From: an uncultured Lachnotalea sp.
GTDB lineage: Bacteria; Bacillota; Clostridia; Lachnospirales; Lachnospiraceae
Length of the DNA: 64,000 bases
Assembly (NCBI GenBank): GCA_947066815.1
Contig: CAMSZT010000018.1
Span: 1-64,000, forward strand
Reading direction: 5' to 3'
Numbering within the stretch: the first letter of the stretch is position 1; the number at the start of each line of letters is the position of its first letter. Below, one piece after another: positions 1-64,000 of the stretch. The notes beneath the pieces are model-generated. The model had not been told where the DNA came from and did not search any database. It saw only the letters and a list, made by a program, of their open reading frames with translations. A program made the position numbers and the translations under genes.

Positions 1-294
1 GCGGATGATCAGAAAAGCCGTCAACACAAAACCATATCCAAAACACTCGATAAAAACCCACACCCTCTTGAGCACCACACAGATGACGCCGAGGATAACT
101 CCCAAAAGCAAGGGGATCACGATGAGCATCCCCAGATCTTTGCCCCTCTCGGAAGAAAGGGCAAAAAAACCCGCCATTGCCCCCACTCCAAATCCTGCCA
201 AAAACCGGAACAAGGCATGAAGCCGATAACCCCAGAACGCAGTCACAACACCAAAGATCAAAAGGACGATCCCGATCACCATAAATAAGTTCAT
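1..294 (-). CDS. Multi-pass membrane protein, 3' part cut by window edge
   Basis: This gene is missing from the ORF track because its stop codon lies outside the window. The minus strand reads from an ATG at 294 and stays open for 98 codons to position 1. The peptide begins MNLFMVIGIVLLIFGVV and shows three hydrophobic stretches, at about residues 3-20, 28-45 and 53-75, with short charged loops such as SSERGKD. A purine-rich AGAAGGAG lies about 12 nt upstream. It looks like a small integral membrane protein, perhaps of the DUF4203/TMEM198-like type with its GxRLxxxxxFLxGFGxG pattern, but that assignment is weak. It lies downstream of hflC, separated by a dispersed repeat fragment. Function unknown. 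Confidence 0.6.
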   Translation of the reverse strand, partial: MNLFMVIGIVLLIFGVVTAFWGYRLHALFRFLAGFGVGAMAGFFALSSERGKDLGMLIVIPLLLGVILGVICVVLKRVWVFIECFGYGFVLTAFLIIR

Positions 295-329
295 TTTATT
301 TTCTCTTTTCTCCTTCTGTATATAAATCA

Positions 330-400
330 CAGGCGATTGCGAAATGTAAAATTGCGAGAATATTCTGGCAATCTGTCCGATAGACGCCTGCAGTGCTAAG
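330..400. repeat. Truncated copy D of the GCRATTGCGAAA MITE-like repeat
   Basis: The stretch starts CAGGCGATTGCGAAATG, continues with AAAATTGCGAGAATATTCTGGCAATCTGTCC, and matches the left arm of the full element at 9317-9525. The internal core and right arm are absent, so this looks like a partial copy. It fills the gap between hflC and the membrane-protein gene. Confidence 0.5.
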
Positions 401-405
401 CATTT

Positions 406-1275
406 TTACGGGTCGTTCCTCATAAAGATATCCGCCATCGGCGAATCCTTGGGGAGGATCAGCGTATTCCCGCCGCCGGCCAGGGACGCCTTCGCCGCGT
501 CCAGGGCTCTGGTAAAGGAATAAAACTCTGCCCTGCCCGCGTCGGAGTAGGCCTCTGCCAGGATCCTCATGTACTCTGTCTCTCCCTCGGCCAGGATCTT
601 TGCCGCCTGGGCCTCCGCGTCGGAGAGCATGATCTCCACCTCCTTGTCAGTGGTGTTCCGGATCTTCTGGGCCTCCGAATCCCCCTCCGCCTGATAGGTG
701 GCGGCGATCTTGCTCCGCTCGGAGATCATCCGCTCATAGACCGCCTCCTTGTTGTCCTCCGGCAGATCCAGCTGCTTGATCTCCACCGTCTTGAGCTCGA
801 TCCCGTAAGAATCCATGGCGGCGCCCACGCCCTCCATGACCGCCGCCTGGAGTTCCCCGTCCCTGGCCGCGATCACATCGCTCTGGGTCATGTTGCTGAT
901 GATATTTTTGGTGGAATTATAGACGGCCGCATCGATCCTCTGCTCGGCGCTCTCCTTGGAAGAATTTAAAGTCTGCGCGTACTTGAGCGGATCCGAGATC
1001 CTCCAGAGCACATAGCTGTCCGCGATCATGGTCTTCTTGTCCATGGTGATGACGTCCGACTCCGGCAGATCATACAGGAGAAGCTGTCCCGGCAGTTTGT
1101 CCGCCGTCTCCATGAAAGGGATCTTAAAGGTGATCCCCGCCTCCCCGATGATCCGGTCCACCTTGCCGAACCGGCGGATCAGGCTGTATTCATTCTCCCT
1201 GGTGATGACAATGGAGGAAAGAAACAGGAGCGCCGCCGCCACGACGGCCAAAATTCCGATCACTTTTTTCTTCAT
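406..1275 (-). CDS. hflC: HflC, SPFH/band 7 protease modulator
   Basis: HflC pairs with HflK to form a membrane-anchored SPFH assembly that in Escherichia coli surrounds and restrains the FtsH protease. The 289-residue protein has an N-terminal signal anchor (KKKVIGILAVVAAALLFL), then the band 7 domain starting at ENEYSLIRRFGKVDRI. A long Ala/Glu-rich helix follows (about residues 190-250), including AAKILAEGETEYMRILAEAYSD, the usual HflC oligomerisation segment. It lies 14 bp downstream of hflK with GGGAGGAGAA before the ATG, so the pair is cotranscribed. Length fits the family. No ftsH gene is in view, so the protease partner is inferred from known homologues. Confidence 0.9.
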   Translation of the reverse strand: MKKKVIGILAVVAAALLFLSSIVITRENEYSLIRRFGKVDRIIGEAGITFKIPFMETADKLPGQLLLYDLPESDVITMDKKTMIADSYVLWRISDPLKYAQTLNSSKESAEQRIDAAVYNSTKNIISNMTQSDVIAARDGELQAAVMEGVGAAMDSYGIELKTVEIKQLDLPEDNKEAVYERMISERSKIAATYQAEGDSEAQKIRNTTDKEVEIMLSDAEAQAAKILAEGETEYMRILAEAYSDAGRAEFYSFTRALDAAKASLAGGGNTLILPKDSPMADIFMRNDP

Positions 1276-1289
1276 GGCCTTCTCCTCCC

Positions 1290-2552
1290 TCAGTTTTCTG
1301 CCGGCTCCGGCACCGCAGCGGCATTATCCGGCTGCCCGGCTTCCGCTCCTGTACTGCTTCCGCCCGTCCGGCTGCCTGTCCCCGCACTGCCTCCGCCTGT
1401 CTGCGCGTTCCCCGCCCCGCCGCTGTTCCCGGCACCTGCGCCGGCGCTGTTTTCTGCGGAAGAGCCGTTTCCGGCCTGCGTACTTCCTGCCGCCGCCTGG
1501 CTTCCTGTCCCGGCGGAACCGGAAAGCTGATCCATCAGCATGGTATTCACACTATCCGTCCCGTCGATGATGACCTTCAGGTTCGGGAGCACTTCCTCCA
1601 TGGTCTCGTAGAACATCCGCTGCTTTGTCACCAGAGGGTTCTTCACATACTCCTCATACTGGGCATTGAAAATAGCTACCGCCCCGTAGGCCTCGTTGAT
1701 CCTCCTGGTCTTTGCGGATTCCGCCTCCTGGAGGATCTGGTCCACGTCCGCCTCCGCCTTGGGAAGCTTCTCGTTGCGGTAACGGTTGGCATTGTTGATG
1801 GAAGTCTCCTTCCCCTGCTTCGCCGTCTCCACATCCTTGAAGGCCGCCATGACCTCCGCGGTGGGCGGCTCCGAATCCTGAATGGTGATATTGACAAGCT
1901 GAAGGCCGATATCCTGCTCCTCCATCTGCGCAAGCAGCATCTCCTTGATGTTGGACTGGATCTCATTCTTCCCGGTGGTGAGGACACTGTCCACATCGTA
2001 ATTGCTCACCACGCTGCGGATACAGCTCTGGGCCAGGTTCCGGAGGATCATCTCCGGCTCCCTCGACGCAAACACGGCCTTCACCGGATCCGACACCCGG
2101 TATTCCACATAAAAATCGATGTCCACAAAATTGAAATCCGAGGTGATCATGATGGCCTCGTTGGCGACCGTCTGCTGCTCCGCGCTGTCAAAGCCCACGG
2201 AAAATCCCTGGATCGTCGTGTCCACCTTGGTCACCTGCTGGACAAAGGGGATCTTAAAATGCAGGCCCGACTCGGTGACCGCCCCCGGCACCCCGAAGGT
2301 AGTGACCACCGCCTGCTCCTGCTCGCCGATGGTATAGACTGAATTCAGGGCCAGCACCGCCGCGAGGAGCACCAGCACGAAGACTCCCACGGCCTTCCCG
2401 CCGGTCTTCATGGCCCGCTTTCCCCGTCCGGCCTTCTTCTCCTTCTTCGGCTTTTCCCCGTCGTCCTCCGGCTCCGGCTTCCGCCCGGAGCTTCCCCGGT
2501 TTCCTCCGCCGCCTGTCAGCACGTTCATGATATCGTCAAAAATATTTGCCAT
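1290..2552 (-). CDS. hflK: HflK, SPFH/band 7 protease modulator with Gly/Ser-rich tail
   Basis: HflK is the larger partner of HflC. The ORF track begins at 2642, but ATG 2552 has an ideal AGGAGG five bases upstream and starts MANIFDDIMNVL, typical of HflK. The extra upstream codons come from a repeat. Order: short Gly/Lys-rich cytosolic head, one membrane segment (about residues 60-75, VGVFVLVLLAAVLALNSVY), SPFH domain beginning EQEQAVVTTFG, and a long Ala/Glu helix (KQGKETSINNANRYRNEKLPKAE region). The last 75 residues or so are low-complexity Gly/Ser/Ala/Asn with little charge, longer than in usual HflK. The stop is 14 bp before hflC. Confidence 0.9.
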   Translation of the reverse strand: MANIFDDIMNVLTGGGGNRGSSGRKPEPEDDGEKPKKEKKAGRGKRAMKTGGKAVGVFVLVLLAAVLALNSVYTIGEQEQAVVTTFGVPGAVTESGLHFKIPFVQQVTKVDTTIQGFSVGFDSAEQQTVANEAIMITSDFNFVDIDFYVEYRVSDPVKAVFASREPEMILRNLAQSCIRSVVSNYDVDSVLTTGKNEIQSNIKEMLLAQMEEQDIGLQLVNITIQDSEPPTAEVMAAFKDVETAKQGKETSINNANRYRNEKLPKAEADVDQILQEAESAKTRRINEAYGAVAIFNAQYEEYVKNPLVTKQRMFYETMEEVLPNLKVIIDGTDSVNTMLMDQLSGSAGTGSQAAAGSTQAGNGSSAENSAGAGAGNSGGAGNAQTGGGSAGTGSRTGGSSTGAEAGQPDNAAAVPEPAEN

Positions 2553-2585
2553 CCGTTTCCTCCTGCGCCTTTTCCGAAAAATTTT

Positions 2586-2648
2586 CCACCTGTGCGGGTG
2601 AAGATTTTCCATGTCTCCTTCAGGGAGCAGCCGGCTTCGCACAGGCGG
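2586..2648. repeat. Copy 1 of the CCGCACAGGTGG palindromic intergenic repeat
   Basis: The arms CCACCTGTGCGG (2586-2597) and CGCACAGGCGG (2638-2648) form an imperfect inverted repeat in the hflK leader. The middle contains CATGTCTCCTTCAGGGAGCAG, shared with copy 3 at 30198-30290 with few changes. On the minus strand the CAGGTGGAAAA end faces the hflK start. Confidence 0.65.
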
Positions 2649-2663
2649 CCCCTCATCTCTATT

Positions 2664-3890
2664 TTAGGACCCCTGATAGATCCCTTTCTGCTTCACGATC
2701 TTCGGCCGGTATCCGCCCTGCTTAAGCTCCGCCACGATCTGATCCCTGTGCTCGATGCCGAAGGCCTCCAGGGTGATCCGAAGCTCCACGGCGTCATTGC
2801 GGTTGATGCTGACAAACTGGTTATGCTCCAGCTTGATGACATTGCCCTGCATCCTGGCGATGACCGTCGCCACGTTGACCAGCTCGCCGGGCTTGTCCGG
2901 CAGAAGGACGGAGACCGTAAAGATCCGTCCCCTCTGGATCAGGCCGTGCTGGACGATGGAAGACATGGTGATCACGTCCATGTTCCCCCCGCTGATGATG
3001 GAGACCACCTTCTTATTCGCCGCGTCCAGGTGCTTTAAGGCCGCAACGGTCAGAAGACCGGAATTTTCCGCCACCATCTTGTGGTTCTCCACCATGTCTA
3101 AGAATGCCACGATCAGTTCCTCGTCCTCCACCGTGATGATGTCGTCCACGTTCTGCTCGATGTAAGGGAGCAGCAGATCCCCCGGCGTCTTCACCGCCGT
3201 GCCGTCGGCGATGGTATTGACCCTGGGGAGGGTCACCACCTGCCCCTGCCGGACGGACTCCTGCATGCAGTTGGCCCCGGCCGGCTCCACGCCGATCACC
3301 TTGATGTTGGGATTCAGGAGCTTCGCCAGGGTGGAGACGCCGGTACAGAGCCCGCCGCCGCCGATGGGACAGAGGATGTAATCCACTGTGGGGAGCTCCT
3401 TGACGATCTCCATGGCGATGGTTCCCTGCCCGGTGGCCACGGAAAGGTCGTTGAAGGGATGGATAAAGGTATATCCGTTCTCCTCGGCCAGCTTGTAGGC
3501 ATGCTCGCAGGCCTCGTCGTAGACATCCCCGTGGAGGATGACCTCGGCCCCGTAGCTCTTCGTCCGGTTCACCTTCATGAGGGGCGTCGTCGTGGGCATG
3601 ACCACCACCGCCTTCACCCCGAACTTTTTGGCCGCATAGGCGACCCCCTGGGCGTGATTCCCGGCGGAAGCCGTGATGAGCCCCTTGCTCCGCTCCTCCT
3701 CGCTCAGGGTGCTGATCTTGTAATAAGCGCCCCGGACCTTGTAGGCCCCCGTGTACTGCATGTTCTCCGGCTTTAAATACACCTTGTTCCCGGTGACCTC
3801 GCTGAAATACTCGCTGTAGACCAGCTTTGTCTCCAGGGTGACCCGGCCGACGATCTCGGCCGCCTCCTCAAATTTCTCCAGTGTCAGCAT
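2664..3890 (-). CDS. ilvA: Threonine ammonia-lyase (threonine dehydratase) with ACT domain
   Basis: This PLP enzyme deaminates L-threonine to 2-oxobutanoate, the first committed step toward isoleucine or a catabolic route to propionate. The fold type II core (about residues 1-315) has the Schiff-base lysine K51 in TGAYKVRGAYYK, the asparagine loop SAGNHAQGVA, and the phosphate-binding PIGGGGLCTG. A C-terminal ACT domain (about residues 325-405) starts FTVSVLLPDKPGELVNVA and suggests allosteric control by an amino acid. At 408 residues it matches the medium-length family with one ACT domain, between short catabolic TdcB and long biosynthetic IlvA, so catabolic use is possible. GAGGAAG precedes the ATG. 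It stands between hflK and ftsY and shares a pathway with neither. Confidence 0.9.
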   Translation of the reverse strand: MLTLEKFEEAAEIVGRVTLETKLVYSEYFSEVTGNKVYLKPENMQYTGAYKVRGAYYKISTLSEEERSKGLITASAGNHAQGVAYAAKKFGVKAVVVMPTTTPLMKVNRTKSYGAEVILHGDVYDEACEHAYKLAEENGYTFIHPFNDLSVATGQGTIAMEIVKELPTVDYILCPIGGGGLCTGVSTLAKLLNPNIKVIGVEPAGANCMQESVRQGQVVTLPRVNTIADGTAVKTPGDLLLPYIEQNVDDIITVEDEELIVAFLDMVENHKMVAENSGLLTVAALKHLDAANKKVVSIISGGNMDVITMSSIVQHGLIQRGRIFTVSVLLPDKPGELVNVATVIARMQGNVIKLEHNQFVSINRNDAVELRITLEAFGIEHRDQIVAELKQGGYRPKIVKQKGIYQGS

Positions 3891-3906
3891 GTTTTCTTCC
3901 TCACTT

Positions 3907-3920
3907 TATTTATTCTTTCC
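3907..3920. repeat. Left 14-bp direct repeat (putative target-site duplication)
   Basis: TATTTATTCTTTCC occurs here and again at 3984-3997, exactly bracketing the 63-bp palindromic element 3921-3983. This is the pattern left by insertion of a mobile element. Confidence 0.65.
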
Positions 3921-3983
3921 CGGGCAGTTGCGAAACGTGGAATTGTCAGGATCCCTCCCATGTTTTGCAGTTTCGCAATCACC
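3921..3983. mobile_element. 63-bp minimal copy C of the MITE-like repeat
   Basis: The element begins CGGGCAGTTGCGAAAC and ends GCAGTTTCGCAATCACC, so its ends are inverted copies of about 14 bp (GCAGTTGCGAAAC versus GTGATTGCGAAACTGC). The middle has ATTGTCAGGATCC, like the left arm of copies A and B. It lacks the 48-bp core and is probably an internally deleted derivative. The flanking 14-bp direct repeats suggest transposition between ilvA and ftsY; the right duplication reaches the ftsY stop codon. Confidence 0.6.
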
Positions 3984-3997
3984 TATTTATTCTTTCC
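3984..3997. repeat. Right 14-bp direct repeat (putative target-site duplication)
   Basis: Second copy of TATTTATTCTTTCC, immediately after the right end of the 63-bp element and overlapping the ftsY stop codon by one base. Confidence 0.65.
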
Positions 3998-4926
3998 TAC
4001 TCTCTCGTGAACAGGGCGTTCACGAACTCCTCCGGGTCAAACTTCTGCAGATCGTCCATCTGCTCCCCGATCCCGATATATTTCACCGGGATCCCCAACT
4101 CCGCCTGGATGGCCACCGCGATGCCGCCTTTTGCCGTGCCGTCAAGCTTCGTCAAAATGATGCCCGTGATGTCGGCCACCTCTCTGAACTGCCTGGCCTG
4201 CTCCAGGGCATTCTGCCCCGTGGTGCCGTCAAGTACGACCAGCGTTTCCCGGTAAGCATCCGGATATTCCTTATCGATGATCCGGTGGATCTTCCGAAGT
4301 TCTTCCATCAGGTTCTTTTTATTATGAAGCCTTCCTGCCGTATCACAGAGGAGCACATCCGCATTCCTCGCCTTCGCCGCGCAGACCGCGTCATAGACCA
4401 CCGCCGCCGGATCCGAGCCCTCCTGCTGGGCGATGATGTCCACACCGGCCCGGTTCGCCCACTCCGTAAGCTGCTCGATGGCCGCGGCCCGGAAGGTATC
4501 GGCGGCCGCCAGGAGTACTTTCTTGCCCTGATCCCTGAGCTGTCCCGCCAGTTTTCCCACGGAAGTGGTCTTTCCCACCCCGTTGACGCCGATGACCAGC
4601 ACCACCGACCGGCGTTTTTCAAACTCATAGGCATTCTCCCCCAGGTCCATCTGCCGTTTGATGGTATCAATAAGAAGGGCCTTGCACTCCGAAGGCTCCT
4701 TGATCTTCTGCTCCTTCACCTTCTCCTTAAGATCCTCGATGATGGCCTCCGTAGTGTGGATCCCGATGTCCCCCATGATCAGAGTCTCCTCGATCTCCTC
4801 GTAAAAGTCATCGTCAATGGCAGAAAACCCGTTAAAGATCGAGTCGATCCCGGCCACGATATTGTCTCTGGTCTTGCTGAGCCCCGCCACCAGCCGTCCG
4901 AAGATCCCTTTCTTTCCCTGGCTCAT
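3997..4926 (-). CDS. ftsY: Signal recognition particle receptor FtsY
   Basis: FtsY is the SRP receptor GTPase that docks ribosome-SRP complexes at the membrane for cotranslational insertion. The 309-residue protein has a short N domain (four-helix region, about residues 15-95) and lacks the long acidic A domain of proteobacteria. The NG GTPase follows: P-loop [10 protein letters not shown] at about 113-121, the FRAAA motif of the insertion box ([11 protein letters not shown]), G3 [10 protein letters not shown]4 [10 protein letters not shown] and a closing [19 protein letters not shown] 4926 follows GAGGAGGTG. It is the last gene of the smc side of the block but has a promoter candidate of its own at 4951-4980. 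Confidence 0.96.
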
Positions 4927-4950
4927 ACACGCACCTCCTCTATTTTAATA

Positions 4951-4980
4951 ATAGTACTCCTGCTTCCCGTGTTCTGTCAA
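4951..4980 (-). promoter_or_regulatory. Sigma-A type promoter for ftsY
   Basis: The minus strand reads TTGACA (-35), an 18-bp spacer, then TACTAT (-10), about 25 bp before the ftsY start. The -35 is perfect and the -10 matches four of six positions. Confidence 0.55.
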
Positions 4981-5025
4981 ATAACTAAAAACCGGCACTG
5001 CCATAACCTCGGCTCATGCATCCGG

Positions 5026-8000
5026 CTATGCGGTCTGCTCCGTCAGATCCACCGGCACCATGGTGGAGACTCCCTTCTCCTGCATGGTGATGCCGTAGAG
5101 CCGGTCCGCGACCAGCATGGTGCCCCTCCTGTGGGTGATGACGATGAACTGGGTATTCCTCTTGAGCTTTCCCAGATAGGCCGCATACCGCCCCACATTG
5201 CTGTCGTCCAGGGCCGCCTCGATCTCGTCCAGGAGGCAGAAAGGCGAGGGCTTTAAATTCTGGATGGCAAAGAGGACACTGATGGCCGTGAGCGCCTTCT
5301 CCCCGCCGGACAGCTGCATCATGTTCTGCAGCTTCTTTCCCGGCGGCTGGGCAATGATCTGGATCCCCGCCTCCAGGATATCCTCCCCCTCCACCAGCTC
5401 CAGGGTTCCCTTGCCGCCGCCGAAAAGCTCCCGGAACACCGTGTCAAACTCTTCCTTGATGTCCCGGAACTTCTCCTCAAACTGCCGGCGCATCCCCTGA
5501 TCCAGCTCCTCAATGACCTGGACCAGGCTCTCCTCCGCCTCCTTCAGATCGTCGTGCTGGGCTTTCATAAAGAAAAACCGCTCCGAGATCTCCTTATAGT
5601 CCTCAATGGCATTCACATTGACCGGTCCCAGCTCCTTGACAGCCTGCTTTAAGGTACCGATCTGCCTGCGGATGGAAGCCGCCGTCGCCTCCTCCGGGAT
5701 CTCTGTCCCGGCCGTGTCCGAGGGCGTCAGCTCGTATTCCTCCCACAGATACCGGATCTGCTGCTCCATGGCCTCCTCGCACTTTTCCTTCTGGCTTTCC
5801 AGACGATAAAGTTCTTTATCCAGCCTCGCGATGTCCCCGGACATGGATTCCTGTTTTTCAAAAAAGCCGCTCTGTTCCTTCTGGCACTCCTCCCGCTTTT
5901 TCGTAAATCCGGTGATCGCATCCGAAAGACGCCCCGCATCCGCCTGCTTCTCCCCGATCCGTTCCCGGATCCGGCCGATCTCCTCCGTTTTCTCCTTTGC
6001 CGAGCGGCCGCAGCCCTCAAGCTCCTCCTTCTGAGAAGCCTGTTCCTGCTGAAGCTCCCCGATCTCACCGGAGATCCGGAGGATATTTTCCAGGATGAAG
6101 CTGTCCTTCTGGGAAAGGGATGAAAAATCCAGCTCCGCCTGTCTGAGCTTCTCTCTCCGGTCTGCCCTGGCCTCCCTCGCCTTATGGGCCTCCTCCTCCA
6201 GCCCGGCGATCTCCTGCTCGTACTCTTTGTTTTTCGCCTCCAGGCTCTCCGACTCCGCCCTGAGCGCGGTCTTCCCGTCCTCGATCTTTTTAAGCTCCTC
6301 CGAGAGCTTCTGCCCCTCCAGGCGGATATCCGCATAGCCGGCGGCGGTCTCCTGTACTTTCTCTTTGGCAGCGGAAAGGCTGGCCGAGAGGGAGGAAAGC
6401 TTCACCCTGGCCGCCTGACCCAGCTCTCTGCTTTTTTCCATGGCTTCCCGAAATCCCTTGAGCCTCTCTCCCGCCGCCTCTGCCCGCTCCCTGATCTGGT
6501 CGCACTGGGCCAGGGCCTGGTTCATGGCCCGTTCCAATTCCTCTAACTCCCGCTTTCTTCCCAGCAGGTTGCTGCTGTTCTTAAAAGCGCCTCCGGTCAT
6601 GGAGCCTCCGGCCGCCAGAAGCTCCCCCTCCAGTGTCACGATCCGCAGGGAATACTGGTACTTCCTGGAAATGGCGATCGCGTGATCGATGTTATCCACC
6701 ACCAGGATCCGCCCCAGCAGATATTCCGCCAGCCGGTCATAGCCCCCCTTCACCTTCACCAGTGTATGGGCAAGCCCCACCACACCGGCCTCCGAGAGGG
6801 CCTCCCTTTTGGAAAACCCGCCTCTGGCGGTGATGCTGGAGAGGGGCAGGAAGGTCGCCCGGCCGAACTTATGCTTCTTCAGATATCCGATCAGATTTTT
6901 GGCCGTGGCCTCCGAATCGGTGACAATGTTCTGGATGGATCCTCCAAGGGCCGTCTCAATGGCTGTCTCATACTCCTTCGGTGTCTCCAGAAGATCCGCC
7001 ACGACGCCGATGATCCCCGGCGTGGAACCCTTTACCTCCATGACCCGCCGGATGCTGTTCCCGTAGCCCTCGTACCGCTCCGACAGGTTCCGGAGGGATT
7101 CCAGCTTCGTCCGCAGCGTGTGATACTCCTGCTGTTTCTGGTTCAGATTCTTGTTTTCCCGGTAAGAGGCCTCTTCCGCCTCCTTGCCCGCCGCCTGGGC
7201 CTCCAAAAATTCCTGCTTCCGCCTGGAAAGCTCTGTCTCCAGTCCCCGGATCTCCCCTTCGATCTGGACTTCCTCCTGGCGTCTTGCCTCCTCCTCGCTC
7301 TTCACCTTGAGCAGACGGGCCTCCAATTCCTTTCTCTGTCTTCCGTTCTGCTCCTTTAAGGTCTCAAACCGCTCCTCCCTCGCACCGAGGGACGCCTTGT
7401 CACTCATGGCGTTCAGGATGCTGCCTCTCCGGCGCTCGATCTCTCCGTCCAGCTCCCGGATCCGCTCCTCGTCCCCTTCCAGTTCCTCCCTGAGCTTCCC
7501 CTGGACATCGTCCAGTTCATCCAGGCGCTCATTCAGGCTCCCCTTCTGGGCGACAAAGCCGTCCTTGTCCGCCCCTTTCTTTTCCAGCTCCCCGCAGATG
7601 GCGGCAAGCCTTGTCCGGATCCGTTCCTGATTCCCCGAATCCGTGCGGATCTGCTCCTCCAAAACCCGGATCCGTCCTTCCAGGGACTCCGTCTCCACCT
7701 TCCCGTCGTTGAGGGCGTCCCTGTGTTCCGCAAGCTTTTCGTCCAGCGCGGCGATCTCCTCCGCCAGCCGGTCATAATGGCCCTTGAGCTTTGCCGCCTC
7801 CTCCCGCTTGCCCGCAAGCTCCTCCGACACGGCGCCGATATGGGACGTAACCTCCGAGAGCCGCTCCTTCTGGGCCGAGTGCTCCAGCCGGAAGCTCTGC
7901 AGATCCAGGCTCTTGAGTTCTTCCCTGTACTTAAGATACTCCCTGGCTTTTCCCGCCTGCTCCTCCAAGGGCCCTACCTGCTTTTCCAGCTCCGTTAAGA

Positions 8001-8580
8001 TATCCGTCACCCGGAGAAGGTTCTGCTGCTCGTTCTCCAGCTTTTTCTGGGCGATCGCCTTGCGCTTTTTAAATTTCACGATCCCGGCCGCCTCGTCAAA
8101 GAGCTCTCTCCGGTCCTCCGGTTTGCCGCTTAAGATCTTGTCGATCTGGCCCTGGCCGATGATGGAATAGCCCTCCTTCCCGATCCCCGTATCGTAAAAC
8201 AACTCATTGATGTCCCGCAGCCGGCAGACACCTCCGTTCAGGAGATATTCACTCTCGCCGGAGCGGTAGACCCGCCTGGAGACCGTCACCTCGTCATAAT
8301 CGATGGGCAGGGAATGGTCGGAATTGTCCAGTGTGATCGCCACATAGGCGTAACCCTGGGGCTTCCGGTTCTGGGTCCCCGAGAAGATCACATCCTGCAT
8401 GTTGGCCCCGCGGAGCTGTTTGGCGCTCTGCTCCCCCAGCACCCAGCGGACCGCGTCGGCCACGTTGCTCTTCCCGCTGCCGTTGGGCCCCACGATCCCG
8501 GTGATCCCGTCGTTAAATTCAAAAAGTATTTTGTTTGCAAATGATTTAAAGCCCTGTACCTCGATACTTTTCAAAAACAT
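5026..8580 (-). CDS. smc: Chromosome segregation protein SMC
   Basis: SMC is the ATPase of the bacterial condensin complex with ScpA/ScpB, organising and separating chromosomes. The 1184-residue protein has the full layout: N-terminal ATPase half with Walker A GPNGSGKSNVADA (about residue 32), a long coiled coil, a hinge at about 510-640 (STPGIIGVVADLLETP through GGSMTGGAFK), a returning coiled coil, and the C-terminal half with signature LSGGEKALTAISVLFA and Walker B PFCLLDEIEAALDD. Length is normal. It starts 7 bp after the rnc stop, so the two are cotranscribed, as in many Firmicutes. Confidence 0.97.
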   Translation of the reverse strand: MFLKSIEVQGFKSFANKILFEFNDGITGIVGPNGSGKSNVADAVRWVLGEQSAKQLRGANMQDVIFSGTQNRKPQGYAYVAITLDNSDHSLPIDYDEVTVSRRVYRSGESEYLLNGGVCRLRDINELFYDTGIGKEGYSIIGQGQIDKILSGKPEDRRELFDEAAGIVKFKKRKAIAQKKLENEQQNLLRVTDILTELEKQVGPLEEQAGKAREYLKYREELKSLDLQSFRLEHSAQKERLSEVTSHIGAVSEELAGKREEAAKLKGHYDRLAEEIAALDEKLAEHRDALNDGKVETESLEGRIRVLEEQIRTDSGNQERIRTRLAAICGELEKKGADKDGFVAQKGSLNERLDELDDVQGKLREELEGDEERIRELDGEIERRRGSILNAMSDKASLGAREERFETLKEQNGRQRKELEARLLKVKSEEEARRQEEVQIEGEIRGLETELSRRKQEFLEAQAAGKEAEEASYRENKNLNQKQQEYHTLRTKLESLRNLSERYEGYGNSIRRVMEVKGSTPGIIGVVADLLETPKEYETAIETALGGSIQNIVTDSEATAKNLIGYLKKHKFGRATFLPLSSITARGGFSKREALSEAGVVGLAHTLVKVKGGYDRLAEYLLGRILVVDNIDHAIAISRKYQYSLRIVTLEGELLAAGGSMTGGAFKNSSNLLGRKRELEELERAMNQALAQCDQIRERAEAAGERLKGFREAMEKSRELGQAARVKLSSLSASLSAAKEKVQETAAGYADIRLEGQKLSEELKKIEDGKTALRAESESLEAKNKEYEQEIAGLEEEAHKAREARADRREKLRQAELDFSSLSQKDSFILENILRISGEIGELQQEQASQKEELEGCGRSAKEKTEEIGRIRERIGEKQADAGRLSDAITGFTKKREECQKEQSGFFEKQESMSGDIARLDKELYRLESQKEKCEEAMEQQIRYLWEEYELTPSDTAGTEIPEEATAASIRRQIGTLKQAVKELGPVNVNAIEDYKEISERFFFMKAQHDDLKEAEESLVQVIEELDQGMRRQFEEKFRDIKEEFDTVFRELFGGGKGTLELVEGEDILEAGIQIIAQPPGKKLQNMMQLSGGEKALTAISVLFAIQNLKPSPFCLLDEIEAALDDSNVGRYAAYLGKLKRNTQFIVITHRRGTMLVADRLYGITMQEKGVSTMVPVDLTEQTA

Positions 8581-8587
8581 CCGTTTT

Positions 8588-9286
8588 TTATTCCTTTTCC
8601 CGGAGCTTTAAGATGGCCCGGTAGGCCGCCGTCTGCTCCGCCGCTTTTTTCGTCCGTCCCTCGCCCGCGCTCACGGGCCTTCCGCCCACGAGGGCTTTCA
8701 CGTGAAAGACCTTCGCATGGTCCGGGCCCTCCTCCCCGGTGAGTACGTAGGAAAGCTCCCCCTCCTGCCTGGCCTGTACCAATTCCTGCAAAATAGTCTT
8801 GCTATCATAAAAGAGTTTCTTATGCTCCAGGTCATTCATCACAAAACGGAATATGAACTCCTTTGCACTAGCAAAACCACCGTCCAGATAAATGGCTCCG
8901 ATCAGAGCCTCCAGCGCGTCGGACAAGATGGAATCCCGCTCTCTGCCGCCCTCGGCGTCCTCCCCCTTTCCCAGAAAGATATACCGCCCCAGATCCAGAT
9001 CCCTGGCACAGCGGGCCAGAGTCGGCTCACAGACGATGCTGGCCCGGAACCTGGTCAGCTCCCCCTCCGGCCTGTCCGGATACTCCCGGTAAAGAAAATC
9101 GCTGCTGCAAAGCTCCAGGACCGCATCCCCCAGAAACTCCAGCCGCTCGTTGTTGTCGCCGCGCTGCATATGGTGTTCATTGATATAGGAACTGTGGATC
9201 ATGGCATGAAAAAGAAGGGACTTGTCCCTAAAGACATATCCTGCCTTCCTCTCCAGCCCCCTAAGCTTTTCCGTTTCCTGTCTCAT
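8588..9286 (-). CDS. rnc: Ribonuclease III
   Basis: RNase III cleaves double-stranded RNA during 16S/23S rRNA maturation and in antisense regulation. The 232-residue protein has the signature ERLEFLGDAVLEL with catalytic Glu/Asp residues (about residues 45-57), the second acidic site SDALEALIGAIYLDGG, and a C-terminal dsRNA-binding domain (ILQELVQARQEG to KKAAEQTAAYRAIL). The track starts at 9589, which would translate the inserted repeat 9317-9525. ATG 9286 (MRQETEKLRGLE) has AGGAAGG upstream and fits the family. It lies 7 bp before smc. The MITE-like insertion sits 17 bp upstream of this start, so the original promoter may have been displaced. Confidence 0.95.
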   Translation of the reverse strand: MRQETEKLRGLERKAGYVFRDKSLLFHAMIHSSYINEHHMQRGDNNERLEFLGDAVLELCSSDFLYREYPDRPEGELTRFRASIVCEPTLARCARDLDLGRYIFLGKGEDAEGGRERDSILSDALEALIGAIYLDGGFASAKEFIFRFVMNDLEHKKLFYDSKTILQELVQARQEGELSYVLTGEEGPDHAKVFHVKALVGGRPVSAGEGRTKKAAEQTAAYRAILKLREKE

Positions 9287-9303
9287 ACCGGTTTCCTTCC
9301 TGT

Positions 9304-9316
9304 ATATGGTTTTTTC
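9304..9316. repeat. Left 13-bp direct repeat (putative target-site duplication)
   Basis: ATATGGTTTTTTC occurs here and at 9526-9538, bracketing the repeat element 9317-9525. Confidence 0.65.
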
Positions 9317-9525
9317 AAAATTACAAAACATGAAATTGCAGGAATATCCTGTCAATATGTCCGGCAGGAGCCTGGCAGCGCCAACCATTCCAATGAGCCC
9401 ATAAGCGCAGAAAACACTCGGGTAGGGGCCCTCCTGTTTTCCATGGTCTCCTTTCCATGGCGCAGAGGGCTTTTCCCGGAAATATTGCCAGAATATTCCA
9501 AGATTTCGAGTTTCGCAATTGCCTG
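9317..9525. mobile_element. Full-length copy A of the MITE-like repeat (209 bp)
   Basis: The two ends are imperfect inverted repeats of roughly 43 bp. The left reads ATTACAAAACATGAAATTGC and the reversed right reads ATTGCGAAACTCGAAATC; both continue GGAATAT-CTG-CAATAT-TCC. The middle holds a 48-bp core (9375-9422) that is 47/48 identical to copy B at 34608-34655. Identical 13-bp direct repeats flank it. No transposase is encoded, so it would be non-autonomous. It fills most of the 355-bp gap between rnc and acpP, which otherwise holds the acpP terminator and a short hairpin (GGAAGCGCTGATC, 9596-9622). Confidence 0.65.
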
Positions 9526-9538
9526 ATATGGTTTTTTC
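9526..9538. repeat. Right 13-bp direct repeat (putative target-site duplication)
   Basis: Second copy of ATATGGTTTTTTC directly after the right end of element 9317-9525. Confidence 0.65.
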
Positions 9539-9540
9539 GC

Positions 9541-9582
9541 GAAAACAGAAATAGAATCCCGCCCCGCAGGATCCTATTTCTG
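9541..9582 (-). terminator. Rho-independent terminator after acpP
   Basis: On the minus strand CAGAAATAGGATCC pairs with GGATTCTATTTCTG around a short GC-rich loop and is followed by TTTTC. It lies about 60 nt past the acpP stop, so it should separate acpP from rnc-smc. Confidence 0.6.
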
Positions 9583-9641
9583 CGATCACATCTAAGGAAA
9601 CGCTGATCAGATCAGCGCTTCCCTAAAAGCCGCCTGTCCCG

Positions 9642-9872
9642 TCAATTGCAGGCATTCCGGATCTGCTCCACGGCGTCGCCCACCGTGACGATCTTCTCCG
9701 CCGCCTCCGTGGGGATCTCGATGTCAAACTCCTCCTCGATCCCCATGATGATCTGGAACACGTCCAGAGAATCCGCACCGAGATCGTCCACAAAGGTGGT
9801 CTCCATGGTGATCTCTCCCTCATCCACATTCAGTACCTCTGCGATAATCCCCTGTAATTTCTCAAATTCCAT
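9642..9872 (-). CDS. acpP: Acyl carrier protein
   Basis: ACP carries growing acyl chains on 4'-phosphopantetheine during fatty acid synthesis. The 76-residue acidic protein has the attachment serine in GADSLDVFQ (S35 counted from ATG 9872) and the helix II/III pattern [22 protein letters not shown]. The track starts at a GTG three codons earlier, but that codon abuts the AAAGGG ribosome binding site, whereas ATG 9872 is about 8 nt from it. It lies 18 bp after plsX, the standard plsX-acpP pairing that links acyl supply to phosphatidate synthesis. A terminator follows. Confidence 0.95.
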
Positions 9873-9890
9873 AACTGTCACCCTTTCTGT

Positions 9891-10916
9891 TTATTTTTCC
9901 GGTCTCTTCGCATTCTCAGCAAAAAGCCTTTTGATCTTTTCATTGATCTTCTGCTCCTTGAATGTCACACACTGGAAGATGGTGTTTCGCACCTCCTTGG
10001 CCGTGGCATTCCCATGGGTCTTCACCACCAGGCCGTTCAGCCCCAGCATGGGGGCCCCGCCGTACTCCGTGGCGTCAAACTCCTTGAGCGTCTCCTTCAG
10101 GGCCGGCTTCACGAGAAGCGCCCCCATCTTCGAACGGAAGGAGGACATCATCCCGCCCTTGATCTTTCCGATCAGGGCTGAACCGAGGCCCTCGTAGAGC
10201 TTCAGGATCACATTCCCGGTGAAGCCCTCGGCCACGATCACGTCGGCCCCCCCGTGGGGGATCTCCCTGGCCTCGATGCTCCCGATAAAATTCAGATCCT
10301 CACATCCCTTAAGGAGCGGGAAGGTCTCTTTCACCAGGGCGTTGCCCTTCTCCTCCTCCACGCCCACATTGACGATGGCAACCCTGGGCCTGTTAATGCC
10401 TATGACATGTTCCATATAAATAGAACCCATTCTGGCAAACTGTACCAGATGGCTTGCCCGGGCGTCCACATTGGCCCCGCTGTCCACCAGGAGGCAGACC
10501 CCCCTCACCGTGGGAATGAGAGTCGCCAGGGGCGGCCGCTCCACACCCCGGATCCGGCCCACCACCAGCTGTCCGCCCACCAGGATCGCCCCGGTGCTCC
10601 CGGCGGAGATGAAGGCGTCCGCCTCCCCCCGCTTCACCAGGTTCTGGGCCACCACGATGGAGGAATCCTTCTTTTTCCGGATCGCCATGACCGGCGCCTC
10701 CTCCGTGGTGATCACCTCCGAGGCGGGAACCACCGCAAGCCTCTCCTCCGGGTACCTATGACCGGAAAGGCAGGCTCTCACTTCCTCTTCCTTCCCCACC
10801 AGGAATACCTTGATATTTTCCCTGGCGTTTACTGCTTCCACCGCCCCTTTTACCATCTCCGCCGGGGCGTTGTCGCCTCCCATGGCATCCAGGGCAATCC
10901 TCACCGTCTCCTGCAT
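9891..10916 (-). CDS. plsX: Phosphate acyltransferase PlsX
   Basis: PlsX converts acyl-ACP to acyl-phosphate, the donor used by PlsY to acylate glycerol-3-phosphate. The 341-residue protein shows the family opening RIALDAMGGDNAPAEMVKGA, ISAGSTGAILVGG (about residue 100) and ADVIVAEGFTGNVILKLYEG, all typical PlsX signatures. GGAGGAAGCAG precedes ATG 10916. The gene has its own promoter after the terminator of the upstream orphan gene and runs into acpP. Confidence 0.96.
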   Translation of the reverse strand: MQETVRIALDAMGGDNAPAEMVKGAVEAVNARENIKVFLVGKEEEVRACLSGHRYPEERLAVVPASEVITTEEAPVMAIRKKKDSSIVVAQNLVKRGEADAFISAGSTGAILVGGQLVVGRIRGVERPPLATLIPTVRGVCLLVDSGANVDARASHLVQFARMGSIYMEHVIGINRPRVAIVNVGVEEEKGNALVKETFPLLKGCEDLNFIGSIEAREIPHGGADVIVAEGFTGNVILKLYEGLGSALIGKIKGGMMSSFRSKMGALLVKPALKETLKEFDATEYGGAPMLGLNGLVVKTHGNATAKEVRNTIFQCVTFKEQKINEKIKRLFAENAKRPEK

Positions 10917-10945
10917 TCTGCTTCCTCCGTGCTAATCTACCAATT

Positions 10946-10974
10946 AATATACACAATATCCATCTATAAATCAA
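10946..10974 (-). promoter_or_regulatory. Sigma-A type promoter for plsX-acpP
   Basis: The minus strand reads TTGATT, a 17-bp spacer, then TATATT, about 30 bp before the plsX start and just after the upstream terminator. I see no clear FapR-like operator around it. Confidence 0.6.
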
Positions 10975-10994
10975 TCATTTTTAAACTTTTTCAC

Positions 10995-11038
10995 AGGAAA
11001 AGAAAACCGACGGCCCCCGCTTTTTCGAGTCCGTCGGT
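10995..11038 (-). terminator. Terminator after the secreted orphan gene
   Basis: On the minus strand ACCGACGG and CCGTCGGT form an 8-bp perfect stem around a loop of about 17 nt, followed by TTTCTTTTCC. It begins 13 nt past the stop at 11052. Confidence 0.7.
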
Positions 11039-11051
11039 CTTCTAAAACGAT

Positions 11052-11714
11052 TCAAAACAGTTCGATCCCAAAAAGGGACGGTATCGGCAAAAAGGAATAC
11101 TCTTCCACTCCCGCCTCGCTGATGCCGAAAACCTCTCCCTCTTCCGTGAAAACGAAGTATCCCCAGGCCAGTTCCGGAAAAGGCCGGTCATGCGGCCCTT
11201 CCTCTCCCCGCTCCGCCGGCTCCATGACCAAAAGCCGTTCTCCAACATAGTCCGCACATCGGAAATCCAGGTCAAAATAATCCGGGTGTTCCAGGCTGAC
11301 CGCCCCCTCCGAAAAACGATACCAGGTTTCGTCCATCTGCTCTGCCAGCTCCCTCTGCAGCAGTGTCCACCGGCAGGATACGGCAAACCTCTGGCAGGCC
11401 TCCCCCATTTCTTTCTGTTCCTCCGTGGGATCCGGACGGTATTTGATATAAACGTCATCCTTTATGATGATCAAACATTCCCTGGTCTCTTCCCACTGTG
11501 TTTCTGGAAACAGGGTGGAGAAATTCTTACTCCCGCATAAAATATATCTCTTCGGGATATAGATCCCCCGCCAACATCCCTGTTCTGCGGGAAGAGCGCT
11601 TTCTTCTCCTGCGGCCGCCGCAGTTTCCCTTTGGGTCCTTACCGCCTCGCCTCTTCCCCCAAAAATCCCTACCATTGCCAGGACAGACATGCCTAAGATC
11701 AGATCTTTCCTCAT
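11052..11714 (-). CDS. Secreted or lipid-anchored protein of unknown function
   Basis: I do not recognise this 220-residue protein. It opens MRKDLILGMSVLAMVGIFGG, a short positive head and hydrophobic core that fits a signal peptide, although no clear lipobox Cys follows. The mature part is acidic and aromatic, with WYRFSEGAVSLEHPDYFDLDF and a late WGYFVFTEEGEVFGIS. Three cysteines occur (about residues 47, 60 and 113). GAGGAT lies before the ATG. It is flanked by terminators on both sides (11765-11810 and 10995-11038), so it is an independent unit inserted into the usually tight rpmF-plsX linkage. Competing ORFs on the other strand and frames look like shadows. Confidence 0.65.
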   Translation of the reverse strand: MRKDLILGMSVLAMVGIFGGRGEAVRTQRETAAAAGEESALPAEQGCWRGIYIPKRYILCGSKNFSTLFPETQWEETRECLIIIKDDVYIKYRPDPTEEQKEMGEACQRFAVSCRWTLLQRELAEQMDETWYRFSEGAVSLEHPDYFDLDFRCADYVGERLLVMEPAERGEEGPHDRPFPELAWGYFVFTEEGEVFGISEAGVEEYSFLPIPSLFGIELF

Positions 11715-11764
11715 TTTTTATCCTCAAAACGGAAACCGTTTTTATCTGCGATCATTTTCGAAGT

Positions 11765-11810
11765 CACAAAAAGACCGCAGTCCCTCTCTTTCAAGAAAAA
11801 CCGCGGTCTT
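11765..11810 (-). terminator. Rho-independent terminator after rpmF
   Basis: On the minus strand AAGACCGCGG pairs with CTGCGGTCTT (one wobble) and is followed by TTTGTG. It lies about 10 nt past the rpmF stop. Confidence 0.75.
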
Positions 11811-11820
11811 ACAGATCTTC

Positions 11821-12000
11821 TTAGTCAACGCTTACGATCTCTTTCTTATTGTAGCATCCACAGGCCTTGCATACCCGGTGGGGCATCGTGAGGGCGCCGC
11901 ACTTGCTGCACTTCACTAAATTCACCGCGCCCATTTTCCAATTGGCTCTGCGGCTGTCCCGTCTGGCCTTGGAATGTTTATTTTTCGGACAGATCGACAT
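11821..12000 (-). CDS. rpmF: 50S ribosomal protein L32
   Basis: L32 is a small zinc-ribbon protein of the large ribosomal subunit. The 59-residue sequence starts MSICPKNKHSKARRDSRRA and has the zinc ligands CSKCG and CKACG about 13 residues apart, so this is the C+ (zinc-binding) form. The track begins at a GTG that abuts the AGGAGG; ATG 12000 is 11 nt from it and gives the usual N terminus. It lies 36 bp after yceD in the standard yceD-rpmF pair and ends at a strong terminator. Confidence 0.96.
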   Translation of the reverse strand: MSICPKNKHSKARRDSRRANWKMGAVNLVKCSKCGALTMPHRVCKACGCYNKKEIVSVD

Positions 12001-12036
12001 GGCTTTACACACCTCCTTAATCCATATTTTCCTATA

Positions 12037-12549
12037 CTACTGATTCGCGTCCCGGAAAATGTCCCGGATCTTCGCCATCCTGGGGTCAGGCTCCGTCCTG
12101 TCGCAGCCGCAATCCCCCTGGTTGAGGTTTGCTCCACATCGATTGCAGATCCCTCTGCAGTCCTCCCTGCACAGAACCTTCGCAGGCATGTGCACGAACA
12201 GCTCGTCGCGGACCAACGCATCCACATCCAGCGTATGCCCTTCCACGAGATACGCCTCCTCTTCCTCCGCCGCCCCCTCCTTAAAGTCCGCCTCGCGGCT
12301 TACCTCATAGGAAAACGGGACCGTCACGGGCTCTAAGCATCTGTCGCAGGGTATCGACAGGGAAAAGGAAACCTCCGCCTCGAAAAGCAGCCTCTTCTCT
12401 CCTGTCTTTGTGATCCGCAGCCGCACCGGCTCTTTTTTGACCACCGGATAACGGTTCACGCCGTCATCAAACAGGTCGAATCCCAAATCTGCCTCATAAA
12501 CCCTGCTCTCCTGCCCGCCGGCCAGGGAGTCCGATAAATGAATGTGCAT
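12037..12549 (-). CDS. yceD: YceD/DUF177 family protein (23S rRNA accumulation protein)
   Basis: YceD proteins are needed for normal 23S rRNA levels in Escherichia coli and plants; the mechanism is unclear. The 170-residue protein has the family CDRCLEPV motif (about residue 74) and a Cys-rich tail, CREDCRGICNRCGANLNQGDCGC, with seven cysteines that may bind metal. It is preceded by a consensus promoter and followed at once by rpmF, the conserved arrangement across bacteria. The ATG reads MHIHLSDSLAGG. Confidence 0.9.
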   Translation of the reverse strand: MHIHLSDSLAGGQESRVYEADLGFDLFDDGVNRYPVVKKEPVRLRITKTGEKRLLFEAEVSFSLSIPCDRCLEPVTVPFSYEVSREADFKEGAAEEEEAYLVEGHTLDVDALVRDELFVHMPAKVLCREDCRGICNRCGANLNQGDCGCDRTEPDPRMAKIRDIFRDANQ

Positions 12550-12574
12550 AGTATTCTCCTAACACACCTGTACC

Positions 12575-12603
12575 ATTATACACAGGCGCTGTCAATTTGT
12601 CAA
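12575..12603 (-). promoter_or_regulatory. Perfect-consensus sigma-A promoter for yceD-rpmF
   Basis: The minus strand reads TTGACA, exactly 17 bp, then TATAAT, 26 bp before the yceD ATG. It lies just after the pta stop codon, so yceD-rpmF need not depend on pta read-through. Confidence 0.85.
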
Positions 12604-12615
12604 CCACAATATTTT

Positions 12616-13611
12616 TTACTGGGCCTGGGCCTGTACGGCGGTGATGGCGACCACGCCCACGATATCGGAGGCGCTGCAGCCTCTGGACAGGTCATTGACC
12701 GGAGCGGCGATGCCCTGGGTCATGGGACCGTAAGCCTCCGCCTTGGCCAGCCTCTGCACCAGCTTGTAGCCGATGTTGCCCGCGTCCAGGTCGGGGAAGA
12801 TCAGGACGTTGGCCTGTCCCGCCACATCACTGCCCGGAGCCTTGGAGGCGCCCACGCTGGGAACGATGGCCGCGTCAAGCTGCATCTCGCCGTCCAGCTT
12901 GAGATCCGGATAAGCTTCCTTCGCAAGCTTCGTGGCCTCGACCACCTTGTCCACGTCGGCATGCTTTGCGCTTCCCTTGGTGGAGTGGGACAGCATGGCA
13001 ACTTTGGGCTCCTTGCCCACCAGCAGCCGGAAGGACTCCGCGGAGGAGCCTGCGATGGCAGCCAGCTCTTCCGACGTGGGATTCTGGTTCAGACCGCAGT
13101 CGGAAAATACGAAGGTTCCCTCCTCGCCCATCTCGCAGTCCGGGACCACCATCAGGAAGAAGGCGGACACCAGCTTGGTGCCGGGCTTGGTCTTTACGAT
13201 CTGCAGACAGGGGCGCAGGGTGTTTGCCGTGGAATGGCAGGCGCCGGACACCAGGCCGTCCGCATGTCCCGCCTTGATCATCAGGCAGCCGTAGTAGCAG
13301 TAATCGTTGAAGATAGTCTCTCTGGCCTTCTCCGGCGTCATGCCCTTGGCCTTTCTGAGCTCTACAAACAGGTCGATGTACTCCTGGGTCTTCTCATAGG
13401 TATGGGGATCGATGATGGTCGCCCCCGAAATATCCAGGCCCTTGCTGTTCTCGGCGACCTCCTCCGGCGTTCCGATGATGATCAGGTTCGCAAAATCCTC
13501 CGCGAGGATCTGCGCCGCCGCTTCAAAAGTCCTCCTGTCCATGGACTCCGGCAGGATGATGGTCTTTTTGTCGCTCTTTGCTTTTGCTTTGATGGTGTCG
13601 ATAAATGCCAT
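12616..13611 (-). CDS. pta: Phosphate acetyltransferase
   Basis: Pta interconverts acetyl-CoA and acetyl phosphate, half of the acetate-producing ATP route. The 331-residue protein is the short form, only the catalytic PTA_PTB domain, as in most Firmicutes. It shows KKTIILPESMDRRTFEAA near the start, the SGACHSTANTLRP motif (about residue 145), and a C-terminal GSDVAGQANVLIFPDLDAGN and APVNDLSRGC. GAAAGGAG precedes the ATG. The partner ackA, often next door, is not in the window. Transcription starts from a strong promoter divergent to tmcAL. Confidence 0.95.
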   Translation of the reverse strand: MAFIDTIKAKAKSDKKTIILPESMDRRTFEAAAQILAEDFANLIIIGTPEEVAENSKGLDISGATIIDPHTYEKTQEYIDLFVELRKAKGMTPEKARETIFNDYCYYGCLMIKAGHADGLVSGACHSTANTLRPCLQIVKTKPGTKLVSAFFLMVVPDCEMGEEGTFVFSDCGLNQNPTSEELAAIAGSSAESFRLLVGKEPKVAMLSHSTKGSAKHADVDKVVEATKLAKEAYPDLKLDGEMQLDAAIVPSVGASKAPGSDVAGQANVLIFPDLDAGNIGYKLVQRLAKAEAYGPMTQGIAAPVNDLSRGCSASDIVGVVAITAVQAQAQ

Positions 13612-13670
13612 GATCGTGGCTCCTTTCGTATCAGATATTCCTTACCGCCAAAAGGCGTTCCATAGGGTTT

Positions 13671-13699
13671 ATTATAACGCATTCCCCTCCACTTCACAA
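13671..13699 (-). promoter_or_regulatory. Sigma-A type promoter for pta
   Basis: The minus strand reads TTGTGA, 17 bp, TATAAT, with the -10 about 60 bp before the pta ATG. Confidence 0.75.
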
Positions 13700-13723
13700 G
13701 CCAAATTTTCCCGGAAAATGCTC

Positions 13724-13752
13724 TTGTCATTTCCTGTGTTTTATCATAAAAT
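13724..13752 (+). promoter_or_regulatory. Sigma-A type promoter for tmcAL
   Basis: The plus strand reads TTGTCA, 17 bp, TAAAAT, about 35 bp before the tmcAL ATG and back to back with the pta promoter. Confidence 0.75.
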
Positions 13753-13787
13753 AAAGGAAAGAAAGGAGAACAGGGAGGTGCGGTTTT

Positions 13788-15074
13788 ATGAGGGTCGTAG
13801 GCTTGATCACAGAGTACAATCCGTTCCACAGCGGACATTCCTACCATATCAGGAAGGCGAAGGAAGTCACCGGGGCCGACTACGGCATCGTCGTCATGAC
13901 GGGCCACTATGTCCAGAGGGGGGAACCCGCCTGTATGGACAAATATCTGCGGACCGATATCGCCCTCCGCTCCGGCGCCGACCTGGTTTTGGAACTGCCG
14001 GTTCCCTTCGCCACCGGGAGCGCCGAATATTTCGCCACCGGAGCCGTCTCCATCCTGGACAATCTGGGCGTGGTGGACTTTCTGTGCTTCGGCAGCGAAA
14101 GCGGGGACCTCTCCCACCTCTCTGCCGTAGCCTCTGTTTTTGCGGACGAGCCGGAACCCTTTTCCCGCCTGGTCAGACAGTACCTGGCAGAAGGCTCCAG
14201 CTATCCGGCGGCCAGGGGACAGGCTCTCACCGCCTATCTGGCGGAATATGCCCCGGAGGATTTTCCTGCTCCCATGGAAAAGATCCTGCCTCTGATATCC
14301 GCCCCCAACAACATCCTGGGGATCGAATACATCAAGGCCCTGTCCAGGCGGGGTTCCGCGATCCGGCCGGTGACAGTCTCCCGGAGCAGCGACTATCTGT
14401 CCAAAACACTTTCGGCCCCTTTCTGCTCCTCCTCGGCCATCCGCCATGTCTTCCAGACAAGGAGCTCCGGCTCCCAGCCCATGACCCAGGCCATGAAAAC
14501 CATCCGGTCCTGTGTTCCAAAAGAGGCCTACGCCGTGATGTCCGAGAACTTTGGCTCCCGTCTCCCCATCTTCGCCGACGATTTTTCTTCGATGCTGCTG
14601 TATAAGCTTTTGTCGGCGAGGAACAGCGATCTGACCGATTACCTGGACGTCTCGGCCGACCTGGAGAACCGGATCAAGAGACAGCTCACGGAAACCGCTT
14701 CCTTCTCCGGCTTTATCGACGCGATTAAATGCCGGCAGTACACCAGGACCCGGATCAGCCGCGCCCTGCTGCATATCCTTTTAGATATCAAGGTGGAAGA
14801 TTTTGTCCGTTATAAAGAAAGCGGCTTTGTCCCCTATGCCAGGGTCCTCGGGTTCCGGAAATCCGCCGCCCCCCTTTTAAAGAGCATCAAGCACAACAGC
14901 AGCCTGCCTCTGCTCACAAAGCTGGCCGACGCGGAGCGAAAACTCACCCCCATGGGAGCCGATATGCTCAGCCAGGAGATCTTTGCCGCGGGCCTGTACC
15001 AGAGCGTGGTATTCCACAAATACGGCTGCCGGATGAAAAACGAATACACCCACGGAGTCATCACCCTGGATTAG
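13788..15074 (+). CDS. tmcAL: tRNA(Met) cytidine acetate ligase TmcAL
   Basis: TmcAL (YlbM) makes N4-acetylcytidine at the wobble position of elongator tRNA-Met from acetate and ATP. The 428-residue protein has the nucleotidyltransferase-like start VVGLITEYNPFHSGHSYHI with the HxGH-like motif, then GIVVMTGHYVQRGEPA, LVLELPVPFATGSAEYFA, and the SSSAIRH motif (about residue 220). The promoter and GGGAGGTG ribosome binding site are clear. It is divergent from pta, a frequent neighbour in Clostridia; both proteins deal with activated acetate, though the chemistries are separate. The last 14 bp overlap the convergent AraC gene. Confidence 0.95.
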   Translation: MRVVGLITEYNPFHSGHSYHIRKAKEVTGADYGIVVMTGHYVQRGEPACMDKYLRTDIALRSGADLVLELPVPFATGSAEYFATGAVSILDNLGVVDFLCFGSESGDLSHLSAVASVFADEPEPFSRLVRQYLAEGSSYPAARGQALTAYLAEYAPEDFPAPMEKILPLISAPNNILGIEYIKALSRRGSAIRPVTVSRSSDYLSKTLSAPFCSSSAIRHVFQTRSSGSQPMTQAMKTIRSCVPKEAYAVMSENFGSRLPIFADDFSSMLLYKLLSARNSDLTDYLDVSADLENRIKRQLTETASFSGFIDAIKCRQYTRTRISRALLHILLDIKVEDFVRYKESGFVPYARVLGFRKSAAPLLKSIKHNSSLPLLTKLADAERKLTPMGADMLSQEIFAAGLYQSVVFHKYGCRMKNEYTHGVITLD

Positions 15075-15939
15075 TGCAGATATCCTCCTGCTCCTGCCGG
15101 TAGGTCTTCCGGTACTCCGTCGGCGATACCCCTGCGTTCTTTTTAAACAGTGCGCTGAAATACAGCGGGTTGTCGTACCCCACCTGCTTGGCCACCTCCG
15201 TCACCGTATAATCCGTGTTCAGCAGCAGGTAGCGGGCGATCTCGATCCGTTTTTTGATCAGATAGTCGATGGGCGACATCCCCATGTCCTTTTTAAACTG
15301 ATGGCTGATATAGGATTTACTTATGTAAGAAGCCTCGGACAGCGTATCCAGATTGATGGCCTCACGGTAATTCTTATCAATATAGTCCTTGATAAAATGG
15401 CTGTGGCACCTGGCCTCGGCCCTGTTTTTTTCCATGAGGTTGTTGAACTGGTGGATCCTGAGGACCTGGACCGCGATCACATTGGCCAGGGCCGAGGCCG
15501 CCGGCATATAGAGGATCTCCGGGTTGGAGGTCTCCCTCAGAAGCTCCTGGAAATAAAATGCCAGCTGGTTTCTATAAGGCCCCGCGGAGAACACCGGCGT
15601 CTCCTCCGGCATCAGCATATTGTAGGCAAACGGCGGATAGCAGAAATCCGTAATGCCCATAAAAAAGAACTCAAATTCCTTACCCAAACGGCTTCCCGAC
15701 GCATTGGATACATAGGGGTTGAAGATCGCGATATCCCCAGGGCCGATCGTATACTCTTTCCCCTCTACCCACACGGTTCCCGTGCCGTCGACACAAAAGA
15801 GGATCTCCGCACATTCATGAAAATGCGGCTGACATTCCCAGGTCTTTTCTCTTCTCATGCGTCCCGTATAGATCACCGCTGGCCCGACGTGAAAGGACGG
15901 AGCCTCCATCTCTTCAAAAATATTCTTTTCTAAGCCCAT
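15061..15939 (-). CDS. AraC-family transcriptional regulator with cupin sensor
   Basis: The protein combines an N-terminal cupin-type ligand domain (HFHECAEILFCVDGTGTVWV, GPGDIAIFNPYVSNA) with a C-terminal pair of helix-turn-helix motifs. The second is YDNPLYFSALFKKNAGVSPTEYR, the classic AraC signature. I chose ATG 15939 (MGLEKNIFEEME) because AGGGGGATT lies 6 nt upstream; the track start at 15981 has only a weak site. That gives 292 residues. Such regulators usually sense sugars. No sugar operon is adjacent, so the target is unknown. It has a near-consensus promoter with an inverted repeat over the -10, which fits autoregulation. Confidence 0.85.
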   Translation of the reverse strand: MGLEKNIFEEMEAPSFHVGPAVIYTGRMRREKTWECQPHFHECAEILFCVDGTGTVWVEGKEYTIGPGDIAIFNPYVSNASGSRLGKEFEFFFMGITDFCYPPFAYNMLMPEETPVFSAGPYRNQLAFYFQELLRETSNPEILYMPAASALANVIAVQVLRIHQFNNLMEKNRAEARCHSHFIKDYIDKNYREAINLDTLSEASYISKSYISHQFKKDMGMSPIDYLIKKRIEIARYLLLNTDYTVTEVAKQVGYDNPLYFSALFKKNAGVSPTEYRKTYRQEQEDICTNPG

Positions 15940-16001
15940 ATAATCCCCCTGTCTTCCCATTTCCGCCCCACCTGCGGTCAAAAACGCTGCTCCTTCTTCT
16001 A

Positions 16002-16030
16002 ATCATATCAGTAATGATTTTCTTTGTCAA
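16002..16030 (-). promoter_or_regulatory. Sigma-A promoter of the AraC gene with overlapping inverted repeat
   Basis: The minus strand reads TTGACA, 17 bp, TATGAT. AATCAT and ATGATT, seven bases apart, form an inverted repeat that covers the -10, a possible operator. Confidence 0.7.
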
Positions 16031-16096
16031 TTTCCCGGAGAAAAATTTCCGGGCATTTTTGTCATATAGGAGACCCGAAGGACTTTCTGATGTGAC

Positions 16097-16130
16097 AGAA
16101 AAACCGGACGGCTGATATCGCCGCCCGGTC
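16097..16130 (-). terminator. Terminator after the ATC-hydrolase-like gene
   Basis: On the minus strand ACCGGGCGGC and GCCGTCCGGT form a 10-bp stem with one wobble around a 7-nt loop, followed by TTTTC. It begins about 16 nt past the stop at 16146. Confidence 0.75.
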
Positions 16131-16145
16131 TGTTCCGTTCCTCTT

Positions 16146-16649
16146 TTATTTCTTTCTGGTAAAGCAGAGATCGCAGCAGTCGTCGCCGTCAGCGATCTTT
16201 TTGGGCAGGGAGAACTCACAGTTCATATCCTGCGCGAACTGCCTGTCGCCTTCCATGGCGATATCGCAGAAGAGAGCGCAGTCCTCGTCCGAGAAACCAA
16301 GCTTCCTCCAGGCATTTAACAGCGGACAGTAATGCATCTCCACATGCATCACATCCTCCGTCATCTCAACCGCTTTATTTTCGAAGCCGATCGGCTCTGC
16401 CATGAAGAGGTCGCCAAATTCCTTCAGGCTCGTCTTGTCGTTCATCTTATCCCTGAAATTCTCGTCGATCTGGAAGCAGCCGCAGCGTCTGATGGCGGCG
16501 CGGCCAACCTTCTCCATGTCGCCGCCTGCTTTTCTCACCTCATCCAGGAGCAGCGCCATCCAGTATGCGCGGTGCTCGATGCAGGTGCGCTTTGTCTCCA
16601 CTACGGGATCCCCGGTATGTACCGGCTTATTTTCGTTGTACTTTGCCAT
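16146..16649 (-). CDS. L-2-amino-thiazoline-4-carboxylate hydrolase family protein
   Basis: The 167-residue protein matches the ATC hydrolase family (PF14196). Named members open 2-amino-thiazoline-4-carboxylate to cysteine, but most family members have no proven substrate. The family core is visible at the C-terminal half: MHYCPLLNAWRKLGFSDEDC, FCDIAMEGDRQFA, and IADGDDCCDLCF. Nine cysteines occur, including RRCGC (about residue 55) and the CC-x2-C end, which could bind metal. GAAGGAG lies before the ATG. It stands alone between the liv operon and an AraC gene. Confidence 0.75.
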   Translation of the reverse strand: MAKYNENKPVHTGDPVVETKRTCIEHRAYWMALLLDEVRKAGGDMEKVGRAAIRRCGCFQIDENFRDKMNDKTSLKEFGDLFMAEPIGFENKAVEMTEDVMHVEMHYCPLLNAWRKLGFSDEDCALFCDIAMEGDRQFAQDMNCEFSLPKKIADGDDCCDLCFTRKK

Positions 16650-16683
16650 GATCGTTTGTTCTCCTTCTTAATTATTTATTTGC

Positions 16684-16701
16684 GGGGGAGAAAACTCCCC
16701 C
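16684..16701. terminator. Perfect hairpin after livF (possible terminator, no U-tract)
   Basis: GGGGGAG and CTCCCCC pair perfectly around an AAAA/TTTT loop, 30 nt past the livF stop. The minus strand continues GCAAATAAATAATT without a U run, so termination is uncertain. Confidence 0.4.
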
Positions 16702-16731
16702 TCTGATCTGGATCTCGCGACCCGGATTCCC

Positions 16732-17442
16732 CTACTTGCTGCCGAGATAAGCCTTTCTCACCTCGTCATTGTTCTGCATCTCTTTCGCGTCGCCGCTGAA
16801 CTTCACCGTCCCTACCTCCAGGACGTAACAGCGGTCCGCGATCTTGAGCGCCATATTGGCGTTCTGTTCCACCAGAAGAATGGTGGTCCCCTGTTTGTGG
16901 ATCTCCTTGATCAGCCGGAAGATCTCCAGCACCAGGTTGGGTGCAAGGCCCATGGAGGGCTCATCTAACATCAGGAGCTTCGGCTTGTTCATAAGCGCCC
17001 GTCCGATGGCAAGCATCTGCTGCTCGCCGCCGGAGAGGGTCCCTGCCTGCTGTTTTTTTCTCTCCAGAAGCCTGGGGAACAGATCATACACATACTCGAA
17101 GGAATTCTGGATCTCTTTCGAATCCTTTCTGCAGTATGCGCCCAGCTTCAGGTTTTCCTCCACGGAAAGCTCCGGAAACACCTCACGGCCCTCCGGGCTC
17201 AAGGTCACGCCCAGCTTCACGATCTGGGGCGGGGACATACGGGTCAGATCCTGCCCGTCAAACTCTATCCTGCTCCCTGCGGCGGCCTTTAACACGCCTG
17301 CGATGGTGAGAAGAGTGGTCGACTTCCCGGCTCCGTTGCTTCCGATCAGCGTAACCAGCTCTCCATCATTGACCTCAAAGTCAATGCCCTTCAGAGCATG
17401 GATATTTCCGTAATATGTATTCATCGAATTAATCCGCAGCAT
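16732..17442 (-). CDS. livF: Branched-chain amino acid ABC transporter ATPase LivF
   Basis: LivF is one of the two cytoplasmic ATPases powering uptake of leucine, isoleucine and valine. It shows Walker A GSNGAGKSTT (about residue 36), the ABC signature LSGGEQQMLAIGRAL, Walker B LLMLDEPSMGLAP and the switch His in ILLVEQNANMA. ATG 17442 (MLRINSMNTYYG) gives 236 residues, the normal LivF length; the track start is a GTG three codons earlier. It overlaps livG by 14 bp, so translation is probably coupled. It is the last gene of livKHMGF. Confidence 0.95.
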   Translation of the reverse strand: MLRINSMNTYYGNIHALKGIDFEVNDGELVTLIGSNGAGKSTTLLTIAGVLKAAAGSRIEFDGQDLTRMSPPQIVKLGVTLSPEGREVFPELSVEENLKLGAYCRKDSKEIQNSFEYVYDLFPRLLERKKQQAGTLSGGEQQMLAIGRALMNKPKLLMLDEPSMGLAPNLVLEIFRLIKEIHKQGTTILLVEQNANMALKIADRCYVLEVGTVKFSGDAKEMQNNDEVRKAYLGSK

Positions 17443-18205
17443 CGTCTTCACTCTTTCCTAAATAAGCTTCCACTACCATCTGGTTATTGGCGATCTCCTC
17501 CGGAAGGCCGTCTGCGATCATCCTGCCATGGTCCAGCACATAGATCCGGTCGGAAATATTCATGACCACGCTCATATCGTGCTCGATCAGGATAATGGTA
17601 AAGCCTTTATCCTGAAGCTCCTTGATAAACTGCAGGAGCTCCTCGGATTCCTGAGGATTCATGCCGGCGGCGGGTTCGTCCAGAAGCAGAAGCTTCGCTC
17701 CGGTCGCCATGGCGCGGGCGATCTCCAGCTTTCTCTGCTCGCCGTAGGGAAGGTTTCCCGCATAACTGTGGATATATTTTCCAAACCCCAGCGAATTCAG
17801 GATCTCCACGGCCTTCTCATGGGCCTCCCTTTCATACTTCCGGAACCTGGGAGTGCGGAAGGTAGAATCAAAGGTATTGTACTTCGTATTCTGATGGAAC
17901 CCGATCATGACATTCTCGATGGTCCGCATATTCTTAAAAAGGCGGATATTCTGGAATGTCCTGGCGATCCCCGCATTTACGATATACTGCACCTTCTTGT
18001 TCTGGATCTCCTCGCCGTTAAAGACGATCTTCCCCTCCGTAACGTCATAGACACCGGTCAGAAGATTGAAGATCGTCGTCTTCCCTGCACCGTTGGGTCC
18101 GATCACGCTGATGATCTCACCCTGATCCACATGAAAATTGACCTCGCTCACGGCCGCAAGGCCGCCGAACTGTTTTGATACGTTACTGACCTCCAGAAGC
18201 GCCAT
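17429..18205 (-). CDS. livG: Branched-chain amino acid ABC transporter ATPase LivG
   Basis: LivG is the second ATPase of the LIV transporter. The 258-residue protein shows Walker A GPNGAGKTTIFN (about residue 35), the LivG-specific insertion with NIRLFKNMRTIENVM, a signature in YGEQRKLEIARAM (the LSGGQ position reads LPYGE), and Walker B LLLLDEPAAGMNP. Its start overlaps livM by 23 bp. The variant signature is normal for LivG-type ATPases. Confidence 0.95.
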   Translation of the reverse strand: MALLEVSNVSKQFGGLAAVSEVNFHVDQGEIISVIGPNGAGKTTIFNLLTGVYDVTEGKIVFNGEEIQNKKVQYIVNAGIARTFQNIRLFKNMRTIENVMIGFHQNTKYNTFDSTFRTPRFRKYEREAHEKAVEILNSLGFGKYIHSYAGNLPYGEQRKLEIARAMATGAKLLLLDEPAAGMNPQESEELLQFIKELQDKGFTIILIEHDMSVVMNISDRIYVLDHGRMIADGLPEEIANNQMVVEAYLGKSEDDAAD

Positions 18206-19178
18206 CTGACTTCACCTCCCCTTCCTTCACTTTGACAAACCTGGGGAACGTGTACGGCCGTTTGCTGTTGCCGCCCAGGAGACCATCGGTACGGAATACC
18301 ATCATCAGGATCAGGATCAGGCCGTATACGACAAACCGGTACTCGGCCACAAAACGGAATACTTCCGGGAAGGATACCAGGATCGCAGCACCCAGGACCA
18401 TACCCTTGATAGAACCCATACCGCCGAAAATGACGATACTGAGGATCATCATGGATACATCGGAATTGAACGAGTTCGCATCGATGTAGCCGGAAAGATG
18501 GGCATACAGCGCCCCCGCCGCCCCGGCAAGGGCCGTGGAGATGGTAAAGGCCAGCCTTTTATAATGGCTCAGCTCGATCCCCATCAGGGAAGCCGCCATC
18601 GGATCGTCCTTGATCGCCCGCAGCGTCCGTCCCAGCTTGGAGCGCTCGATCGCAATACAGAATAAAACTGTCAGGACTACGAACACCAGGCACAGATAAT
18701 ACATTCCGTTGTTGGTCGTCTTCATCTCGACGCCGAAAAATTCCGGCCTTGCGATCCGCTGGACACCGTAGGTGCCGTGGGTCAGAGACTCCCAGTTGAT
18801 GATCAGCACCTTGACGATCTCTCCGAAACCCATGGTGATGATCGCCAGATACGTCCCGGAAAGCTTCATGGTCGGGATACTGAACAGCCAGCCGATGAAC
18901 CCCGTCATGAGGACTGCGCAGAGACAGGTCAGCAGGAAATTCCAGCCGAAATGCTCGGAAAGCAGCGACGACGTGTAGGCCCCGATCGCGTAAAAGGCGG
19001 CATGGCCCAGGGAAACCTGTCCCATGTAGCCGGTAATGATGTTCAGGCTCAGGGCCAGGATCATATAAATAAAAATCAAGCTTGAAACTCTCTGCAGATA
19101 CCTGCTCAGTCCTACTGCCGGAAAAGCAACGAGGAGCACAAGGACCACGAGCCAGACGATCTTATCTCTCTTATCCAT
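18183..19178 (-). CDS. livM: Branched-chain amino acid ABC transporter permease LivM
   Basis: LivM is one of two integral permease subunits. The 331-residue protein has about eight to ten hydrophobic segments and the family sequence YMGQVSLGHAAFYAIGAYTS near residue 50, then the coupling-helix region RTLRAIKDDPMAASLMGI (about residue 200) and IFGGMGSIKGMVLGAAIL. It lies 13 bp after livH and overlaps livG. Confidence 0.95.
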   Translation of the reverse strand: MDKRDKIVWLVVLVLLVAFPAVGLSRYLQRVSSLIFIYMILALSLNIITGYMGQVSLGHAAFYAIGAYTSSLLSEHFGWNFLLTCLCAVLMTGFIGWLFSIPTMKLSGTYLAIITMGFGEIVKVLIINWESLTHGTYGVQRIARPEFFGVEMKTTNNGMYYLCLVFVVLTVLFCIAIERSKLGRTLRAIKDDPMAASLMGIELSHYKRLAFTISTALAGAAGALYAHLSGYIDANSFNSDVSMMILSIVIFGGMGSIKGMVLGAAILVSFPEVFRFVAEYRFVVYGLILILMMVFRTDGLLGGNSKRPYTFPRFVKVKEGEVKSDGASGGQ

Positions 19179-19191
19179 GTTTTACCTCCGT

Positions 19192-20067
19192 TTATACTTT
19201 CGAGATCTTTGCTTTGCCGAACAGTCCGTTGGGCCTGATGATCAGGATCAGGAACAGCAGGATAAATGCAACCGCATCACGGTAGGCTCCCGACAGAAAC
19301 TGTACCGTGAGACTCTCCGCAAGGCCGAGGATGATACCGCCGACCGCCGCCCCGTAAAGGGAACCGATGCCTCCGAGCACCGACGCGGAGAAACCCTTCA
19401 GGCCGATCATGGCTCCCATGGTGGGATAGACCGTCTGATAATAGCTTGCGAGCAGAAGGGCTGCGATCACGGCAGACATCCCGCTCAGGAAAAAGGTCAC
19501 GCTGATGACCGCCTTCGCGTTGATCCCCATCAGATCCGCCGCCCTGGAGTTCTGCTCCACCGCCCGCATGGCAAGCCCGATCTTAGTCTTGTTGATCATC
19601 AGGGTCAGGCCCACCAAAAGCAGGATGGAGACCACCAGGATATAGACCTGGGAGAACGCAAATTTTACATTTCCGATCTGGATCATCTTGTCGCCGAGAA
19701 GCGCCGGAAAGGATTTGATCTCCGTGCCGAAGGCGATCTGCAGGCCGTTGGTCAGGATGTACGAAAAACCGATCGTAGTGATCAGGGCGGCAATGCCCGG
19801 CGCCTTCTTTTTACGAAGGATCGCCAGGATTGACCGATCATAAGCCACCAGCAGACCACCGGTAAGGATGATGCTCAAGATCACCGCAGGGATCGCTCCC
19901 AGATTCCACGTGACAAACATCAGGATCATATGGGCGCCAAAGGCGTAAACGGCGCCATGGGCCATATTGATCATTCTCAAAATGCCGAACACAAGGGAGT
20001 AACCGATCGCGATCAGCGCGTAGATCAGTCCCATGGTCAGGCCGTTGACTATGTATTGGGCAGTCAT
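19192..20067 (-). CDS. livH: Branched-chain amino acid ABC transporter permease LivH
   Basis: LivH is the partner permease of LivM. The 291-residue protein has about eight membrane segments, the N-terminal NGLTMGLIYALIAIGYSLVFG, MAHGAVYAFGAHM, the coupling loop LAMRAVEQNSRAADLMGINA and a late VLGGIGSLYGAAVGGIILG. It lies 21 bp after the binding-protein gene. Confidence 0.95.
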   Translation of the reverse strand: MTAQYIVNGLTMGLIYALIAIGYSLVFGILRMINMAHGAVYAFGAHMILMFVTWNLGAIPAVILSIILTGGLLVAYDRSILAILRKKKAPGIAALITTIGFSYILTNGLQIAFGTEIKSFPALLGDKMIQIGNVKFAFSQVYILVVSILLLVGLTLMINKTKIGLAMRAVEQNSRAADLMGINAKAVISVTFFLSGMSAVIAALLLASYYQTVYPTMGAMIGLKGFSASVLGGIGSLYGAAVGGIILGLAESLTVQFLSGAYRDAVAFILLFLILIIRPNGLFGKAKISKV

Positions 20068-20088
20068 ATTTTGCCTCCCATCTGCTGC

Positions 20089-21333
20089 TTACTGTAAGGA
20101 TGCCTCAAAGTCGTCCCAAAGCTGAAGCTTCTTGTCGGACTCCACAAATTTGCCGTCCTTAACCACATACCAGACCTGCGTCTTTACGGCGTCGCCAATC
20201 TCATCATAAGAGAGCGTTCCGGTGATACCCTCAAAGGTCATGTTGTAAAGCTCGTCCTTGATAGCCTCTCTGTCGGCGCTTCCGGCATTCTCGATCGCCT
20301 GGATGACCATCTGAACATTCTCATAGGTCTGCGCGGACATGTTCTCGGGAACCTTGCCGTCTGCATACTCTTTGTAAGCATCTACATAAGCCTTGACCTT
20401 GGGGTCGGTGCTGTCCGCGTTCATGCCGCCGGGGAACTGGATCCCTTCCGCAGCCTCGCCGGCCAGGTTGATGAGCTCCGTCGTGTAAGAAGAACCTACG
20501 GAGATCAGCATGCCGTCCTTGTTGATCTGACGGTACTGTTTTGCGAAGGGCCCTAAGGAACCATACATGCCGAGGACTACGATGCAGTCACAGCCGGCCT
20601 CTTCAAACTTGGTGATGTTGGAGGAGTAGTCGGTGGTGCCGTCCACGAATTCTTCCTGGGCGACCAGCTCACAGTCAACCTTGTCTTTGATCTTCTCCCA
20701 GCCCTCCAGGAAGCAGGTGGAAGCGCTCTCGCCCCAGTCTGTCTTGAGCTTCAGGACGCCGATCTTCTTTGCGCCGCTGCCAATCGCGATCTGCAGGCAG
20801 TTGGTGGCTTCCATCTTCTGGGTAACGTTGTTTCTGAAAATGTAGTCACCGATCGAGGAATAATCCACGTGAGAAGCGGACGCGCTCATCAGCACGACCC
20901 CGGTCTCCTGATAGATCTGAGCTGCCGTCATGGCAACGCCGCTGGCGAAGTGTCCGAATACGGCTACTACGTCGTCGTTCCCTACGATCTGCTCGGCGAT
21001 GGAGCCGGCTTCCTCGGCGGAATTCTTGTCGTCAAACTCGATGACCTCGATCTGACGTCCCAGTACGCCGCCCTTTTCATTCTGCTGCTTCACGGCGAGC
21101 TCTACGGCATTCTTGAACAGAAGTCCGTACTCTGCGTTGTCGCCGGTCAGAGGTCCGGAATACGCAAACACGATGGGGTCGTCGCTTCCCTCGGCAGGTT
21201 CGCCGCCGTCCTCTTTGGCCGCCGCCTGGGTCTCGGCCTTTCCGCCGTCGTCCTTCTTGTCGTCGCCGCCGCAGCCGGCCAGTGCCGACATGGTCAGTAC
21301 GACCGCCAGTAACAGTGCAATCCATCTTTTCAT
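20089..21333 (-). CDS. livK: Branched-chain amino acid ABC transporter substrate-binding lipoprotein
   Basis: This 414-residue lipoprotein captures the ligand outside the membrane and delivers it to LivHM. The signal peptide ends in the lipobox LAGC (LTMSALAGCGGDDKKD), with lipid-bound Cys at about residue 21 and an acidic linker after it. The periplasmic-binding-protein type I fold follows, with IVFAYSGPLTGDNAEYG, GQIEVIEFDD-like strands and VVLMSASASHVD. It is the first gene of the liv operon. The ligand is probably leucine/isoleucine/valine, but related proteins bind other amino acids or amides, so specificity is inferred from context. Confidence 0.92.
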   Translation of the reverse strand: MKRWIALLLAVVLTMSALAGCGGDDKKDDGGKAETQAAAKEDGGEPAEGSDDPIVFAYSGPLTGDNAEYGLLFKNAVELAVKQQNEKGGVLGRQIEVIEFDDKNSAEEAGSIAEQIVGNDDVVAVFGHFASGVAMTAAQIYQETGVVLMSASASHVDYSSIGDYIFRNNVTQKMEATNCLQIAIGSGAKKIGVLKLKTDWGESASTCFLEGWEKIKDKVDCELVAQEEFVDGTTDYSSNITKFEEAGCDCIVVLGMYGSLGPFAKQYRQINKDGMLISVGSSYTTELINLAGEAAEGIQFPGGMNADSTDPKVKAYVDAYKEYADGKVPENMSAQTYENVQMVIQAIENAGSADREAIKDELYNMTFEGITGTLSYDEIGDAVKTQVWYVVKDGKFVESDKKLQLWDDFEASLQ

Positions 21334-21491
21334 TGTCTTGTTTCTCCTTTCCCTATATCCACGTGTTTATTTTTTGCTTTTTGTGATTTTACACACAAAA
21401 CCGCAACACGTAGCTATCATTTTACAACATTTTAACAGGAAATTACATGTGATATCCTGCTGACTTTATGTAATATTTTCTTTTTCCGCAT

Positions 21492-22283
21492 TTACTCCCC
21501 CCAGGGCTTCACCCAGGGAAGGTCCGAGTCCTCCACCGTATTCTTTCCGCCGTCCACGTTGACCACGGCCCCCGTCATATAGCCGAACCGGTCGCTGCAC
21601 ATGCAGACGATCACGTCCCCGATCTCCTCCGGTTTTCCGGCCCGGTGAAGAGGGATCATGGACATGGTATAGTCTGTCTGATCGTAAATGGCCTTTTTGG
21701 AAAGCACCGTATCGATGATCCCCGGCGCCACCGCGTTGACCCGGATCCCGTAAGGGGCCAGCTCGGAAGCCGCGCCGACGGTGAGGAGGTTGACTCCCGC
21801 CTTGGCCGCCCCGTAAGTCACCCGGTAATCCACGGGTATCTTCGAAGAGAGGGAGGAGATACTGGCGATCACCCCGCCCTTCTGAGGGATCATGTACTTC
21901 GCGGCCGCCTTGATGCCGAAAAAGACCGTCGTCAGGTTCTGGTCCATGATAAAGCGGAAGTTTTCCTCCGACAGGGTATGTAAGGGGCCGTGGCGGTTTC
22001 CTCCGGCACAGTTGACCCAGATGTCGATCCGGCCGAATTTCTTTACCACCCGATCCGCAAAGGCTTCCGTCTCCTCATAGCTCATGGCGTCCACGGATTC
22101 CGCCATGACCTCGGAGAGTCCCTCCGCTTTTGCCCTCTCAAGAAAAGCCGCCACCTTTTCCTCCGACCGGCTGCACACGGCGATCCGGCAGCCCTCTCTT
22201 CCGAACCGGAGAGCCGCCGCCGCCCCGATCCCCGTGGTCCCGCCAAAGACCACGGCAGTTTTTCCCTTCAATCCCAGATCCAT
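21492..22283 (-). CDS. SDR-family NAD(P)-dependent oxidoreductase
   Basis: The 263-residue protein is a classical short-chain dehydrogenase. It shows the cofactor loop VFGGTTGIGAAAALRFG (TGxxxGxG at about residue 15), NCAGG (the NNAG position), catalytic Ser in SISSLSS and the YGAAK YxxxK pair at about residue 158, then PYGIRVNAVAPGIIDT. A C-terminal GAVVNVDGG is typical. It resembles 2,4-dienoyl-CoA reductase or 3-oxoacyl-ACP reductase types, but the substrate cannot be read from sequence. It lies 25 bp after the UPF0210 gene and may be cotranscribed with it. Confidence 0.85.
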   Translation of the reverse strand: MDLGLKGKTAVVFGGTTGIGAAAALRFGREGCRIAVCSRSEEKVAAFLERAKAEGLSEVMAESVDAMSYEETEAFADRVVKKFGRIDIWVNCAGGNRHGPLHTLSEENFRFIMDQNLTTVFFGIKAAAKYMIPQKGGVIASISSLSSKIPVDYRVTYGAAKAGVNLLTVGAASELAPYGIRVNAVAPGIIDTVLSKKAIYDQTDYTMSMIPLHRAGKPEEIGDVIVCMCSDRFGYMTGAVVNVDGGKNTVEDSDLPWVKPWGE

Positions 22284-22308
22284 ATATGCTCCTCCTTTTT
22301 TATAGCAG

Positions 22309-23673
22309 TCAATTTTTAAAGCTGTGGATCGGCGCCGGGATCCTCCCGCCCCGGTTCACAAAGCCCGCGCAGGAATACCCGTTCACCGGCATGACCGGAG
22401 CATGGCCCAAAAGCCCGCCGAATTCCACCACGTCCCCCGCCTTCTTCCCCTCTGCCGGGATCAGACGGACCGCCGTGGTCTTCTGGTTCACCATGCCGAT
22501 GGCCGCCTCGTCGGCGATGATCCCGGAGATGGTCTCCGCCGCCGTGTCCCCCGGAACGGCGATCATGTCGAGGCCCACGGAGCAGACGCAGGTCATGGCC
22601 TCCAGCTTCTCCAGGGTCAGGGCCTTCCGGTTTACCGCGTCGATCATGCCCTGGTCCTCACTGACCGGGATAAAGGCCCCGGAAAGGCCGCCCACATAGG
22701 AGGAGGCCATGACGCCGCCCTTTTTCACCTGATCGTTCAGGAGAGCCAGGGCCGCCGTGGTGCCGGGGGCGCCCACGCTCTCCAAGCCCATCTCCTCCAG
22801 GATCTCCGCCACGCTGTCCCCCACCGCCGGGGTAGGGGCCAGGGAGAGGTCCACAATCCCGAAAGGCACGCCCAGCCGCTCGGAGGCCTCCTTGGCCACC
22901 AGCTGTCCCACCCGGGTCACCTTGAAGGCCGTCTTCTTGATGGTCTCACAGAGGGTCTCGAAATCCTCCCCCCGGATCTTCTCCAGGGCCGTCTTGACCA
23001 CGCCGGGGCCGCTGACCCCCACGTTGATGACGACGTCCGCCTCCGTCACGCCGTGAAAGGCTCCCGCCATAAAGGGATTGTCGTCCGGCGCATTGCAGAA
23101 GACCACCAGCTTGGCGCAGCCCAGGCTGTCCTGATCCTCCGTGGCCTTTGCCGTCTCCTTGACGACCTGCCCCATCAGTCTCACCGCGTCCATATTGATC
23201 CCGGTCTTTGTGGAACCCACGTTTACGGAGCTGCAGACCCTTTCTGTGGCGGCAAGGGCCTCCGGAATGGAACGGATCAAAAGCTCCTCGGCCGGCGTCA
23301 TCCCCTTGCCGACCAGGGCAGAGTACCCGCCGATAAAATTGACCTTCACTTCCTTCGCCGCCCGGTCCAAGGTCTTCGCCAGGGACACGAAATCCTCCCT
23401 GGTCCTGCAGGCCGCGCCGCCCACCAGAGAGATGGGGGTCACCGAGATCCGTTTATTGACGATGGGGATCCCGTATTTCACCTCGATCTCCCGCCCCACC
23501 TTCACCAGATCCCTGGCCTTTAAAACAATCTTCTCGTAAACCTTCCGGTTCACCTCCTCGAGATCGGAACCGATGCAGTCCAGAAGGCTGATCCCCATGG
23601 TGATGGTGCGGACGTCCAGCCGCTCCTGCTCGATCATCTTGTTGGTCTCGTCTACTTCAAATCTGCTTAACAT
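22309..23673 (-). CDS. UPF0210/PFL-family protein
   Basis: This matches the UPF0210 (DUF711) family, whose structure resembles glycyl-radical proteins but whose function is unknown. ATG 23673 ([14 protein letters not shown]) lies 6 nt after GAGGG; the track start two codons earlier abuts it. The 454-residue protein has [18 protein letters not shown] near the start, [15 protein letters not shown], and a glycine-rich ending [18 protein letters not shown]. It follows the ACT-domain gene by 11 bp, the usual pair in Firmicutes; in that pair the ACT protein is thought to regulate the PFL-like partner. Confidence 0.9.
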
Positions 23674-23684
23674 GGCCATCCCTC

Positions 23685-23957
23685 TTAAATCCTGTGCATT
23701 TTGTTGAATATGTCCTCATGCTGGCAGCGGATCTTCACGCCGATCTCGTCGCCGATCTGGTCTAACTCCTCCACCATGTCGCCGAAGGGCTTGGCGGATT
23801 CGTTTGCATCCACGATCATCATCATATTGAAATATCCCTGCAGGATGGTCTGGGAAATGTCCTCGATGTTGATGCGGTTGCTGGCCAGGTAGGTGCATAC
23901 CTTCGCGATGATCCCCACGGTATCCTTCCCCACCACGGTAATGATTGTCTTTTTCAT
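23685..23957 (-). CDS. ACT-domain protein, UPF0237 family
   Basis: This 90-residue protein is a single ACT domain, a small-molecule (often amino acid) sensor. It starts [20 protein letters not shown], the strand-helix pattern of the family, and continues [26 protein letters not shown] precedes the ATG. It is paired with UPF0210 11 bp downstream. The ligand is unknown. Confidence 0.9.
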
Positions 23958-24008
23958 AATGGTTCTCCTCGTTTTTTCTGTGTCCCCTCAACTATAAAGC
24001 ATCCGGCG

Positions 24009-24806
24009 TCAAATGTAAACCGTTTCCGACATTTCCCTCCGGTCCGCCACGGCAATATCAAAATCCGTCCCCTGGTAGGCATTCTCCCCCTCGGTGATCT
24101 CCAGCTTCACCGTCTCATAGGCCAGGTCCGCATAATTGTTTTCCTGCGACAGATGCCCGAGGACCGCCTTCTTAAATCCGTCGTGGAGGATCTCCCCCAG
24201 GAGCCTCCCGGCACAGTCATTGGATAAATGGCCGCTGTTTCCCATGATCCTCCGCTTGAGATAGTAGGGATAAGGCCCCGTCTCCAGCATGCGGATGTCA
24301 TGGTTCGCCTCCAGAAGGACCGCGTCCAGCCCCAGGAGATGGTTGACGGTGTACTGGCTGTAATTGCCAAGGTCCGTGACCACCGCCGCCGAAGCCCCTC
24401 CCGCGTCCACCCGGAAGGCACAGGGATCGGCCGCGTCGTGGCAGGTGGAGAAAGGCGTGATCGTCATGTCCCCGATACAGAAGGGCTCGTCCGGGAATAT
24501 CTCCCGGTGCAGCCCGCCCGGAAGCTCCCCGACGCTCCTGGACGAGCAGATCCCCTCATAAGTCCCTTTTGTCGTGTAGATGGGGATCTCATGTTTTTTT
24601 GAAAACACCCGGAGCCCCCCGATATGGTCGGAATGCTCATGGGTGACCAGGATCCCGGAAAGCTCGCTTCCCCTGACCCCAAGAGAGGCCAGCCCGCCCT
24701 CGATCCGCTTGGTGGAGATCCCCGCGTCGATCAGGATATGGGTCGTATCCGTACCTATGTAGATGCAGTTCCCGCTGCTCCCGCTGGCAATGCTCACAAG
24801 CCGCAT
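24009..24806 (-). CDS. MBL-fold metallohydrolase, WalJ/YycJ-like
   Basis: This metallo-beta-lactamase-fold hydrolase has the metal motif THEHSDHIGGL (HxHxDH at about residue 58), with later ligands in FSTCHDAADP, NHDIRM and GHLSNDC. It is close to WalJ/YycJ, which in Bacillus accompanies the WalRK system and affects cell-division coordination; no WalRK genes are here. The track start at 24866 runs into a dispersed repeat; ATG 24806 (MRLVSIASGSSGNC) has GAGGAAGA and the family N terminus, giving 265 residues. It is upstream of the ACT and UPF0210 genes. Confidence 0.88.
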   Translation of the reverse strand: MRLVSIASGSSGNCIYIGTDTTHILIDAGISTKRIEGGLASLGVRGSELSGILVTHEHSDHIGGLRVFSKKHEIPIYTTKGTYEGICSSRSVGELPGGLHREIFPDEPFCIGDMTITPFSTCHDAADPCAFRVDAGGASAAVVTDLGNYSQYTVNHLLGLDAVLLEANHDIRMLETGPYPYYLKRRIMGNSGHLSNDCAGRLLGEILHDGFKKAVLGHLSQENNYADLAYETVKLEITEGENAYQGTDFDIAVADRREMSETVYI

Positions 24807-24839
24807 GTCTCTTCTTCCTCGTCTTTCTGCCAAGTATTT

Positions 24840-24915
24840 CCACCTGTGCGGTCCCGCATTCCGCACGCCCGCTCCCCGGCAAAGGCGGAACGGGGATTTC
24901 CAGCCGGACAGGTGG
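24840..24915. repeat. Copy 2 of the CCGCACAGGTGG palindromic intergenic repeat
   Basis: The arms CCACCTGTGCGG (24840-24851) and CCGGACAGGTGG (24904-24915) are inverted repeats with one mismatch. The interior differs from copies 1 and 3 and holds GC-rich secondary stems. The GGTGGAAAT end faces the walJ-like start 34 bp away. Confidence 0.6.
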
Positions 24916-24931
24916 ATCTTCCTCCTTGCAT

Positions 24932-25606
24932 TTACCTCACGGACTCCCTGTGGTAATCCGTCACGTCGCTTTGCAGTTCCCCGTACAGCCCCCTCACGTC
25001 GATCCCGCCGTTTCGGACCGCCAGAAGCTCCCGGTCCGTCACCCCGATGAACTCCACGAACTCCACCCTTCCGTTTGGTGTCTCCAGGACGCCGAATTCC
25101 CGGTCCGGGACGGTGATAAAGCCGGTAATGTTGGAGGTCCGGTCCACATCGATCCCGTCCGTCTGCCCGCTGTAGAGGTACTCATAAGGCAGGAATAATT
25201 CTCCCCTCGTAAAGGTGATCTTCGCAATGGACTGCAGGATCCCGCAGATCCCCCTGAGCTCCGCCTCCTCGTCCTCATAAGGCCCCTTCTTTAACTTGAA
25301 GGTAAACTCCATCCCATAGCCGCTGATCTTCGGATCCTCACATTCCTTCTCATATAACTCCGACAGCCCGTAGGTCACAAAATGCCAGTATCCTCCGCCG
25401 TCATAGACGCTGATCCCGTCCAGGGGTCCTTCCCCTCCGAGTCTCCATTTGATCAGAGAGGCGAACTGGTGACTGGGTTCCTCCTGGTCCGGATAAACCC
25501 TTGCACAAGCCCTGTCGATCGCGTCCCAGCCGGGAGCCAAAGGCTCCGGGAATCCTTTTTGTTTTATGATATTCTCCTCTTTTTTTCGCCGCCGAAATAT
25601 GCCCAT
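24932..25606 (-). CDS. Suppressor-of-fused (SUFU) domain protein
   Basis: The 224-residue protein has a bacterial SUFU domain (PF05076). The core is GGGYWHFVTYGLSELYEKE, then SGYGMEFTFKL and ITGFITVPDREF. Bacterial SUFU proteins often sit in polymorphic toxin loci as immunity proteins, but many are chromosomal orphans of unknown role. No toxin gene is adjacent. The N-terminal FRRRKKEE stretch is strongly basic, then acidic. GGGAGGTGG precedes the ATG. A small stem, CTATAAAG and CTTTATAG at 25641-25662, lies upstream. Confidence 0.8.
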   Translation of the reverse strand: MGIFRRRKKEENIIKQKGFPEPLAPGWDAIDRACARVYPDQEEPSHQFASLIKWRLGGEGPLDGISVYDGGGYWHFVTYGLSELYEKECEDPKISGYGMEFTFKLKKGPYEDEEAELRGICGILQSIAKITFTRGELFLPYEYLYSGQTDGIDVDRTSNITGFITVPDREFGVLETPNGRVEFVEFIGVTDRELLAVRNGGIDVRGLYGELQSDVTDYHRESVR

Positions 25607-25702
25607 TGTCCACCTCCCGGGTCACGATTGGATTTTTTCTATCTATAAAGCAGAATCTTTATAGATCATTTCTATCATTTCCGATGGTGTGACAATAAAA
25701 TC

Positions 25703-26065
25703 TCATTTCGGGAAATGGCGAATATTTCCTGTGATCAAATATGCGTTATCATCTCTCTTTTCCATCACAACTTCATAAAAAACAAAATCATCTATATCCA
25801 CGAGAATTTCTCCCGTAGGACTTGGATTGACCGCTAAACCGAATTGACGGATCATCAGCAAATTTTTTTGAATCCGTTCCTCACTGAATGAAAATTTTTT
25901 CCTGTGAAGAACTTCACGATACTCACTTAAAATCTCCTGATTATAAAGCGGAATAATATCACCTGAAGATATAGCATCTACCACTCTGACAGTAGCAGCG
26001 TTTGTTCGTTTTGTTAATAGGGGAGATATCAATACATTTGTATCAAATACCTCATAATACCTCAC
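25703..26065 (-). CDS. PIN-domain toxin of a toxin-antitoxin pair
   Basis: The 120-residue protein is a PIN-domain nuclease of the kind annotated as putative toxin-antitoxin toxin (COG1569). PIN toxins cleave RNA with Mg2+ held by acidic residues. Visible are the first Asp in FDTNVLISPLL (D8), a Glu in LSEYREVLHRKKF and a late Asp pair in KRDDNAYLITGNIRHFPK. It starts with GTG at 26065, overlapping the antitoxin stop by 4 bp (GTGA), so translation is coupled. The pair is AT-richer than its neighbours, which suggests acquisition. Confidence 0.82.
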   Translation of the reverse strand: MRYYEVFDTNVLISPLLTKRTNAATVRVVDAISSGDIIPLYNQEILSEYREVLHRKKFSFSEERIQKNLLMIRQFGLAVNPSPTGEILVDIDDFVFYEVVMEKRDDNAYLITGNIRHFPK

Positions 26066-26364
26066 CTTCCCGCTTTCCTTTCCGCCCTTGCCGCATCAAT
26101 TTCCGCATTGATTTCATCCAGCGTCATTTCCGGAAAATCTGCAGCTTCCGCCCGCATACCATCAATCACACCTTTTGCTTCTTCTCTGGTCATTCTTGTC
26201 TCGGGAAGTACCGCCGGAAACGGAAGTCCTCTTACCATGCGGGTACGTTCCATAAACATACGAAACGCTGTGTTCAGATCCATACCCATCGCTTCGTAAA
26301 TAGCAATACAGTCCTCTCTTAGGGCTTTATCTGAACGAAATTGGTTCAACACCTGTTCTGCCAT
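26062..26364 (-). CDS. RelB/DinJ-family antitoxin
   Basis: The 100-residue protein is an antitoxin of the RelB/DinJ type. The N-terminal ribbon-helix-helix region (QVLNQFRSDKALREDC to LNTAFRMFMERTRMV) would bind the operator, and an acidic C-terminal tail (EEAKGVIDGMRAEAADFPEM onward) would block the toxin. The track start lies upstream in AT-rich DNA; ATG 26364 follows AAAAGGGG. Repeated TTTGATT sequences upstream (26385-26420) could be operator half-sites. A RelB-type antitoxin with a PIN toxin is a mixed pairing. Confidence 0.82.
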   Translation of the reverse strand: MAEQVLNQFRSDKALREDCIAIYEAMGMDLNTAFRMFMERTRMVRGLPFPAVLPETRMTREEAKGVIDGMRAEAADFPEMTLDEINAEIDAARAERKAGR

Positions 26365-26446
26365 ATTGGCCCCTTTTTTAATACAATTTGATTTGTTTTG
26401 TATATATAATGTATTTGATTCAAAGCAAAAAATCAATACCTCTTGA

Positions 26447-27052
26447 TTATTTTAACAACGTGCCAATCTGTCCCCGTACCTGCTCGATATCGCCGTCATT
26501 TTCAATGACGGCCGAGGCCCGCCTGCGAAGCTCTGCCTCCCCCATCTGGCTCTCCATCACCTTGAGGCACCGCTCCCTCGTGTAGCCCCGGCTCTCCGTC
26601 AGGCGGCGGATCCGTGTCTCCTCGGAAGCGTACACATACCAGATCTCCTCACAGATCTCCTCATAACCTGCCTCGAAAAGGATCGCCGATTCGATGACCG
26701 CCAGATACTCTTTTGCCTCCTCGCCTCTTTCCTCTTCCTCCCTCCGGCGGTGCAGCCTCTCCTTGATCTCCCGCCGCACCCCCGGGTGGACGATCCCGTT
26801 CAGGCGCTCCAAAGCCGCTTTGTCCTTAAAAACGATCTCCGCGATCTTTCCCCGGTCCAGCCGCCCGTCCGCCCCCACCACGGCCTTCCCGAACGTCTCT
26901 ATGACCGGAGCAAAGCAGGCGCCCTCCGGCTCCATCAGCTCCCTGCCGATCTCGTCGGCGGGAAGGAGCCTCGCTCCGTATTCGTCTTTCAGGATCTCCA
27001 GGACCGTGCTTTTTCCGGCTCCGACCCCGCCCGTCACACCGATCACTCTCAT
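26447..27052 (-). CDS. coaE: Dephospho-CoA kinase
   Basis: CoaE phosphorylates the ribose 3'-OH of dephospho-CoA, the last step of CoA synthesis. The 201-residue protein has the P-loop GVTGGVGAGKST at about residues 5-16, DEIGRELMEP, HPGVRREI and the lid RIRRLTESRGYTRE. It lies 9 bp after polA, as in most Clostridia. Length is normal. Confidence 0.95.
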   Translation of the reverse strand: MRVIGVTGGVGAGKSTVLEILKDEYGARLLPADEIGRELMEPEGACFAPVIETFGKAVVGADGRLDRGKIAEIVFKDKAALERLNGIVHPGVRREIKERLHRRREEEERGEEAKEYLAVIESAILFEAGYEEICEEIWYVYASEETRIRRLTESRGYTRERCLKVMESQMGEAELRRRASAVIENDGDIEQVRGQIGTLLK

Positions 27053-27061
27053 AACCGTCTC

Positions 27062-29737
27062 CTACTTGGTCTCAAACCAACTCTTCCCCACGTTCATATC
27101 GATCTCCAGAGGCACCGCAAGCTTCGCCGCCCCGTCCATCTCCTCGAGAAGGATCGCCTTCACCCGGTCGACCTCGGAGAGGGCCGTCTCCACCAGAAGC
27201 TCGTCGTGGATCTGCAGGATCAGTCTGGATCTAAGGCCCTCCTGTCTCAGCCTCCGGTCCACCCCCACCATGGCGATCTTCATGATGTCGGCAGCTGTCC
27301 CCTGGATGGGGCTGTTCATGGCCACCCGCTCCCCGAAATTCCTCTGCATGAAATTGGAGGAGGAAAGCTCCGGCACGGGACGCCTGCGCCCGTAGAGGGT
27401 GGTCACATAGCCCTGCTCCTTCGCCTGGGCCACCAGCCCGTCCAAAAACGCCTTGACCCCGGGATACGTCTCAAAATATTGGCTGATGTAGTCGAGCGCC
27501 TCCTTCCGGCTGATGCTGAGGCCCTCGCTGAGCCCGAAGGCGCTGATGCCGTAGACGATCCCGAAATTCACCGCCTTGGCGTTGCTCCTCTGCAGATCCG
27601 TAACCTCCTCGAAGGGCGTGTGGAACACCTGGGAGGCCGTGATCCTATGGATATCCTGGGCCTGGTGGTAAGCCTCGATCAGCCGCTCGTCCCCCGACAT
27701 GTGGGCCAGGATACGAAGCTCGATCTGGGAATAATCCGCATCCACGAACACAAAGCCCTCTTTCGGCACAAACACCTTCCGGATCTCCCGCCCCAGGGCC
27801 ATGCGGACCGGGATGTTCTGCAGGTTCGGCTCCGCGCTGCTGATCCGCCCCGTGGCCGTGATGGTCTGGTTGAACTTCCCGTGGATCCGCCCGTCCGGGG
27901 AGATGAAGGCCGCGAGCCCGTCCGCGTAGGTGGACTTTAGCTTGGCCAGCTGCCGGTATTCCAATATCTTTGCCACGAACGGATGCTCCGGCGCCAGCTT
28001 ATCCAGGACATCCGCCGATGTGGAATACCCGGTCTTCGTCTTTTTTCCATAAGGAAGCTTCAGCTTCTCAAACAGGATCACTCCCAGCTGTTTCGGCGAA
28101 TTGATGTTGAACTGTTCTCCGCACAGGTCGTAGATCTCCTGCTCCAGCCGGTCGATCTGTATCTTCAGCGTATCCCCGTAGGAGGATAGCTCCTCCCGCT
28201 CCACCCGGATCCCCTCCTGCTCCATATGGTACAGGCTGTAGATCAGAGGCATCTCGATGGTCAAAAACAGATTTTTCATTCCCGCCTGTTCCAGCTTTTC
28301 CATCAAGACCGGGCCCGAGCGGAAAGCCGTATAAGCCATATAGCAGAAACAGGCAAGAGCCGCCTCCGGGTTTTCCGACAGGGCGGTCCCATATGCCGTC
28401 TTCCCCAGAAGGTCGCTCCGGGAAGGCACCGTCATCCCCAGATATTCTCCGGCCAGGCCGTCGTAGGTATAGCCGCTCTTCAGTGGACTCAGCAGATACC
28501 CTGCCACCCCCGCGTCGTAAAGTCCGGCCTGCTCCGGGGATCCCTCCTTCTCCAAAGCACCCGAAGCCTCCAGGAAAGGGAGCATCTCCTTCAGATCCAG
28601 CACCCAGACGTCTCCCTTCTCTTCACAGAGCTCTGCCGCCTTCCCCGCCAGATAGTTCCCGGTCAGCAGGCCGTCGGACTCGATGAAATAGACATCCTCC
28701 TCCCCATAGGCCAGGGAAAGCCCAAACACCTCTCCCCTTTCGACGATCAGCTGCATTCCCAGCCGGCCCGCCCGCCGGACCTCCTCAAAGACCCGCTCCG
28801 CGCCGGAAAGGTCGTCGATCAGAAGGAACTGTTCCTCCACCGCATTTTTCGTCTGATTCCCCGCCTCAAACCGCTTCAGCAGACTCTTAAGCTCCAGGCG
28901 CTTCATGATCTCGTAGGCTTCCGGCGTAAACAGCTCCCCGACCCTGGCCGCCTCCAGGGAAAACTCCACCGGGCAATCCCGGTCGATGGTCGCGAGGGTT
29001 TTTGAAAGCTCCGCCTGCTCCCTTCCCCCCTCCGCCGCTAGGGCCTTCCTCGCCCGCTCCGGCCGGACAGCGTCCAGATGTTCGTAGACTGCCTCCAGGC
29101 TGTGATATTCTTTGATCAGGGCGTAGGCCGTCTTCTCGCCGATGCCGGCGACGCCGGGAATGTTGTCGGAGGAATCTCCCATAAGGGCTTTCACGTCGAT
29201 GAACTCTAACGGCGTGACACCCAGCTTCTCCAGCACATCCCGGCCGTGATAATCCTCCACCGTGGTAGTCCCCCCTTTTGTCCGGGGGATCCGCACCTTT
29301 GTCCTTTCGCTGGCAAGCTGCAGAAGATCCCGGTCCCCGGAGACCAGCACCACCGAAAGCCCCGCCGCCTCGCACCTGGCCGAGAGGGTCCCCAGGATGT
29401 CGTCCGCCTCATAGCCGGAAAGCTCCGCCGCCGGGATCCCCATGGCCAGAAGGATCTCCTTCGTGACAGGCACCTGCTCGTGGAGCTCGTCGGGCATCCC
29501 CTTCCTGGTCCCTTTGTAGGCGTCGTAGAGCTTATGGCGGAAGGTGGGCGCCTTCACGTCAAAGGCCACCGCCAGATACTCCGGCTGCTCCTCATCCAGG
29601 ATCTTAAGCAGGATATTCAAAAAACCATACACCGCGTTGGTGTGGAGCCCCTCAAAATTGGTCATCCCCGCATGGATGCCGTAAAAGGCCCGGTTTAAAA
29701 TGCTGTATCCGTCGATCAGTACGATCTTCTCTCCCAT
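27062..29737 (-). CDS. polA: DNA polymerase I
   Basis: PolA fills gaps and removes RNA primers during replication and repair. The N-terminal 5' nuclease domain (about residues 1-300) has DYSILNRAFYG-like opening, GYEADDILGTL and GDSSDNIPGVAGIGEKTA. The 3'-5' proofreading domain is present as a fold but lacks the acidic DxE motif: RRAGRLGMQLIVERGEV replaces it, as in many Gram-positive PolA. The polymerase domain has DADYSQIELRILAHMSGD, AVNFGIVYG and QIHDELLVE. ATG 29737 (MGEKIVLIDGYS) has AGGAAGG; the track begins 12 codons earlier. That gives 891 residues. Confidence 0.96.
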   Translation of the reverse strand: MGEKIVLIDGYSILNRAFYGIHAGMTNFEGLHTNAVYGFLNILLKILDEEQPEYLAVAFDVKAPTFRHKLYDAYKGTRKGMPDELHEQVPVTKEILLAMGIPAAELSGYEADDILGTLSARCEAAGLSVVLVSGDRDLLQLASERTKVRIPRTKGGTTTVEDYHGRDVLEKLGVTPLEFIDVKALMGDSSDNIPGVAGIGEKTAYALIKEYHSLEAVYEHLDAVRPERARKALAAEGGREQAELSKTLATIDRDCPVEFSLEAARVGELFTPEAYEIMKRLELKSLLKRFEAGNQTKNAVEEQFLLIDDLSGAERVFEEVRRAGRLGMQLIVERGEVFGLSLAYGEEDVYFIESDGLLTGNYLAGKAAELCEEKGDVWVLDLKEMLPFLEASGALEKEGSPEQAGLYDAGVAGYLLSPLKSGYTYDGLAGEYLGMTVPSRSDLLGKTAYGTALSENPEAALACFCYMAYTAFRSGPVLMEKLEQAGMKNLFLTIEMPLIYSLYHMEQEGIRVEREELSSYGDTLKIQIDRLEQEIYDLCGEQFNINSPKQLGVILFEKLKLPYGKKTKTGYSTSADVLDKLAPEHPFVAKILEYRQLAKLKSTYADGLAAFISPDGRIHGKFNQTITATGRISSAEPNLQNIPVRMALGREIRKVFVPKEGFVFVDADYSQIELRILAHMSGDERLIEAYHQAQDIHRITASQVFHTPFEEVTDLQRSNAKAVNFGIVYGISAFGLSEGLSISRKEALDYISQYFETYPGVKAFLDGLVAQAKEQGYVTTLYGRRRPVPELSSSNFMQRNFGERVAMNSPIQGTAADIMKIAMVGVDRRLRQEGLRSRLILQIHDELLVETALSEVDRVKAILLEEMDGAAKLAVPLEIDMNVGKSWFETK

Positions 29738-29757
29738 GATCCTTCCTTTTCCTTTCC

Positions 29758-29797
29758 CTCCCGCAGGGCGCACCGCGCCTGAAAGCCTCCGCGGGAG
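29758..29797. other. GC-rich hairpin in the polA leader
   Basis: CTCCCGC and GCGGGAG enclose an inner GGCGC-GGT-GCGCC stem on the minus strand. It lies between the anti-sigma-like gene and polA. No U run follows, so a terminator is doubtful. Confidence 0.4.
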
Positions 29798-29804
29798 ATT
29801 CCTG

Positions 29805-30167
29805 TCATATCACGCCCAGATCCGCAAAGATCCGAAGCTGAAAAAGTACCGCAAAAAGGGTACACCAGAATACCGTCGTATAGATCACATAGCGGAGCCC
29901 CTGCAGGAAATGGCGGCGGCGGATCAGCCGCTCCGAATGCTCCAGTTCCTCCTCCAGTGCCCCGTCCAGATCGTAGAGTTCCCGGACTTCCTCATCCTCA
30001 TGCTCCAGCTGCAGGATCCCCAGATACAGCGTATAGTAAATATTCAGTTCTTCCCTGCATTCCTCACAGGAATTGATATGGGCGATAAACCCCTCCAGCT
30101 TATCCGGCGGCAGGCTCCCGTCTATGTAATCCGTGATCTGCGCCTGGATCTCCATACAGCGGTTCAT
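29805..30167 (-). CDS. Anti-sigma-factor-like membrane protein with zinc-finger motif
   Basis: The 120-residue protein resembles small anti-sigma factors. An N-terminal zf-HC2-like motif reads HINSCEECREEL (about residue 30, HxxxCxxC), preceded by the ITDYIDGSLPPDKLEGF helix. One membrane segment lies near residues 85-110 (YVIYTTVFWCTLFAVLF). Such proteins hold an ECF sigma factor at the membrane. No sigma gene is adjacent, so the partner is unknown. ATG 30167 is 6 nt after GGAGG; the track start two codons upstream abuts it. Confidence 0.65.
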   Translation of the reverse strand: MNRCMEIQAQITDYIDGSLPPDKLEGFIAHINSCEECREELNIYYTLYLGILQLEHEDEEVRELYDLDGALEEELEHSERLIRRRHFLQGLRYVIYTTVFWCTLFAVLFQLRIFADLGVI

Positions 30168-30197
30168 GGGCATCCTCCTTCACCCGTCAAAATCCTT

Positions 30198-30290
30198 CCA
30201 CCTGTGCGGTCAAAGGTTTTACATGTCTCCGTCAGGGATCAGCCGTTTTCGCAGACACGTTGATTTTTTGAACTTCAACCGCACAGGCGG
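30198..30290. repeat. Copy 3 of the CCGCACAGGTGG palindromic intergenic repeat
   Basis: The arms CCACCTGTGCGG (30198-30209) and CCGCACAGGCGG (30279-30290) are inverted repeats. The interior ACATGTCTCCGTCAGGGATC matches copy 1. The repeat lies in the leader of the anti-sigma-like gene and begins about where a transcript from the -10 at 30302 would start. Confidence 0.65.
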
Positions 30291-30301
30291 AAATCTTTTA
30301 T

Positions 30302-30307
30302 AGTATA
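30302..30307 (-). promoter_or_regulatory. Extended -10 upstream of the anti-sigma-like gene
   Basis: The minus strand reads TGCTATACT, an extended -10. No good -35 is present 16-18 bp upstream, so this is tentative. Confidence 0.35.
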
Positions 30308-30382
30308 GCATGTTCCGGAAGAATTTAACAGTAAAAAATGTCTGTCAGGGAAATAAGCGTCCGGCCGGGCCGGACATACGCA

Positions 30383-30415
30383 GAGATGCGGCAGGGAGCT
30401 TCCCTGCCGCATCTC
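30383..30415. terminator. Perfect 15-bp hairpin after the coiled-coil gene
   Basis: GAGATGCGGCAGGGA and TCCCTGCCGCATCTC pair perfectly around a 3-nt loop, just past the stop at 30421. A second palindrome, GTCCGGCCCGGCCGGAC, lies next to it. No U run follows on either strand, so it may be a terminator or an RNA stability structure. Confidence 0.5.
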
Positions 30416-30420
30416 ATGGC

Positions 30421-30894
30421 TCACGCCAGCTTCTGTATCTTCTGTTCCTGTTCGGCCACTATCTGTTTCAGAAGGGCCACGTCCGCCTCCAGGGCATCCA
30501 GCCGTTCCTCCTCTTCCCTGCGCCCTTCTTCCTCTCCCGGGCGGCCGTCCCCCAAAAGGAGCATCTGGGGAACGACCACGTTCTCCACCTTCCGCTTGAG
30601 GTAGCGGACCTCCTCCTTGGTATCCGACAGGTCAAACTTGAAGGTCACCATATCGATCTTGAGTATCCCCACATCCGTCTTAAAGCCTGCCGTCTCCTCC
30701 TTCAAAAGCTGGATATCTTCTTTTATCGGTTGTATCCCGGCGGTCTCCGAAAGTACCCGAGACATGTCGCACTTAAGCTCCGAGACATCCGTCCCAAGGC
30801 TTTCGAGTCCCGCCCTCATCGGCTGTAATTCTGACTTTAACTTGTCCTCCAGAAGCCCCGAAAGGGCCAGCAGATCCTGGTTCGTCAAGGCCAT
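30421..30894 (-). CDS. Predicted coiled-coil protein of unknown function
   Basis: I do not recognise a family. The 157-residue protein is soluble, with no membrane segment, and almost wholly heptad-like: LGTDVSELKCDMSRVL, LLKEETAGFKTDVGILKID, and a C-terminal EEEERLDALEADVALLKQ with IVAEQEQKIQKLA. The VVVPQMLLLGDG linker is the only break. ATG 30894 (MALTNQDLLALSGLL) has GAGGAGGTG; the track begins in the 5' leader at 30972. A strong promoter lies just upstream, so it is a monocistronic unit. Confidence 0.75.
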   Translation of the reverse strand: MALTNQDLLALSGLLEDKLKSELQPMRAGLESLGTDVSELKCDMSRVLSETAGIQPIKEDIQLLKEETAGFKTDVGILKIDMVTFKFDLSDTKEEVRYLKRKVENVVVPQMLLLGDGRPGEEEGRREEEERLDALEADVALLKQIVAEQEQKIQKLA

Positions 30895-30918
30895 CCTTAC
30901 ACCTCCTCGCTGGTCTCC

Positions 30919-30948
30919 ATTATACCATGGTCCAGGCGGGTTTGTCAG
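30919..30948 (-). promoter_or_regulatory. Sigma-A promoter of the coiled-coil gene
   Basis: The minus strand reads CTGACA, 18 bp, TATAAT, with an extended TGG before the -10, about 25 bp before ATG 30894. Confidence 0.75.
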
Positions 30949-31002
30949 CCGATATTTTCCAAAATCCGACAAAAGCAGACCTTTCCCCCCGCCGCCGTCT
31001 TT

Positions 31003-32052
31003 TTAACGGACAAGGGCCGGATACTTCTCTTTGTTCCTGCGCTTGCAGTCATACATGGCCGCATCCGCCTCCTGGAGGATCTCATCCAGAGTCCACTCGT
31101 TGTCCTTGCCCTCCACCTCCACGATGCCGTAGCTGAAACTGCACTGGTAATCCCCGTTGTCCACGGCCTGGAAGCTTTCCAGGATCTCCGCCATCTTCCG
31201 GTCGATGAGGTCCTTGATGCGGCCTGTGAGGACCAGGCAGAATTCGTCCCCGCCGGTCCTCGCAAAGGTATCGTCGTTTCGGAAATTGCTCCGGATCAGT
31301 TCCACGAAGTTCTGGATATAGATGTCTCCCTCCACATGCCCGAAGGTATCGTTGACATATTTTAATCCGTCCAGATCCAGATAGCACAGTGTGGCGTCCC
31401 GCCTCTCTCTGAGGATCCCGTCCATGTACTCCTCGAAAAACAGGCGGTTCCGGATCCCGGTCCCCGGGTCCCGGTAGGCTTTGCTGGTCAGGGCGTGGGC
31501 CATCCTTTTTTCATCGGTGATGTCCACCACGATATGGACGTGAGAGTTCTTATCCTTCCATTCCACCGGGAAGGAAGTGATCCGATAGAAGGTCTCGCCC
31601 TCCCCCTCCATCTCCCACACGTTGTACTGGTCCGGATCTCCATATTCCGCATCCTTCCACTCCAAAAGCTCCGACTGGAAGGAAAGCCGCTTTTTGCAGG
31701 TCTCACAGACCGCGTCGGTCCCGTCCTTTCCGTTCCGCCGCTTATTGCAGTAGAGGATCTCCTTACTATCCGTGTCCACCACCAGGAGCCACTCATTCCG
31801 CCGGCTGAGAAGCTCCACCAGGAGCTCGTTGTCATTTTCGATCAGGGCCGCATACCGGCCGGTCCTGGCCGACTCTTCCCGGACAGCCGCCATCTGCTCC
31901 CGGATCTTTAATAGGCTCTCATATAATCCCTTCAGGCTCTCGTCCGCAAGAACCCCCCGCTCCGGAAGCTCTGCAGAAAAATCCCCCGAAGCCAGAGCCC
32001 GGGCATAATCCGCCAGAGCCGAAATTGCCTGGCGCAGATCGTTATCACACAT
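31003..32052 (-). CDS. Diguanylate cyclase (GGDEF) with PAS-like sensor
   Basis: The 349-residue protein should synthesise cyclic di-GMP. A helical region (about residues 1-80) is followed by a PAS-like domain (LLVVDTDSKEILYCN to HIVVDITDEKR) and a GGDEF domain with LDGLKYVNDTFGH and an intact RTGGDEFCLVL active site. The PAS part has a cysteine set, YCNKRRNGKDGTDAVCETC, which could bind metal. No EAL domain is present. ATG 32052 lies in the end of the nucleoside kinase gene, an 8-bp overlap, so translation is probably coupled; the track start at 32109 lies within that gene. Confidence 0.85.
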   Translation of the reverse strand: MCDNDLRQAISALADYARALASGDFSAELPERGVLADESLKGLYESLLKIREQMAAVREESARTGRYAALIENDNELLVELLSRRNEWLLVVDTDSKEILYCNKRRNGKDGTDAVCETCKKRLSFQSELLEWKDAEYGDPDQYNVWEMEGEGETFYRITSFPVEWKDKNSHVHIVVDITDEKRMAHALTSKAYRDPGTGIRNRLFFEEYMDGILRERRDATLCYLDLDGLKYVNDTFGHVEGDIYIQNFVELIRSNFRNDDTFARTGGDEFCLVLTGRIKDLIDRKMAEILESFQAVDNGDYQCSFSYGIVEVEGKDNEWTLDEILQEADAAMYDCKRRNKEKYPALVR

Positions 32053-33700
32053 TGAAACAGCTACCTCCCATGAACTCCCGGAGCAGAGAATTGTTCGGGA
32101 TATTGTCACTGACCACCGTCAGGAAATAATCAAAGAATTTGAGAAGCCGTTTGGCCTCCACATACTCCGGCGCCTCTTTGGGGATCCCGAAGAGCAGCGG
32201 CTCCGCATAGGGCTTTAACACGGCCAGCTCATAGATCAGCGCCGAATTGAACACCACATCCGCCGATTCCTGATAGGGGAAGATATTCTCCTCCTCACCC
32301 CTGCGGACCGAGGGCCACATGGCAATGGTGTCTTTGGCAGACGTTCCTCTGGTCCTGGCATCCCGCACGATCCTCCTGATCAGCCGGCCGTCGGTACTGG
32401 GGATCCGGTTGTGCTCGTCCACATTGAGCTGCGTCAGGGCACTGATGTAGATCTTGTATTTGTGTTCCGGAGCCAGGCTGTAGGACAGCTTGTCGTTCAG
32501 GCCATGGATCCCCTCGATGACCAGGATATCCTCCGCCCCGAGGGTCAGCATATCCCCCCTATACTCCCGCTTCCCTTTCTTGAAATTAAAGGTGGGCATG
32601 GCCACGGTCTTTCCCGCCAGAAGCTCCGTCATGTCCTTGTTGAACTGCTCCACGTCGATGGCTTCCAGGCACTCAAAGTTGTACTCGCCGGACTCATCCC
32701 TGGGCGTGTCCTCCCGGTTGACAAAATAATTGTCCAGAGCGATGGGATGGGGCTTTAGCCCGAGAGTCCTGAGCTGGATGGAAAGCCGGTGGGAGAAGCT
32801 GGTCTTTCCCGAGGAAGAAGGCCCGGCGATCATGACAAACTTTTTCTTCCGGTCCGCCGCGATCTGGGTGGCGATCTCCCCCAGCCGTTTTTCCATGAGC
32901 GCCTCCTGGACCAGGATCAGATCGCCCACGGAGCCGTTCACGATCCACTCGTTGAGATCTCCCACCGTATCCACGCCCAAGGCCTCCCCCCACCGGGAGG
33001 ACTCCTTCTGGCAGCGGTAGACCTTCTCGCCGGGATAAAAGTCCGGGACCACCTCCGGCTCCTTTTCCACCGGCATCTGGATCACGATACCCCCGTCAAA
33101 GGGATAGAGCTTGAAATATTTGAGATACCCTGTATCCGGCACCATATAGCCATAGTAATAATCCTCAAAGCCCCGGATCCGGTAGAGATTGACTCTGGAG
33201 ACCCTGCGGTAACGGAACAGCTTTTCCTTGTCGTGCATGCGGTACTGGCCGAAGAGCCCAACCGCCTCGTCCGTGGAGACATTCCGTTTGTCGATGGGGA
33301 TCCGTTCCTCCACCAGCTCCCTCATCTTCGCCTCCACCCTCCCGGTAAAGGCCGCGTCGACCGTGACCCGGCCCCGGATATCCACATAGACCCCTTTGCT
33401 CACAGAAAAATCCACCAGCACCTTGTCCAGATCCTCCCTGCCGGCCACCTTGTAAATGGCCTTCACGAGAAGAAAGATCATGCTGCGGTGATAGGTCTGG
33501 ATCCCCGGCTTATCCGCCGCTGTGAAAAAAGAAACCATACTCCCGTCCGTCACTGTCTTATTAAGCTCCGCCAGCTTTCCGTTCACGGACGCCAGGAGAA
33601 TGTCATGAGCGTATTCCCCCTGCACTTTTTGAGCAAGAGACAGAAGAGTACTGTTTTCCTCCACTTCCGTCTCCCTGCTGCCAAGCATTACCTTCCACAT
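32045..33700 (-). CDS. Nucleoside (uridine-type) kinase with N-terminal TGS-like domain
   Basis: The C-terminal half is a uridine-kinase-type P-loop domain: GPSSSGKTSFSHRL at about residues 293-306, then LDNYFVNREDTPRDESGEYN and VIEGIHGLN. The N-terminal 60 residues resemble a TGS/ubiquitin-like fold, followed by a region like the second additional domain of threonyl-tRNA synthetase. This composite family is common in Clostridia, and its substrate has not been settled. ATG 33700 (MWKVMLGSRETEV) has GGAGGG; the track start is 48 codons upstream inside nif3. The length of 551 residues is typical. It overlaps the GGDEF gene. Confidence 0.88.
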   Translation of the reverse strand: MWKVMLGSRETEVEENSTLLSLAQKVQGEYAHDILLASVNGKLAELNKTVTDGSMVSFFTAADKPGIQTYHRSMIFLLVKAIYKVAGREDLDKVLVDFSVSKGVYVDIRGRVTVDAAFTGRVEAKMRELVEERIPIDKRNVSTDEAVGLFGQYRMHDKEKLFRYRRVSRVNLYRIRGFEDYYYGYMVPDTGYLKYFKLYPFDGGIVIQMPVEKEPEVVPDFYPGEKVYRCQKESSRWGEALGVDTVGDLNEWIVNGSVGDLILVQEALMEKRLGEIATQIAADRKKKFVMIAGPSSSGKTSFSHRLSIQLRTLGLKPHPIALDNYFVNREDTPRDESGEYNFECLEAIDVEQFNKDMTELLAGKTVAMPTFNFKKGKREYRGDMLTLGAEDILVIEGIHGLNDKLSYSLAPEHKYKIYISALTQLNVDEHNRIPSTDGRLIRRIVRDARTRGTSAKDTIAMWPSVRRGEEENIFPYQESADVVFNSALIYELAVLKPYAEPLLFGIPKEAPEYVEAKRLLKFFDYFLTVVSDNIPNNSLLREFMGGSCFNV

Positions 33701-33722
33701 ACAAATCCCTCCTGTATTCCTC

Positions 33723-34523
33723 TTATCGTATCTGATATGGATAAACGACCGGTGCCCGCACCACCCGGAGCCCGGCTTCCGCCGCCTCCAGCTCTTCTGC
33801 CACCGCGTCCACAAACAGATGCTCCAGCCCATAGTGGCCCGCATCTATGAGAGAGACTCCCTCCGCCACGAGGTCCAGCCCCTCATGGTGCCCCATATCC
33901 CCGGTGATGAGTACGTCGGCTCCGGCCAGGACTGCCGCCTTTGCCATGCTCTTTCCGGAACCCGGGGAAATGGCCGCCCTCCTCACGGGCCTCCCGGAAT
34001 CGTAGACCGTCACGGCCGGGATCCCGAACCGCTCCTTCACGATCTCCGCGAGCGCCTCCGCCGTGCAGGCCTCTCTCAGCTCTCCGATCTTCCCGATGCC
34101 CACGGGAGCTCCGTCCTGCTCTCCCGCCGCCTCCAGGGGCAGGAGTTCTTTTTTTTCATCAAATAGGCCGAGCCGTCCTGCCGCCAGGTCCGCCATCCCG
34201 CCTTTTGCGATGTCAAAGCTCGTGTGGCCGCTGTAGCAGGCAATGTCTGCCGCGATCAGCGACAGGAGCCGTCTTCCCAGGGCGTCCCGGTCGCTGACAT
34301 GCTTCACGCCGCCGAAGATCAGCGGGTGGTGGGTGATCAGCATGTCCGCCCTCTCCCTGACAGCCGCCTCGATCGCTGCTTCCGTGGCGTCCAGGGCCAC
34401 GTAGACCGTATGTACTTCCTTTCCCGCCCTTCCGACCAAAAGTCCCACATTGTCCCAGGATTCGGCCAGGGACTCCGGCCACCTCCGGTCAAACCAGGCC
34501 GCGATCTCTCCACAGGTTTTCAT
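33723..34523 (-). CDS. Nif3-like dinuclear metal-centre protein
   Basis: The 266-residue protein belongs to the Nif3/YqfO (DUF34) family, which binds two metal ions and is often annotated GTP cyclohydrolase I type 2-like; its real activity is unresolved. Ligands are visible in LITHHPLIFGG (about residue 65), CYSGHTSFDIAKGG, and the C-terminal GDMGHHEGLDL and DAGHYGLEH. The track start at 34823 runs through the repeat; ATG 34523 (MKTCGEIAAWFDRRW) fits the family. It follows trmK, the usual pair in Firmicutes. The longer YqfO insert domain is absent. Confidence 0.88.
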   Translation of the reverse strand: MKTCGEIAAWFDRRWPESLAESWDNVGLLVGRAGKEVHTVYVALDATEAAIEAAVRERADMLITHHPLIFGGVKHVSDRDALGRRLLSLIAADIACYSGHTSFDIAKGGMADLAAGRLGLFDEKKELLPLEAAGEQDGAPVGIGKIGELREACTAEALAEIVKERFGIPAVTVYDSGRPVRRAAISPGSGKSMAKAAVLAGADVLITGDMGHHEGLDLVAEGVSLIDAGHYGLEHLFVDAVAEELEAAEAGLRVVRAPVVYPYQIR

Positions 34524-34545
34524 CTTGCATTCCTTTCTGCCGTTA

Positions 34546-34750
34546 CAGGCAATTGCGGAACATGAGATTGCTGAGCGGATCCTGGCGATTGCGTCCATCC
34601 AAAGCCTGCAGCGCCAACCATTCCAATGAGCCCATAACCGCAGAAAACACTCGGGCAGAAGGCTTTTCCTGGATGCAATCGCCAGGATCCTTCCCAAAGT
34701 TTTCTCGCAATCGCCCAACTCCCCCATAGTTTTCCATTTCACGATCGCCC
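34546..34750. mobile_element. Copy B of the MITE-like repeat, with an extra right end
   Basis: The left end CAGGCAATTGCGGAACATGAG and right end CTCGCAATCGCCC (to 34716) are inverted. Inner arms GGATCCTGGCGATTGC occur in both orientations. The core 34608-34655 is 47/48 identical to copy A. A further end-like sequence, TTTCACGATCGCCC, follows at about 34737-34750, so two elements may be nested. It fills the 250-bp gap between trmK and nif3. No convincing flanking direct repeat was found. Confidence 0.6.
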
Positions 34751-34773
34751 GTCTCTGGCGGTTGATCCGAGTC

Positions 34774-35565
34774 TTAGGTTTCCATCGTGCGGTTGCCCGC
34801 TTCCGCCGCCTCGGCCAGGGCAAGGGCCTCGGAGAGCAGGGAGAGCTCCCGCTCCACCTGAGTGAGCCGCTCTCCGGCCCGCCCTGTTCCCGCGGGTAAA
34901 AGTTCCTCCCGGACGGCCTCCAGGATCCCCCTCTCTTTCCTTAAAAAGGCCGAGACCTCCTGTTTTCCCGAGCGGAGCAGGTACCGCCCGTAAGTCCCCT
35001 CCAGGGAGCTCCAGGGCTCTTCCCCCGGCGAAGCGGCCTCCGCCATCTTCCCGGGCGCTGCCTTGATCACCGTATAATATTTTCCCTCGTCAAAGACCAT
35101 ATCCTCCGCGAGGATCCGGTATCCATTCCCCATAAGGTAACGGCGCACCCCGGGAATCTCTGATTGGGGGGAGAGCACCAGGTACCGGAGACTCTCCGCC
35201 GTCCTTCTCCCCTCCGTGAGGATCCGTATCATGAGGGGGCCTCCCATCCCGGCAAGGACCGCCGCGTCGGCTTCTCCCGGCGCAAGGGCCGCAAAGCCGT
35301 CGCTGAGCCTGAGCTCGATCCGCCCCGAAAGCCCCCGCTCCTCCACATGGGCCCGGGCCCGGGAAAGCGGCCCCTTCCCCACGTCCATGGCGATGGCCGA
35401 GGGGATCCGCCCCTCCTCCAAAAGCCGGATGGGCAGGTATCCGTGATCCGTCCCGATATCTGCCAGACGGCTCCCCCTCTCCACCATGTCCCCGATGGCC
35501 CGAAGCCTCGGAGAGAGGGGCGTCCGCCCCCTCTCCACGCTTTTCTCTTTACTTCCCTTATCCAT
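34774..35565 (-). CDS. trmK: tRNA (adenine(22)-N1)-methyltransferase
   Basis: TrmK methylates A22 in the D-loop of some bacterial tRNAs, using SAM. The 263-residue protein has the SAM loop ADIGTDHGYLPIRLLEEG at about residue 35, an AIAMDVGKGPLSRA strand, and the family motif LVLSPQSEIPGVRRYL (about residue 130). A leucine-rich C-terminal coiled region (ERLTQVERELSLLSEALALAEAAEA) is normal. It lies 6 bp after rpoD and before nif3, as in many Firmicutes. Confidence 0.93.
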   Translation of the reverse strand: MDKGSKEKSVERGRTPLSPRLRAIGDMVERGSRLADIGTDHGYLPIRLLEEGRIPSAIAMDVGKGPLSRARAHVEERGLSGRIELRLSDGFAALAPGEADAAVLAGMGGPLMIRILTEGRRTAESLRYLVLSPQSEIPGVRRYLMGNGYRILAEDMVFDEGKYYTVIKAAPGKMAEAASPGEEPWSSLEGTYGRYLLRSGKQEVSAFLRKERGILEAVREELLPAGTGRAGERLTQVERELSLLSEALALAEAAEAGNRTMET

Positions 35566-35571
35566 CCGTCA

Positions 35572-36651
35572 CTACTCCAAAAAATCCTTCAGCTTCCGGC
35601 TCCTGCTTGGATGCCTGAGTTTCCGGAGGGCCTTGGCCTCGATCTGGCGGATCCGCTCCCTGGTCACGTTAAATTCCTTTCCCACTTCCTCCAGGGTCCG
35701 CCCCTCGCCGTCCAGAAGCCCGAACCGCATGCAGAGCACCTGTCTCTCCCGGTCCGTCAGGGTGCAGAGTACCTCGCCCAGCTGTTCCCGAAGCATGGAG
35801 AAATCCGCCGCCTCCGCCGGCACCTGGATCCGGTCGTCCTGGATGAAATCCGACAGATGGCTGTCGTCCTCCTCCCCCACCGGCGTCTCCAGAGAGACCG
35901 GCTCCATGGAAAACCGCATGATCTCACGCACCTTGTCGGGGGAGATCTTCATGTGCTCCGCGATCTCCTCCGGGCTCGGCTCCCGCCCGTACTCCTGGGT
36001 CAGCCTTCTGGAGACCCGGATGACCCGGTTGATGGTCTCCACCATGTGGACCGGGATGCGGATAGTCCTTCCCTGGTCCGCAATGGCCCTGGTGATGGCC
36101 TGCCGGATCCACCAGGTGGCATAAGTGCTGAACTTGTAGCCTTTCCGGTAGTCAAATTTCTCCACGGCCTTCATGAGGCCCAGGTTCCCCTCCTGGATCA
36201 GATCCAGAAACTGCATCCCCCGGCCCGCATACCGTTTGGCAACGCTCACCACCAGACGGAGGTTGGCCTCCGCAAGCCGTCTGGCGGCCTCCTCGCTCCC
36301 CTCCTCGATCTGTCTGGCAAGCCGGACTTCCTCCCCGGGCGTGAGGAGCGGCACCTTGCCGATCTCCTTCAGGTAAAGCCGCACCGGATCCTCCTCCGCA
36401 GCCCCTTCCATCTCTTTCGGCAGAGGAAGTTCCTCCTCTTCCTCCTCCGGAAAAACCTCCGCAAACCCGCTCTGTATCTCCACTCCCGCGGCTTCCAGCA
36501 CCTGGAAGGTCCGGTCGATGCAGTCCGCACTCAGACTGTCCTCCTCCAGTGCCTCCATAATGTCCTGATAGTCCAGAATGTTCTTCCTCCGTGCCGCCAG
36601 CGAAAGCAGGCCCGCCAGCTTGTCCTCCAGTCGGAGATTCACCGCCTCCAT
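35572..36651 (-). CDS. rpoD: Primary sigma factor RpoD (SigA)
   Basis: This is the housekeeping sigma-70 factor. The 359-residue protein has a short region 1.1, [17 protein letters not shown] (region 1.2), [26 protein letters not shown] and [19 protein letters not shown] (regions 2.1-2.4), region 3 helices, and region 4.2 [17 protein letters not shown]. An acidic [12 protein letters not shown] stretch lies near residue 75. I prefer ATG 36651 with GGGAG five nt upstream over the track start four codons earlier. It closes the dgt-dnaG-rpoD operon. The -10 and -35 elements found in this window are its expected targets. Confidence 0.96.
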
Positions 36652-36703
36652 ATTAACTCCCATCCTTCCGTCACCGTCTACTGCTGTTGCACAAAGTATT
36701 TCC

Positions 36704-38458
36704 TTAATTGAGAGAAATATGCAGTCCGTTTATGCCGGCCTGCTCCTTCATGAGCGTCTGCAGAAGAGAAATGTCCGTCACATTCCGGATCTTTTCCTCC
36801 AGACTGTGCCGTTTCACCCGTTTCACCGTCTCCGCAAACGCCTTCTCCCGTTCCTCTTTGGAAAGCTCCGAAAGGGAAGTGTTGAACAGCGATGCCACTT
36901 CCTTATATTCATCTTCGTCGTTGATAAAATGGTTCAGGATATCCGCCGGCGAGAGCGATCCCGCCTCCAGGCCCTCGTAAACCATCCCGGCGGCCCGCCG
37001 GTATAATTCCTCCGTAAAATCCTCCGGCGAGAGGATCCCCTTCACCGCCGGATAGACCCGCTCATCCTCGATGAGCCAGGTGAGGAGGATCTTCTGGGAC
37101 TGCCGGATCCCGTCCGGCTTCTCCTTCTTTTCTGTCCTGCCGGCCGCCCTCCCCGGCCCGTTCCCGGGACCAAGCCGGCCCCCCATGGCGTTCACCAGGC
37201 TTTTCAGGCTGTCATAGTCGATCAGATACTGTCTCGCGGCCGCCTCCATGTAGTTTTCCCGCTCCAGCCGCTCCGTAAACTGTAAAAGCTTTCCCGCAAG
37301 GGCATTGTGGAAGGCGGTCTTCTGCTCCGGGTCGCCCATATCATACTGGCCGTAGAGCACGTCCGTCTCAAAAAGAAAGCTGTTCTTCGCCTGGCCGATC
37401 CGCTCCTCAAAGGCTTCCCGGCCCAGGGCCTTTATGAATTCGTCCGGGTCCTTGTAGGGTTTTAAGTTTAAAACCTTTGCCGATATGCCCGCCTCTTTTA
37501 AGATGGGGATGGCCCTGAGAGCCGCCTTCACCCCCGCTCCGTCGCTGTCGTAGGTGAGAACCGCCTGCTCCGTATAGCGGCGCAGCAGGTTCGCGTGTCC
37601 CGGCGTGAAGGCCGTCCCCAGAGAAGCCACCGCGTTGGTAAAGCCGGCCTGGTGCATGGAGATCACGTCCATGTAGCCCTCGCAGAGCAGCATGTAGGGC
37701 TTCCTGGCCGTCCTGGCGTAATTGAGCCCGTAGAGGTTCCGGCTCTTGTCAAAGACCCTCGTCTCCGGGGAATTCAGGTATTTGGGCTCCCCCTCCCCCA
37801 TGACCCGGCCGCCAAAGCCGATGATCTTTCCGTTTGCGTCCATAATGGGGAACATGGCCCGGTTCCAGAACCGGTCGTGGGCGCCCCGCTCCCCGATCTT
37901 CACAAGCCCGCTCTCCTTGAGGATCTCATCCGGGAAGCCCTTCTTTTTCAGATACCGGTAGAGATCGTCGCTGTACATATTGGAATAGCCGATTCCGAAC
38001 CGCCGGATGGTCTCCTCCGTGAGCCCCCTCCCCGTCAGGTATTCGTAAGCCCGCTTTCCGCCGGGTCCTTTTAACTGGTAATAAAAATATCTCCCCGCCT
38101 CTTTGTTGGCCTCCAGGATCCTGGAGCGCAGATCCGCCTGCCTCCTCGCCTCAGCGCTCTCCTCCCCCTTCGGGAGCTCCACCCCGGCCCGCTCCGCCAG
38201 AGACTCCAGGGCCTCCCGGAAGGTATAGTTCTCATATTCCATCAGGAAGGTGATCACGTTTCCGCCCGCCCCGCACCCGAAGCAGTAGTACATCTGCTTC
38301 CCCGGCGTCACCGAGAAGGAGGGGGTCTTTTCGTTGTGGAAGGGGCAGAGGCCGAAATAGGTGCCGCCTTTCTTCTGCAGTTTCACATAGGAGGAGATCA
38401 CATCCACGATATCGTTTCTGGAGCGGACCTCCTCCACCAGCTCATCCGGATAATACAT
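36704..38458 (-). CDS. dnaG: DNA primase
   Basis: DnaG makes RNA primers for replication. The 584-residue protein has the N-terminal zinc finger [11 protein letters not shown] with YCFGCGAGG (CHC2 type, about residues 40-65), a TOPRIM catalytic core with [23 protein letters not shown] and TYDSDGAG, and a C-terminal DnaB-binding helical domain. ATG 38458 ([15 protein letters not shown]) follows AGAGGTGAGG; the track starts 22 codons earlier. It lies 13 bp after dgt and 52 bp before rpoD. Confidence 0.96.
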
Positions 38459-38471
38459 AACCTCACCTCTG

Positions 38472-39476
38472 TCAGTTTTTCCACGCCTTCGGCACGAACA
38501 GCTCCGTGAAAGTGTCGATGGCATAGCCGTCGCTCATGCCCGCGATATAATCGCAGACTGCCCGCTCCTCGGGTTCCCCCTGCTCCATTAGCCGCCGGTA
38601 TTCCTCCGGAAGCTCCTCCGTATGTTTCCGGTAATAGGCAAACAGTGCGATCAGAAGCTCCTTCGCCCTGGGATCCTCCTCCTTGGACACGCTGTTGGTG
38701 TAGACATGCTCAAACATAAAACTCCTGAGATTCCCCATGGCGTTCTCCACCTCCGGGGACATGCGGATCTTTGGCCTTCCCACGCTCTCCCCGATGATAT
38801 TGTGGATGAGGGTGTTCAGCCGCTCTCTTACGGTATGCCCGAGGATGTCCGTATATTCCGCCGGAAGATCCTTTTCCGTGAGGATCCCCGCCCGGATGGC
38901 GTCGTCGATGTCATGGTTTATGTAGGCGATCTTGTCGGAAAGCCGCACCACCTTTCCCTCCAGGGTGGAGGGATTCCCCGAAGTCCTGTGATTCAAGATG
39001 CCGTCCCGCACCTCCCAGGTGAGATTGAGGCCCATCCCGTCCTTCTCCAGCCGCTCCACCACCCGCACACTCTGCTTATAGTGGGCAAAACCGCCGGTAC
39101 AGACAGAATCAAGGGCCGCCTCCCCCGCATGGCCGAAGGGAGTATGTCCCAGGTCGTGGCCCAGGGCAATGGCCTCCGTCAGCTCCTCGTTGAGCCGTAG
39201 GGACCTGGAAATGGTCCTGGCGATCTGGGCCACCTCCAGGGTGTGGGTCAGCCTGGTCCGGTAATGGTCCCCCACCGGGGAGAGAAAGACCTGGGTCTTG
39301 TGCTTCAGGCGGCGGAAGGACTTGGAGTGGAGGATCCGGTCCCGGTCCCGCTGATAGGCGGGCCGGATGTCGCAGTGCTCCTCCTCCCTCTGCCGCCCCC
39401 TGGTATTCTTGCTGAGGGCCGCATAGGGGCTGAGCGTGGTCTCCTCCAGCGCCTCCAGCTGCTCCCTGATGTTCAT
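38472..39476 (-). CDS. dgt: Deoxyguanosinetriphosphate triphosphohydrolase-like protein
   Basis: The protein is a member of the HD-domain dNTPase family, which removes triphosphate from dNTPs (dGTP in Escherichia coli Dgt). The 334-residue sequence has HSKSFRRLKHKTQVF, the first metal His in TRLTHTLEVAQIARTISR, the HD pair in LGHDLGHTPFGHAGE at about residue 107, and the later Asp in KIAYINHDIDDAI. It starts the dgt-dnaG-rpoD operon, common in Clostridia, which links dNTP control to replication start. GAGGAGGCGGG precedes the ATG. Confidence 0.92.
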   Translation of the reverse strand: MNIREQLEALEETTLSPYAALSKNTRGRQREEEHCDIRPAYQRDRDRILHSKSFRRLKHKTQVFLSPVGDHYRTRLTHTLEVAQIARTISRSLRLNEELTEAIALGHDLGHTPFGHAGEAALDSVCTGGFAHYKQSVRVVERLEKDGMGLNLTWEVRDGILNHRTSGNPSTLEGKVVRLSDKIAYINHDIDDAIRAGILTEKDLPAEYTDILGHTVRERLNTLIHNIIGESVGRPKIRMSPEVENAMGNLRSFMFEHVYTNSVSKEEDPRAKELLIALFAYYRKHTEELPEEYRRLMEQGEPEERAVCDYIAGMSDGYAIDTFTELFVPKAWKN

Positions 39477-39556
39477 CGTCCCGCCTCCTCCCCGTATCCC
39501 GTTTTCCTTTTGGTTTTCTTTTTCGTCTTCTTCCTGACTTTTTTGATCTTTTCGAA

Positions 39557-39582
39557 TGTTCCCGGAATCTGTTCCCGGAATC
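39557..39582. repeat. 13-bp perfect tandem duplication in the dgt leader
   Basis: TGTTCCCGGAATC occurs twice head to tail on the plus strand. It lies in the 355-bp gap between dgt and the divergent NSS transporter, which otherwise holds the two divergent promoters and AT-rich DNA. Confidence 0.8.
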
Positions 39583-39619
39583 CTCTAACTTTAAGAAACC
39601 TCCTGTGGACCTCCCTATG

Positions 39620-39647
39620 AGTATACCACATTCCCTTTGGAACGCAA
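39620..39647 (-). promoter_or_regulatory. Sigma-A promoter of the dgt-dnaG-rpoD operon
   Basis: The minus strand reads TTGCGT, 16 bp, TATACT with an extended TGG before the -10, about 145 bp before the dgt ATG. Confidence 0.6.
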
Positions 39648-39771
39648 AGGAAATCCCATCGCCTTTTTTTGATAAATGTGAAAAAAAGAGAAAAAGAATA
39701 AAATAGGGAAAAAATAGAGAATTACCCAGTAACATGATTTTTAGGATTTTCACGGAAAATCCACTTTTCCC

Positions 39772-39800
39772 TTGTCCCTTTGTCAATTTTATTGTAAACT
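39772..39800 (+). promoter_or_regulatory. Sigma-A type promoter of the NSS transporter
   Basis: The plus strand reads TTGTCC, 17 bp, TAAACT, about 32 bp before ATG 39832. Confidence 0.5.
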
Positions 39801-39831
39801 AGAGAGAAATGACTATTTTGGAGGGAAAAGT

Positions 39832-41187
39832 ATGGAACAAACGACAAAAAGAAGCAGTTTCTCCGGAAAGCTGGGATTCGTCCTGGCCGCTTCCGGTTCT
39901 GCGGTAGGACTCGGAAACATCTGGCGGTTCCCCTATCTGGCGGCCAAGTACGGCGGAGGGATCTTCCTTCTGGTCTATCTGATCCTGGCCGTCACCTTCG
40001 GCTTCGCCCTGATGGTGGCGGAGAGCGCCATCGGCAGGAAGACCAGGCAGAGCGCCATCCACGCTTACGGCGTCCTTGACAAGCGGTTCCGCTTCCTGGG
40101 GCCTCTGGCCTCCCTGGTGCCCATCATCATCACGCCTTACTACTGCGTGATCGGCGGATGGGTCATCAAATACCTGGCCGTCTACGGGACCGGCGGCGGC
40201 GCGGCCCTGGCAGGCGACAACTACTTCAGCGAGTTCATCTCGTCCACCTCGCCCATGGTATGGTTCATCGTCTTCGTGGCCATCACCGTGATCATCGTCA
40301 TGACCGGCGTGGAAAAGGGCGTGGAGAAGGTCAGCAAGGTCATGATGCCCCTGCTGGTGCTGCTCTCCTTAGGCATCGCCGTCTACTGCCTGACCTTGCC
40401 CGGAGCCATGGAAGGCGTCATCTACTACCTGAAGCCGGACTTCAGTAAGTTCTCCGCGACTACGATCCTGGCTGCCATGGGACAGCTGTTCTACTCCATG
40501 TCCCTTGCCATGGGCATCATGATCACCTACGGCTCCTACATGAAGAAGGATTCCCATCTGACGGCCTCCGTCCATCAGATCGAGATCTTTGACACGGGCA
40601 TCGCATTCCTGGCCGGCCTGATGGTCATCCCCGCCGTGTTCTCTTTCAGCGGCGGCGCCAACGTCAATGCGGGACCCGGCCTCATGTTCATGACGCTCCC
40701 GAAGGTGTTCGGAAGCATTGCGGTCACCAATATCATCGGGACCCTGTTCTTCCTGCTTGTGCTGTTTGCGGCACTCACCTCCGCCATCTCCCTGACGGAG
40801 ACGGTGGTTTCCATCCTCTGTGATAAGACGGGGATGAAGCGGATGACCAGCTGCATCGCGACGGCGGTGATCATCATCGCCCTTGGAAGCCTGTCGGCCC
40901 TCGGCTACGGCGCTCTCGCCCAGGTGCAGATCATCGGTATGGCATTCCTGGATTTCTTTGATTTCGTGAGCAACAGCGTCCTCATGCCCATCGTGGCGTT
41001 CCTGACCTGCATCCTGATCGGCTATATCGTGAAGCCCCAAACTGTCATCGAGGAGGCAGAGGCGGAGGGAGCATCCTTCAAAGGAAAGGGCCTGTTCATC
41101 TTCGTGATCAAATACCTCGCGCCCATCTGCATCGTGGCGATCCTCATAAGCTCTGTCTTAAGCGCTTTCGGCATCATCAGCATCTGA
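39832..41187 (+). CDS. Sodium-dependent transporter of the neurotransmitter:sodium symporter family
   Basis: The 451-residue protein is an NSS (LeuT-like) secondary transporter that imports an amino acid or amine with Na+. It has about 12 hydrophobic helices. TM1 carries the unwound Na+/substrate site SAVGLGNIWRFPYLAAKYGGG; TM6 shows FYSMSLAMGIMITYGSY, and the TM8 region has FLLVLFAALTSAISLTETV. ATG 39832 (MEQTTKRSSFSGKLG) has GGAGGG seven nt upstream; the track start at 39772 is an upstream TTG inside the promoter. It is monocistronic, ending at a strong terminator. The substrate cannot be read from sequence. Confidence 0.92.
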   Translation: MEQTTKRSSFSGKLGFVLAASGSAVGLGNIWRFPYLAAKYGGGIFLLVYLILAVTFGFALMVAESAIGRKTRQSAIHAYGVLDKRFRFLGPLASLVPIIITPYYCVIGGWVIKYLAVYGTGGGAALAGDNYFSEFISSTSPMVWFIVFVAITVIIVMTGVEKGVEKVSKVMMPLLVLLSLGIAVYCLTLPGAMEGVIYYLKPDFSKFSATTILAAMGQLFYSMSLAMGIMITYGSYMKKDSHLTASVHQIEIFDTGIAFLAGLMVIPAVFSFSGGANVNAGPGLMFMTLPKVFGSIAVTNIIGTLFFLLVLFAALTSAISLTETVVSILCDKTGMKRMTSCIATAVIIIALGSLSALGYGALAQVQIIGMAFLDFFDFVSNSVLMPIVAFLTCILIGYIVKPQTVIEEAEAEGASFKGKGLFIFVIKYLAPICIVAILISSVLSAFGIISI

Positions 41188-41206
41188 CGACACACGACAA
41201 CCTGGT

Positions 41207-41246
41207 ACTGCCCGGCTGGCCAGATTCCTCCCGGGCAGTTCTTTTT
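41207..41246 (+). terminator. Rho-independent terminator after the NSS transporter
   Basis: ACTGCCCGG and CCGGGCAGT form a 9-bp perfect stem around a 15-nt loop, followed by TCTTTTT. Confidence 0.8.
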
Positions 41247-41255
41247 CAAAGCCAT

Positions 41256-41261
41256 TATAAT
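41256..41261 (+). promoter_or_regulatory. TATAAT -10 of the phospholipid gene cluster
   Basis: A perfect TATAAT lies 26 bp before the PAP2 ATG, but no recognisable -35 sits 16-18 bp upstream. The leader is short and has no clear Shine-Dalgarno. Confidence 0.4.
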
Positions 41262-41286
41262 ATACTTAAACCAGAATACTTAAAAT

Positions 41287-41964
41287 ATGAAGAAACTGTT
41301 ATCGCGCCTTCCCCTTGACGGACTGATCCCGCTGTTATCCTGCTTTCTGATCAACGACTTCGTCTACTTCATCCTGCGGATGTTCCTGGAAGGGGCGCAC
41401 CACTACGACCTCACGACACCCCTGGACCGGATGATCCCTTTCCGCCCCGCATGGGTCAGCATTTATTTCATCTGTTACCTGTTCTGGGTGGTAAACTACC
41501 TTCTGATCGCAGGACTCGGGAAAGAGCATCTGTACCGCTTCGTGACGGCAGACATCCTCTCCCGCCTCGTCTGCGGGATCTTCTTCGTACTGCTTCCGAC
41601 CACCAACGTGAGGCCGGAGGTTGTCGGAGACGGAATCTGGGAGGAGATCATGCGCTGGCTCTACGCCATCGACGCTCCCACCAACCTGTTCCCGTCCATC
41701 CACTGCCTCACCAGCTGGTTCTGCTATGTGGGCATCCGCGGGCAGAGCCGCATCCCCAAATGGTATCAGGTCTTTTCCCTGATCTTCACCGTTTTGATCT
41801 GCCTGTCCACCCAGTTTACCAAGCAGCACTATCTGGTGGATGTGGCCGGCGGCATCGGTCTGGCACAGCTTTGCTATTCGCTGTCCTGGAGATACGACTG
41901 GTACAGGCCGATCATGGGATTTTTTGAAGCCGTCAACAATAAAGTCTGGAGACATCTGTCGTAA
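41287..41964 (+). CDS. PAP2-superfamily phosphatase
   Basis: The 225-residue protein is an integral membrane phosphatase of the PAP2 type. It has about six hydrophobic segments. The active-site motifs are SIHC within LFPSIHCLTSWFCYVG (about residue 138) and the final HYLVDVAGG with the catalytic His at about residue 183; the first KxxxxxxRP-like motif is poor (TTNVRPEV). It opens a plus-strand group with a flippase-like protein, PssA and Psd, so lipid phosphate hydrolysis (phosphatidate or undecaprenyl pyrophosphate) is likely but not proven. No clear ribosome binding site precedes the ATG. Confidence 0.82.
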   Translation: MKKLLSRLPLDGLIPLLSCFLINDFVYFILRMFLEGAHHYDLTTPLDRMIPFRPAWVSIYFICYLFWVVNYLLIAGLGKEHLYRFVTADILSRLVCGIFFVLLPTTNVRPEVVGDGIWEEIMRWLYAIDAPTNLFPSIHCLTSWFCYVGIRGQSRIPKWYQVFSLIFTVLICLSTQFTKQHYLVDVAGGIGLAQLCYSLSWRYDWYRPIMGFFEAVNNKVWRHLS

Positions 41965-42021
41965 ACGGCGGGCAGTCTGCCCTTTGCGGCAAAAGATACT
42001 TGACACAAACAGGAAGGACTT

Positions 42022-43077
42022 ATGGGAAGTAAAAAAAAGAATCTGTTAAACCTGGCATTTCTGCTCACGGTCTTTTCTCTGACCATCTGGGCAGTGTTCC
42101 GCGGGGAGGACCTGCATCTGGTCTTCTCCTATGTCAAAACTGCAAATCCTGTATTTCTCCTTTTGGGAGTGGTATGCGTGGTGACCTTCATCCTGGGAGA
42201 ATCCGTGATCATCTGCTACCTGCTCCGGGTCCTCGGGTACAAGGTCCGGGCCGCCAGATGCTATCTCTATTCTTTCGTCGGATTTTTCTTCAGCTGTATC
42301 ACCCCCTCGGCAACAGGAGGACAGCCCGCCCAGGTTTATTACATGAAAAAAGACCATATTCCCATACCGGAATCCACCCTGGTCCTGATGATCGTCACGA
42401 TCACCTACAAGCTGGTGCTGGTGGTCCTCGGAGCCCTGGTCCTTCTCCTTCGTCCCGAACGGGTCATGCACTACCTGGAGCCGGTCCTCTTCTGGATGTA
42501 CCTGGGTCTGGCCCTGAACGTATTCTGCGTCGTTTTTATGATGATCCTGGTGTTCCACCCGAAGCTGGCCAAGTGGATCATGGTGAAGGGGCTTAAGCTC
42601 CTGGAGCATCTCCATCTGCTCCGGAAAAAGGGAAAACGGCTCAAAAAGCTGGAAGCCTCCATGGACGATTACCATGCGGCCGGAGAATTCTACTGGAAGC
42701 ACAAGGCGGTGGTCATCCGTGCCTTCCTGATCACCGTAGTCCAGAGACTTCTGCTCTTTTTCGTCACCTGGCTCACCTACAGGGCCTTCGGCCTTTCCGG
42801 CGAGAACCTGGCCACCATTGTCTGTCTGCAGGGCATGATCTCCCTGGCGGTGGATATGCTCCCCCTCCCGGGGGGAATGGGGATCAGCGAAAAATTATTT
42901 TTATCCATTTTCGCTCCCATCTTCGGCCCCACTCTGCTGCTGCCTGCCATGATCATAAGCCGCGGGATCAGTTACTATTCCCAGCTCACCATCAGCGCAG
43001 TCATGACCGTGGCCGCACACTTTATCATAGGAAAAAATCATTCAAAAGACTCAAACTCAGGAGGCCAAGCAACATGA
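42022..43077 (+). CDS. Flippase-like membrane protein (LPG synthase TM-region family)
   Basis: The 351-residue protein belongs to the lysylphosphatidylglycerol synthase TM region/UPF0104 family, multi-pass membrane proteins tied to lipid flipping or glycosylation. Hydrophobic helices run throughout, with SFVGFFFSCITPSATGGQPA (about residue 85) and the late DMLPLPGGMGISEKLF, both family signatures. The cytosolic synthase domain is absent, so aminoacylation is not expected. Its stop overlaps pssA by 4 bp (ATGA), so they are translationally coupled. Confidence 0.87.
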   Translation: MGSKKKNLLNLAFLLTVFSLTIWAVFRGEDLHLVFSYVKTANPVFLLLGVVCVVTFILGESVIICYLLRVLGYKVRAARCYLYSFVGFFFSCITPSATGGQPAQVYYMKKDHIPIPESTLVLMIVTITYKLVLVVLGALVLLLRPERVMHYLEPVLFWMYLGLALNVFCVVFMMILVFHPKLAKWIMVKGLKLLEHLHLLRKKGKRLKKLEASMDDYHAAGEFYWKHKAVVIRAFLITVVQRLLLFFVTWLTYRAFGLSGENLATIVCLQGMISLAVDMLPLPGGMGISEKLFLSIFAPIFGPTLLLPAMIISRGISYYSQLTISAVMTVAAHFIIGKNHSKDSNSGGQAT

Positions 43078-43757
43078 TTGGATTTTACAACTACACCGTG
43101 GTCCTTACCTATGTAAGCCTTATCTCTTCCGTGTTCGGAATGACCCAGGCGATCCACGGGCACTTTAAGACCGCCATCTTCTGCCTGGCTCTCTCGGGCT
43201 TATGCGACATGTTCGACGGCAAGATCGCCCGCACCAAGAAGGACCGCACCGAGGACGAGAAAGCGTTCGGGATCCAGATCGACTCCCTCTGCGACATGGT
43301 CTGTTTCGGCGCCTTCCCCGCCCTGATCTGCTATCTCCTGGGCGTCCGGGGTATTCTGGGCCTGCTCATCATTTCCATCTACTGCGTCTGCTCCGTCGTC
43401 CGTCTTGCCTTCTTCAACGTACTGGAGGGAAAAAGGCAGCAGACGGAAGGCGGCGCTAACCACTACTATCACGGGCTTCCCATCACCTCCATGTCGGTAG
43501 TCCTGCCCCTGATCTTCATGACCCAGTTCTTCCTGCCGGACTTTGTATTCCTGGTCTTATTACATATCGTCCTCCTGGTGGTCGGGATCCTGTTCGTGGT
43601 GGATTTCCGCTTCCGAAAACCAAATAACAGGACTCTGGCCGTGCTTGTATCCGTCGTGGCGGCCGCCCTGGCAGCTCTGGTGATCTACAGTACCTTCCGG
43701 GTCCCGAGGCAGTCCCAGGACAGCAGCCCCATCATCGACAAGATCTTCGAGGAGTGA
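43074..43757 (+). CDS. pssA: CDP-diacylglycerol-serine O-phosphatidyltransferase
   Basis: PssA joins CDP-diacylglycerol and serine into phosphatidylserine. The 227-residue membrane protein has the CDP-alcohol phosphatidyltransferase motif CDMFDGKIARTKK followed by GIQIDSLCDMVCFG, matching D-x2-DG-x2-AR-x(n)-G-x3-D-x3-D. About six to eight membrane helices follow. The type is inferred from the psd gene next to it; the fold alone would also fit other CDP-alcohols. It overlaps the flippase-like gene and precedes psd by 14 bp. Confidence 0.9.
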   Translation: MIGFYNYTVVLTYVSLISSVFGMTQAIHGHFKTAIFCLALSGLCDMFDGKIARTKKDRTEDEKAFGIQIDSLCDMVCFGAFPALICYLLGVRGILGLLIISIYCVCSVVRLAFFNVLEGKRQQTEGGANHYYHGLPITSMSVVLPLIFMTQFFLPDFVFLVLLHIVLLVVGILFVVDFRFRKPNNRTLAVLVSVVAAALAALVIYSTFRVPRQSQDSSPIIDKIFEE

Positions 43758-43771
43758 CGGAGGGTAGATTG

Positions 43772-44653
43772 ATGATTTACAGATTGCGGAATGGAAATGA
43801 GATTCGAGGCAATGAATGGCAGGACCGGTTTTTATCGCTCCTCTATGGCACGCTTCCCGGGCGGACGGCGGTGCGGCTCCTGATCCGGCCCACGGTCTCC
43901 AGGATCGGCGGCGCCTTTTTGGGAAGTCCCCTCTCCCGCCCCCTGATCCGCCCCTTTGTGAAAAAAAATCACATCGATCTCAGTCTGTTCAAGCCGGAAC
44001 GATACTCGTCCTACAACGCTTTTTTCACCAGAAAGATCCGGGACGGCCTGCGTCCCTTCGACGCAGACCCCTCCCGTCTGGCCAGCCCCTGCGACGCAAA
44101 GCTTACGGTCTTTCCCATTTCGGAGGACGGACAGTTCCTGATCAAGCAGACGCCTTACACGGCAAAAAGCCTTTTGAGGGACGGCAGGCTGGCCGGCCGC
44201 TACTATGGCGGGCAGGCCCTCATCTTTCGCCTGACAGTGGACGACTACCATCACTACTTCTATCCCGACGACGGGAGGAAAAGCCCGAACCGGGTCATTC
44301 CCGGCGTCCTCCACACGGTAAATCCCGCCGCAAACGATGTCTTTCCCATCTACAAAGAAAATTCCAGACAGTACTGTCTCATAAAGACTTCCGCCTTCGG
44401 CACGGTCCTTATGATGGAGGTGGGCGCCCTGATGGTGGGAAAGATCAAAAACCGCCATCCGGAGGCCATGGCCGTATCCCGCGGAATGGAAAAAGGATAC
44501 TTTGAATTCGGCGGCTCCACCGTGATCCTTCTCCTGGAACCGGACGCGGCAGTCCTTGACAGTGACATTCTGGCAAACAGCCGTGAGGGGGTCGAGACTG
44601 TCGTGAAGGCCGGGGAGGGGATAGGATGTTCATTATTGACGAGGAGAGGGTGA
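43772..44653 (+). CDS. psd: Phosphatidylserine decarboxylase proenzyme
   Basis: Psd decarboxylates phosphatidylserine to phosphatidylethanolamine with a pyruvoyl cofactor made by self-cleavage. The 293-residue protein has SPCDAKLTVFPI near residue 100, VDDYHHYFYPDDG with the family His residues, and the self-cleavage site FGGSTVILLLEP (G-S bond, GGST variant of LGST) near residue 252. I chose ATG 43772 with GGAGGG seven nt upstream over the GTG that overlaps the pssA stop. It completes a PE synthesis route with pssA. A long palindrome covers its stop codon. Confidence 0.93.
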   Translation: MIYRLRNGNEIRGNEWQDRFLSLLYGTLPGRTAVRLLIRPTVSRIGGAFLGSPLSRPLIRPFVKKNHIDLSLFKPERYSSYNAFFTRKIRDGLRPFDADPSRLASPCDAKLTVFPISEDGQFLIKQTPYTAKSLLRDGRLAGRYYGGQALIFRLTVDDYHHYFYPDDGRKSPNRVIPGVLHTVNPAANDVFPIYKENSRQYCLIKTSAFGTVLMMEVGALMVGKIKNRHPEAMAVSRGMEKGYFEFGGSTVILLLEPDAAVLDSDILANSREGVETVVKAGEGIGCSLLTRRG

Positions 44654-44800
44654 CAGGATGCTTTCCATCGCAGACACGGCGGCAAAAACCGCCGCCTACC
44701 GTCTGCTCACGGAAACACCTGTCACCCTCTCCTCTGACTTTTCACAGACACGGCAGTGCCTATCGTCTGCTCATGGAAACATCTGGCTCCTTCTCCTCTG
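44641..44800. repeat. Nested palindrome and degenerate second copy between psd and the histidine kinase
   Basis: GAGGAGAGGGTGACAGG (44641-44657) and its perfect complement (44718-44734) form 17-bp arms. Inside, TTTCC/GGAAA, GCAGAC/GTCTGC and GGCGG/CCGCC pair in turn, so the 94-bp unit folds into one long hairpin; the psd stop lies in the left arm. A second partial copy of the right half (CAGACACGGC to CTCCTCTG, 44745-44800) follows without the GGCGG stem. It may be a bidirectional terminator or a short repeat; U runs are weak on both sides. Confidence 0.6.
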
Positions 44801-44813
44801 TTTATTTTATATT

Positions 44814-47800
44814 TTATGCAGTCTGCTCCCTCAGTACTTTGCTCAGGGTCGCAAGAAGCTTCTCCACGTCGATGGGCTTGGCGATATGGCCGTTCATCCC
44901 GCAAGCCAGGGCCGCCCGTCTGTCCTCCTCAAACGCATTGGCCGTCATAGCCAGGATCGGCACACTGGCCAGTTCTCTGTTTTTCAGATCCCGGATAAGT
45001 CTGGCCGCCTCATGACCGTTCATCACCGGCATCTGGACATCCATCAGTACCAGCTGATAATAACCAGGCTCGGAAACGCTTATCATCTCTACGGCTTCCT
45101 TTCCGTTCCCCACCACATCCACGGTAAAGCCTGCATCTGTCAGGATCTCCGACGCGATCTCCTGGTTCAGTTCATTGTCCTCCGCCAGAAGGATCCGCCC
45201 GGCCCGGATCTTCTCCATCCCCTCTCTGGCCTTCTCCTTGATCCCCTCCTCCCCATTGACAATGGAATAAAGACAGCTCCGAAGTTCCGACAAAAACAGC
45301 GGCTTGCTGCAGAATGCGGTGACGCCGGCTTCCTTTGCCTCCTCCTCGATATCCGTCCAGTCATAGGCTGTCAGGACGATCACCGGCACATCCTCTTTCA
45401 TTTCCTTCCGGATCCGTCTCGTGACCTCGATCCCGTTCATATCCGGCAGGAACCAGTCAATGATGCAGACCTTGTATCCGTCTCCCCGCATCAGCGCCTG
45501 CTGGGCACGGAGGAGCGCCTCTTTTCCGGACATGGTCCACTCCGCCCGCATCCCGATCTGCCCCAGCATATACGACACACTGTCACAGGTATTGAAATCG
45601 TCGTCCACCACCAGCGCCCGGCAGTTTTTGAGCTCCGGAATGTCCATCGGTTCCTTTTCCGACAGATCCAGACGGAACGTAAAGGAGACCAAAAACTCCG
45701 TCCCGACTCCCTCCCTGCTCTTCACCTCGATGGTTCCATTCATCATGTCCACGATGTTTTTTGTGATGGCCATCCCGAGACCGGTACCCTGGATCCCGCT
45801 GATGGTCGTATTCTTCTCCCGCTCAAAAGGCTCGAAAATATGGGAAATGAACTCCTCGCTCATGCCGATCCCCGTATCCCGGATATGGAACTCATAATTG
45901 GCATATCCCTCGGGCGCCCCGGCCTTCTCGATGATCCGCATAGTGATGATCCCGCCCACACCGGTATATTTGATGGCGTTGCCCAGCAGGTTTAACAGCA
46001 CCTGATTCAGCCGGAGCTTGTCGCAGTAGATCTCTTCGTCAAATACATCCACCGTGTCAATATAAAACTCCAGCTGTTTGGCATGGATATCCGCCTGCAC
46101 GATATTTCGGAGCCCGTGGAGGATATCCGGCAGACAGCATGGCTTTTCCTCCAGGTGCATCTTTCCGCTCTCGATCCGGCTCATATCCAGCACGTCGTTG
46201 ATAAGGCTCAGCAGATGATTTCCGGATGTCATGATCTTCTTCAGATACTCCTTCACCTGCTCCTGGCGCTCGATATGGGTAAGCGCCAGCGCCGTAAAGC
46301 CAACGATAGCATTCATGGGCGTGCGGATATCATGGGACATATTGGAAAGGAATGCACTCTTGGCCTTGTTCGCCCGGTTGGCCTGCATCAGCGCATTCTC
46401 CAAAAGGTTCTTCTGTTCCATCTCATTGCGGATTTCCTCGTCCACACTGCGGAAGCCCAGCACGATCCCTCTGTTCTCCGTCCACTCCCCCGCGCGTACC
46501 ACCTTGATCTGAAAATATCTCACATCTTCATTCTTTACGGTACGATAATTCTTATAGCACAGTCTCTCCTGGGCCAGCTCCCGCTTTAAGCCCTCCCGGC
46601 AGATAAATTCCCGGACCTCGTCCCGGTCGTCCTCATGGACAAACGCCTCTATGTAACGCTCCATGCTCTCTTCCAGGGAGAGTTCCCCCGCGAAGATCTC
46701 CTCCAGAAGGCCGTCGCCGTCCTCCTCATGGCGGATCCGGTTCCCCATCCCCGTATCCAGGTCAAAACAGCAGACCAGAGTATAATCAATGCTCAGGGCA
46801 TGGACCAACTCCATCTGCCGTCTCTCATGCTCCTTCTCCTGCAGCTTCTGGGCCGTACAATCCAAGAGGAACCGCTGATAAAACCGTTCCCCGTCCTCCT
46901 CCATAAGCTTGATGTTTCCCATCACATGCAGGATGTCCCCGTTCTTATGCTGAACACGGTATTCTATGCTTACACTGTCGCCTTCTCTCTGAAGCTCCGT
47001 GATCGCCTTCCTGAGATGCGGCTTATCCTCATCCAGAACAGAGTTCGCCACCATGGCAAATCCGTCCTCCTCCAGCTCCTCCTGGGATCCATAGCCTAAG
47101 ATCTCAAGAGCCGCCCGGTTGACGCTCAAGATCCGGGATCCGTCCATGGTATGGCACATCACGCCGCAGTCCATGGTCGTAAAGATCGCCTCCAGGGTAC
47201 GGTTTTTCTGCATGATCTCCTGCTCGTAGGCCCGCTCCTGAGTCACGTCGATGGCCACGCCCACCGTGCCCATCACACTTCCGTCCAGATCATAGAGGGG
47301 AGACTTATAGGTAGTCAGAAGCTTTGTCCCGTCCCCGGTCTGGACACACTCCTCCGATATGCAGGTCTCCTGCTTCGTCATCACGATCCGTTCCGACTCG
47401 ATACAGGCCGGATCGTCCTCCTCCACGTCCCAGATATAAGCGTGGCCGCGGCCCTCCACCTGCTCCTTCGTCTTGCTCACAGTCCTGCAGAAGCTGTCGT
47501 TGACCTTCTCATGGATGCCGTCCTTGTCCTTATACCAGATCAGGTTGGGAATATTGTTGATGGTGGCCTCCAAGTAATGGCTGGTCTGCCAGGCATCCTT
47601 TTTCTCCCTGCAGGCCCTCTGCCACCGCAAAAAACGAAATCGGATCTCGTCATCCGTCATGGGAAGCTTCCAGATATCCGCGATCTCTGCCAGAAGCGCT
47701 CCTGCCTCATCCGCCGACCACACCGGCCACCGGGAGGACGCTTCGTCCGTCAGCAGGATGAGCTCCGCATCCCGGCGCTTTCCTGACGCCAGCTTCCAAA

Positions 47801-47990
47801 GCTCCCTGTCCGCTCCCTCTCCCTGCAGATTCGCAAAGATCACATCAGCCGACGACAAAAACGCCTCGTCCGCCCTTTCACTCCAAACAAACTCGTGGGT
47901 AAAATGCGCAGACGGAGCGGTCTCCTTTATCACTTCAAATGCCCTGCAGTGCTGTCCGGCAAAATAGAAATGCAGATGACAATGATACAT
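44814..47990 (-). CDS. Hybrid sensor histidine kinase with PAS domains and two receivers
   Basis: The 1058-residue protein has no clear membrane segment. Order: an N-terminal divergent receiver-like region (about 1-120), PAS (138-252, YLEATINNIPNLIWYKDKDG), PAS (263-385), a PAS-like region (395-515), a histidine kinase with H553 in FLSNMSHDIRTPMN, the ATPase (LLGNAIKYT, DTGIGM, GTGLGMAI), receiver 1 (790-915, phosphoacceptor D845 in CIIDWFLPDMNG) and receiver 2 (932-1055, LLAEDNELNQ with LVLMDVQMPVMNG). All catalytic residues are present. No output gene is adjacent, and two receivers suggest a phosphorelay. A near-perfect promoter lies upstream. Signal unknown. Confidence 0.92.
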   Translation of the reverse strand: MYHCHLHFYFAGQHCRAFEVIKETAPSAHFTHEFVWSERADEAFLSSADVIFANLQGEGADRELWKLASGKRRDAELILLTDEASSRWPVWSADEAGALLAEIADIWKLPMTDDEIRFRFLRWQRACREKKDAWQTSHYLEATINNIPNLIWYKDKDGIHEKVNDSFCRTVSKTKEQVEGRGHAYIWDVEEDDPACIESERIVMTKQETCISEECVQTGDGTKLLTTYKSPLYDLDGSVMGTVGVAIDVTQERAYEQEIMQKNRTLEAIFTTMDCGVMCHTMDGSRILSVNRAALEILGYGSQEELEEDGFAMVANSVLDEDKPHLRKAITELQREGDSVSIEYRVQHKNGDILHVMGNIKLMEEDGERFYQRFLLDCTAQKLQEKEHERRQMELVHALSIDYTLVCCFDLDTGMGNRIRHEEDGDGLLEEIFAGELSLEESMERYIEAFVHEDDRDEVREFICREGLKRELAQERLCYKNYRTVKNEDVRYFQIKVVRAGEWTENRGIVLGFRSVDEEIRNEMEQKNLLENALMQANRANKAKSAFLSNMSHDIRTPMNAIVGFTALALTHIERQEQVKEYLKKIMTSGNHLLSLINDVLDMSRIESGKMHLEEKPCCLPDILHGLRNIVQADIHAKQLEFYIDTVDVFDEEIYCDKLRLNQVLLNLLGNAIKYTGVGGIITMRIIEKAGAPEGYANYEFHIRDTGIGMSEEFISHIFEPFEREKNTTISGIQGTGLGMAITKNIVDMMNGTIEVKSREGVGTEFLVSFTFRLDLSEKEPMDIPELKNCRALVVDDDFNTCDSVSYMLGQIGMRAEWTMSGKEALLRAQQALMRGDGYKVCIIDWFLPDMNGIEVTRRIRKEMKEDVPVIVLTAYDWTDIEEEAKEAGVTAFCSKPLFLSELRSCLYSIVNGEEGIKEKAREGMEKIRAGRILLAEDNELNQEIASEILTDAGFTVDVVGNGKEAVEMISVSEPGYYQLVLMDVQMPVMNGHEAARLIRDLKNRELASVPILAMTANAFEEDRRAALACGMNGHIAKPIDVEKLLATLSKVLREQTA

Positions 47991-48029
47991 TTCTCTTTCC
48001 TCCCATGCATGTAAATGACTCTATATGCT

Positions 48030-48058
48030 ATTTTAGCAATCATACAGGGGGATGTCAA
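48030..48058 (-). promoter_or_regulatory. Sigma-A promoter of the hybrid kinase, overlapping the upstream stop
   Basis: The minus strand reads TTGACA, 17 bp, TAAAAT, with the -10 about 40 bp before the kinase ATG. The -35 includes the TGA stop of the upstream sugar-isomerase-like gene, so the promoter is embedded in the end of that gene. Confidence 0.8.
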
Positions 48059-49020
48059 TGAAAGAATTCGGCGCTGTCCCCCTCATGTCTTAAACAGGAG
48101 GAAAAATACTGCCCGATCCTGGCGATCAGCGCAAGTACATCTGCTTTCATCTCCTCCGGAAAGGAAGTAAGTACAGGCGCCGTCTCAAAACTCAGCGTTC
48201 CACTGAACCGTATGTCCTTTAATCCCCGCAAAAATCCGGCCCAGTCCGTCGAGGGCCGGTTCTCCCTGGTCCTTGTGAATGTAAACGGGATCTGATGCAG
48301 ATCAGAAATACCGTCATTATCATGGATATGTAAAACCTTGACCCTCGCTCCGAGAGTCGTAAGAAACTGTTCAAAATCCAGCCCTACCAGATTGGCATGT
48401 CCCGTATCAAAACAGAAGCCGAGGACCTCGGCCCGATATTTTTCATTCATCCGGTCGATCCGGCCTGCCGCCTTTTTCGCATCACAGCAAGGCCCCTCTG
48501 TGAGACGGCCTCCGGTCCCGTCATAAAGGTTTTCAATACACAGGGTAATCCCCATCTCCTTCGCCTCAGGCGCCAGAAAATCCAAAAATCCCTCCGTCTG
48601 TTTCCATTCCTGCTCCTCGTTTCCCAGGAAATAAGCCAGCTTGAGCCCGTGCACTACAAGATACGGACAGCCAAAAAAAGCACAGACCTCCAGACTCTTT
48701 TTGGCTACCGTCTTTCGGAGATACTCATTGAGCTCCGGACTTCCCTTCGGCACATAGACCGGATATGGCATGTGCATCTGGTTCACTGTGATCCCTGCTG
48801 CTGCCGCCGCGTATTTATGAGGAGTGAAGAAGGCCTCCAGCTCCGAAATGCTCCTGTCAAAAAAAGTATTGATCTTTCCCTGATAGACCGCCTCATTTTG
48901 AAGATACCCGTTCAGGCTGAAATCCGCACAGGAAAAGCCTGTGCGCGCAAGCAGCGCAAAGCCCTCCTCCGGATGGCTGTCAGTCACTGCGTTTTTTGTC
49001 TGGACTCCGATCTGCAACAT
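48055..49020 (-). CDS. Sugar-phosphate isomerase/epimerase-like TIM-barrel protein
   Basis: The 321-residue protein is of the xylose-isomerase-like/AP endonuclease 2 TIM-barrel type. Metal ligands are in place: Glu in ITLCIENLYDG, Asp/His in FCFDTGHANLVG, His/Asp in VLHIHDNDG and Glu in GTLSFETA. The family isomerises or epimerises sugars or polyols. ATG 49020 (MLQIGVQTKNAV) has AGGAGG; the track start lies 18 codons upstream in the preceding gene, with which it overlaps by 41 bp. It is the last gene of the glycan operon and a paralogue of the TIM barrel just upstream. Substrate unknown; a sugar or polyol for the polymer is likely. Confidence 0.8.
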   Translation of the reverse strand: MLQIGVQTKNAVTDSHPEEGFALLARTGFSCADFSLNGYLQNEAVYQGKINTFFDRSISELEAFFTPHKYAAAAAGITVNQMHMPYPVYVPKGSPELNEYLRKTVAKKSLEVCAFFGCPYLVVHGLKLAYFLGNEEQEWKQTEGFLDFLAPEAKEMGITLCIENLYDGTGGRLTEGPCCDAKKAAGRIDRMNEKYRAEVLGFCFDTGHANLVGLDFEQFLTTLGARVKVLHIHDNDGISDLHQIPFTFTRTRENRPSTDWAGFLRGLKDIRFSGTLSFETAPVLTSFPEEMKADVLALIARIGQYFSSCLRHEGDSAEFFH

Positions 49021-50266
49021 CTTTCCTCCTGTTTTCCAGCCGGTCAAAATAAAACGACGGCATGTATTCGTCATTAAAAAACGCGATCCGGTTGCGGATC
49101 CCCATATCCTTCAGCTGCCTCTCGATCTCCCGATAATAGATATTGCAGATGAAGATCACGCAGCTCTCCGGCAGATCCCGGAGGCTTTCCGGAGTTTTCA
49201 CCGTGAGTCCGCAAAACTCCGTTCCCCAAAGTCCGGGATCATTGTCACAGGTAAAGAGGGGCGGATACTGATTCCCATAGCACTTCATATAATTGCGGCA
49301 CATATTCCCCGCGCCGAAAAGGACGATGGAAGAGCTGTCCCTTAACAGTTTCTCGATCTCGACCTGCCACCGGAAAAATCCTGCCGTCTCTCTGGCCAGC
49401 TTAAGGAGCGGCGGCCGCAGAAGGGGCGAAAAGGCAGACGCCGTATCTGCAAGATCCAGGATCAACTGACCGTCAAAACCGATTTCCCGCAGGCCTCGGA
49501 TCAGTCCCAGCCAGTCGGTCTGCGGCTTCCCGCGGGACACACAGGTAAAGGGAAGAGCCGACATTTCTTTCTGTCCGTCCCCGTCCCGCAGAATGACCGC
49601 CTTTATGCGGCTTCCAAGCGCACCCGCAAAATCCTGCATATTCTGCCCGCACAGGCTGCAGGTCCCCACGTCCATGCAGAAACCGAACCGCTCTTCCCCG
49701 GCCTCTACATTGAGCCGGTCGACCCAGGAGGCGGCCTCTCCGGGATCTGAACAGATCCCGCGGATAAGGTGCCCGTCATGGTCACGGCACAGGTTTTCCA
49801 GAAGGATCGTCACCTGGTTTTCCCTGGCCGCCGGAAGCAGAGCCAGATAAAACTCCCGGTTTGCCTCCCACACCTCCCCCCGGGGCAGGCCGGAAAAAAG
49901 AGGCTTTACGATAAGCGTTTCACAGCCGGCTTCACCGCAGAGACAGAGACTTTCCTCCGCCAGGGAAAACAGCAGGCCGCAAGAATCTCTGCGCTTTGTA
50001 TCCGGCAGCAGCCAGGGGGCGCGGGCAGCCGGAGTACAAAGGCCGGCCCCATGGTATTTTGACAAATGGGCGGCAACGGCGGCATATTTTTCAGAAAAAC
50101 CCGGCAAAGAGAGCGTCCCGCTCTCCATGGTCTCCAAAGCCCACGGGGAGCAAAAGGAGGCCAGATCCAGCAGGATATTTTCAAATCCTGCCTTTTTTAG
50201 GTCCTGGATCCCCTGGCCCGGATGGTCGATCCCCACGATCCCCGACGGTGCACAAATGATATCCAC
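48980..50266 (-). CDS. Divergent TIM-barrel protein fused to a Rossmann-like module
   Basis: The 428-residue protein pairs a TIM barrel (about 1-290) with a C-terminal Rossmann-like module (310-400: SIVLFGAGNMCRNY, then FTCDNDPGLWG). It is a tandem paralogue of the next gene (LGLIRGLREIGFDGQLIL against WAGFLRGLKDIRFSGTLS). The metal ligands have changed: FDTGHAN reads CMDVGTCS, LHIHDND reads VILRDGDG, and the last Glu site reads LILDLAD. So it is probably not a normal isomerase. It overlaps the next gene by 41 bp and likely works with it. The ATG follows CAGGAGG. Confidence 0.72.
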   Translation of the reverse strand: MDIICAPSGIVGIDHPGQGIQDLKKAGFENILLDLASFCSPWALETMESGTLSLPGFSEKYAAVAAHLSKYHGAGLCTPAARAPWLLPDTKRRDSCGLLFSLAEESLCLCGEAGCETLIVKPLFSGLPRGEVWEANREFYLALLPAARENQVTILLENLCRDHDGHLIRGICSDPGEAASWVDRLNVEAGEERFGFCMDVGTCSLCGQNMQDFAGALGSRIKAVILRDGDGQKEMSALPFTCVSRGKPQTDWLGLIRGLREIGFDGQLILDLADTASAFSPLLRPPLLKLARETAGFFRWQVEIEKLLRDSSSIVLFGAGNMCRNYMKCYGNQYPPLFTCDNDPGLWGTEFCGLTVKTPESLRDLPESCVIFICNIYYREIERQLKDMGIRNRIAFFNDEYMPSFYFDRLENRRKDVADRSPDKKRSD

Positions 50267-50308
50267 TCTCCATTCCTCCTGTTTCCATAGATTTCGCGTC
50301 TTTGTTCC

Positions 50309-51484
50309 TTACACAACGGCCGGTTCCCGCCACAAAATACATTCTTCTGCGATCCCCCGCTCTATCAGTTCTTTTTTGATCTCTTCCGCAACCGATCTCT
50401 TCTTTACCGCGATGACAATATGATCATATTCACATTCCGCCAGCGTTTCAGGCGCCGATACGGGAAAATTATGTTCCGCGCACTGCTCCCAGTTTTTGTC
50501 CACCCATGCGGCTATCTGCAACAGGTTCTGCCGGTGGATCTGTCTGTAGTAGCGCACGCCGATCGTTCCCGCGCCGTACAGAGCGATCCGGCTCCCCGGC
50601 TCCAGCTCCGAAAAAGGAAAGACATAACCCGTGATCTGGGCGTCGGCCGAGAACCCCATAAAGGAAGGGATAAAATACATGCGGGAAACCAGGAACAGCT
50701 CCAGTTGATATTTCAGGCTTTCTTCTTCGGGATGTCCCTCAAAGGCCCTTCCTAACGACAGATACAGTTTGTTCAGATCGCTCATGAAGTTTTGATTCAC
50801 GGTCTGTATGATCGAAGCGGGATTCTGCCGGTAGTAATAATAGCTCCTGTGAGTAACCCGGATCCCCCCCGCTTTTAAAATGTAGCGGAACAGAAGATCC
50901 CTGTCTTCGGAATATACGATAGAGGGATCAATGTCTTCGATCACGTCCCGGACAATGTCCGTCCGGTACAATTTCCCGCATAAATATGGCTGCACTCCCG
51001 CCACGAAACGGTTCTCATAAGAGATCATATTTTCAATAAAATATTTTTTCTCCGTTTCTGTACTGTAAATATTTTCCTGAAACGCGTCCGTCCAGATCAC
51101 ATATCCCCCGGAGCCGGTGTCGCGCCGGTACCCGGACGTCAGAAGATCGCACTTTCCTATATTTTCCACAAAAAAGGCAGCCATCCCGGGATCGACCGTA
51201 TCGTCCGCATCTACAAAACAGAGATATTCTCCCTCTGCGGTCCGGACCCCGTTCCTCCTTGCCCCTGCCGCTCCCATATTCTCCTGATGGAGCACCCGGA
51301 CCCTGGGATCCTTTTGCGCAAAGGCGTCGCACCTCTCTGCAGAACCATCCGTAGATCCGTCGTCGACCAGGATGATATCCAGGTTTTCATAGCTCTGGCC
51401 CGCAATGCTTCCCAGGCATTCCTTGAAATAGCCCCCCGCATTATATACGGGGACAATGACAGAAACAAGCGGCTTATCCTTCAT
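50309..51484 (-). CDS. GT2 glycosyltransferase with C-terminal Rossmann-like module
   Basis: The 391-residue protein has a GT-A family 2 domain (about 4-225): LVSVIVPVYNAGGYF, ILVDDGSTDGSAE, the DxD-like FVDADDTVD and a late YSEDRDLLF. The C-terminal module (298-382) reads SRIALYGAGTIGVRYY, then AAWVDKN. It should transfer one sugar from a nucleotide sugar to the growing glycan. ATG 51484 has GAGGAAGGTG nearby; it overlaps the upstream gene by 11 bp, so they are coupled. The donor sugar cannot be told from sequence. Confidence 0.82.
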   Translation of the reverse strand: MKDKPLVSVIVPVYNAGGYFKECLGSIAGQSYENLDIILVDDGSTDGSAERCDAFAQKDPRVRVLHQENMGAAGARRNGVRTAEGEYLCFVDADDTVDPGMAAFFVENIGKCDLLTSGYRRDTGSGGYVIWTDAFQENIYSTETEKKYFIENMISYENRFVAGVQPYLCGKLYRTDIVRDVIEDIDPSIVYSEDRDLLFRYILKAGGIRVTHRSYYYYRQNPASIIQTVNQNFMSDLNKLYLSLGRAFEGHPEEESLKYQLELFLVSRMYFIPSFMGFSADAQITGYVFPFSELEPGSRIALYGAGTIGVRYYRQIHRQNLLQIAAWVDKNWEQCAEHNFPVSAPETLAECEYDHIVIAVKKRSVAEEIKKELIERGIAEECILWREPAVV

Positions 51485-53750
51485 CCGTCGCACCTTCCTC
51501 CTTTAGAAGCTGTCTCAGTTTAGTCGAACTGACCCGTTCCGTATAAGGGAAAAACACCAGCTCCGCGCCCTGCTTCTCCAGATATTCCTTATCGGCCATC
51601 CAGCCCGGATGACCCGTATGGTCGTCCCCGGTAAACTGGCAGTCAAACCGGAATAATTTATAAGCGTCCCGGATCCCGTCGCAGGAAACCGGCAGTTCCT
51701 CCGCCCGGTCCACATACCGGCATGCGCGCACGATCTCCAGGCGGTCCTTGCAGGGGATCACCGGGTATTTCCCCTTTTTCCGGTAAACGCCCTCATCCGA
51801 TACCAGTCCCACGATCAGACGGCCGCACTGCTCCTTCGCCTTCCGAAGCAGGTTCAGATGCCCGGCATGGAACATATCAAACACCCCGGCCACATATCCG
51901 ACCGGATACTTCTTAGGGGGCGCCTCCCCTTTGTCCGCGTTTTCCGAACTCTCTGCTTTTGCGGGGACGGTCCGCGGGTATGCTTTGGAGGGATCAAAAA
52001 TAGAGTAGTTGTGCAATCCCAGATCCTCTAACTGCTTCATGACTGACAGATAATTCTTGATGCAGATAAAGATCTTGACGTCTCCCGGCTCCAGCTCCTT
52101 CAGGAGTTCAGGCGGCCGGATCTCGATCCCCTCCAGAGTCTTCCCCCACCGGGACTCGTTGTTGTCAATGACCGCCCAGACCGGATGATCCCTTCCGTAC
52201 ATGGCAAGAAACCGTCCGGCAAAGGTTCCGGAGCCAAAAAGCACCAGCTTCCTGGCCTCCGTCCCTTTAAAAATGTCACCGAAAAGCCTCTGATATTCCG
52301 CCTCTGAATAATTCATCCGCTGACGGTTCGCATTTACGATCTCCGGGTCGCGACGGCATCTCTCATAATAAACCTGAAGCTCTCTTCTCTTTAAAAGGTT
52401 TCCTAAAAACTCCCATTCCATCCGCTGCCAGCGTTCCAGGTGTTTCGTCAGGCCGTACCGCTCATACAGCTCCGTCACCGGAAGCAGCCTGCAGGCGGCC
52501 CCGTTTCCCAGATAGAAACTGCCGATCATGCGAAGAAAAAGGACGTTGGCCGGATAATGCTCCCTGCAGAACTCCTGGTCGTAAAATACAAACTCCCCAT
52601 CCACAAAAAAACTGTTTAACGGCACCAGATCCAGATATCCCTTTCGCAGGATCGCCCCTTCCCCGTCCCCGGTATCCGGCTTTTCAATCTCGGAGGATGC
52701 AAGGATCAGATCCCGGAAATGATCCATGGCCGCAAGAAATTCCTCTTTGTCTCCCTGCAGCAGACGTTTCAGATAAAGCTGGCCGGATTCCGCCTCCACA
52801 TAAGGCATCTGATATACGCCGTTTTCGATCCTTCCCTCCACCACCCGAAGGCCGCGCGCCTTCAGTTCCTTTCCGTGGGCCTCCAGCGCCTCCAGACGTT
52901 TTTCCCCTTCCGGATAAACCGCCCGTTTCTCCACGATCCCCGACTTATGTATAATGGTCAGGAGCGCATCCTCCTTCCCCCGTTCCGTTGAGCCGGTCAC
53001 ATGGCAGACATCCGACAGCCCTCCCCCCAGGGAGCATTCGATCAGCCAGGCGTTTGCCATCTCATGGAACATACCGTTTCGGATCAGGCTGTCATAAAGG
53101 GGCTCTTCCTCCAAAAACACCGTTTCCGGGTGATTGTAGGTCGGAAACACCCGGTTGGCCAGATCTTCATTGGGCAGATAATCCTCCGCATAGAGAAAGG
53201 CCGGATTTTTCAGATCCGAGAGAACAGAAAAAAAACGGAACCGTTCGATCCCTGCTCCCCTGAGCAGGCTCTTTAACGCCTCTTTATCGTAGGTTTTTCC
53301 CAAAAAAGGATCTGCCTTGCTGACATACGCCCGTTTATAATCCTCGATACTGTCCATGCTCCGGCCCGTATAGGGATCCCGGTCCCCGCAGAAATAACGC
53401 AGCCCCAGACGGTTGTTCATGCCGAGAAGCATCCGCCCGTCCGGTTTCAGCAGCGCTTTCCATTCCGCAAGCACCTTTTGCGGCTGTGTGCTCTTTTCCA
53501 GATCTGCGACAGAGACCAGATAGTCGAAAACGCCCCTGTTCTCTTCCTGCCAGTCTGCCCCGCAGCTCTCCTGCCATGTGAGACAGACCACCGTGCCGGC
53601 AGAGGCAGACAGAAGCTCCGCCAGGGCGTCCTCTTCCTTTCCTATATATAAGATCCTGCTGCCGGCCGCAAACTCATACCAGCGGAGCAGGCTCTTTTGG
53701 ATCTCCCGAATCCTTTCATCCAGGCTCATGTCCTCTTTTGATGTCTGCAT
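51474..53750 (-). CDS. Four-domain fusion: methyltransferase, kinase-like, Rossmann-like module, cytidylyltransferase
   Basis: The 758-residue protein has four parts. Residues 20-190: a SAM-methyltransferase-like domain with LKPDGRMLLGMNNRLGLRYF and a degenerate cofactor loop (LYIGKEEDALAEL). Residues 230-440: a kinase-like domain with GYLDLVPLNSFFVDGEFVFYDQEF, which resembles the catalytic and metal sites of WbdD-type kinases that cap O-antigens. Residues 500-590: the cluster module (KLVLFGSGTFAGRF, AVIDNNESRWG). Residues 614-745: a TagD-type glycerol-3-phosphate cytidylyltransferase with GVFDMFHAGHLNLLRKAK (HxGH 628-631) and SSTKLR. It may make CDP-glycerol and modify the chain end. Each part is inferred by family. 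Confidence 0.72.
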   Translation of the reverse strand: MQTSKEDMSLDERIREIQKSLLRWYEFAAGSRILYIGKEEDALAELLSASAGTVVCLTWQESCGADWQEENRGVFDYLVSVADLEKSTQPQKVLAEWKALLKPDGRMLLGMNNRLGLRYFCGDRDPYTGRSMDSIEDYKRAYVSKADPFLGKTYDKEALKSLLRGAGIERFRFFSVLSDLKNPAFLYAEDYLPNEDLANRVFPTYNHPETVFLEEEPLYDSLIRNGMFHEMANAWLIECSLGGGLSDVCHVTGSTERGKEDALLTIIHKSGIVEKRAVYPEGEKRLEALEAHGKELKARGLRVVEGRIENGVYQMPYVEAESGQLYLKRLLQGDKEEFLAAMDHFRDLILASSEIEKPDTGDGEGAILRKGYLDLVPLNSFFVDGEFVFYDQEFCREHYPANVLFLRMIGSFYLGNGAACRLLPVTELYERYGLTKHLERWQRMEWEFLGNLLKRRELQVYYERCRRDPEIVNANRQRMNYSEAEYQRLFGDIFKGTEARKLVLFGSGTFAGRFLAMYGRDHPVWAVIDNNESRWGKTLEGIEIRPPELLKELEPGDVKIFICIKNYLSVMKQLEDLGLHNYSIFDPSKAYPRTVPAKAESSENADKGEAPPKKYPVGYVAGVFDMFHAGHLNLLRKAKEQCGRLIVGLVSDEGVYRKKGKYPVIPCKDRLEIVRACRYVDRAEELPVSCDGIRDAYKLFRFDCQFTGDDHTGHPGWMADKEYLEKQGAELVFFPYTERVSSTKLRQLLKEEGATDEG

Positions 53751-53769
53751 TTTCCGTTCTTCCTTTCCA

Positions 53770-55143
53770 TCACATAAGCGTCCGGACTGCCTCGTCTGTC
53801 CTGAAAATATTTTGAAATCCCTGCTCCTTCAAGGTTACATAAAGCTCATACTGGCTCCATTCCGTTACGGCAATGACCACCGCACAGCAGTCCGCAGCCG
53901 GTTTTGCTTCCCGCACCTCCATGACAGGAAGATCCATGCACACAGTCTTCCCTTCGGCAAGCCTGGTCACAAGAAACGCATCCACACGCCCGCCCTGTTC
54001 CCGGATCGCTTTTGCCAGGCGCTTCCCCACCTGCCCTGCTCCGTAAATGAACACCTTCGGATATTGTTTCAGCTGCTCGAAAAAAGCATTTGCATATATT
54101 GGGATATTTTCAAACCGGCAGACCGTAAGCCTTGCATCCGGGAGCGGCCTGGCCGTTCTTCCAAAAAAACCGTCCCGGTCCGCCAAGATCTCCTGAAGCT
54201 TCCCCCACACGGCAGGCAGGAACGCCTCTTCTGCGACCCATCCCCGCTTCCGGTCCCCATGAAAAGAACTTTCCAGCCTTACCAGCAGCGCATACTGATA
54301 CCAGGCTCCCACCCTGTGATAATGGTCAAGATAGTCCCGGTATCTGGCTGCCGTAAAATACCGGCGAAGTACGGGAGAATCCGTTAAAATATGCCCCAGC
54401 TTCTCTTCCACCCACTGATATTCCTCAAACACACAGAATAATTTCGACGGGTTGTTCATGGAAGAGGCCGGATTATCCCTCCGGTAATGCAGCAGGGCAT
54501 CCTCGATCAGACACACCCGGTCCGCCTGAAGCCACACCTGCAGGGCAAAAGAAATGTCCTGATAAGAGGCGCCCGGCGTCTCGTGAAAACGGATGTCATG
54601 CTCCAGCAGAAAGGACCGCTTATAGAGGCAGGACCAGATAGTGTCGGCAAGATCCAAAAGCTTCGGAAAAGAACGGCCGTTTAACAGCCGGCCCTTCGGA
54701 TAGCCGTCCAGCCTCTCCGAACGCACGCTCTCTCCGTCCCGGTAATTATAAAAGGTCCCCTTTACCACGTCCGCTTCCTGCACCCCCGCCGTATCATAAA
54801 GCTTCTGCAGCATATCCGGCTCCGCAAAATCATCGCTCTCCAGAATGGCGACATACTTCCCTTTCGCATGCTCCAGCGCAACATTCATACTGTTTCCGTA
54901 TCCTGTATTTTTTTTGTGGATGACCCGGATCCTGGGATCCGATGCCCCATAGGCGTCCAGGATGGCTCCGCTCCGGTCCTGGGAGCCGTCGTCCACACAG
55001 ATCAGTTCAAAATTTTCAAAGGTCTGGGCAAGCAGGCTGTCCAGGCACTGCCCCAGATACCGTTCGACATTGTAAACCGGGACCAGCACGGAGATTTCCG
55101 GCTGACCTGCATCCTTTTGCACCCTTTTATGCTCTCTTTCCAT
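53770..55143 (-). CDS. GT2 glycosyltransferase with C-terminal Rossmann-like module
   Basis: The 457-residue protein has a GT2 domain in its first half: EISVLVPVYNVERYLGQC, LICVDDGSQDRSG and the DxD-like ILESDDFAEPD. A helical middle (about 235-350) is followed by the module at about 361-450 (KVFIYGAGQVGKRL, DAFLVTR in place of VDN). ATG 55143 (MEREHKRVQKDAGQ) has AGAGGA upstream; the track start lies 14 codons earlier. It follows the CDP-glycerol transferase gene by about 75 bp and precedes the four-domain gene by 19 bp. The module is the most divergent copy. Confidence 0.82.
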   Translation of the reverse strand: MEREHKRVQKDAGQPEISVLVPVYNVERYLGQCLDSLLAQTFENFELICVDDGSQDRSGAILDAYGASDPRIRVIHKKNTGYGNSMNVALEHAKGKYVAILESDDFAEPDMLQKLYDTAGVQEADVVKGTFYNYRDGESVRSERLDGYPKGRLLNGRSFPKLLDLADTIWSCLYKRSFLLEHDIRFHETPGASYQDISFALQVWLQADRVCLIEDALLHYRRDNPASSMNNPSKLFCVFEEYQWVEEKLGHILTDSPVLRRYFTAARYRDYLDHYHRVGAWYQYALLVRLESSFHGDRKRGWVAEEAFLPAVWGKLQEILADRDGFFGRTARPLPDARLTVCRFENIPIYANAFFEQLKQYPKVFIYGAGQVGKRLAKAIREQGGRVDAFLVTRLAEGKTVCMDLPVMEVREAKPAADCCAVVIAVTEWSQYELYVTLKEQGFQNIFRTDEAVRTLM

Positions 55144-55217
55144 CTGCAATGATCCTCTTTCCTGACTGTATGAATACGGAAACAAACCGCTTCCCCTTTG
55201 CTCTGTAACATCTTCAC

Positions 55218-56828
55218 CTACACAGAAAAAACCGTATCAACGATAAACTGTGCAGCCCGTTCACCGGCATGGCCGTCTTCATGCACCCCATAGCGTTCCA
55301 AAAATGCGGTCACCTTTTCCTCATACTCCTCCCCATGAAATCCCAGGATATTCCGTTCCAGTTCTTCATTGGATTCCGCAGTCGGAAACGGCAGATCGTG
55401 ATATCCGATCAGCAGGTCATATTCATTTAACAGATAATCTTCCAGATCCGTAGCAAACAGAAACACCGGTTTTTTCACAAAAGAAGCCTCAAACATAATA
55501 CTGGAAAAATCCGAGATCAGGATATCGGAGGCCGATACCAGCTCCTGACTGTCTCCGTACAGGCTCACATCAATGACAAAATCCGGTTTTTCCATCTCCT
55601 GCAGCGCAGACGCCACGGAAGGATGCAGCCGGACCAGAATATACCATTCGCCGCCAAACCGCGCCTCCAGTGCCCCTTTGACCCGTTCAAAGTCCAATCC
55701 GATATTGCGGGATTCCGCAGCCGTCTTCCCTTTTGTTTTACTGAACCGGTAAGTGGGCGCATAAATAAGCGCTCTGCGGTCCTTGTCCAGATGATAATAT
55801 CCAAAAACCTTATCCCGGTTCTCCGCCTCACGGAACAATCCGTCCGAACGCGGCGAGCCATACTGCAGCACCTCCCCCTCAAAACCAAAGCCACGGCGGC
55901 AGGATTCCGTATCAAAATCACTGCCTGTAATAATGTGGTCAATTAGTTTCTGCTCTCTTTTCCATACATTGATCTTTTCCGGGACGCCCTGGAACGTCGA
56001 CGCATCCAGATAAAATCTCTTTAATGTGATACTGGCCCAATGCTTGGTCTGGATGTAGATCTGTCCCGGACGCTTGATGATATAGGATGGAACCGGCAGA
56101 TCCAGTATCCACATTGCGGATGTCTCCATTTCATAGATAAAACGTTTCCAGTTTCCCGCATATATTTTTCTGACTCCGTCAGGAACCTCCGCCCGCATGT
56201 CGTTTACTGCCCAGACAAGGTCCAGATCTTTTCCTGCCTTCAACAGGGCTTCCGTAATATATTTGCCATGATCTGTGTAATCCCCATAAGCCTTAAAAAA
56301 AATCCTCTTTCGATTTATTTTCTCCTGCCGGCAGCACATTCCCGCAAACTGTATTTTCTTCTCCTCGCCGCTTTCCTCGATCCCTGTCCTTTTATCTGAT
56401 GCTTCCTGTTCATTGGCCTCCATGATCACCAATACAAAACAATGCTTCATCCCAAGCTGCCCAAGCTGCCCTATGATCGTTCCATAATGATTCGTACTGG
56501 TAACAAGAACTACTACTTCCTCCGGATCATAAACGTCAAACAGCGATATTGCGGAAATTCTCGTTTTCCCAGACTTCAGCCCAAAAGCTTCCGGAATAAA
56601 CTCCTCTATCCAAAATCCCTGTTTTCCACTGTCATTATCAACCACTCCCGCAAGGTTTCCTCGGTCTCCATATCGCTCAAAATAACCTCCCGAGCCTGCT
56701 CCCGCTCCAAACAAAATCAGCTTTTTTTCACTGGCAATCGTTTCAAAATCCGCCCAGGTCTGGCCGTCCAAAGCTTTATTGCCCGAAATATGCTTTCCGT
56801 TTTTTATCGCGCGGTCTATGATTTCCAT
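55218..56828 (-). CDS. CDP-glycerol glycerophosphotransferase with N-terminal Rossmann-like module
   Basis: The 536-residue protein has the module at 35-140 (KLILFGAGAGSGGYF, AGVVDNDSGKQG) and a CDP-glycerol:glycerophosphate glycerophosphotransferase domain (about 175-530) like TagB/TagF. Signatures: IYAPTYRFSKTK, LVRLHPSVAS, and the C-terminal ASDILISDFSSIMFEASFVKKP. TagF-type enzymes polymerise glycerol phosphate from CDP-glycerol; TagB adds the first unit. ATG 56828 has GGGAG six nt upstream. The CDP-glycerol could come from the cytidylyltransferase domain of the four-domain protein. Confidence 0.85.
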   Translation of the reverse strand: MEIIDRAIKNGKHISGNKALDGQTWADFETIASEKKLILFGAGAGSGGYFERYGDRGNLAGVVDNDSGKQGFWIEEFIPEAFGLKSGKTRISAISLFDVYDPEEVVVLVTSTNHYGTIIGQLGQLGMKHCFVLVIMEANEQEASDKRTGIEESGEEKKIQFAGMCCRQEKINRKRIFFKAYGDYTDHGKYITEALLKAGKDLDLVWAVNDMRAEVPDGVRKIYAGNWKRFIYEMETSAMWILDLPVPSYIIKRPGQIYIQTKHWASITLKRFYLDASTFQGVPEKINVWKREQKLIDHIITGSDFDTESCRRGFGFEGEVLQYGSPRSDGLFREAENRDKVFGYYHLDKDRRALIYAPTYRFSKTKGKTAAESRNIGLDFERVKGALEARFGGEWYILVRLHPSVASALQEMEKPDFVIDVSLYGDSQELVSASDILISDFSSIMFEASFVKKPVFLFATDLEDYLLNEYDLLIGYHDLPFPTAESNEELERNILGFHGEEYEEKVTAFLERYGVHEDGHAGERAAQFIVDTVFSV

Positions 56829-56844
56829 CAAACGCTCCCTTCCT

Positions 56845-58404
56845 CTACCAGATCCTGGGTGTCAATACGAAATAATCCTGATTATAAACCCTGGTTCCTT
56901 CCTGCAAAATCTGAAGTATTTCTTCCTGGCCATTTATCAGGCCCACGAACAGAATGGCATCGTCTTTCTCCGGGATGTCCTCCGGCTGATATATGGGCAG
57001 ACCAAACAGCTTCCCCGACCTGTGGCTGTCAATAAACCCCTTCATTTCCAAAAACGGAAAAAATGTTTCGGCCAAAGTCTTCATTGTACCCGCCAGCCGG
57101 CCGGCTCCCCAGATATAAGCCTGCCTCTTCCCTTTTTCTGCCTGCTTCCTGAGGACCTTTTCTATATGAAATATATACCACAGTTTCGTACGCACCAGTT
57201 CTGGATGCATAAAAATATCCTTTTGACTTTCATAGAGCCTTATCAGATCAGAAAACATTTCACGAATATCCGCTATCCTGATTTTCGGAGCATCACAGGC
57301 ATCTTTCAGGACATATCGATAATATCTTGTCAATTCAGCGCTTATGCTCTCAGGAGCATGTACTTTTCTATAAGCAGCTTTTGCGCGGTCAAGGATTTCC
57401 GCTGTCCTGCCTGCTTTTCTTTCCTGATCGAACTGCAAAATTTTCCGGCATATTGCAGATCCGGAATAGCCGTCGCACAAATACCCGTTTACCCCGTCCT
57501 CAATCACCTCAGGCACTCCGGCTACCGGGGTCGATATCACTACCAGCCCATGAGCCAGGGCTTCTGAAATCACATTCGGATAGGATTCGCAGGTACTTCC
57601 GCACAAAAGTACGTCCGCCTGCTCATACTCATCAGCCATATCCGTGCAAAAGCCTGTCATATGTATCCATTCTTCTAATTTCTGTTCCTCCAGATACTGC
57701 CTGCACTCCTTTGCATAAGGATCCCTGTCGTAACCATACAAAAACAATTCCCCGTTTATTCCCTCAGAAAGCGCCGATTCAAAGGCTTTTATTACCTCAA
57801 GCTGATTCTTTCTTGCGCAAACCGCACCGGCGCAGATATATCGCAGCCTGCCGCTGCTTCCCTTTTTGATCCTTTTTGGCCCTGGATCCTCTGCTGCCGT
57901 TCTAATGCAGACGGAATCCGTATGAAGCATTTCCGTCCATATATCCGCATAGTACCAGGAGTCGCAGATATGATAGTGAGGGAATACATCTGTATACGGA
58001 ATCGAAAAAAACTCTCTCCGTATCTGATAAATATTCATAATATGCGGGATTTTCAGTTCCCTGCTCACCAATTCCGCTATCGGATTGATTTGTATGGAAT
58101 GCAGCAGATCCGGAGCATGCCGTTTCACCACATCTCTGACCATCGTATAGTTTTGGACGACTGAAATAATGTCCAGATCCTCCGGCTGCGACGAGACCAG
58201 AAACGGCATCCGCAGTATTTCAATGCCGCTCCTTCCACATAACTCGAAATACTCCTCTGCTATTTTCTCATTCTTATGATTGGATATGGACAAAAGGACC
58301 TCATGGCCTGCCCTCTTCATCAGGACAGCCTGACGAAGCAATGTATTGGCGGCGCCGCCAAACCCCAGCCCTTCATCAAGAAAATACATGATCCTTAAGA
58401 TCAT
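56845..58404 (-). CDS. GT4 glycosyltransferase with C-terminal Rossmann-like module
   Basis: The 519-residue protein is a GT-B family 4 enzyme. The N-terminal Rossmann half opens LRIMYFLDEGLGFGGAANTLL; the C-terminal half has AGAVCARKNQLEVIKAF, GSTCESYPNVISEALAHG with the family 4 Glu pair and VAGVPEVIEDGVNGYL. The cluster module is at 425-510 (AYIWGAGRLAGTM, GFIDSHRSGKLFG). The start overlaps the upstream GT2 gene by 29 bp, with GGGAGG nine nt before the ATG. Sugar donor unknown. Confidence 0.84.
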   Translation of the reverse strand: MILRIMYFLDEGLGFGGAANTLLRQAVLMKRAGHEVLLSISNHKNEKIAEEYFELCGRSGIEILRMPFLVSSQPEDLDIISVVQNYTMVRDVVKRHAPDLLHSIQINPIAELVSRELKIPHIMNIYQIRREFFSIPYTDVFPHYHICDSWYYADIWTEMLHTDSVCIRTAAEDPGPKRIKKGSSGRLRYICAGAVCARKNQLEVIKAFESALSEGINGELFLYGYDRDPYAKECRQYLEEQKLEEWIHMTGFCTDMADEYEQADVLLCGSTCESYPNVISEALAHGLVVISTPVAGVPEVIEDGVNGYLCDGYSGSAICRKILQFDQERKAGRTAEILDRAKAAYRKVHAPESISAELTRYYRYVLKDACDAPKIRIADIREMFSDLIRLYESQKDIFMHPELVRTKLWYIFHIEKVLRKQAEKGKRQAYIWGAGRLAGTMKTLAETFFPFLEMKGFIDSHRSGKLFGLPIYQPEDIPEKDDAILFVGLINGQEEILQILQEGTRVYNQDYFVLTPRIW

Positions 58405-59473
58405 TTACCAGTTCCTCCCATGTAACACGTACTATTTTCCGGTTATCCATTTCGTCTATCTGGGATAAGAGCTCTGCGCTGAATCCCTTTGCCACGATCA
58501 GGACTACTCCATGAAAGAACCGCAGAACCTCCGGTGAAGAAATTCTTATATCCTCTCTGGCCTGTCCCCACAGCGCTTTTTCATTATCAACTAAAAGAGA
58601 AGGATTTGCCCCCATTTCAGACAGGATATGATACAGATCCATTCCCCATCGCCCTGCGCCGAAAACCGCAAGCTCTCCCCCGGCTTCATCTGCCAGTCTT
58701 TTCCTCACATAATCTACAATACAATCCGGATGCTCATCCAACAATTTCCTGAAATAGAAGGGCCCCCATTTGATGCCCATTATCTTTTCCACACACGCCC
58801 GCTCCTCCGGCAAATAAGATGTCAGATACTTTTGGGAAACACGTATCGTTTCATACGCACAGATATCCGATTGCCGGTTACTGATCCCTCCTAAACGAAA
58901 ATTGGCCAGCACCTCATCCAAAAAAACAAATCTAGCCCCGCTTGTATAAAAACGCAGCATCAGCTCATAATCTGCTGCGATTTTAAATTCCAATGAAAAG
59001 CTCCCATATTTCTCATAAATATCTTTTCTGACAAAAGCCGCAGCATGCGGAATTTCCATTTCGTATCTTATTTTTTTTAGATCGGTCGGTATCATAGGTT
59101 TCACAAGCCCATCCGCATCAATCAGGTTCAGACTTCCGTAAACGACATCCGCACCTGAATGGCCGAAGCATCGCCGCACCTTGTTTAAAGCTCCCGGCTC
59201 GTACCAGTCGTCCGAATTGATAATGCCGACAAGCTCTCCCCGGGCTAAAGATATGCCTTTATTCATGGCGTCATAGATTCCCTGATCCGGCTCCCTGACA
59301 ATAATGTCTATGGAGGTCTTATATTGATTTATGATCTCAGGCGTCCTGTCTGTGGATCCGCCGTCTATGATAATGTACTCTGTTTCTTCGTCTTTCTGTC
59401 CGATAACGCTTTGTATCGTCTGTTCAATGGTTGATTCACTGTTCAGGCAAACGGTAATAATTGACATTTTCAT
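58376..59473 (-). CDS. GT2 glycosyltransferase with C-terminal Rossmann-like module
   Basis: The 365-residue protein has a GT2 domain (3-220): MSIITVCLNSESTIEQTIQS, YIIIDGGSTDRTPE, DQGIYDAMNKGISLARGE and IINSDDWYEPG. It resembles the WcaE/EpsE-like subgroup of GT2. The module is at 266-350 (ELAVFGAGRWGMDLY, SLLVDNEKALWG). The start follows AAGAGAA. It overlaps the GT4 gene downstream. Donor sugar unknown. Confidence 0.84.
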   Translation of the reverse strand: MKMSIITVCLNSESTIEQTIQSVIGQKDEETEYIIIDGGSTDRTPEIINQYKTSIDIIVREPDQGIYDAMNKGISLARGELVGIINSDDWYEPGALNKVRRCFGHSGADVVYGSLNLIDADGLVKPMIPTDLKKIRYEMEIPHAAAFVRKDIYEKYGSFSLEFKIAADYELMLRFYTSGARFVFLDEVLANFRLGGISNRQSDICAYETIRVSQKYLTSYLPEERACVEKIMGIKWGPFYFRKLLDEHPDCIVDYVRKRLADEAGGELAVFGAGRWGMDLYHILSEMGANPSLLVDNEKALWGQAREDIRISSPEVLRFFHGVVLIVAKGFSAELLSQIDEMDNRKIVRVTWEELVNDLKDHVFS

Positions 59474-59494
59474 AGAGATTCTCTTCTTCCCTTT

Positions 59495-60907
59495 TCAAAC
59501 ACAGTATGTTGTATTTTCCACTTGAAGCAGTATATTATCCAATCTCTCTTCAAAAAGATCCATTGTAAACTGTTTTTCATATGTTTTTCTTGCGTTTCGT
59601 CCAATGAGCGGTAATTTTTCTCTGTTACATAATACATAGTTCATTTTTTCAGCCAGATCATCTATGTCACCTGTCTTAAAAATAAAGCCGTTTTCGCCAT
59701 TCTCTATGTAGTCTGCCATGCCAGCCGAATCTGATACTATACAAACATTGCTATGCATCATTGATTCTGTTACGACAATTGACATACACTCTTCCATAGA
59801 GGGACATACGAGCACATCTATTTTCCCATATGCTTTCCGAATTTCCTCTCTGTTCATCTCTCCCCCAAAAACTACAGACGGCTCCTGTGAAGCCAGTTCT
59901 ATGATTTCATCGCCGTATGAATCGCGGCCAACCAGGCCGATGATCCAAAACAATGCTTCCTTTTTTAATTCTCCTGATACTTTTTTTATCGCTTTCAAAA
60001 ATATATCCTGTGCCTTTAATGGAATAACCCCTCCAATGACTGCAAAAACCATTTTACTGCTTTTTCTTTCGTCATTTATCCCACTCTGTTCATCCGGTAT
60101 CCCATAGGCAAGCGTTTCTATCATCCTTTCAGGAAAGTAATGATTAAATCCCTTCTGCGCAATTCTGCTCACCGCAAAGATCCTGATGTTTTTGAACCTA
60201 TCTTGTCTTACATATTCGCCAAATTGTTCCAAAACAGGTTCATAAAAAGCCATCGGTTCATGAATCCACCAGATCACAGGCTTTGATCGGCTGATCGCTT
60301 TTGCACACAGCATCATCTGGAAAACATTCACGATCACGAAATCAAACTTCTCTACGAAAGCAAGCTCTTCACTATAAAGATAGGGAAGCGCAGAACAGAT
60401 CATAATATTTAATCCATCATTCTTAAATTCCCTGATAAAAACAGCATTCCCCCCCGGAGCCGCCACTACTACATTATAGTTTCGTTTCTCCAATGCTTTT
60501 GCCGCATAAACGGCTGCTAAAGATCCCCCGTTATAACCAAGATCCGTCGAAATGATAAGAACCTTTTTTCCTGTTGGCAGCACATTGGGATTTCCACAAA
60601 AAAAGAAAAATCTTCCTTTATTTTTTTCACTTTCAAACCTTGTCCAACACCATATTTTTTTTACATCGATCCCCATATCCAGAAGCTGTTTTTTCATGTC
60701 GAGTGTTTTTGCGCTCATAAGAAGGACAACATCAAAAGAAAGAGCTGCAATTTGGTGAACCGCCATTACAGGAATCCCATCTATATATGTCCCTTGTATA
60801 TCCCGGTTATTATCAATAAAGGCCACTCGTTCTACATCCGGATCAGACAAAAGCTTTTCTTTCCTTTTCTCATAGAATCTGCCTGCTCCAAAAACTATAA
60901 CCTTCAC
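59495..60907 (-). CDS. GT4 glycosyltransferase with N-terminal Rossmann-like module
   Basis: The 470-residue protein has the module at its very N terminus (VKVIVFGAGRFYEKR, VAFIDNNRDIQG) and a GT4 enzyme after about residue 105: LIISTDLGYNGGSLAAVYAA, WWIHEPMAF, VIGGVIPLKAQDIFLKAI, CPSMEECMSIVVTESMMH and GENGFIFKTGD. I place the start at GTG 60907, which follows AAAGGGG by five nt and lies right after the upstream TAG. The track start is a TTG nine codons earlier. Base use here is AT-richer than in the genes downstream. Confidence 0.82.
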   Translation of the reverse strand: MKVIVFGAGRFYEKRKEKLLSDPDVERVAFIDNNRDIQGTYIDGIPVMAVHQIAALSFDVVLLMSAKTLDMKKQLLDMGIDVKKIWCWTRFESEKNKGRFFFFCGNPNVLPTGKKVLIISTDLGYNGGSLAAVYAAKALEKRNYNVVVAAPGGNAVFIREFKNDGLNIMICSALPYLYSEELAFVEKFDFVIVNVFQMMLCAKAISRSKPVIWWIHEPMAFYEPVLEQFGEYVRQDRFKNIRIFAVSRIAQKGFNHYFPERMIETLAYGIPDEQSGINDERKSSKMVFAVIGGVIPLKAQDIFLKAIKKVSGELKKEALFWIIGLVGRDSYGDEIIELASQEPSVVFGGEMNREEIRKAYGKIDVLVCPSMEECMSIVVTESMMHSNVCIVSDSAGMADYIENGENGFIFKTGDIDDLAEKMNYVLCNREKLPLIGRNARKTYEKQFTMDLFEERLDNILLQVENTTYCV

Positions 60908-60908
60908 T

Positions 60909-62570
60909 CTAACCCCTTTCTCTGAACGATTCAAAATCCCCGATTTTTTCCTTTTGAAGTTCTTCCATGAAACAGATCATCTGCCCTGTTTTCTCCAAAG
61001 CGGACATATTTTCTATTTTTGAAAAAACAGTCCCTCTTTTACATTCTATGAAAAGCAATTTTTTTCTGCCGATATATTTATTTAAAACATCTGTAAGTTC
61101 CGGCTCCGCTTTTTCTTTCATCAGCTCTTCCACGATCTGCTTCAGCTCATGATCAAAAACATATTTTCCCATCAGACTATAGTTTCCTGCTTTATAATCT
61201 CCATATGCTTCCATCGGCACCTCTTTATTCTCACTCAGCCGTATACTTTCGGTAGATTCCGAAAAAAAAGACTTTGTTCCCCATACATACGCACCGTCAA
61301 AAGTACATATTTTTTCTGACAATTCCTTTGCGATCCCTATACCATGTATGACATAATCTGCATACAGTAAAACCATTCTTGATGCTGCCAAATATCCGGG
61401 ATTATCCGATATATGGTCCACCACACCATAAGTATCCGATACCAGATAGCAAATCCTCATCCCAAAGGCTTCCCCATGGCCTATCACTTTTTGATACGCT
61501 TCTTTCACCGCCTCAGTCACAACAATATAAACCTGTTCGATATGCAATAATTTTAAGGTGTTCAAAGCATAAAACATTAACGGTTTATTTCCTGCCAGAA
61601 GCATTTTCCCCTTTTCTTTTTCCAGAAAGCTTCCTACGATCATTCCTGTTGCCCTGTTATATCCATGGCATAAAAAATGATATTCTCTTTCTTCCCTTCG
61701 CATTAAGGATGCCAGGACACCGCCCCCGCATGCCGAATAAATACACATCGGAGCTTTCGATATCGCATAAAGTGAATACAGATATTTTAAATCCCGCTCA
61801 TACCCGTTTTCTTTTTTATAAACCGCATTCAGTGTATCATAACCTAAATTTTTATATCTCTTAGCCTCCACAGAAACAACCCTGTCAGGATATCTCGCCT
61901 CAAACTCTGTCAGGATACCCTGATCTTCTGTAGCAAGAAAAATTTTATATCCCGGCATTCGTTTCCGCAGACTGTCTATACACGCAAAAATTTCATCCGC
62001 AGGAATCGGTTTTAAATGCCCTGCCGGTTTTAATTCCCTGTAATCTGTCCCTCTTGCCAAAATACCAATTATTTTGTCTTCCATCTCAAAATGCTGACTG
62101 AGACAATATTCGAAATATCCTTTGATCTCCTTTTTTATCCGGATATATTGTTGAAAACATTGCCGCCACTTTAGTACTTCCTGATCATAAAAATTTATAA
62201 ATCTTTCTGCATCCAGGCTTTGCTTATAATCAAACTTTCCAACGTCATCAATCACAAAGATCTCACCGCTGGCATAAGCCTCCTCTACACAGACATTAAA
62301 AGGCTGCTCAAAAAAATATTCCCATACATTCTCCTTACCAACCTTTTGTGCATCGTATTGAGGAAGCTTACAATCCCTCCAATCCACCACAGGAATAAAT
62401 TCATTCTCCACTCCAAACCGTATCCCCATAAGTGTATATAATATATACCATCCCAAACCTGCTGTGGAAATCAAATGATTTCCCATCTTTAAGACCAGAT
62501 ATTTTTTATCCGTCTCCACCCTTGCACACAGTGTATTGTTTCTCCAATTTGTATAATCTCTATGATCCAT
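60909..62570 (-). CDS. Fucosyltransferase-like GT with degenerate sugar-nucleotidyltransferase domain
   Basis: The 553-residue protein lacks the cluster module. Residues 20-320 look like a GT-B fucosyltransferase of the NodZ/GT23 or O-fucosyltransferase type: NVWEYFFEQPF, ILARGTDYRELKP, IPADEIFACIDSLRK and IFLATEDQGILTEF. The last third resembles RmlA-type nucleotidyltransferases (KMLLAGNKPLMFYALNTLKL, LLYADYVIHGIGI, KAGNYSLMGKYVFD), but the N-terminal GGxGTRL loop is replaced by VGSFLEKEK. It probably cannot make a nucleotide sugar. ATG 62570 reads MDHRDYTNWRNN. AT-rich; function inferred only from folds. Confidence 0.62.
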   Translation of the reverse strand: MDHRDYTNWRNNTLCARVETDKKYLVLKMGNHLISTAGLGWYILYTLMGIRFGVENEFIPVVDWRDCKLPQYDAQKVGKENVWEYFFEQPFNVCVEEAYASGEIFVIDDVGKFDYKQSLDAERFINFYDQEVLKWRQCFQQYIRIKKEIKGYFEYCLSQHFEMEDKIIGILARGTDYRELKPAGHLKPIPADEIFACIDSLRKRMPGYKIFLATEDQGILTEFEARYPDRVVSVEAKRYKNLGYDTLNAVYKKENGYERDLKYLYSLYAISKAPMCIYSACGGGVLASLMRREEREYHFLCHGYNRATGMIVGSFLEKEKGKMLLAGNKPLMFYALNTLKLLHIEQVYIVVTEAVKEAYQKVIGHGEAFGMRICYLVSDTYGVVDHISDNPGYLAASRMVLLYADYVIHGIGIAKELSEKICTFDGAYVWGTKSFFSESTESIRLSENKEVPMEAYGDYKAGNYSLMGKYVFDHELKQIVEELMKEKAEPELTDVLNKYIGRKKLLFIECKRGTVFSKIENMSALEKTGQMICFMEELQKEKIGDFESFRERG

Positions 62571-62608
62571 CCTTTTCCACCATGCCCGTACTCTTTATAA
62601 GCCGCCTT

Positions 62609-64000
62609 TTAATTTGAAGGAAAAAGAAGCTTTTCCCAAAAATCCGTATGTGGTTCCATCAGGCTTTTGGGATAAACAGCCGCATGAGCCGCTTCTCCCA
62701 TTGTATGCAAATAATCCCGGTGGCCAGCCAGATACTCGATCCGGCCGGCTGCGGCAGCATAATCCCCAACCGGAATCCGATACCCATTCACCCCATCCGC
62801 AATGTCTTCTTTGGTTCCTGAAGTCTCCGTTACAACAGGGACCGCGCCGTTTCCCATTGCCTCTATTATGCTGATGCTTCGGCCTTCATAATCAGCCAGG
62901 TTAATACAAAGATCCTGACGGCGCCAGAAAGAAGGAATTTCTGTCCGTTTCACTCTTCCCAGAAAACGGACCCGTTCACTCAGATTATGCTCACGCACAT
63001 ATTTTTCCATCTGCGGCTTCCCTGGCCCGTCTCCGGCCAGTTCCATCATAAAATCCACCTTTCTTTGCTCCAGTATACCGATACATTTCAAAAGTAAATC
63101 CATCCTTTTTTGAGAATGTCCTGAGCCGCTCCAAGAATCCATGCGACCGGCATAGCCAATATGAATCGGCTGTTCATGATCCTCCGTGTATCCACGAATC
63201 AATTTTTCTTCGCAGGAAAAAGGACACGTCATGGAATAGATCCGCTCCGGGGCCACGCCATCTTGTATCATATCATTTCTGATATCCTGGCTGACACCGA
63301 TATAAATATCTGTACACTCTCTGAAAGCTCTGTATGCGTCATATACCATTTTACAGCTATTATGGATCACAGATATAACCGTAATCTGATCTGGATAGAC
63401 ACATTTGATCATATACGCTGCCAACATCACTTCATCTGTTGAACATGTAACTACCTTACAAGGCAATTTTAACAAAATAGCCTCTATTAATTCCAGTATA
63501 GAAGAAGGCAAAAAATTCATATCATGATCGATATCGACATCTATGATATGGCCGAGCAGTTCTTCTTCCACATCATATGTCCCTCCGTCCGAAATAATAT
63601 AAGTACTGTTTCTTCCCCTTGACAATAATGCTTTACAAATGTCAGCCGTCCAAGATTCCACTCCCCCAAGGACCAACCCCTGATAGCAGTCAAACAATAC
63701 CGCTTCCTCTTTTTGCGTATCTATTGTATATTCTTTTATAAACCCCCTGATATTTGAATTCTGTTTATATACTTTGAGGATTAATTCATAATATCCAATT
63801 TCCTTTATTGAATTTTTTATAAATACGCCCTTATATTGTCTTCGAATTTGTTCTATAGCCTTGTCATCCATCATCGTGATGCATATGTATACATTTTCTA
63901 ATATTTCCATTTCCTTTGGAGGCTGGATTAAACGGCCATCTACTTCCTGCCCCCATTTCTGTTTATCGCTGTCTATAACAGCCTCAATAAAAATATCAGA
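62609..64000 (-). CDS. GT4 glycosyltransferase with N-terminal Rossmann-like module, 5' end cut by window edge
   Basis: The track starts this gene at ATG 63910, but the frame is open to 64000 without a stop. The extra codons read SDIFIEAVIDSDKQKWGQEV, the second half of the cluster module (VDN..WG), so the true start lies beyond the window. From about 62 codons in, a GT4 enzyme follows: FDCYQGLVLGGVESWTADI, IGYAGRMDSWSGSGHSQKR, LAGDGPGKPQ, LCINLADYEGRSISIIEAMG and TSGTKEDIADGVNGY. At least 463 residues. It is AT-rich, with many AAT and ATA codons, unlike the genes near 50 kb. Confidence 0.8.
   Translation of the reverse strand, partial: SDIFIEAVIDSDKQKWGQEVDGRLIQPPKEMEILENVYICITMMDDKAIEQIRRQYKGVFIKNSIKEIGYYELILKVYKQNSNIRGFIKEYTIDTQKEEAVLFDCYQGLVLGGVESWTADICKALLSRGRNSTYIISDGGTYDVEEELLGHIIDVDIDHDMNFLPSSILELIEAILLKLPCKVVTCSTDEVMLAAYMIKCVYPDQITVISVIHNSCKMVYDAYRAFRECTDIYIGVSQDIRNDMIQDGVAPERIYSMTCPFSCEEKLIRGYTEDHEQPIHIGYAGRMDSWSGSGHSQKRMDLLLKCIGILEQRKVDFMMELAGDGPGKPQMEKYVREHNLSERVRFLGRVKRTEIPSFWRRQDLCINLADYEGRSISIIEAMGNGAVPVVTETSGTKEDIADGVNGYRIPVGDYAAAAGRIEYLAGHRDYLHTMGEAAHAAVYPKSLMEPHTDFWEKLLFPSN

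Follow-up and report, generated by a model that had tools for sequence, protein, structure and literature searches.

Enzymes with two activities, which first phosphorylate the end of a glycan and then methylate it, have been described for Klebsiella pneumoniae O7 and for WbdD (PMC11231755, PMC3482155). In ORF6 of the O7 glycan cluster, a class-I methyltransferase (MTase) that retains the SAM glycines G91 and G93 forms the N-terminus, an APH-like kinase of ~220 aa comes next, and the protein also contains a coiled coil and GT2 modules (PMC11231755). WbdD of Escherichia coli O9a also carries an MTase followed by a kinase, the latter with a catalytic Asp, an Asn five positions on and a DFG-type Asp; it is active in methylation and its chain includes a coiled-coil ruler (PMC3482155). 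A kinase and a nucleotidylyltransferase acting in sequence are found in LicA/LicC and, fused, in HldE, of which the kinase is of the ribokinase type, while TagD/TarD represent the cytidylyltransferase (CTase) fold with an HxGH motif. In Fom1, an N-terminal CTase is fused to a PEP mutase, and its product is a CMP-phosphonate. In the window analysed here (the whole stretch of 64,000 nucleotides), one open reading frame encodes a 758-aa protein with four domains: an MTase-like domain, a kinase, a Rossmann-like module and a CTase. Its first two domains find their closest characterised layout in O7 ORF6 (PMC11231755), a layout shared by standalone MT-kinase homologues, one of which (L094) has a coiled coil; compared with ORF6 by layout, the fusion protein no longer has the SAM motif, and the Rossmann module and the CTase stand in place of the coiled coil and GT2 modules.

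The fusion gene is located on the minus strand (51474-53750), with its ATG at 53750 and the purine-rich GGAAAGGA 13 nt 5' of it; stops are numerous on the plus strand across the same interval. It belongs to a tightly packed run of genes, since one GT2 glycosyltransferase gene (53770..55185, minus strand) ends 20 nt before the ATG and the first 20 nt of another (50309..51493, minus strand) lie within the 3' end of the fusion gene, both encoding proteins with the module at the C-terminus. The first-pass annotation had given these coordinates exactly, with the strand left unstated, and had proposed the order MTase, kinase-like domain, Rossmann module and CTase in a single frame. This order is borne out over the 758 residues: the four motifs quoted are found in sequence, i.e., LKPDGRMLLGMNNRLGL (residues ~101-117), LDLVPLNSFFV...FYDQEF (373-394, of which the metal site had been written as FDYQE), FGSGTFAGRF (505-514) and FDMFHAGH (624-631). 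In a Pfam search the CTase alone scored above its cut-off (PF01467, 53.9 vs 21 bits, 2.8e-14), the MTase part reached just an E-value of 0.02, and no match was found for the kinase part. Among the NCBIfam models, TIGR00125 was above its cut-off, and both TIGR02199 (HldE domain II), the best equivalog-type match, and TIGR01518 (TagD) fell far under theirs. Structure prediction, by domain, yields a Rossmann domain of the MTase type, a kinase with two lobes and a TagD-type fold. The whole-chain AlphaFold2 model was obtained from an alignment of 7 sequences only; its mean pLDDT is 66.6, with poor inter-domain regions and weak stretches at residues 455-498 and, in the MTase-like part (mostly 76-92 at residues 20-110), at 113-150 and 177-234.

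A survey for the same architecture elsewhere identified 28 further proteins with the full layout, every one from Lachnospiraceae. The candidate explanation of a misassembly or frameshift artefact was ruled out, as ~29 proteins share this layout. The first nine orthologues were full length, at 46-89% identity, and further ones came from the family survey, with ORF starts assigned mechanically. A relative at E<=1e-40 was present in 24 of the 396 other Lachnospiraceae genomes (~6%; 25/397 counting the window's own), figures that describe samples of genomes and include a few partial, split or variant proteins. The clade analysed below comprises 31 proteins, 29 of which have the full layout. Outside Lachnospiraceae, no protein with the full layout was found among 391 genomes of the class, where matches were restricted to stretches of CTase length and to proteins of the MT+kinase type (L093, L094); a plasmid tblastn search gave partial matches only, all of CTase length among the matches listed, and a PHROGs search gave CTase matches only. 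For the orthologues with estimable dS, dN/dS by domain was 0.05-0.16 across the four domains, and purifying selection thus acts on every domain. Together with the full-length recurrence in orthologues, these values indicate that the four-domain layout is no accident. The first-pass annotation knew of no described protein with this order, and we found none in open-access papers either, an absence that is weak evidence; nor did the open-access literature yield anything relevant on the fusion architecture, on pseudo-methyltransferases in polysaccharide clusters or on fusions of PglD-like modules with glycosyltransferases.

The class-I MTase-like domain (residues ~10-236; 53043..53723, minus strand), the METHYLTRANSFERASE part of the protein, has the MTase Rossmann fold, with a Foldseek probability of 1.00 to 1vlm, 3dli and others, and, judged by sequence, has lost its cofactor site. 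Where E/DxGxGxG is expected, the fusion protein reads YIGKEED and other members read YLGEPDE, YVPDQLD and similar, so that the motif is replaced in 31/31 clade members; in all 31, the acidic residue ending b2 is missing and the b2-b3 region is shortened as well. The loop following strand 5, MNNRLGLRYFCGDRDxYTxR (MNNRLGLRYFCGDRDPYTxR), is strongly conserved, and the dN/dS of the domain is 0.10-0.12. The SAM motif is intact in the 300-aa MTases L013-L017 and L020, in the MT+kinase proteins L018, L038 and L093 and in the MT-kinase-coiled-coil protein L094, for instance as LEIGSGCG in L015 and LELGGGYG in L038. L038 is a split MT-kinase from a congener, and L093 and L094 come from other families. 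Because the motif is destroyed throughout the clade and retained by unfused relatives, we take the N-terminal domain to be, very probably, a pseudo-methyltransferase, so that the proposed methyl capping appears unlikely.

Homology to the canonical MT-kinase proteins spans both domains (456 columns, hhalign probability 100, E 2.7e-69), and in the tree the 31 clade members are set apart from the outgroups that keep the SAM motif at 100/99, with some long branches. These outgroups and the two-domain homology suggest that SAM binding disappeared from a canonical MT-kinase no later than on the stem branch of the clade, which we consider probable. The claim that the first two domains are of WbdD type stands as far as descent from MT-kinase proteins is concerned; the tie to WbdD itself is one of layout only, as no WbdD chain was identified among the matches listed from the PDB sequence and fold searches, two of which covered the top 50 and the top 60 matches. 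A C-terminal coiled-coil ruler is absent from the fusion protein, in which residues 485-758 are taken up by the Rossmann module and the CTase, and the unfused relative L094 ends in a heptad-like repeat.

The kinase-like domain (residues 238-484; 52299..53039, minus strand) is of the RIO/Bud32/APH/macrolide-kinase type. Modelled alone (model m6db25049f187), it reached a pLDDT of 85.5 and a pTM of 0.80, and Foldseek matched it at a probability of ~1.00 to RioK1, Rio2, PRPK/Bud32, macrolide phosphotransferases (MphH) and APH(3')-IIIa, with modest TM-scores of ~0.3-0.5; no WbdD entry was among the 50 matches listed. By its model, this region has a divergent fold of the protein-kinase-like or small-molecule-kinase kind. 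The two-lobed fold carries the catalytic positions, namely the N-lobe K275, D374-x4-N379 (Asn at +5, as in WbdD) and the DFG-type D391, and these are conserved in 29/31 clade members. L063 has an Arg at the position of the Lys, with a Lys adjoining, and L057 combines a degenerate kinase with a retained CTase, next to its tandem paralogue L067, in which the kinase is intact and the CTase missing, as if both activities were needed, but not in one chain. Both the kinase and the CTase look alive.

The CTase domain (residues 613-752; 51495..51914, minus strand) keeps HxGH (628-631), GDD/GSD and SST-type motifs. That the HxGH domain would have the CTase fold was correctly anticipated, since Foldseek matches it to glycerol 3-phosphate (G3P), choline-P and ethanolamine-P cytidylyltransferases in addition to the PF01467 score, and the TagD/TarD structures 2b7l and 1coz are among the top fold and sequence matches. 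Unlike TagD/TarD, the domain scores 59-60 bits with TIGR01518 against an equivalog cut-off of 165.4, reads YTxxxSST rather than RTxxxSTT, and falls in a separate clade. The YTxxxSST motif is shared with the N-terminal CTase of Fom1 (5x3d); in the neighbouring genes that were examined, no PEP mutase was recognised. As in HldE and LicA/LicC, a kinase is combined with a nucleotidylyltransferase, but the kinase is protein-kinase-like and not of the ribokinase type, and TIGR02199 is under its cut-off. In the CTase tree, the clade (support 100/98) groups with solo CTases, not with TagD or the TagD-Gfo/Idh fusion, and its sister is L066 (97/91), an MT-kinase-CTase protein without the module, from which it follows that the kinase-CTase join probably predates the module. 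The solo relatives L028, L029, L030 and L034 adjoin PF04464-like genes. In the genome of L090, the kinase and the CTase are on separate proteins, the CTase being joined to a metallophosphatase-like domain.

CDP-glycerol supply was set aside as the obvious role of the CTase, as fusion-carrying genomes have other TagD-like matches. TagD-like matches were present in 27/27 genomes searched, and every fusion-carrying genome among them but G233 has another one, which outscores the fusion in nearly all. In the window's genome, this is a protein of ~473 aa on contig C50, combining a CTase with a Gfo/Idh-type domain and scoring 115.6 bits. TagF-type genes (PF04464) were found in 26/27 such genomes, near the fusion only in a subset. 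Given these results, the TIGR01518 score and the separate clade, G3P is a possible but not favoured substrate. The full model of the first-pass annotation, in which an active WbdD-like methyl-phosphate cap and TagD-type CDP-glycerol synthesis are joined in one polypeptide, agrees with the domain order and the folds and with a TagF/TarF-like CDP-glycerol glycerophosphotransferase gene next but one upstream (55218..56831, minus strand; PF04464, 205 bits; N-terminal module). We nevertheless regard it as very improbable, in view of the loss, throughout the 31/31 members, of SAM motif I, of the acidic residue in b2 and of part of the b2-b3 region, the lack of a WbdD match among those listed, a TagD score of 59 vs 165 bits in a clade apart from TagD, and the better TagD-like protein on contig C50. 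Of that interpretation, the order, the MT-kinase ancestry and the CTase fold are supported; methyl capping, the specific WbdD tie and CDP-glycerol synthesis are not.

Downstream of the fusion gene and the GT2 gene lie two genes for TIM barrels related to PF01261. TIM2 (48055..49074, minus strand), similar to sugar isomerases/epimerases, keeps its metal-ligand motifs (VHG, IEN, DTGH, HIHDND, FET), while from TIM1 (48980..50266, minus strand), which has a C-terminal Rossmann module, most of these motifs are gone in almost all orthologues; TIM1 would therefore be a pseudoenzyme beside an active-looking paralogue. The fusion is followed by TIM1 in ~22 loci, with TIM2 in most of these, whereas TagF, near the fusion in some genomes only, and the glycosyltransferases vary among fusion loci. 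TIM1/TIM2 are absent from ~six loci, and in four cases (L026, L039, L084, L090) a module-carrying LicD-type gene is nearby in their place.

These neighbourhoods bear on a possible but doubtful reading in which the kinase phosphorylates the glycan terminus, as in O7 ORF6 minus the methyl group, and the CTase supplies a CDP-alditol to a transferase that works on this chain too. The homology of the kinase to MT-kinase chain-terminator-like proteins is consistent with it, as are the transferases of TagF or LicD type within or close to many of the clusters and the PF04464 genes that often adjoin the nearest solo CTases; the fusion protein has no coiled-coil ruler, however, TagF is near it in just a subset, and the co-conservation is with isomerase-type barrels, not with export or polymerase genes. 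This reading corresponds to the coupling idea of the first-pass annotation without methylation, and a coupling of the phosphorylation step to CDP-precursor supply is possible.

The Rossmann-like module (residues ~490-590; 51981..52283, minus strand; FGSG...DNNxxxWG...IxxPExL) resembles CapD-N, PglD-N, Rex and TrkA domains. It scored below the Pfam cut-offs of PglD_N and CoA_binding, with weak PglD_N matches in just 2/10 orthologues, and a profile of the module copies matched 3nkl (CapD-N) at 7.7e-8 and Rex at 4.1e-7. For the genome search, a module profile was built from eight of the nine cluster copies (the ninth, on a gene at the window's edge, was left out); of its 10 matches, nine fall in the cluster, between positions 49070 and 64063, and a single one lies in another part of the genome. 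The module is unexpectedly present on 9/10 consecutive cluster proteins, and in relatives its matches bunch on single contigs (e.g., G005:C10, G007:C40, G032:C54). Such sharing, along with pseudoenzyme domains in both the fusion protein and TIM1, each with a module, and the degenerate kinase of L057, would fit a scaffold or regulator in which pseudo-MTase, kinase and module organise a glycan-assembly complex and the CTase alone is catalytic. We consider this improbable, because nearly all members, at ~50% identity, retain the kinase K/D/N/D positions, the degenerate L057 copy has an intact tandem partner, and L066 is a CTase fusion without the module.

Our preferred, though tentative, explanation is that a Lachnospiraceae relative of the chain-terminator type of MT-kinase has been remodelled into an enzyme with kinase and cytidylyltransferase functions, by which some CDP-alcohol is activated. 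The MTase domain, no longer binding SAM, might serve as a structural or substrate-binding platform in this glycan-cluster enzyme. The order of reactions and the substrate, as we infer them, would follow the logic of HldE or LicA/LicC: the kinase, with its catalytic residues kept, would phosphorylate a small alcohol or sugar, made or delivered by TIM2 and its pseudoenzyme paralogue TIM1, and the C-terminal domain, a CTase by its modelled fold, would turn the phosphate into a CDP-activated group that a cluster transferase of the TagF or LicD type would then use. The Rossmann module common to most cluster proteins may provide shared ligand sensing or assembly. The sequences themselves show the architecture, the ancestry, the loss of the SAM motif and the co-conservation. 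The clade-wide motif loss, the homology across both N-terminal domains, the retained kinase motifs, the CTase clade with L066 as sister, the co-conservation of TIM1/TIM2, their replacement by LicD in four loci and the purifying selection count for this explanation. The L090 split, the ~six loci without TIM1/TIM2 and the poor regions of the 7-sequence model count against it, and the characterised relatives phosphorylate glycan ends, which counts against a small-molecule kinase (PMC11231755, PMC3482155).

In its most far-reaching form, the explanation describes a conversion within one family of a chain-terminating MT-kinase into a bifunctional kinase/cytidylyltransferase for a new CDP-building block, with a dead MTase as substrate cradle, two isomerase barrels of which one is active and the other a pseudoenzyme, and a module-sharing set of enzymes implying a shared ligand signal or metabolon; this we consider possible but doubtful. 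If true, a polymer-capping enzyme would have been rebuilt as a precursor-activating one through the loss of cofactor binding and the gain of a nucleotidylyltransferase, and common gut bacteria would possess an uncharacterised CDP-linked surface modification, in clusters of which the shared Rossmann module may mark and coordinate the entire set of enzymes.

On the minus strand, nine out of ten consecutive cluster proteins (window 48980-64130) carry a Rossmann-like module of about 95 residues, which is placed N-terminally or C-terminally depending on the protein. The carriers comprise GT2, GT4, TagF-like and TIM barrel proteins, as well as the 758-aa fusion protein, and a genome-wide search identified a single further match outside the cluster. 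TIM1 (48980-50266), a pseudo-isomerase that has lost its metal ligands and acquired the module, adjoins its intact paralogue TIM2 (48055-49074); both genes are co-conserved with the fusion gene. The protein encoded at 60909-62570 resembles RmlA-type nucleotidyltransferases (PF00483) in its C-terminal part, and its N-terminal half looks fucosyltransferase-like when the sequence is judged by eye.

In locus L090, the gene at 10212-11693 joins a cytidylyltransferase belonging to the fusion protein's clade to a metallophosphatase-like domain; this gene lies close to a split MT-kinase gene and is followed by a module-bearing LicD. A TagD-like cytidylyltransferase joined to a Gfo/Idh/MocA-type oxidoreductase (L100:1748-3166 and homologues) is present in nearly all genomes harboring the 758-aa-type fusion, often on the same contig. 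Finally, L085 of genome G427 comprises two tandem paralogues (L057 and L067): L057 combines a degenerate kinase with a cytidylyltransferase, and L067 has an intact kinase and no cytidylyltransferase, suggesting a division of labour.
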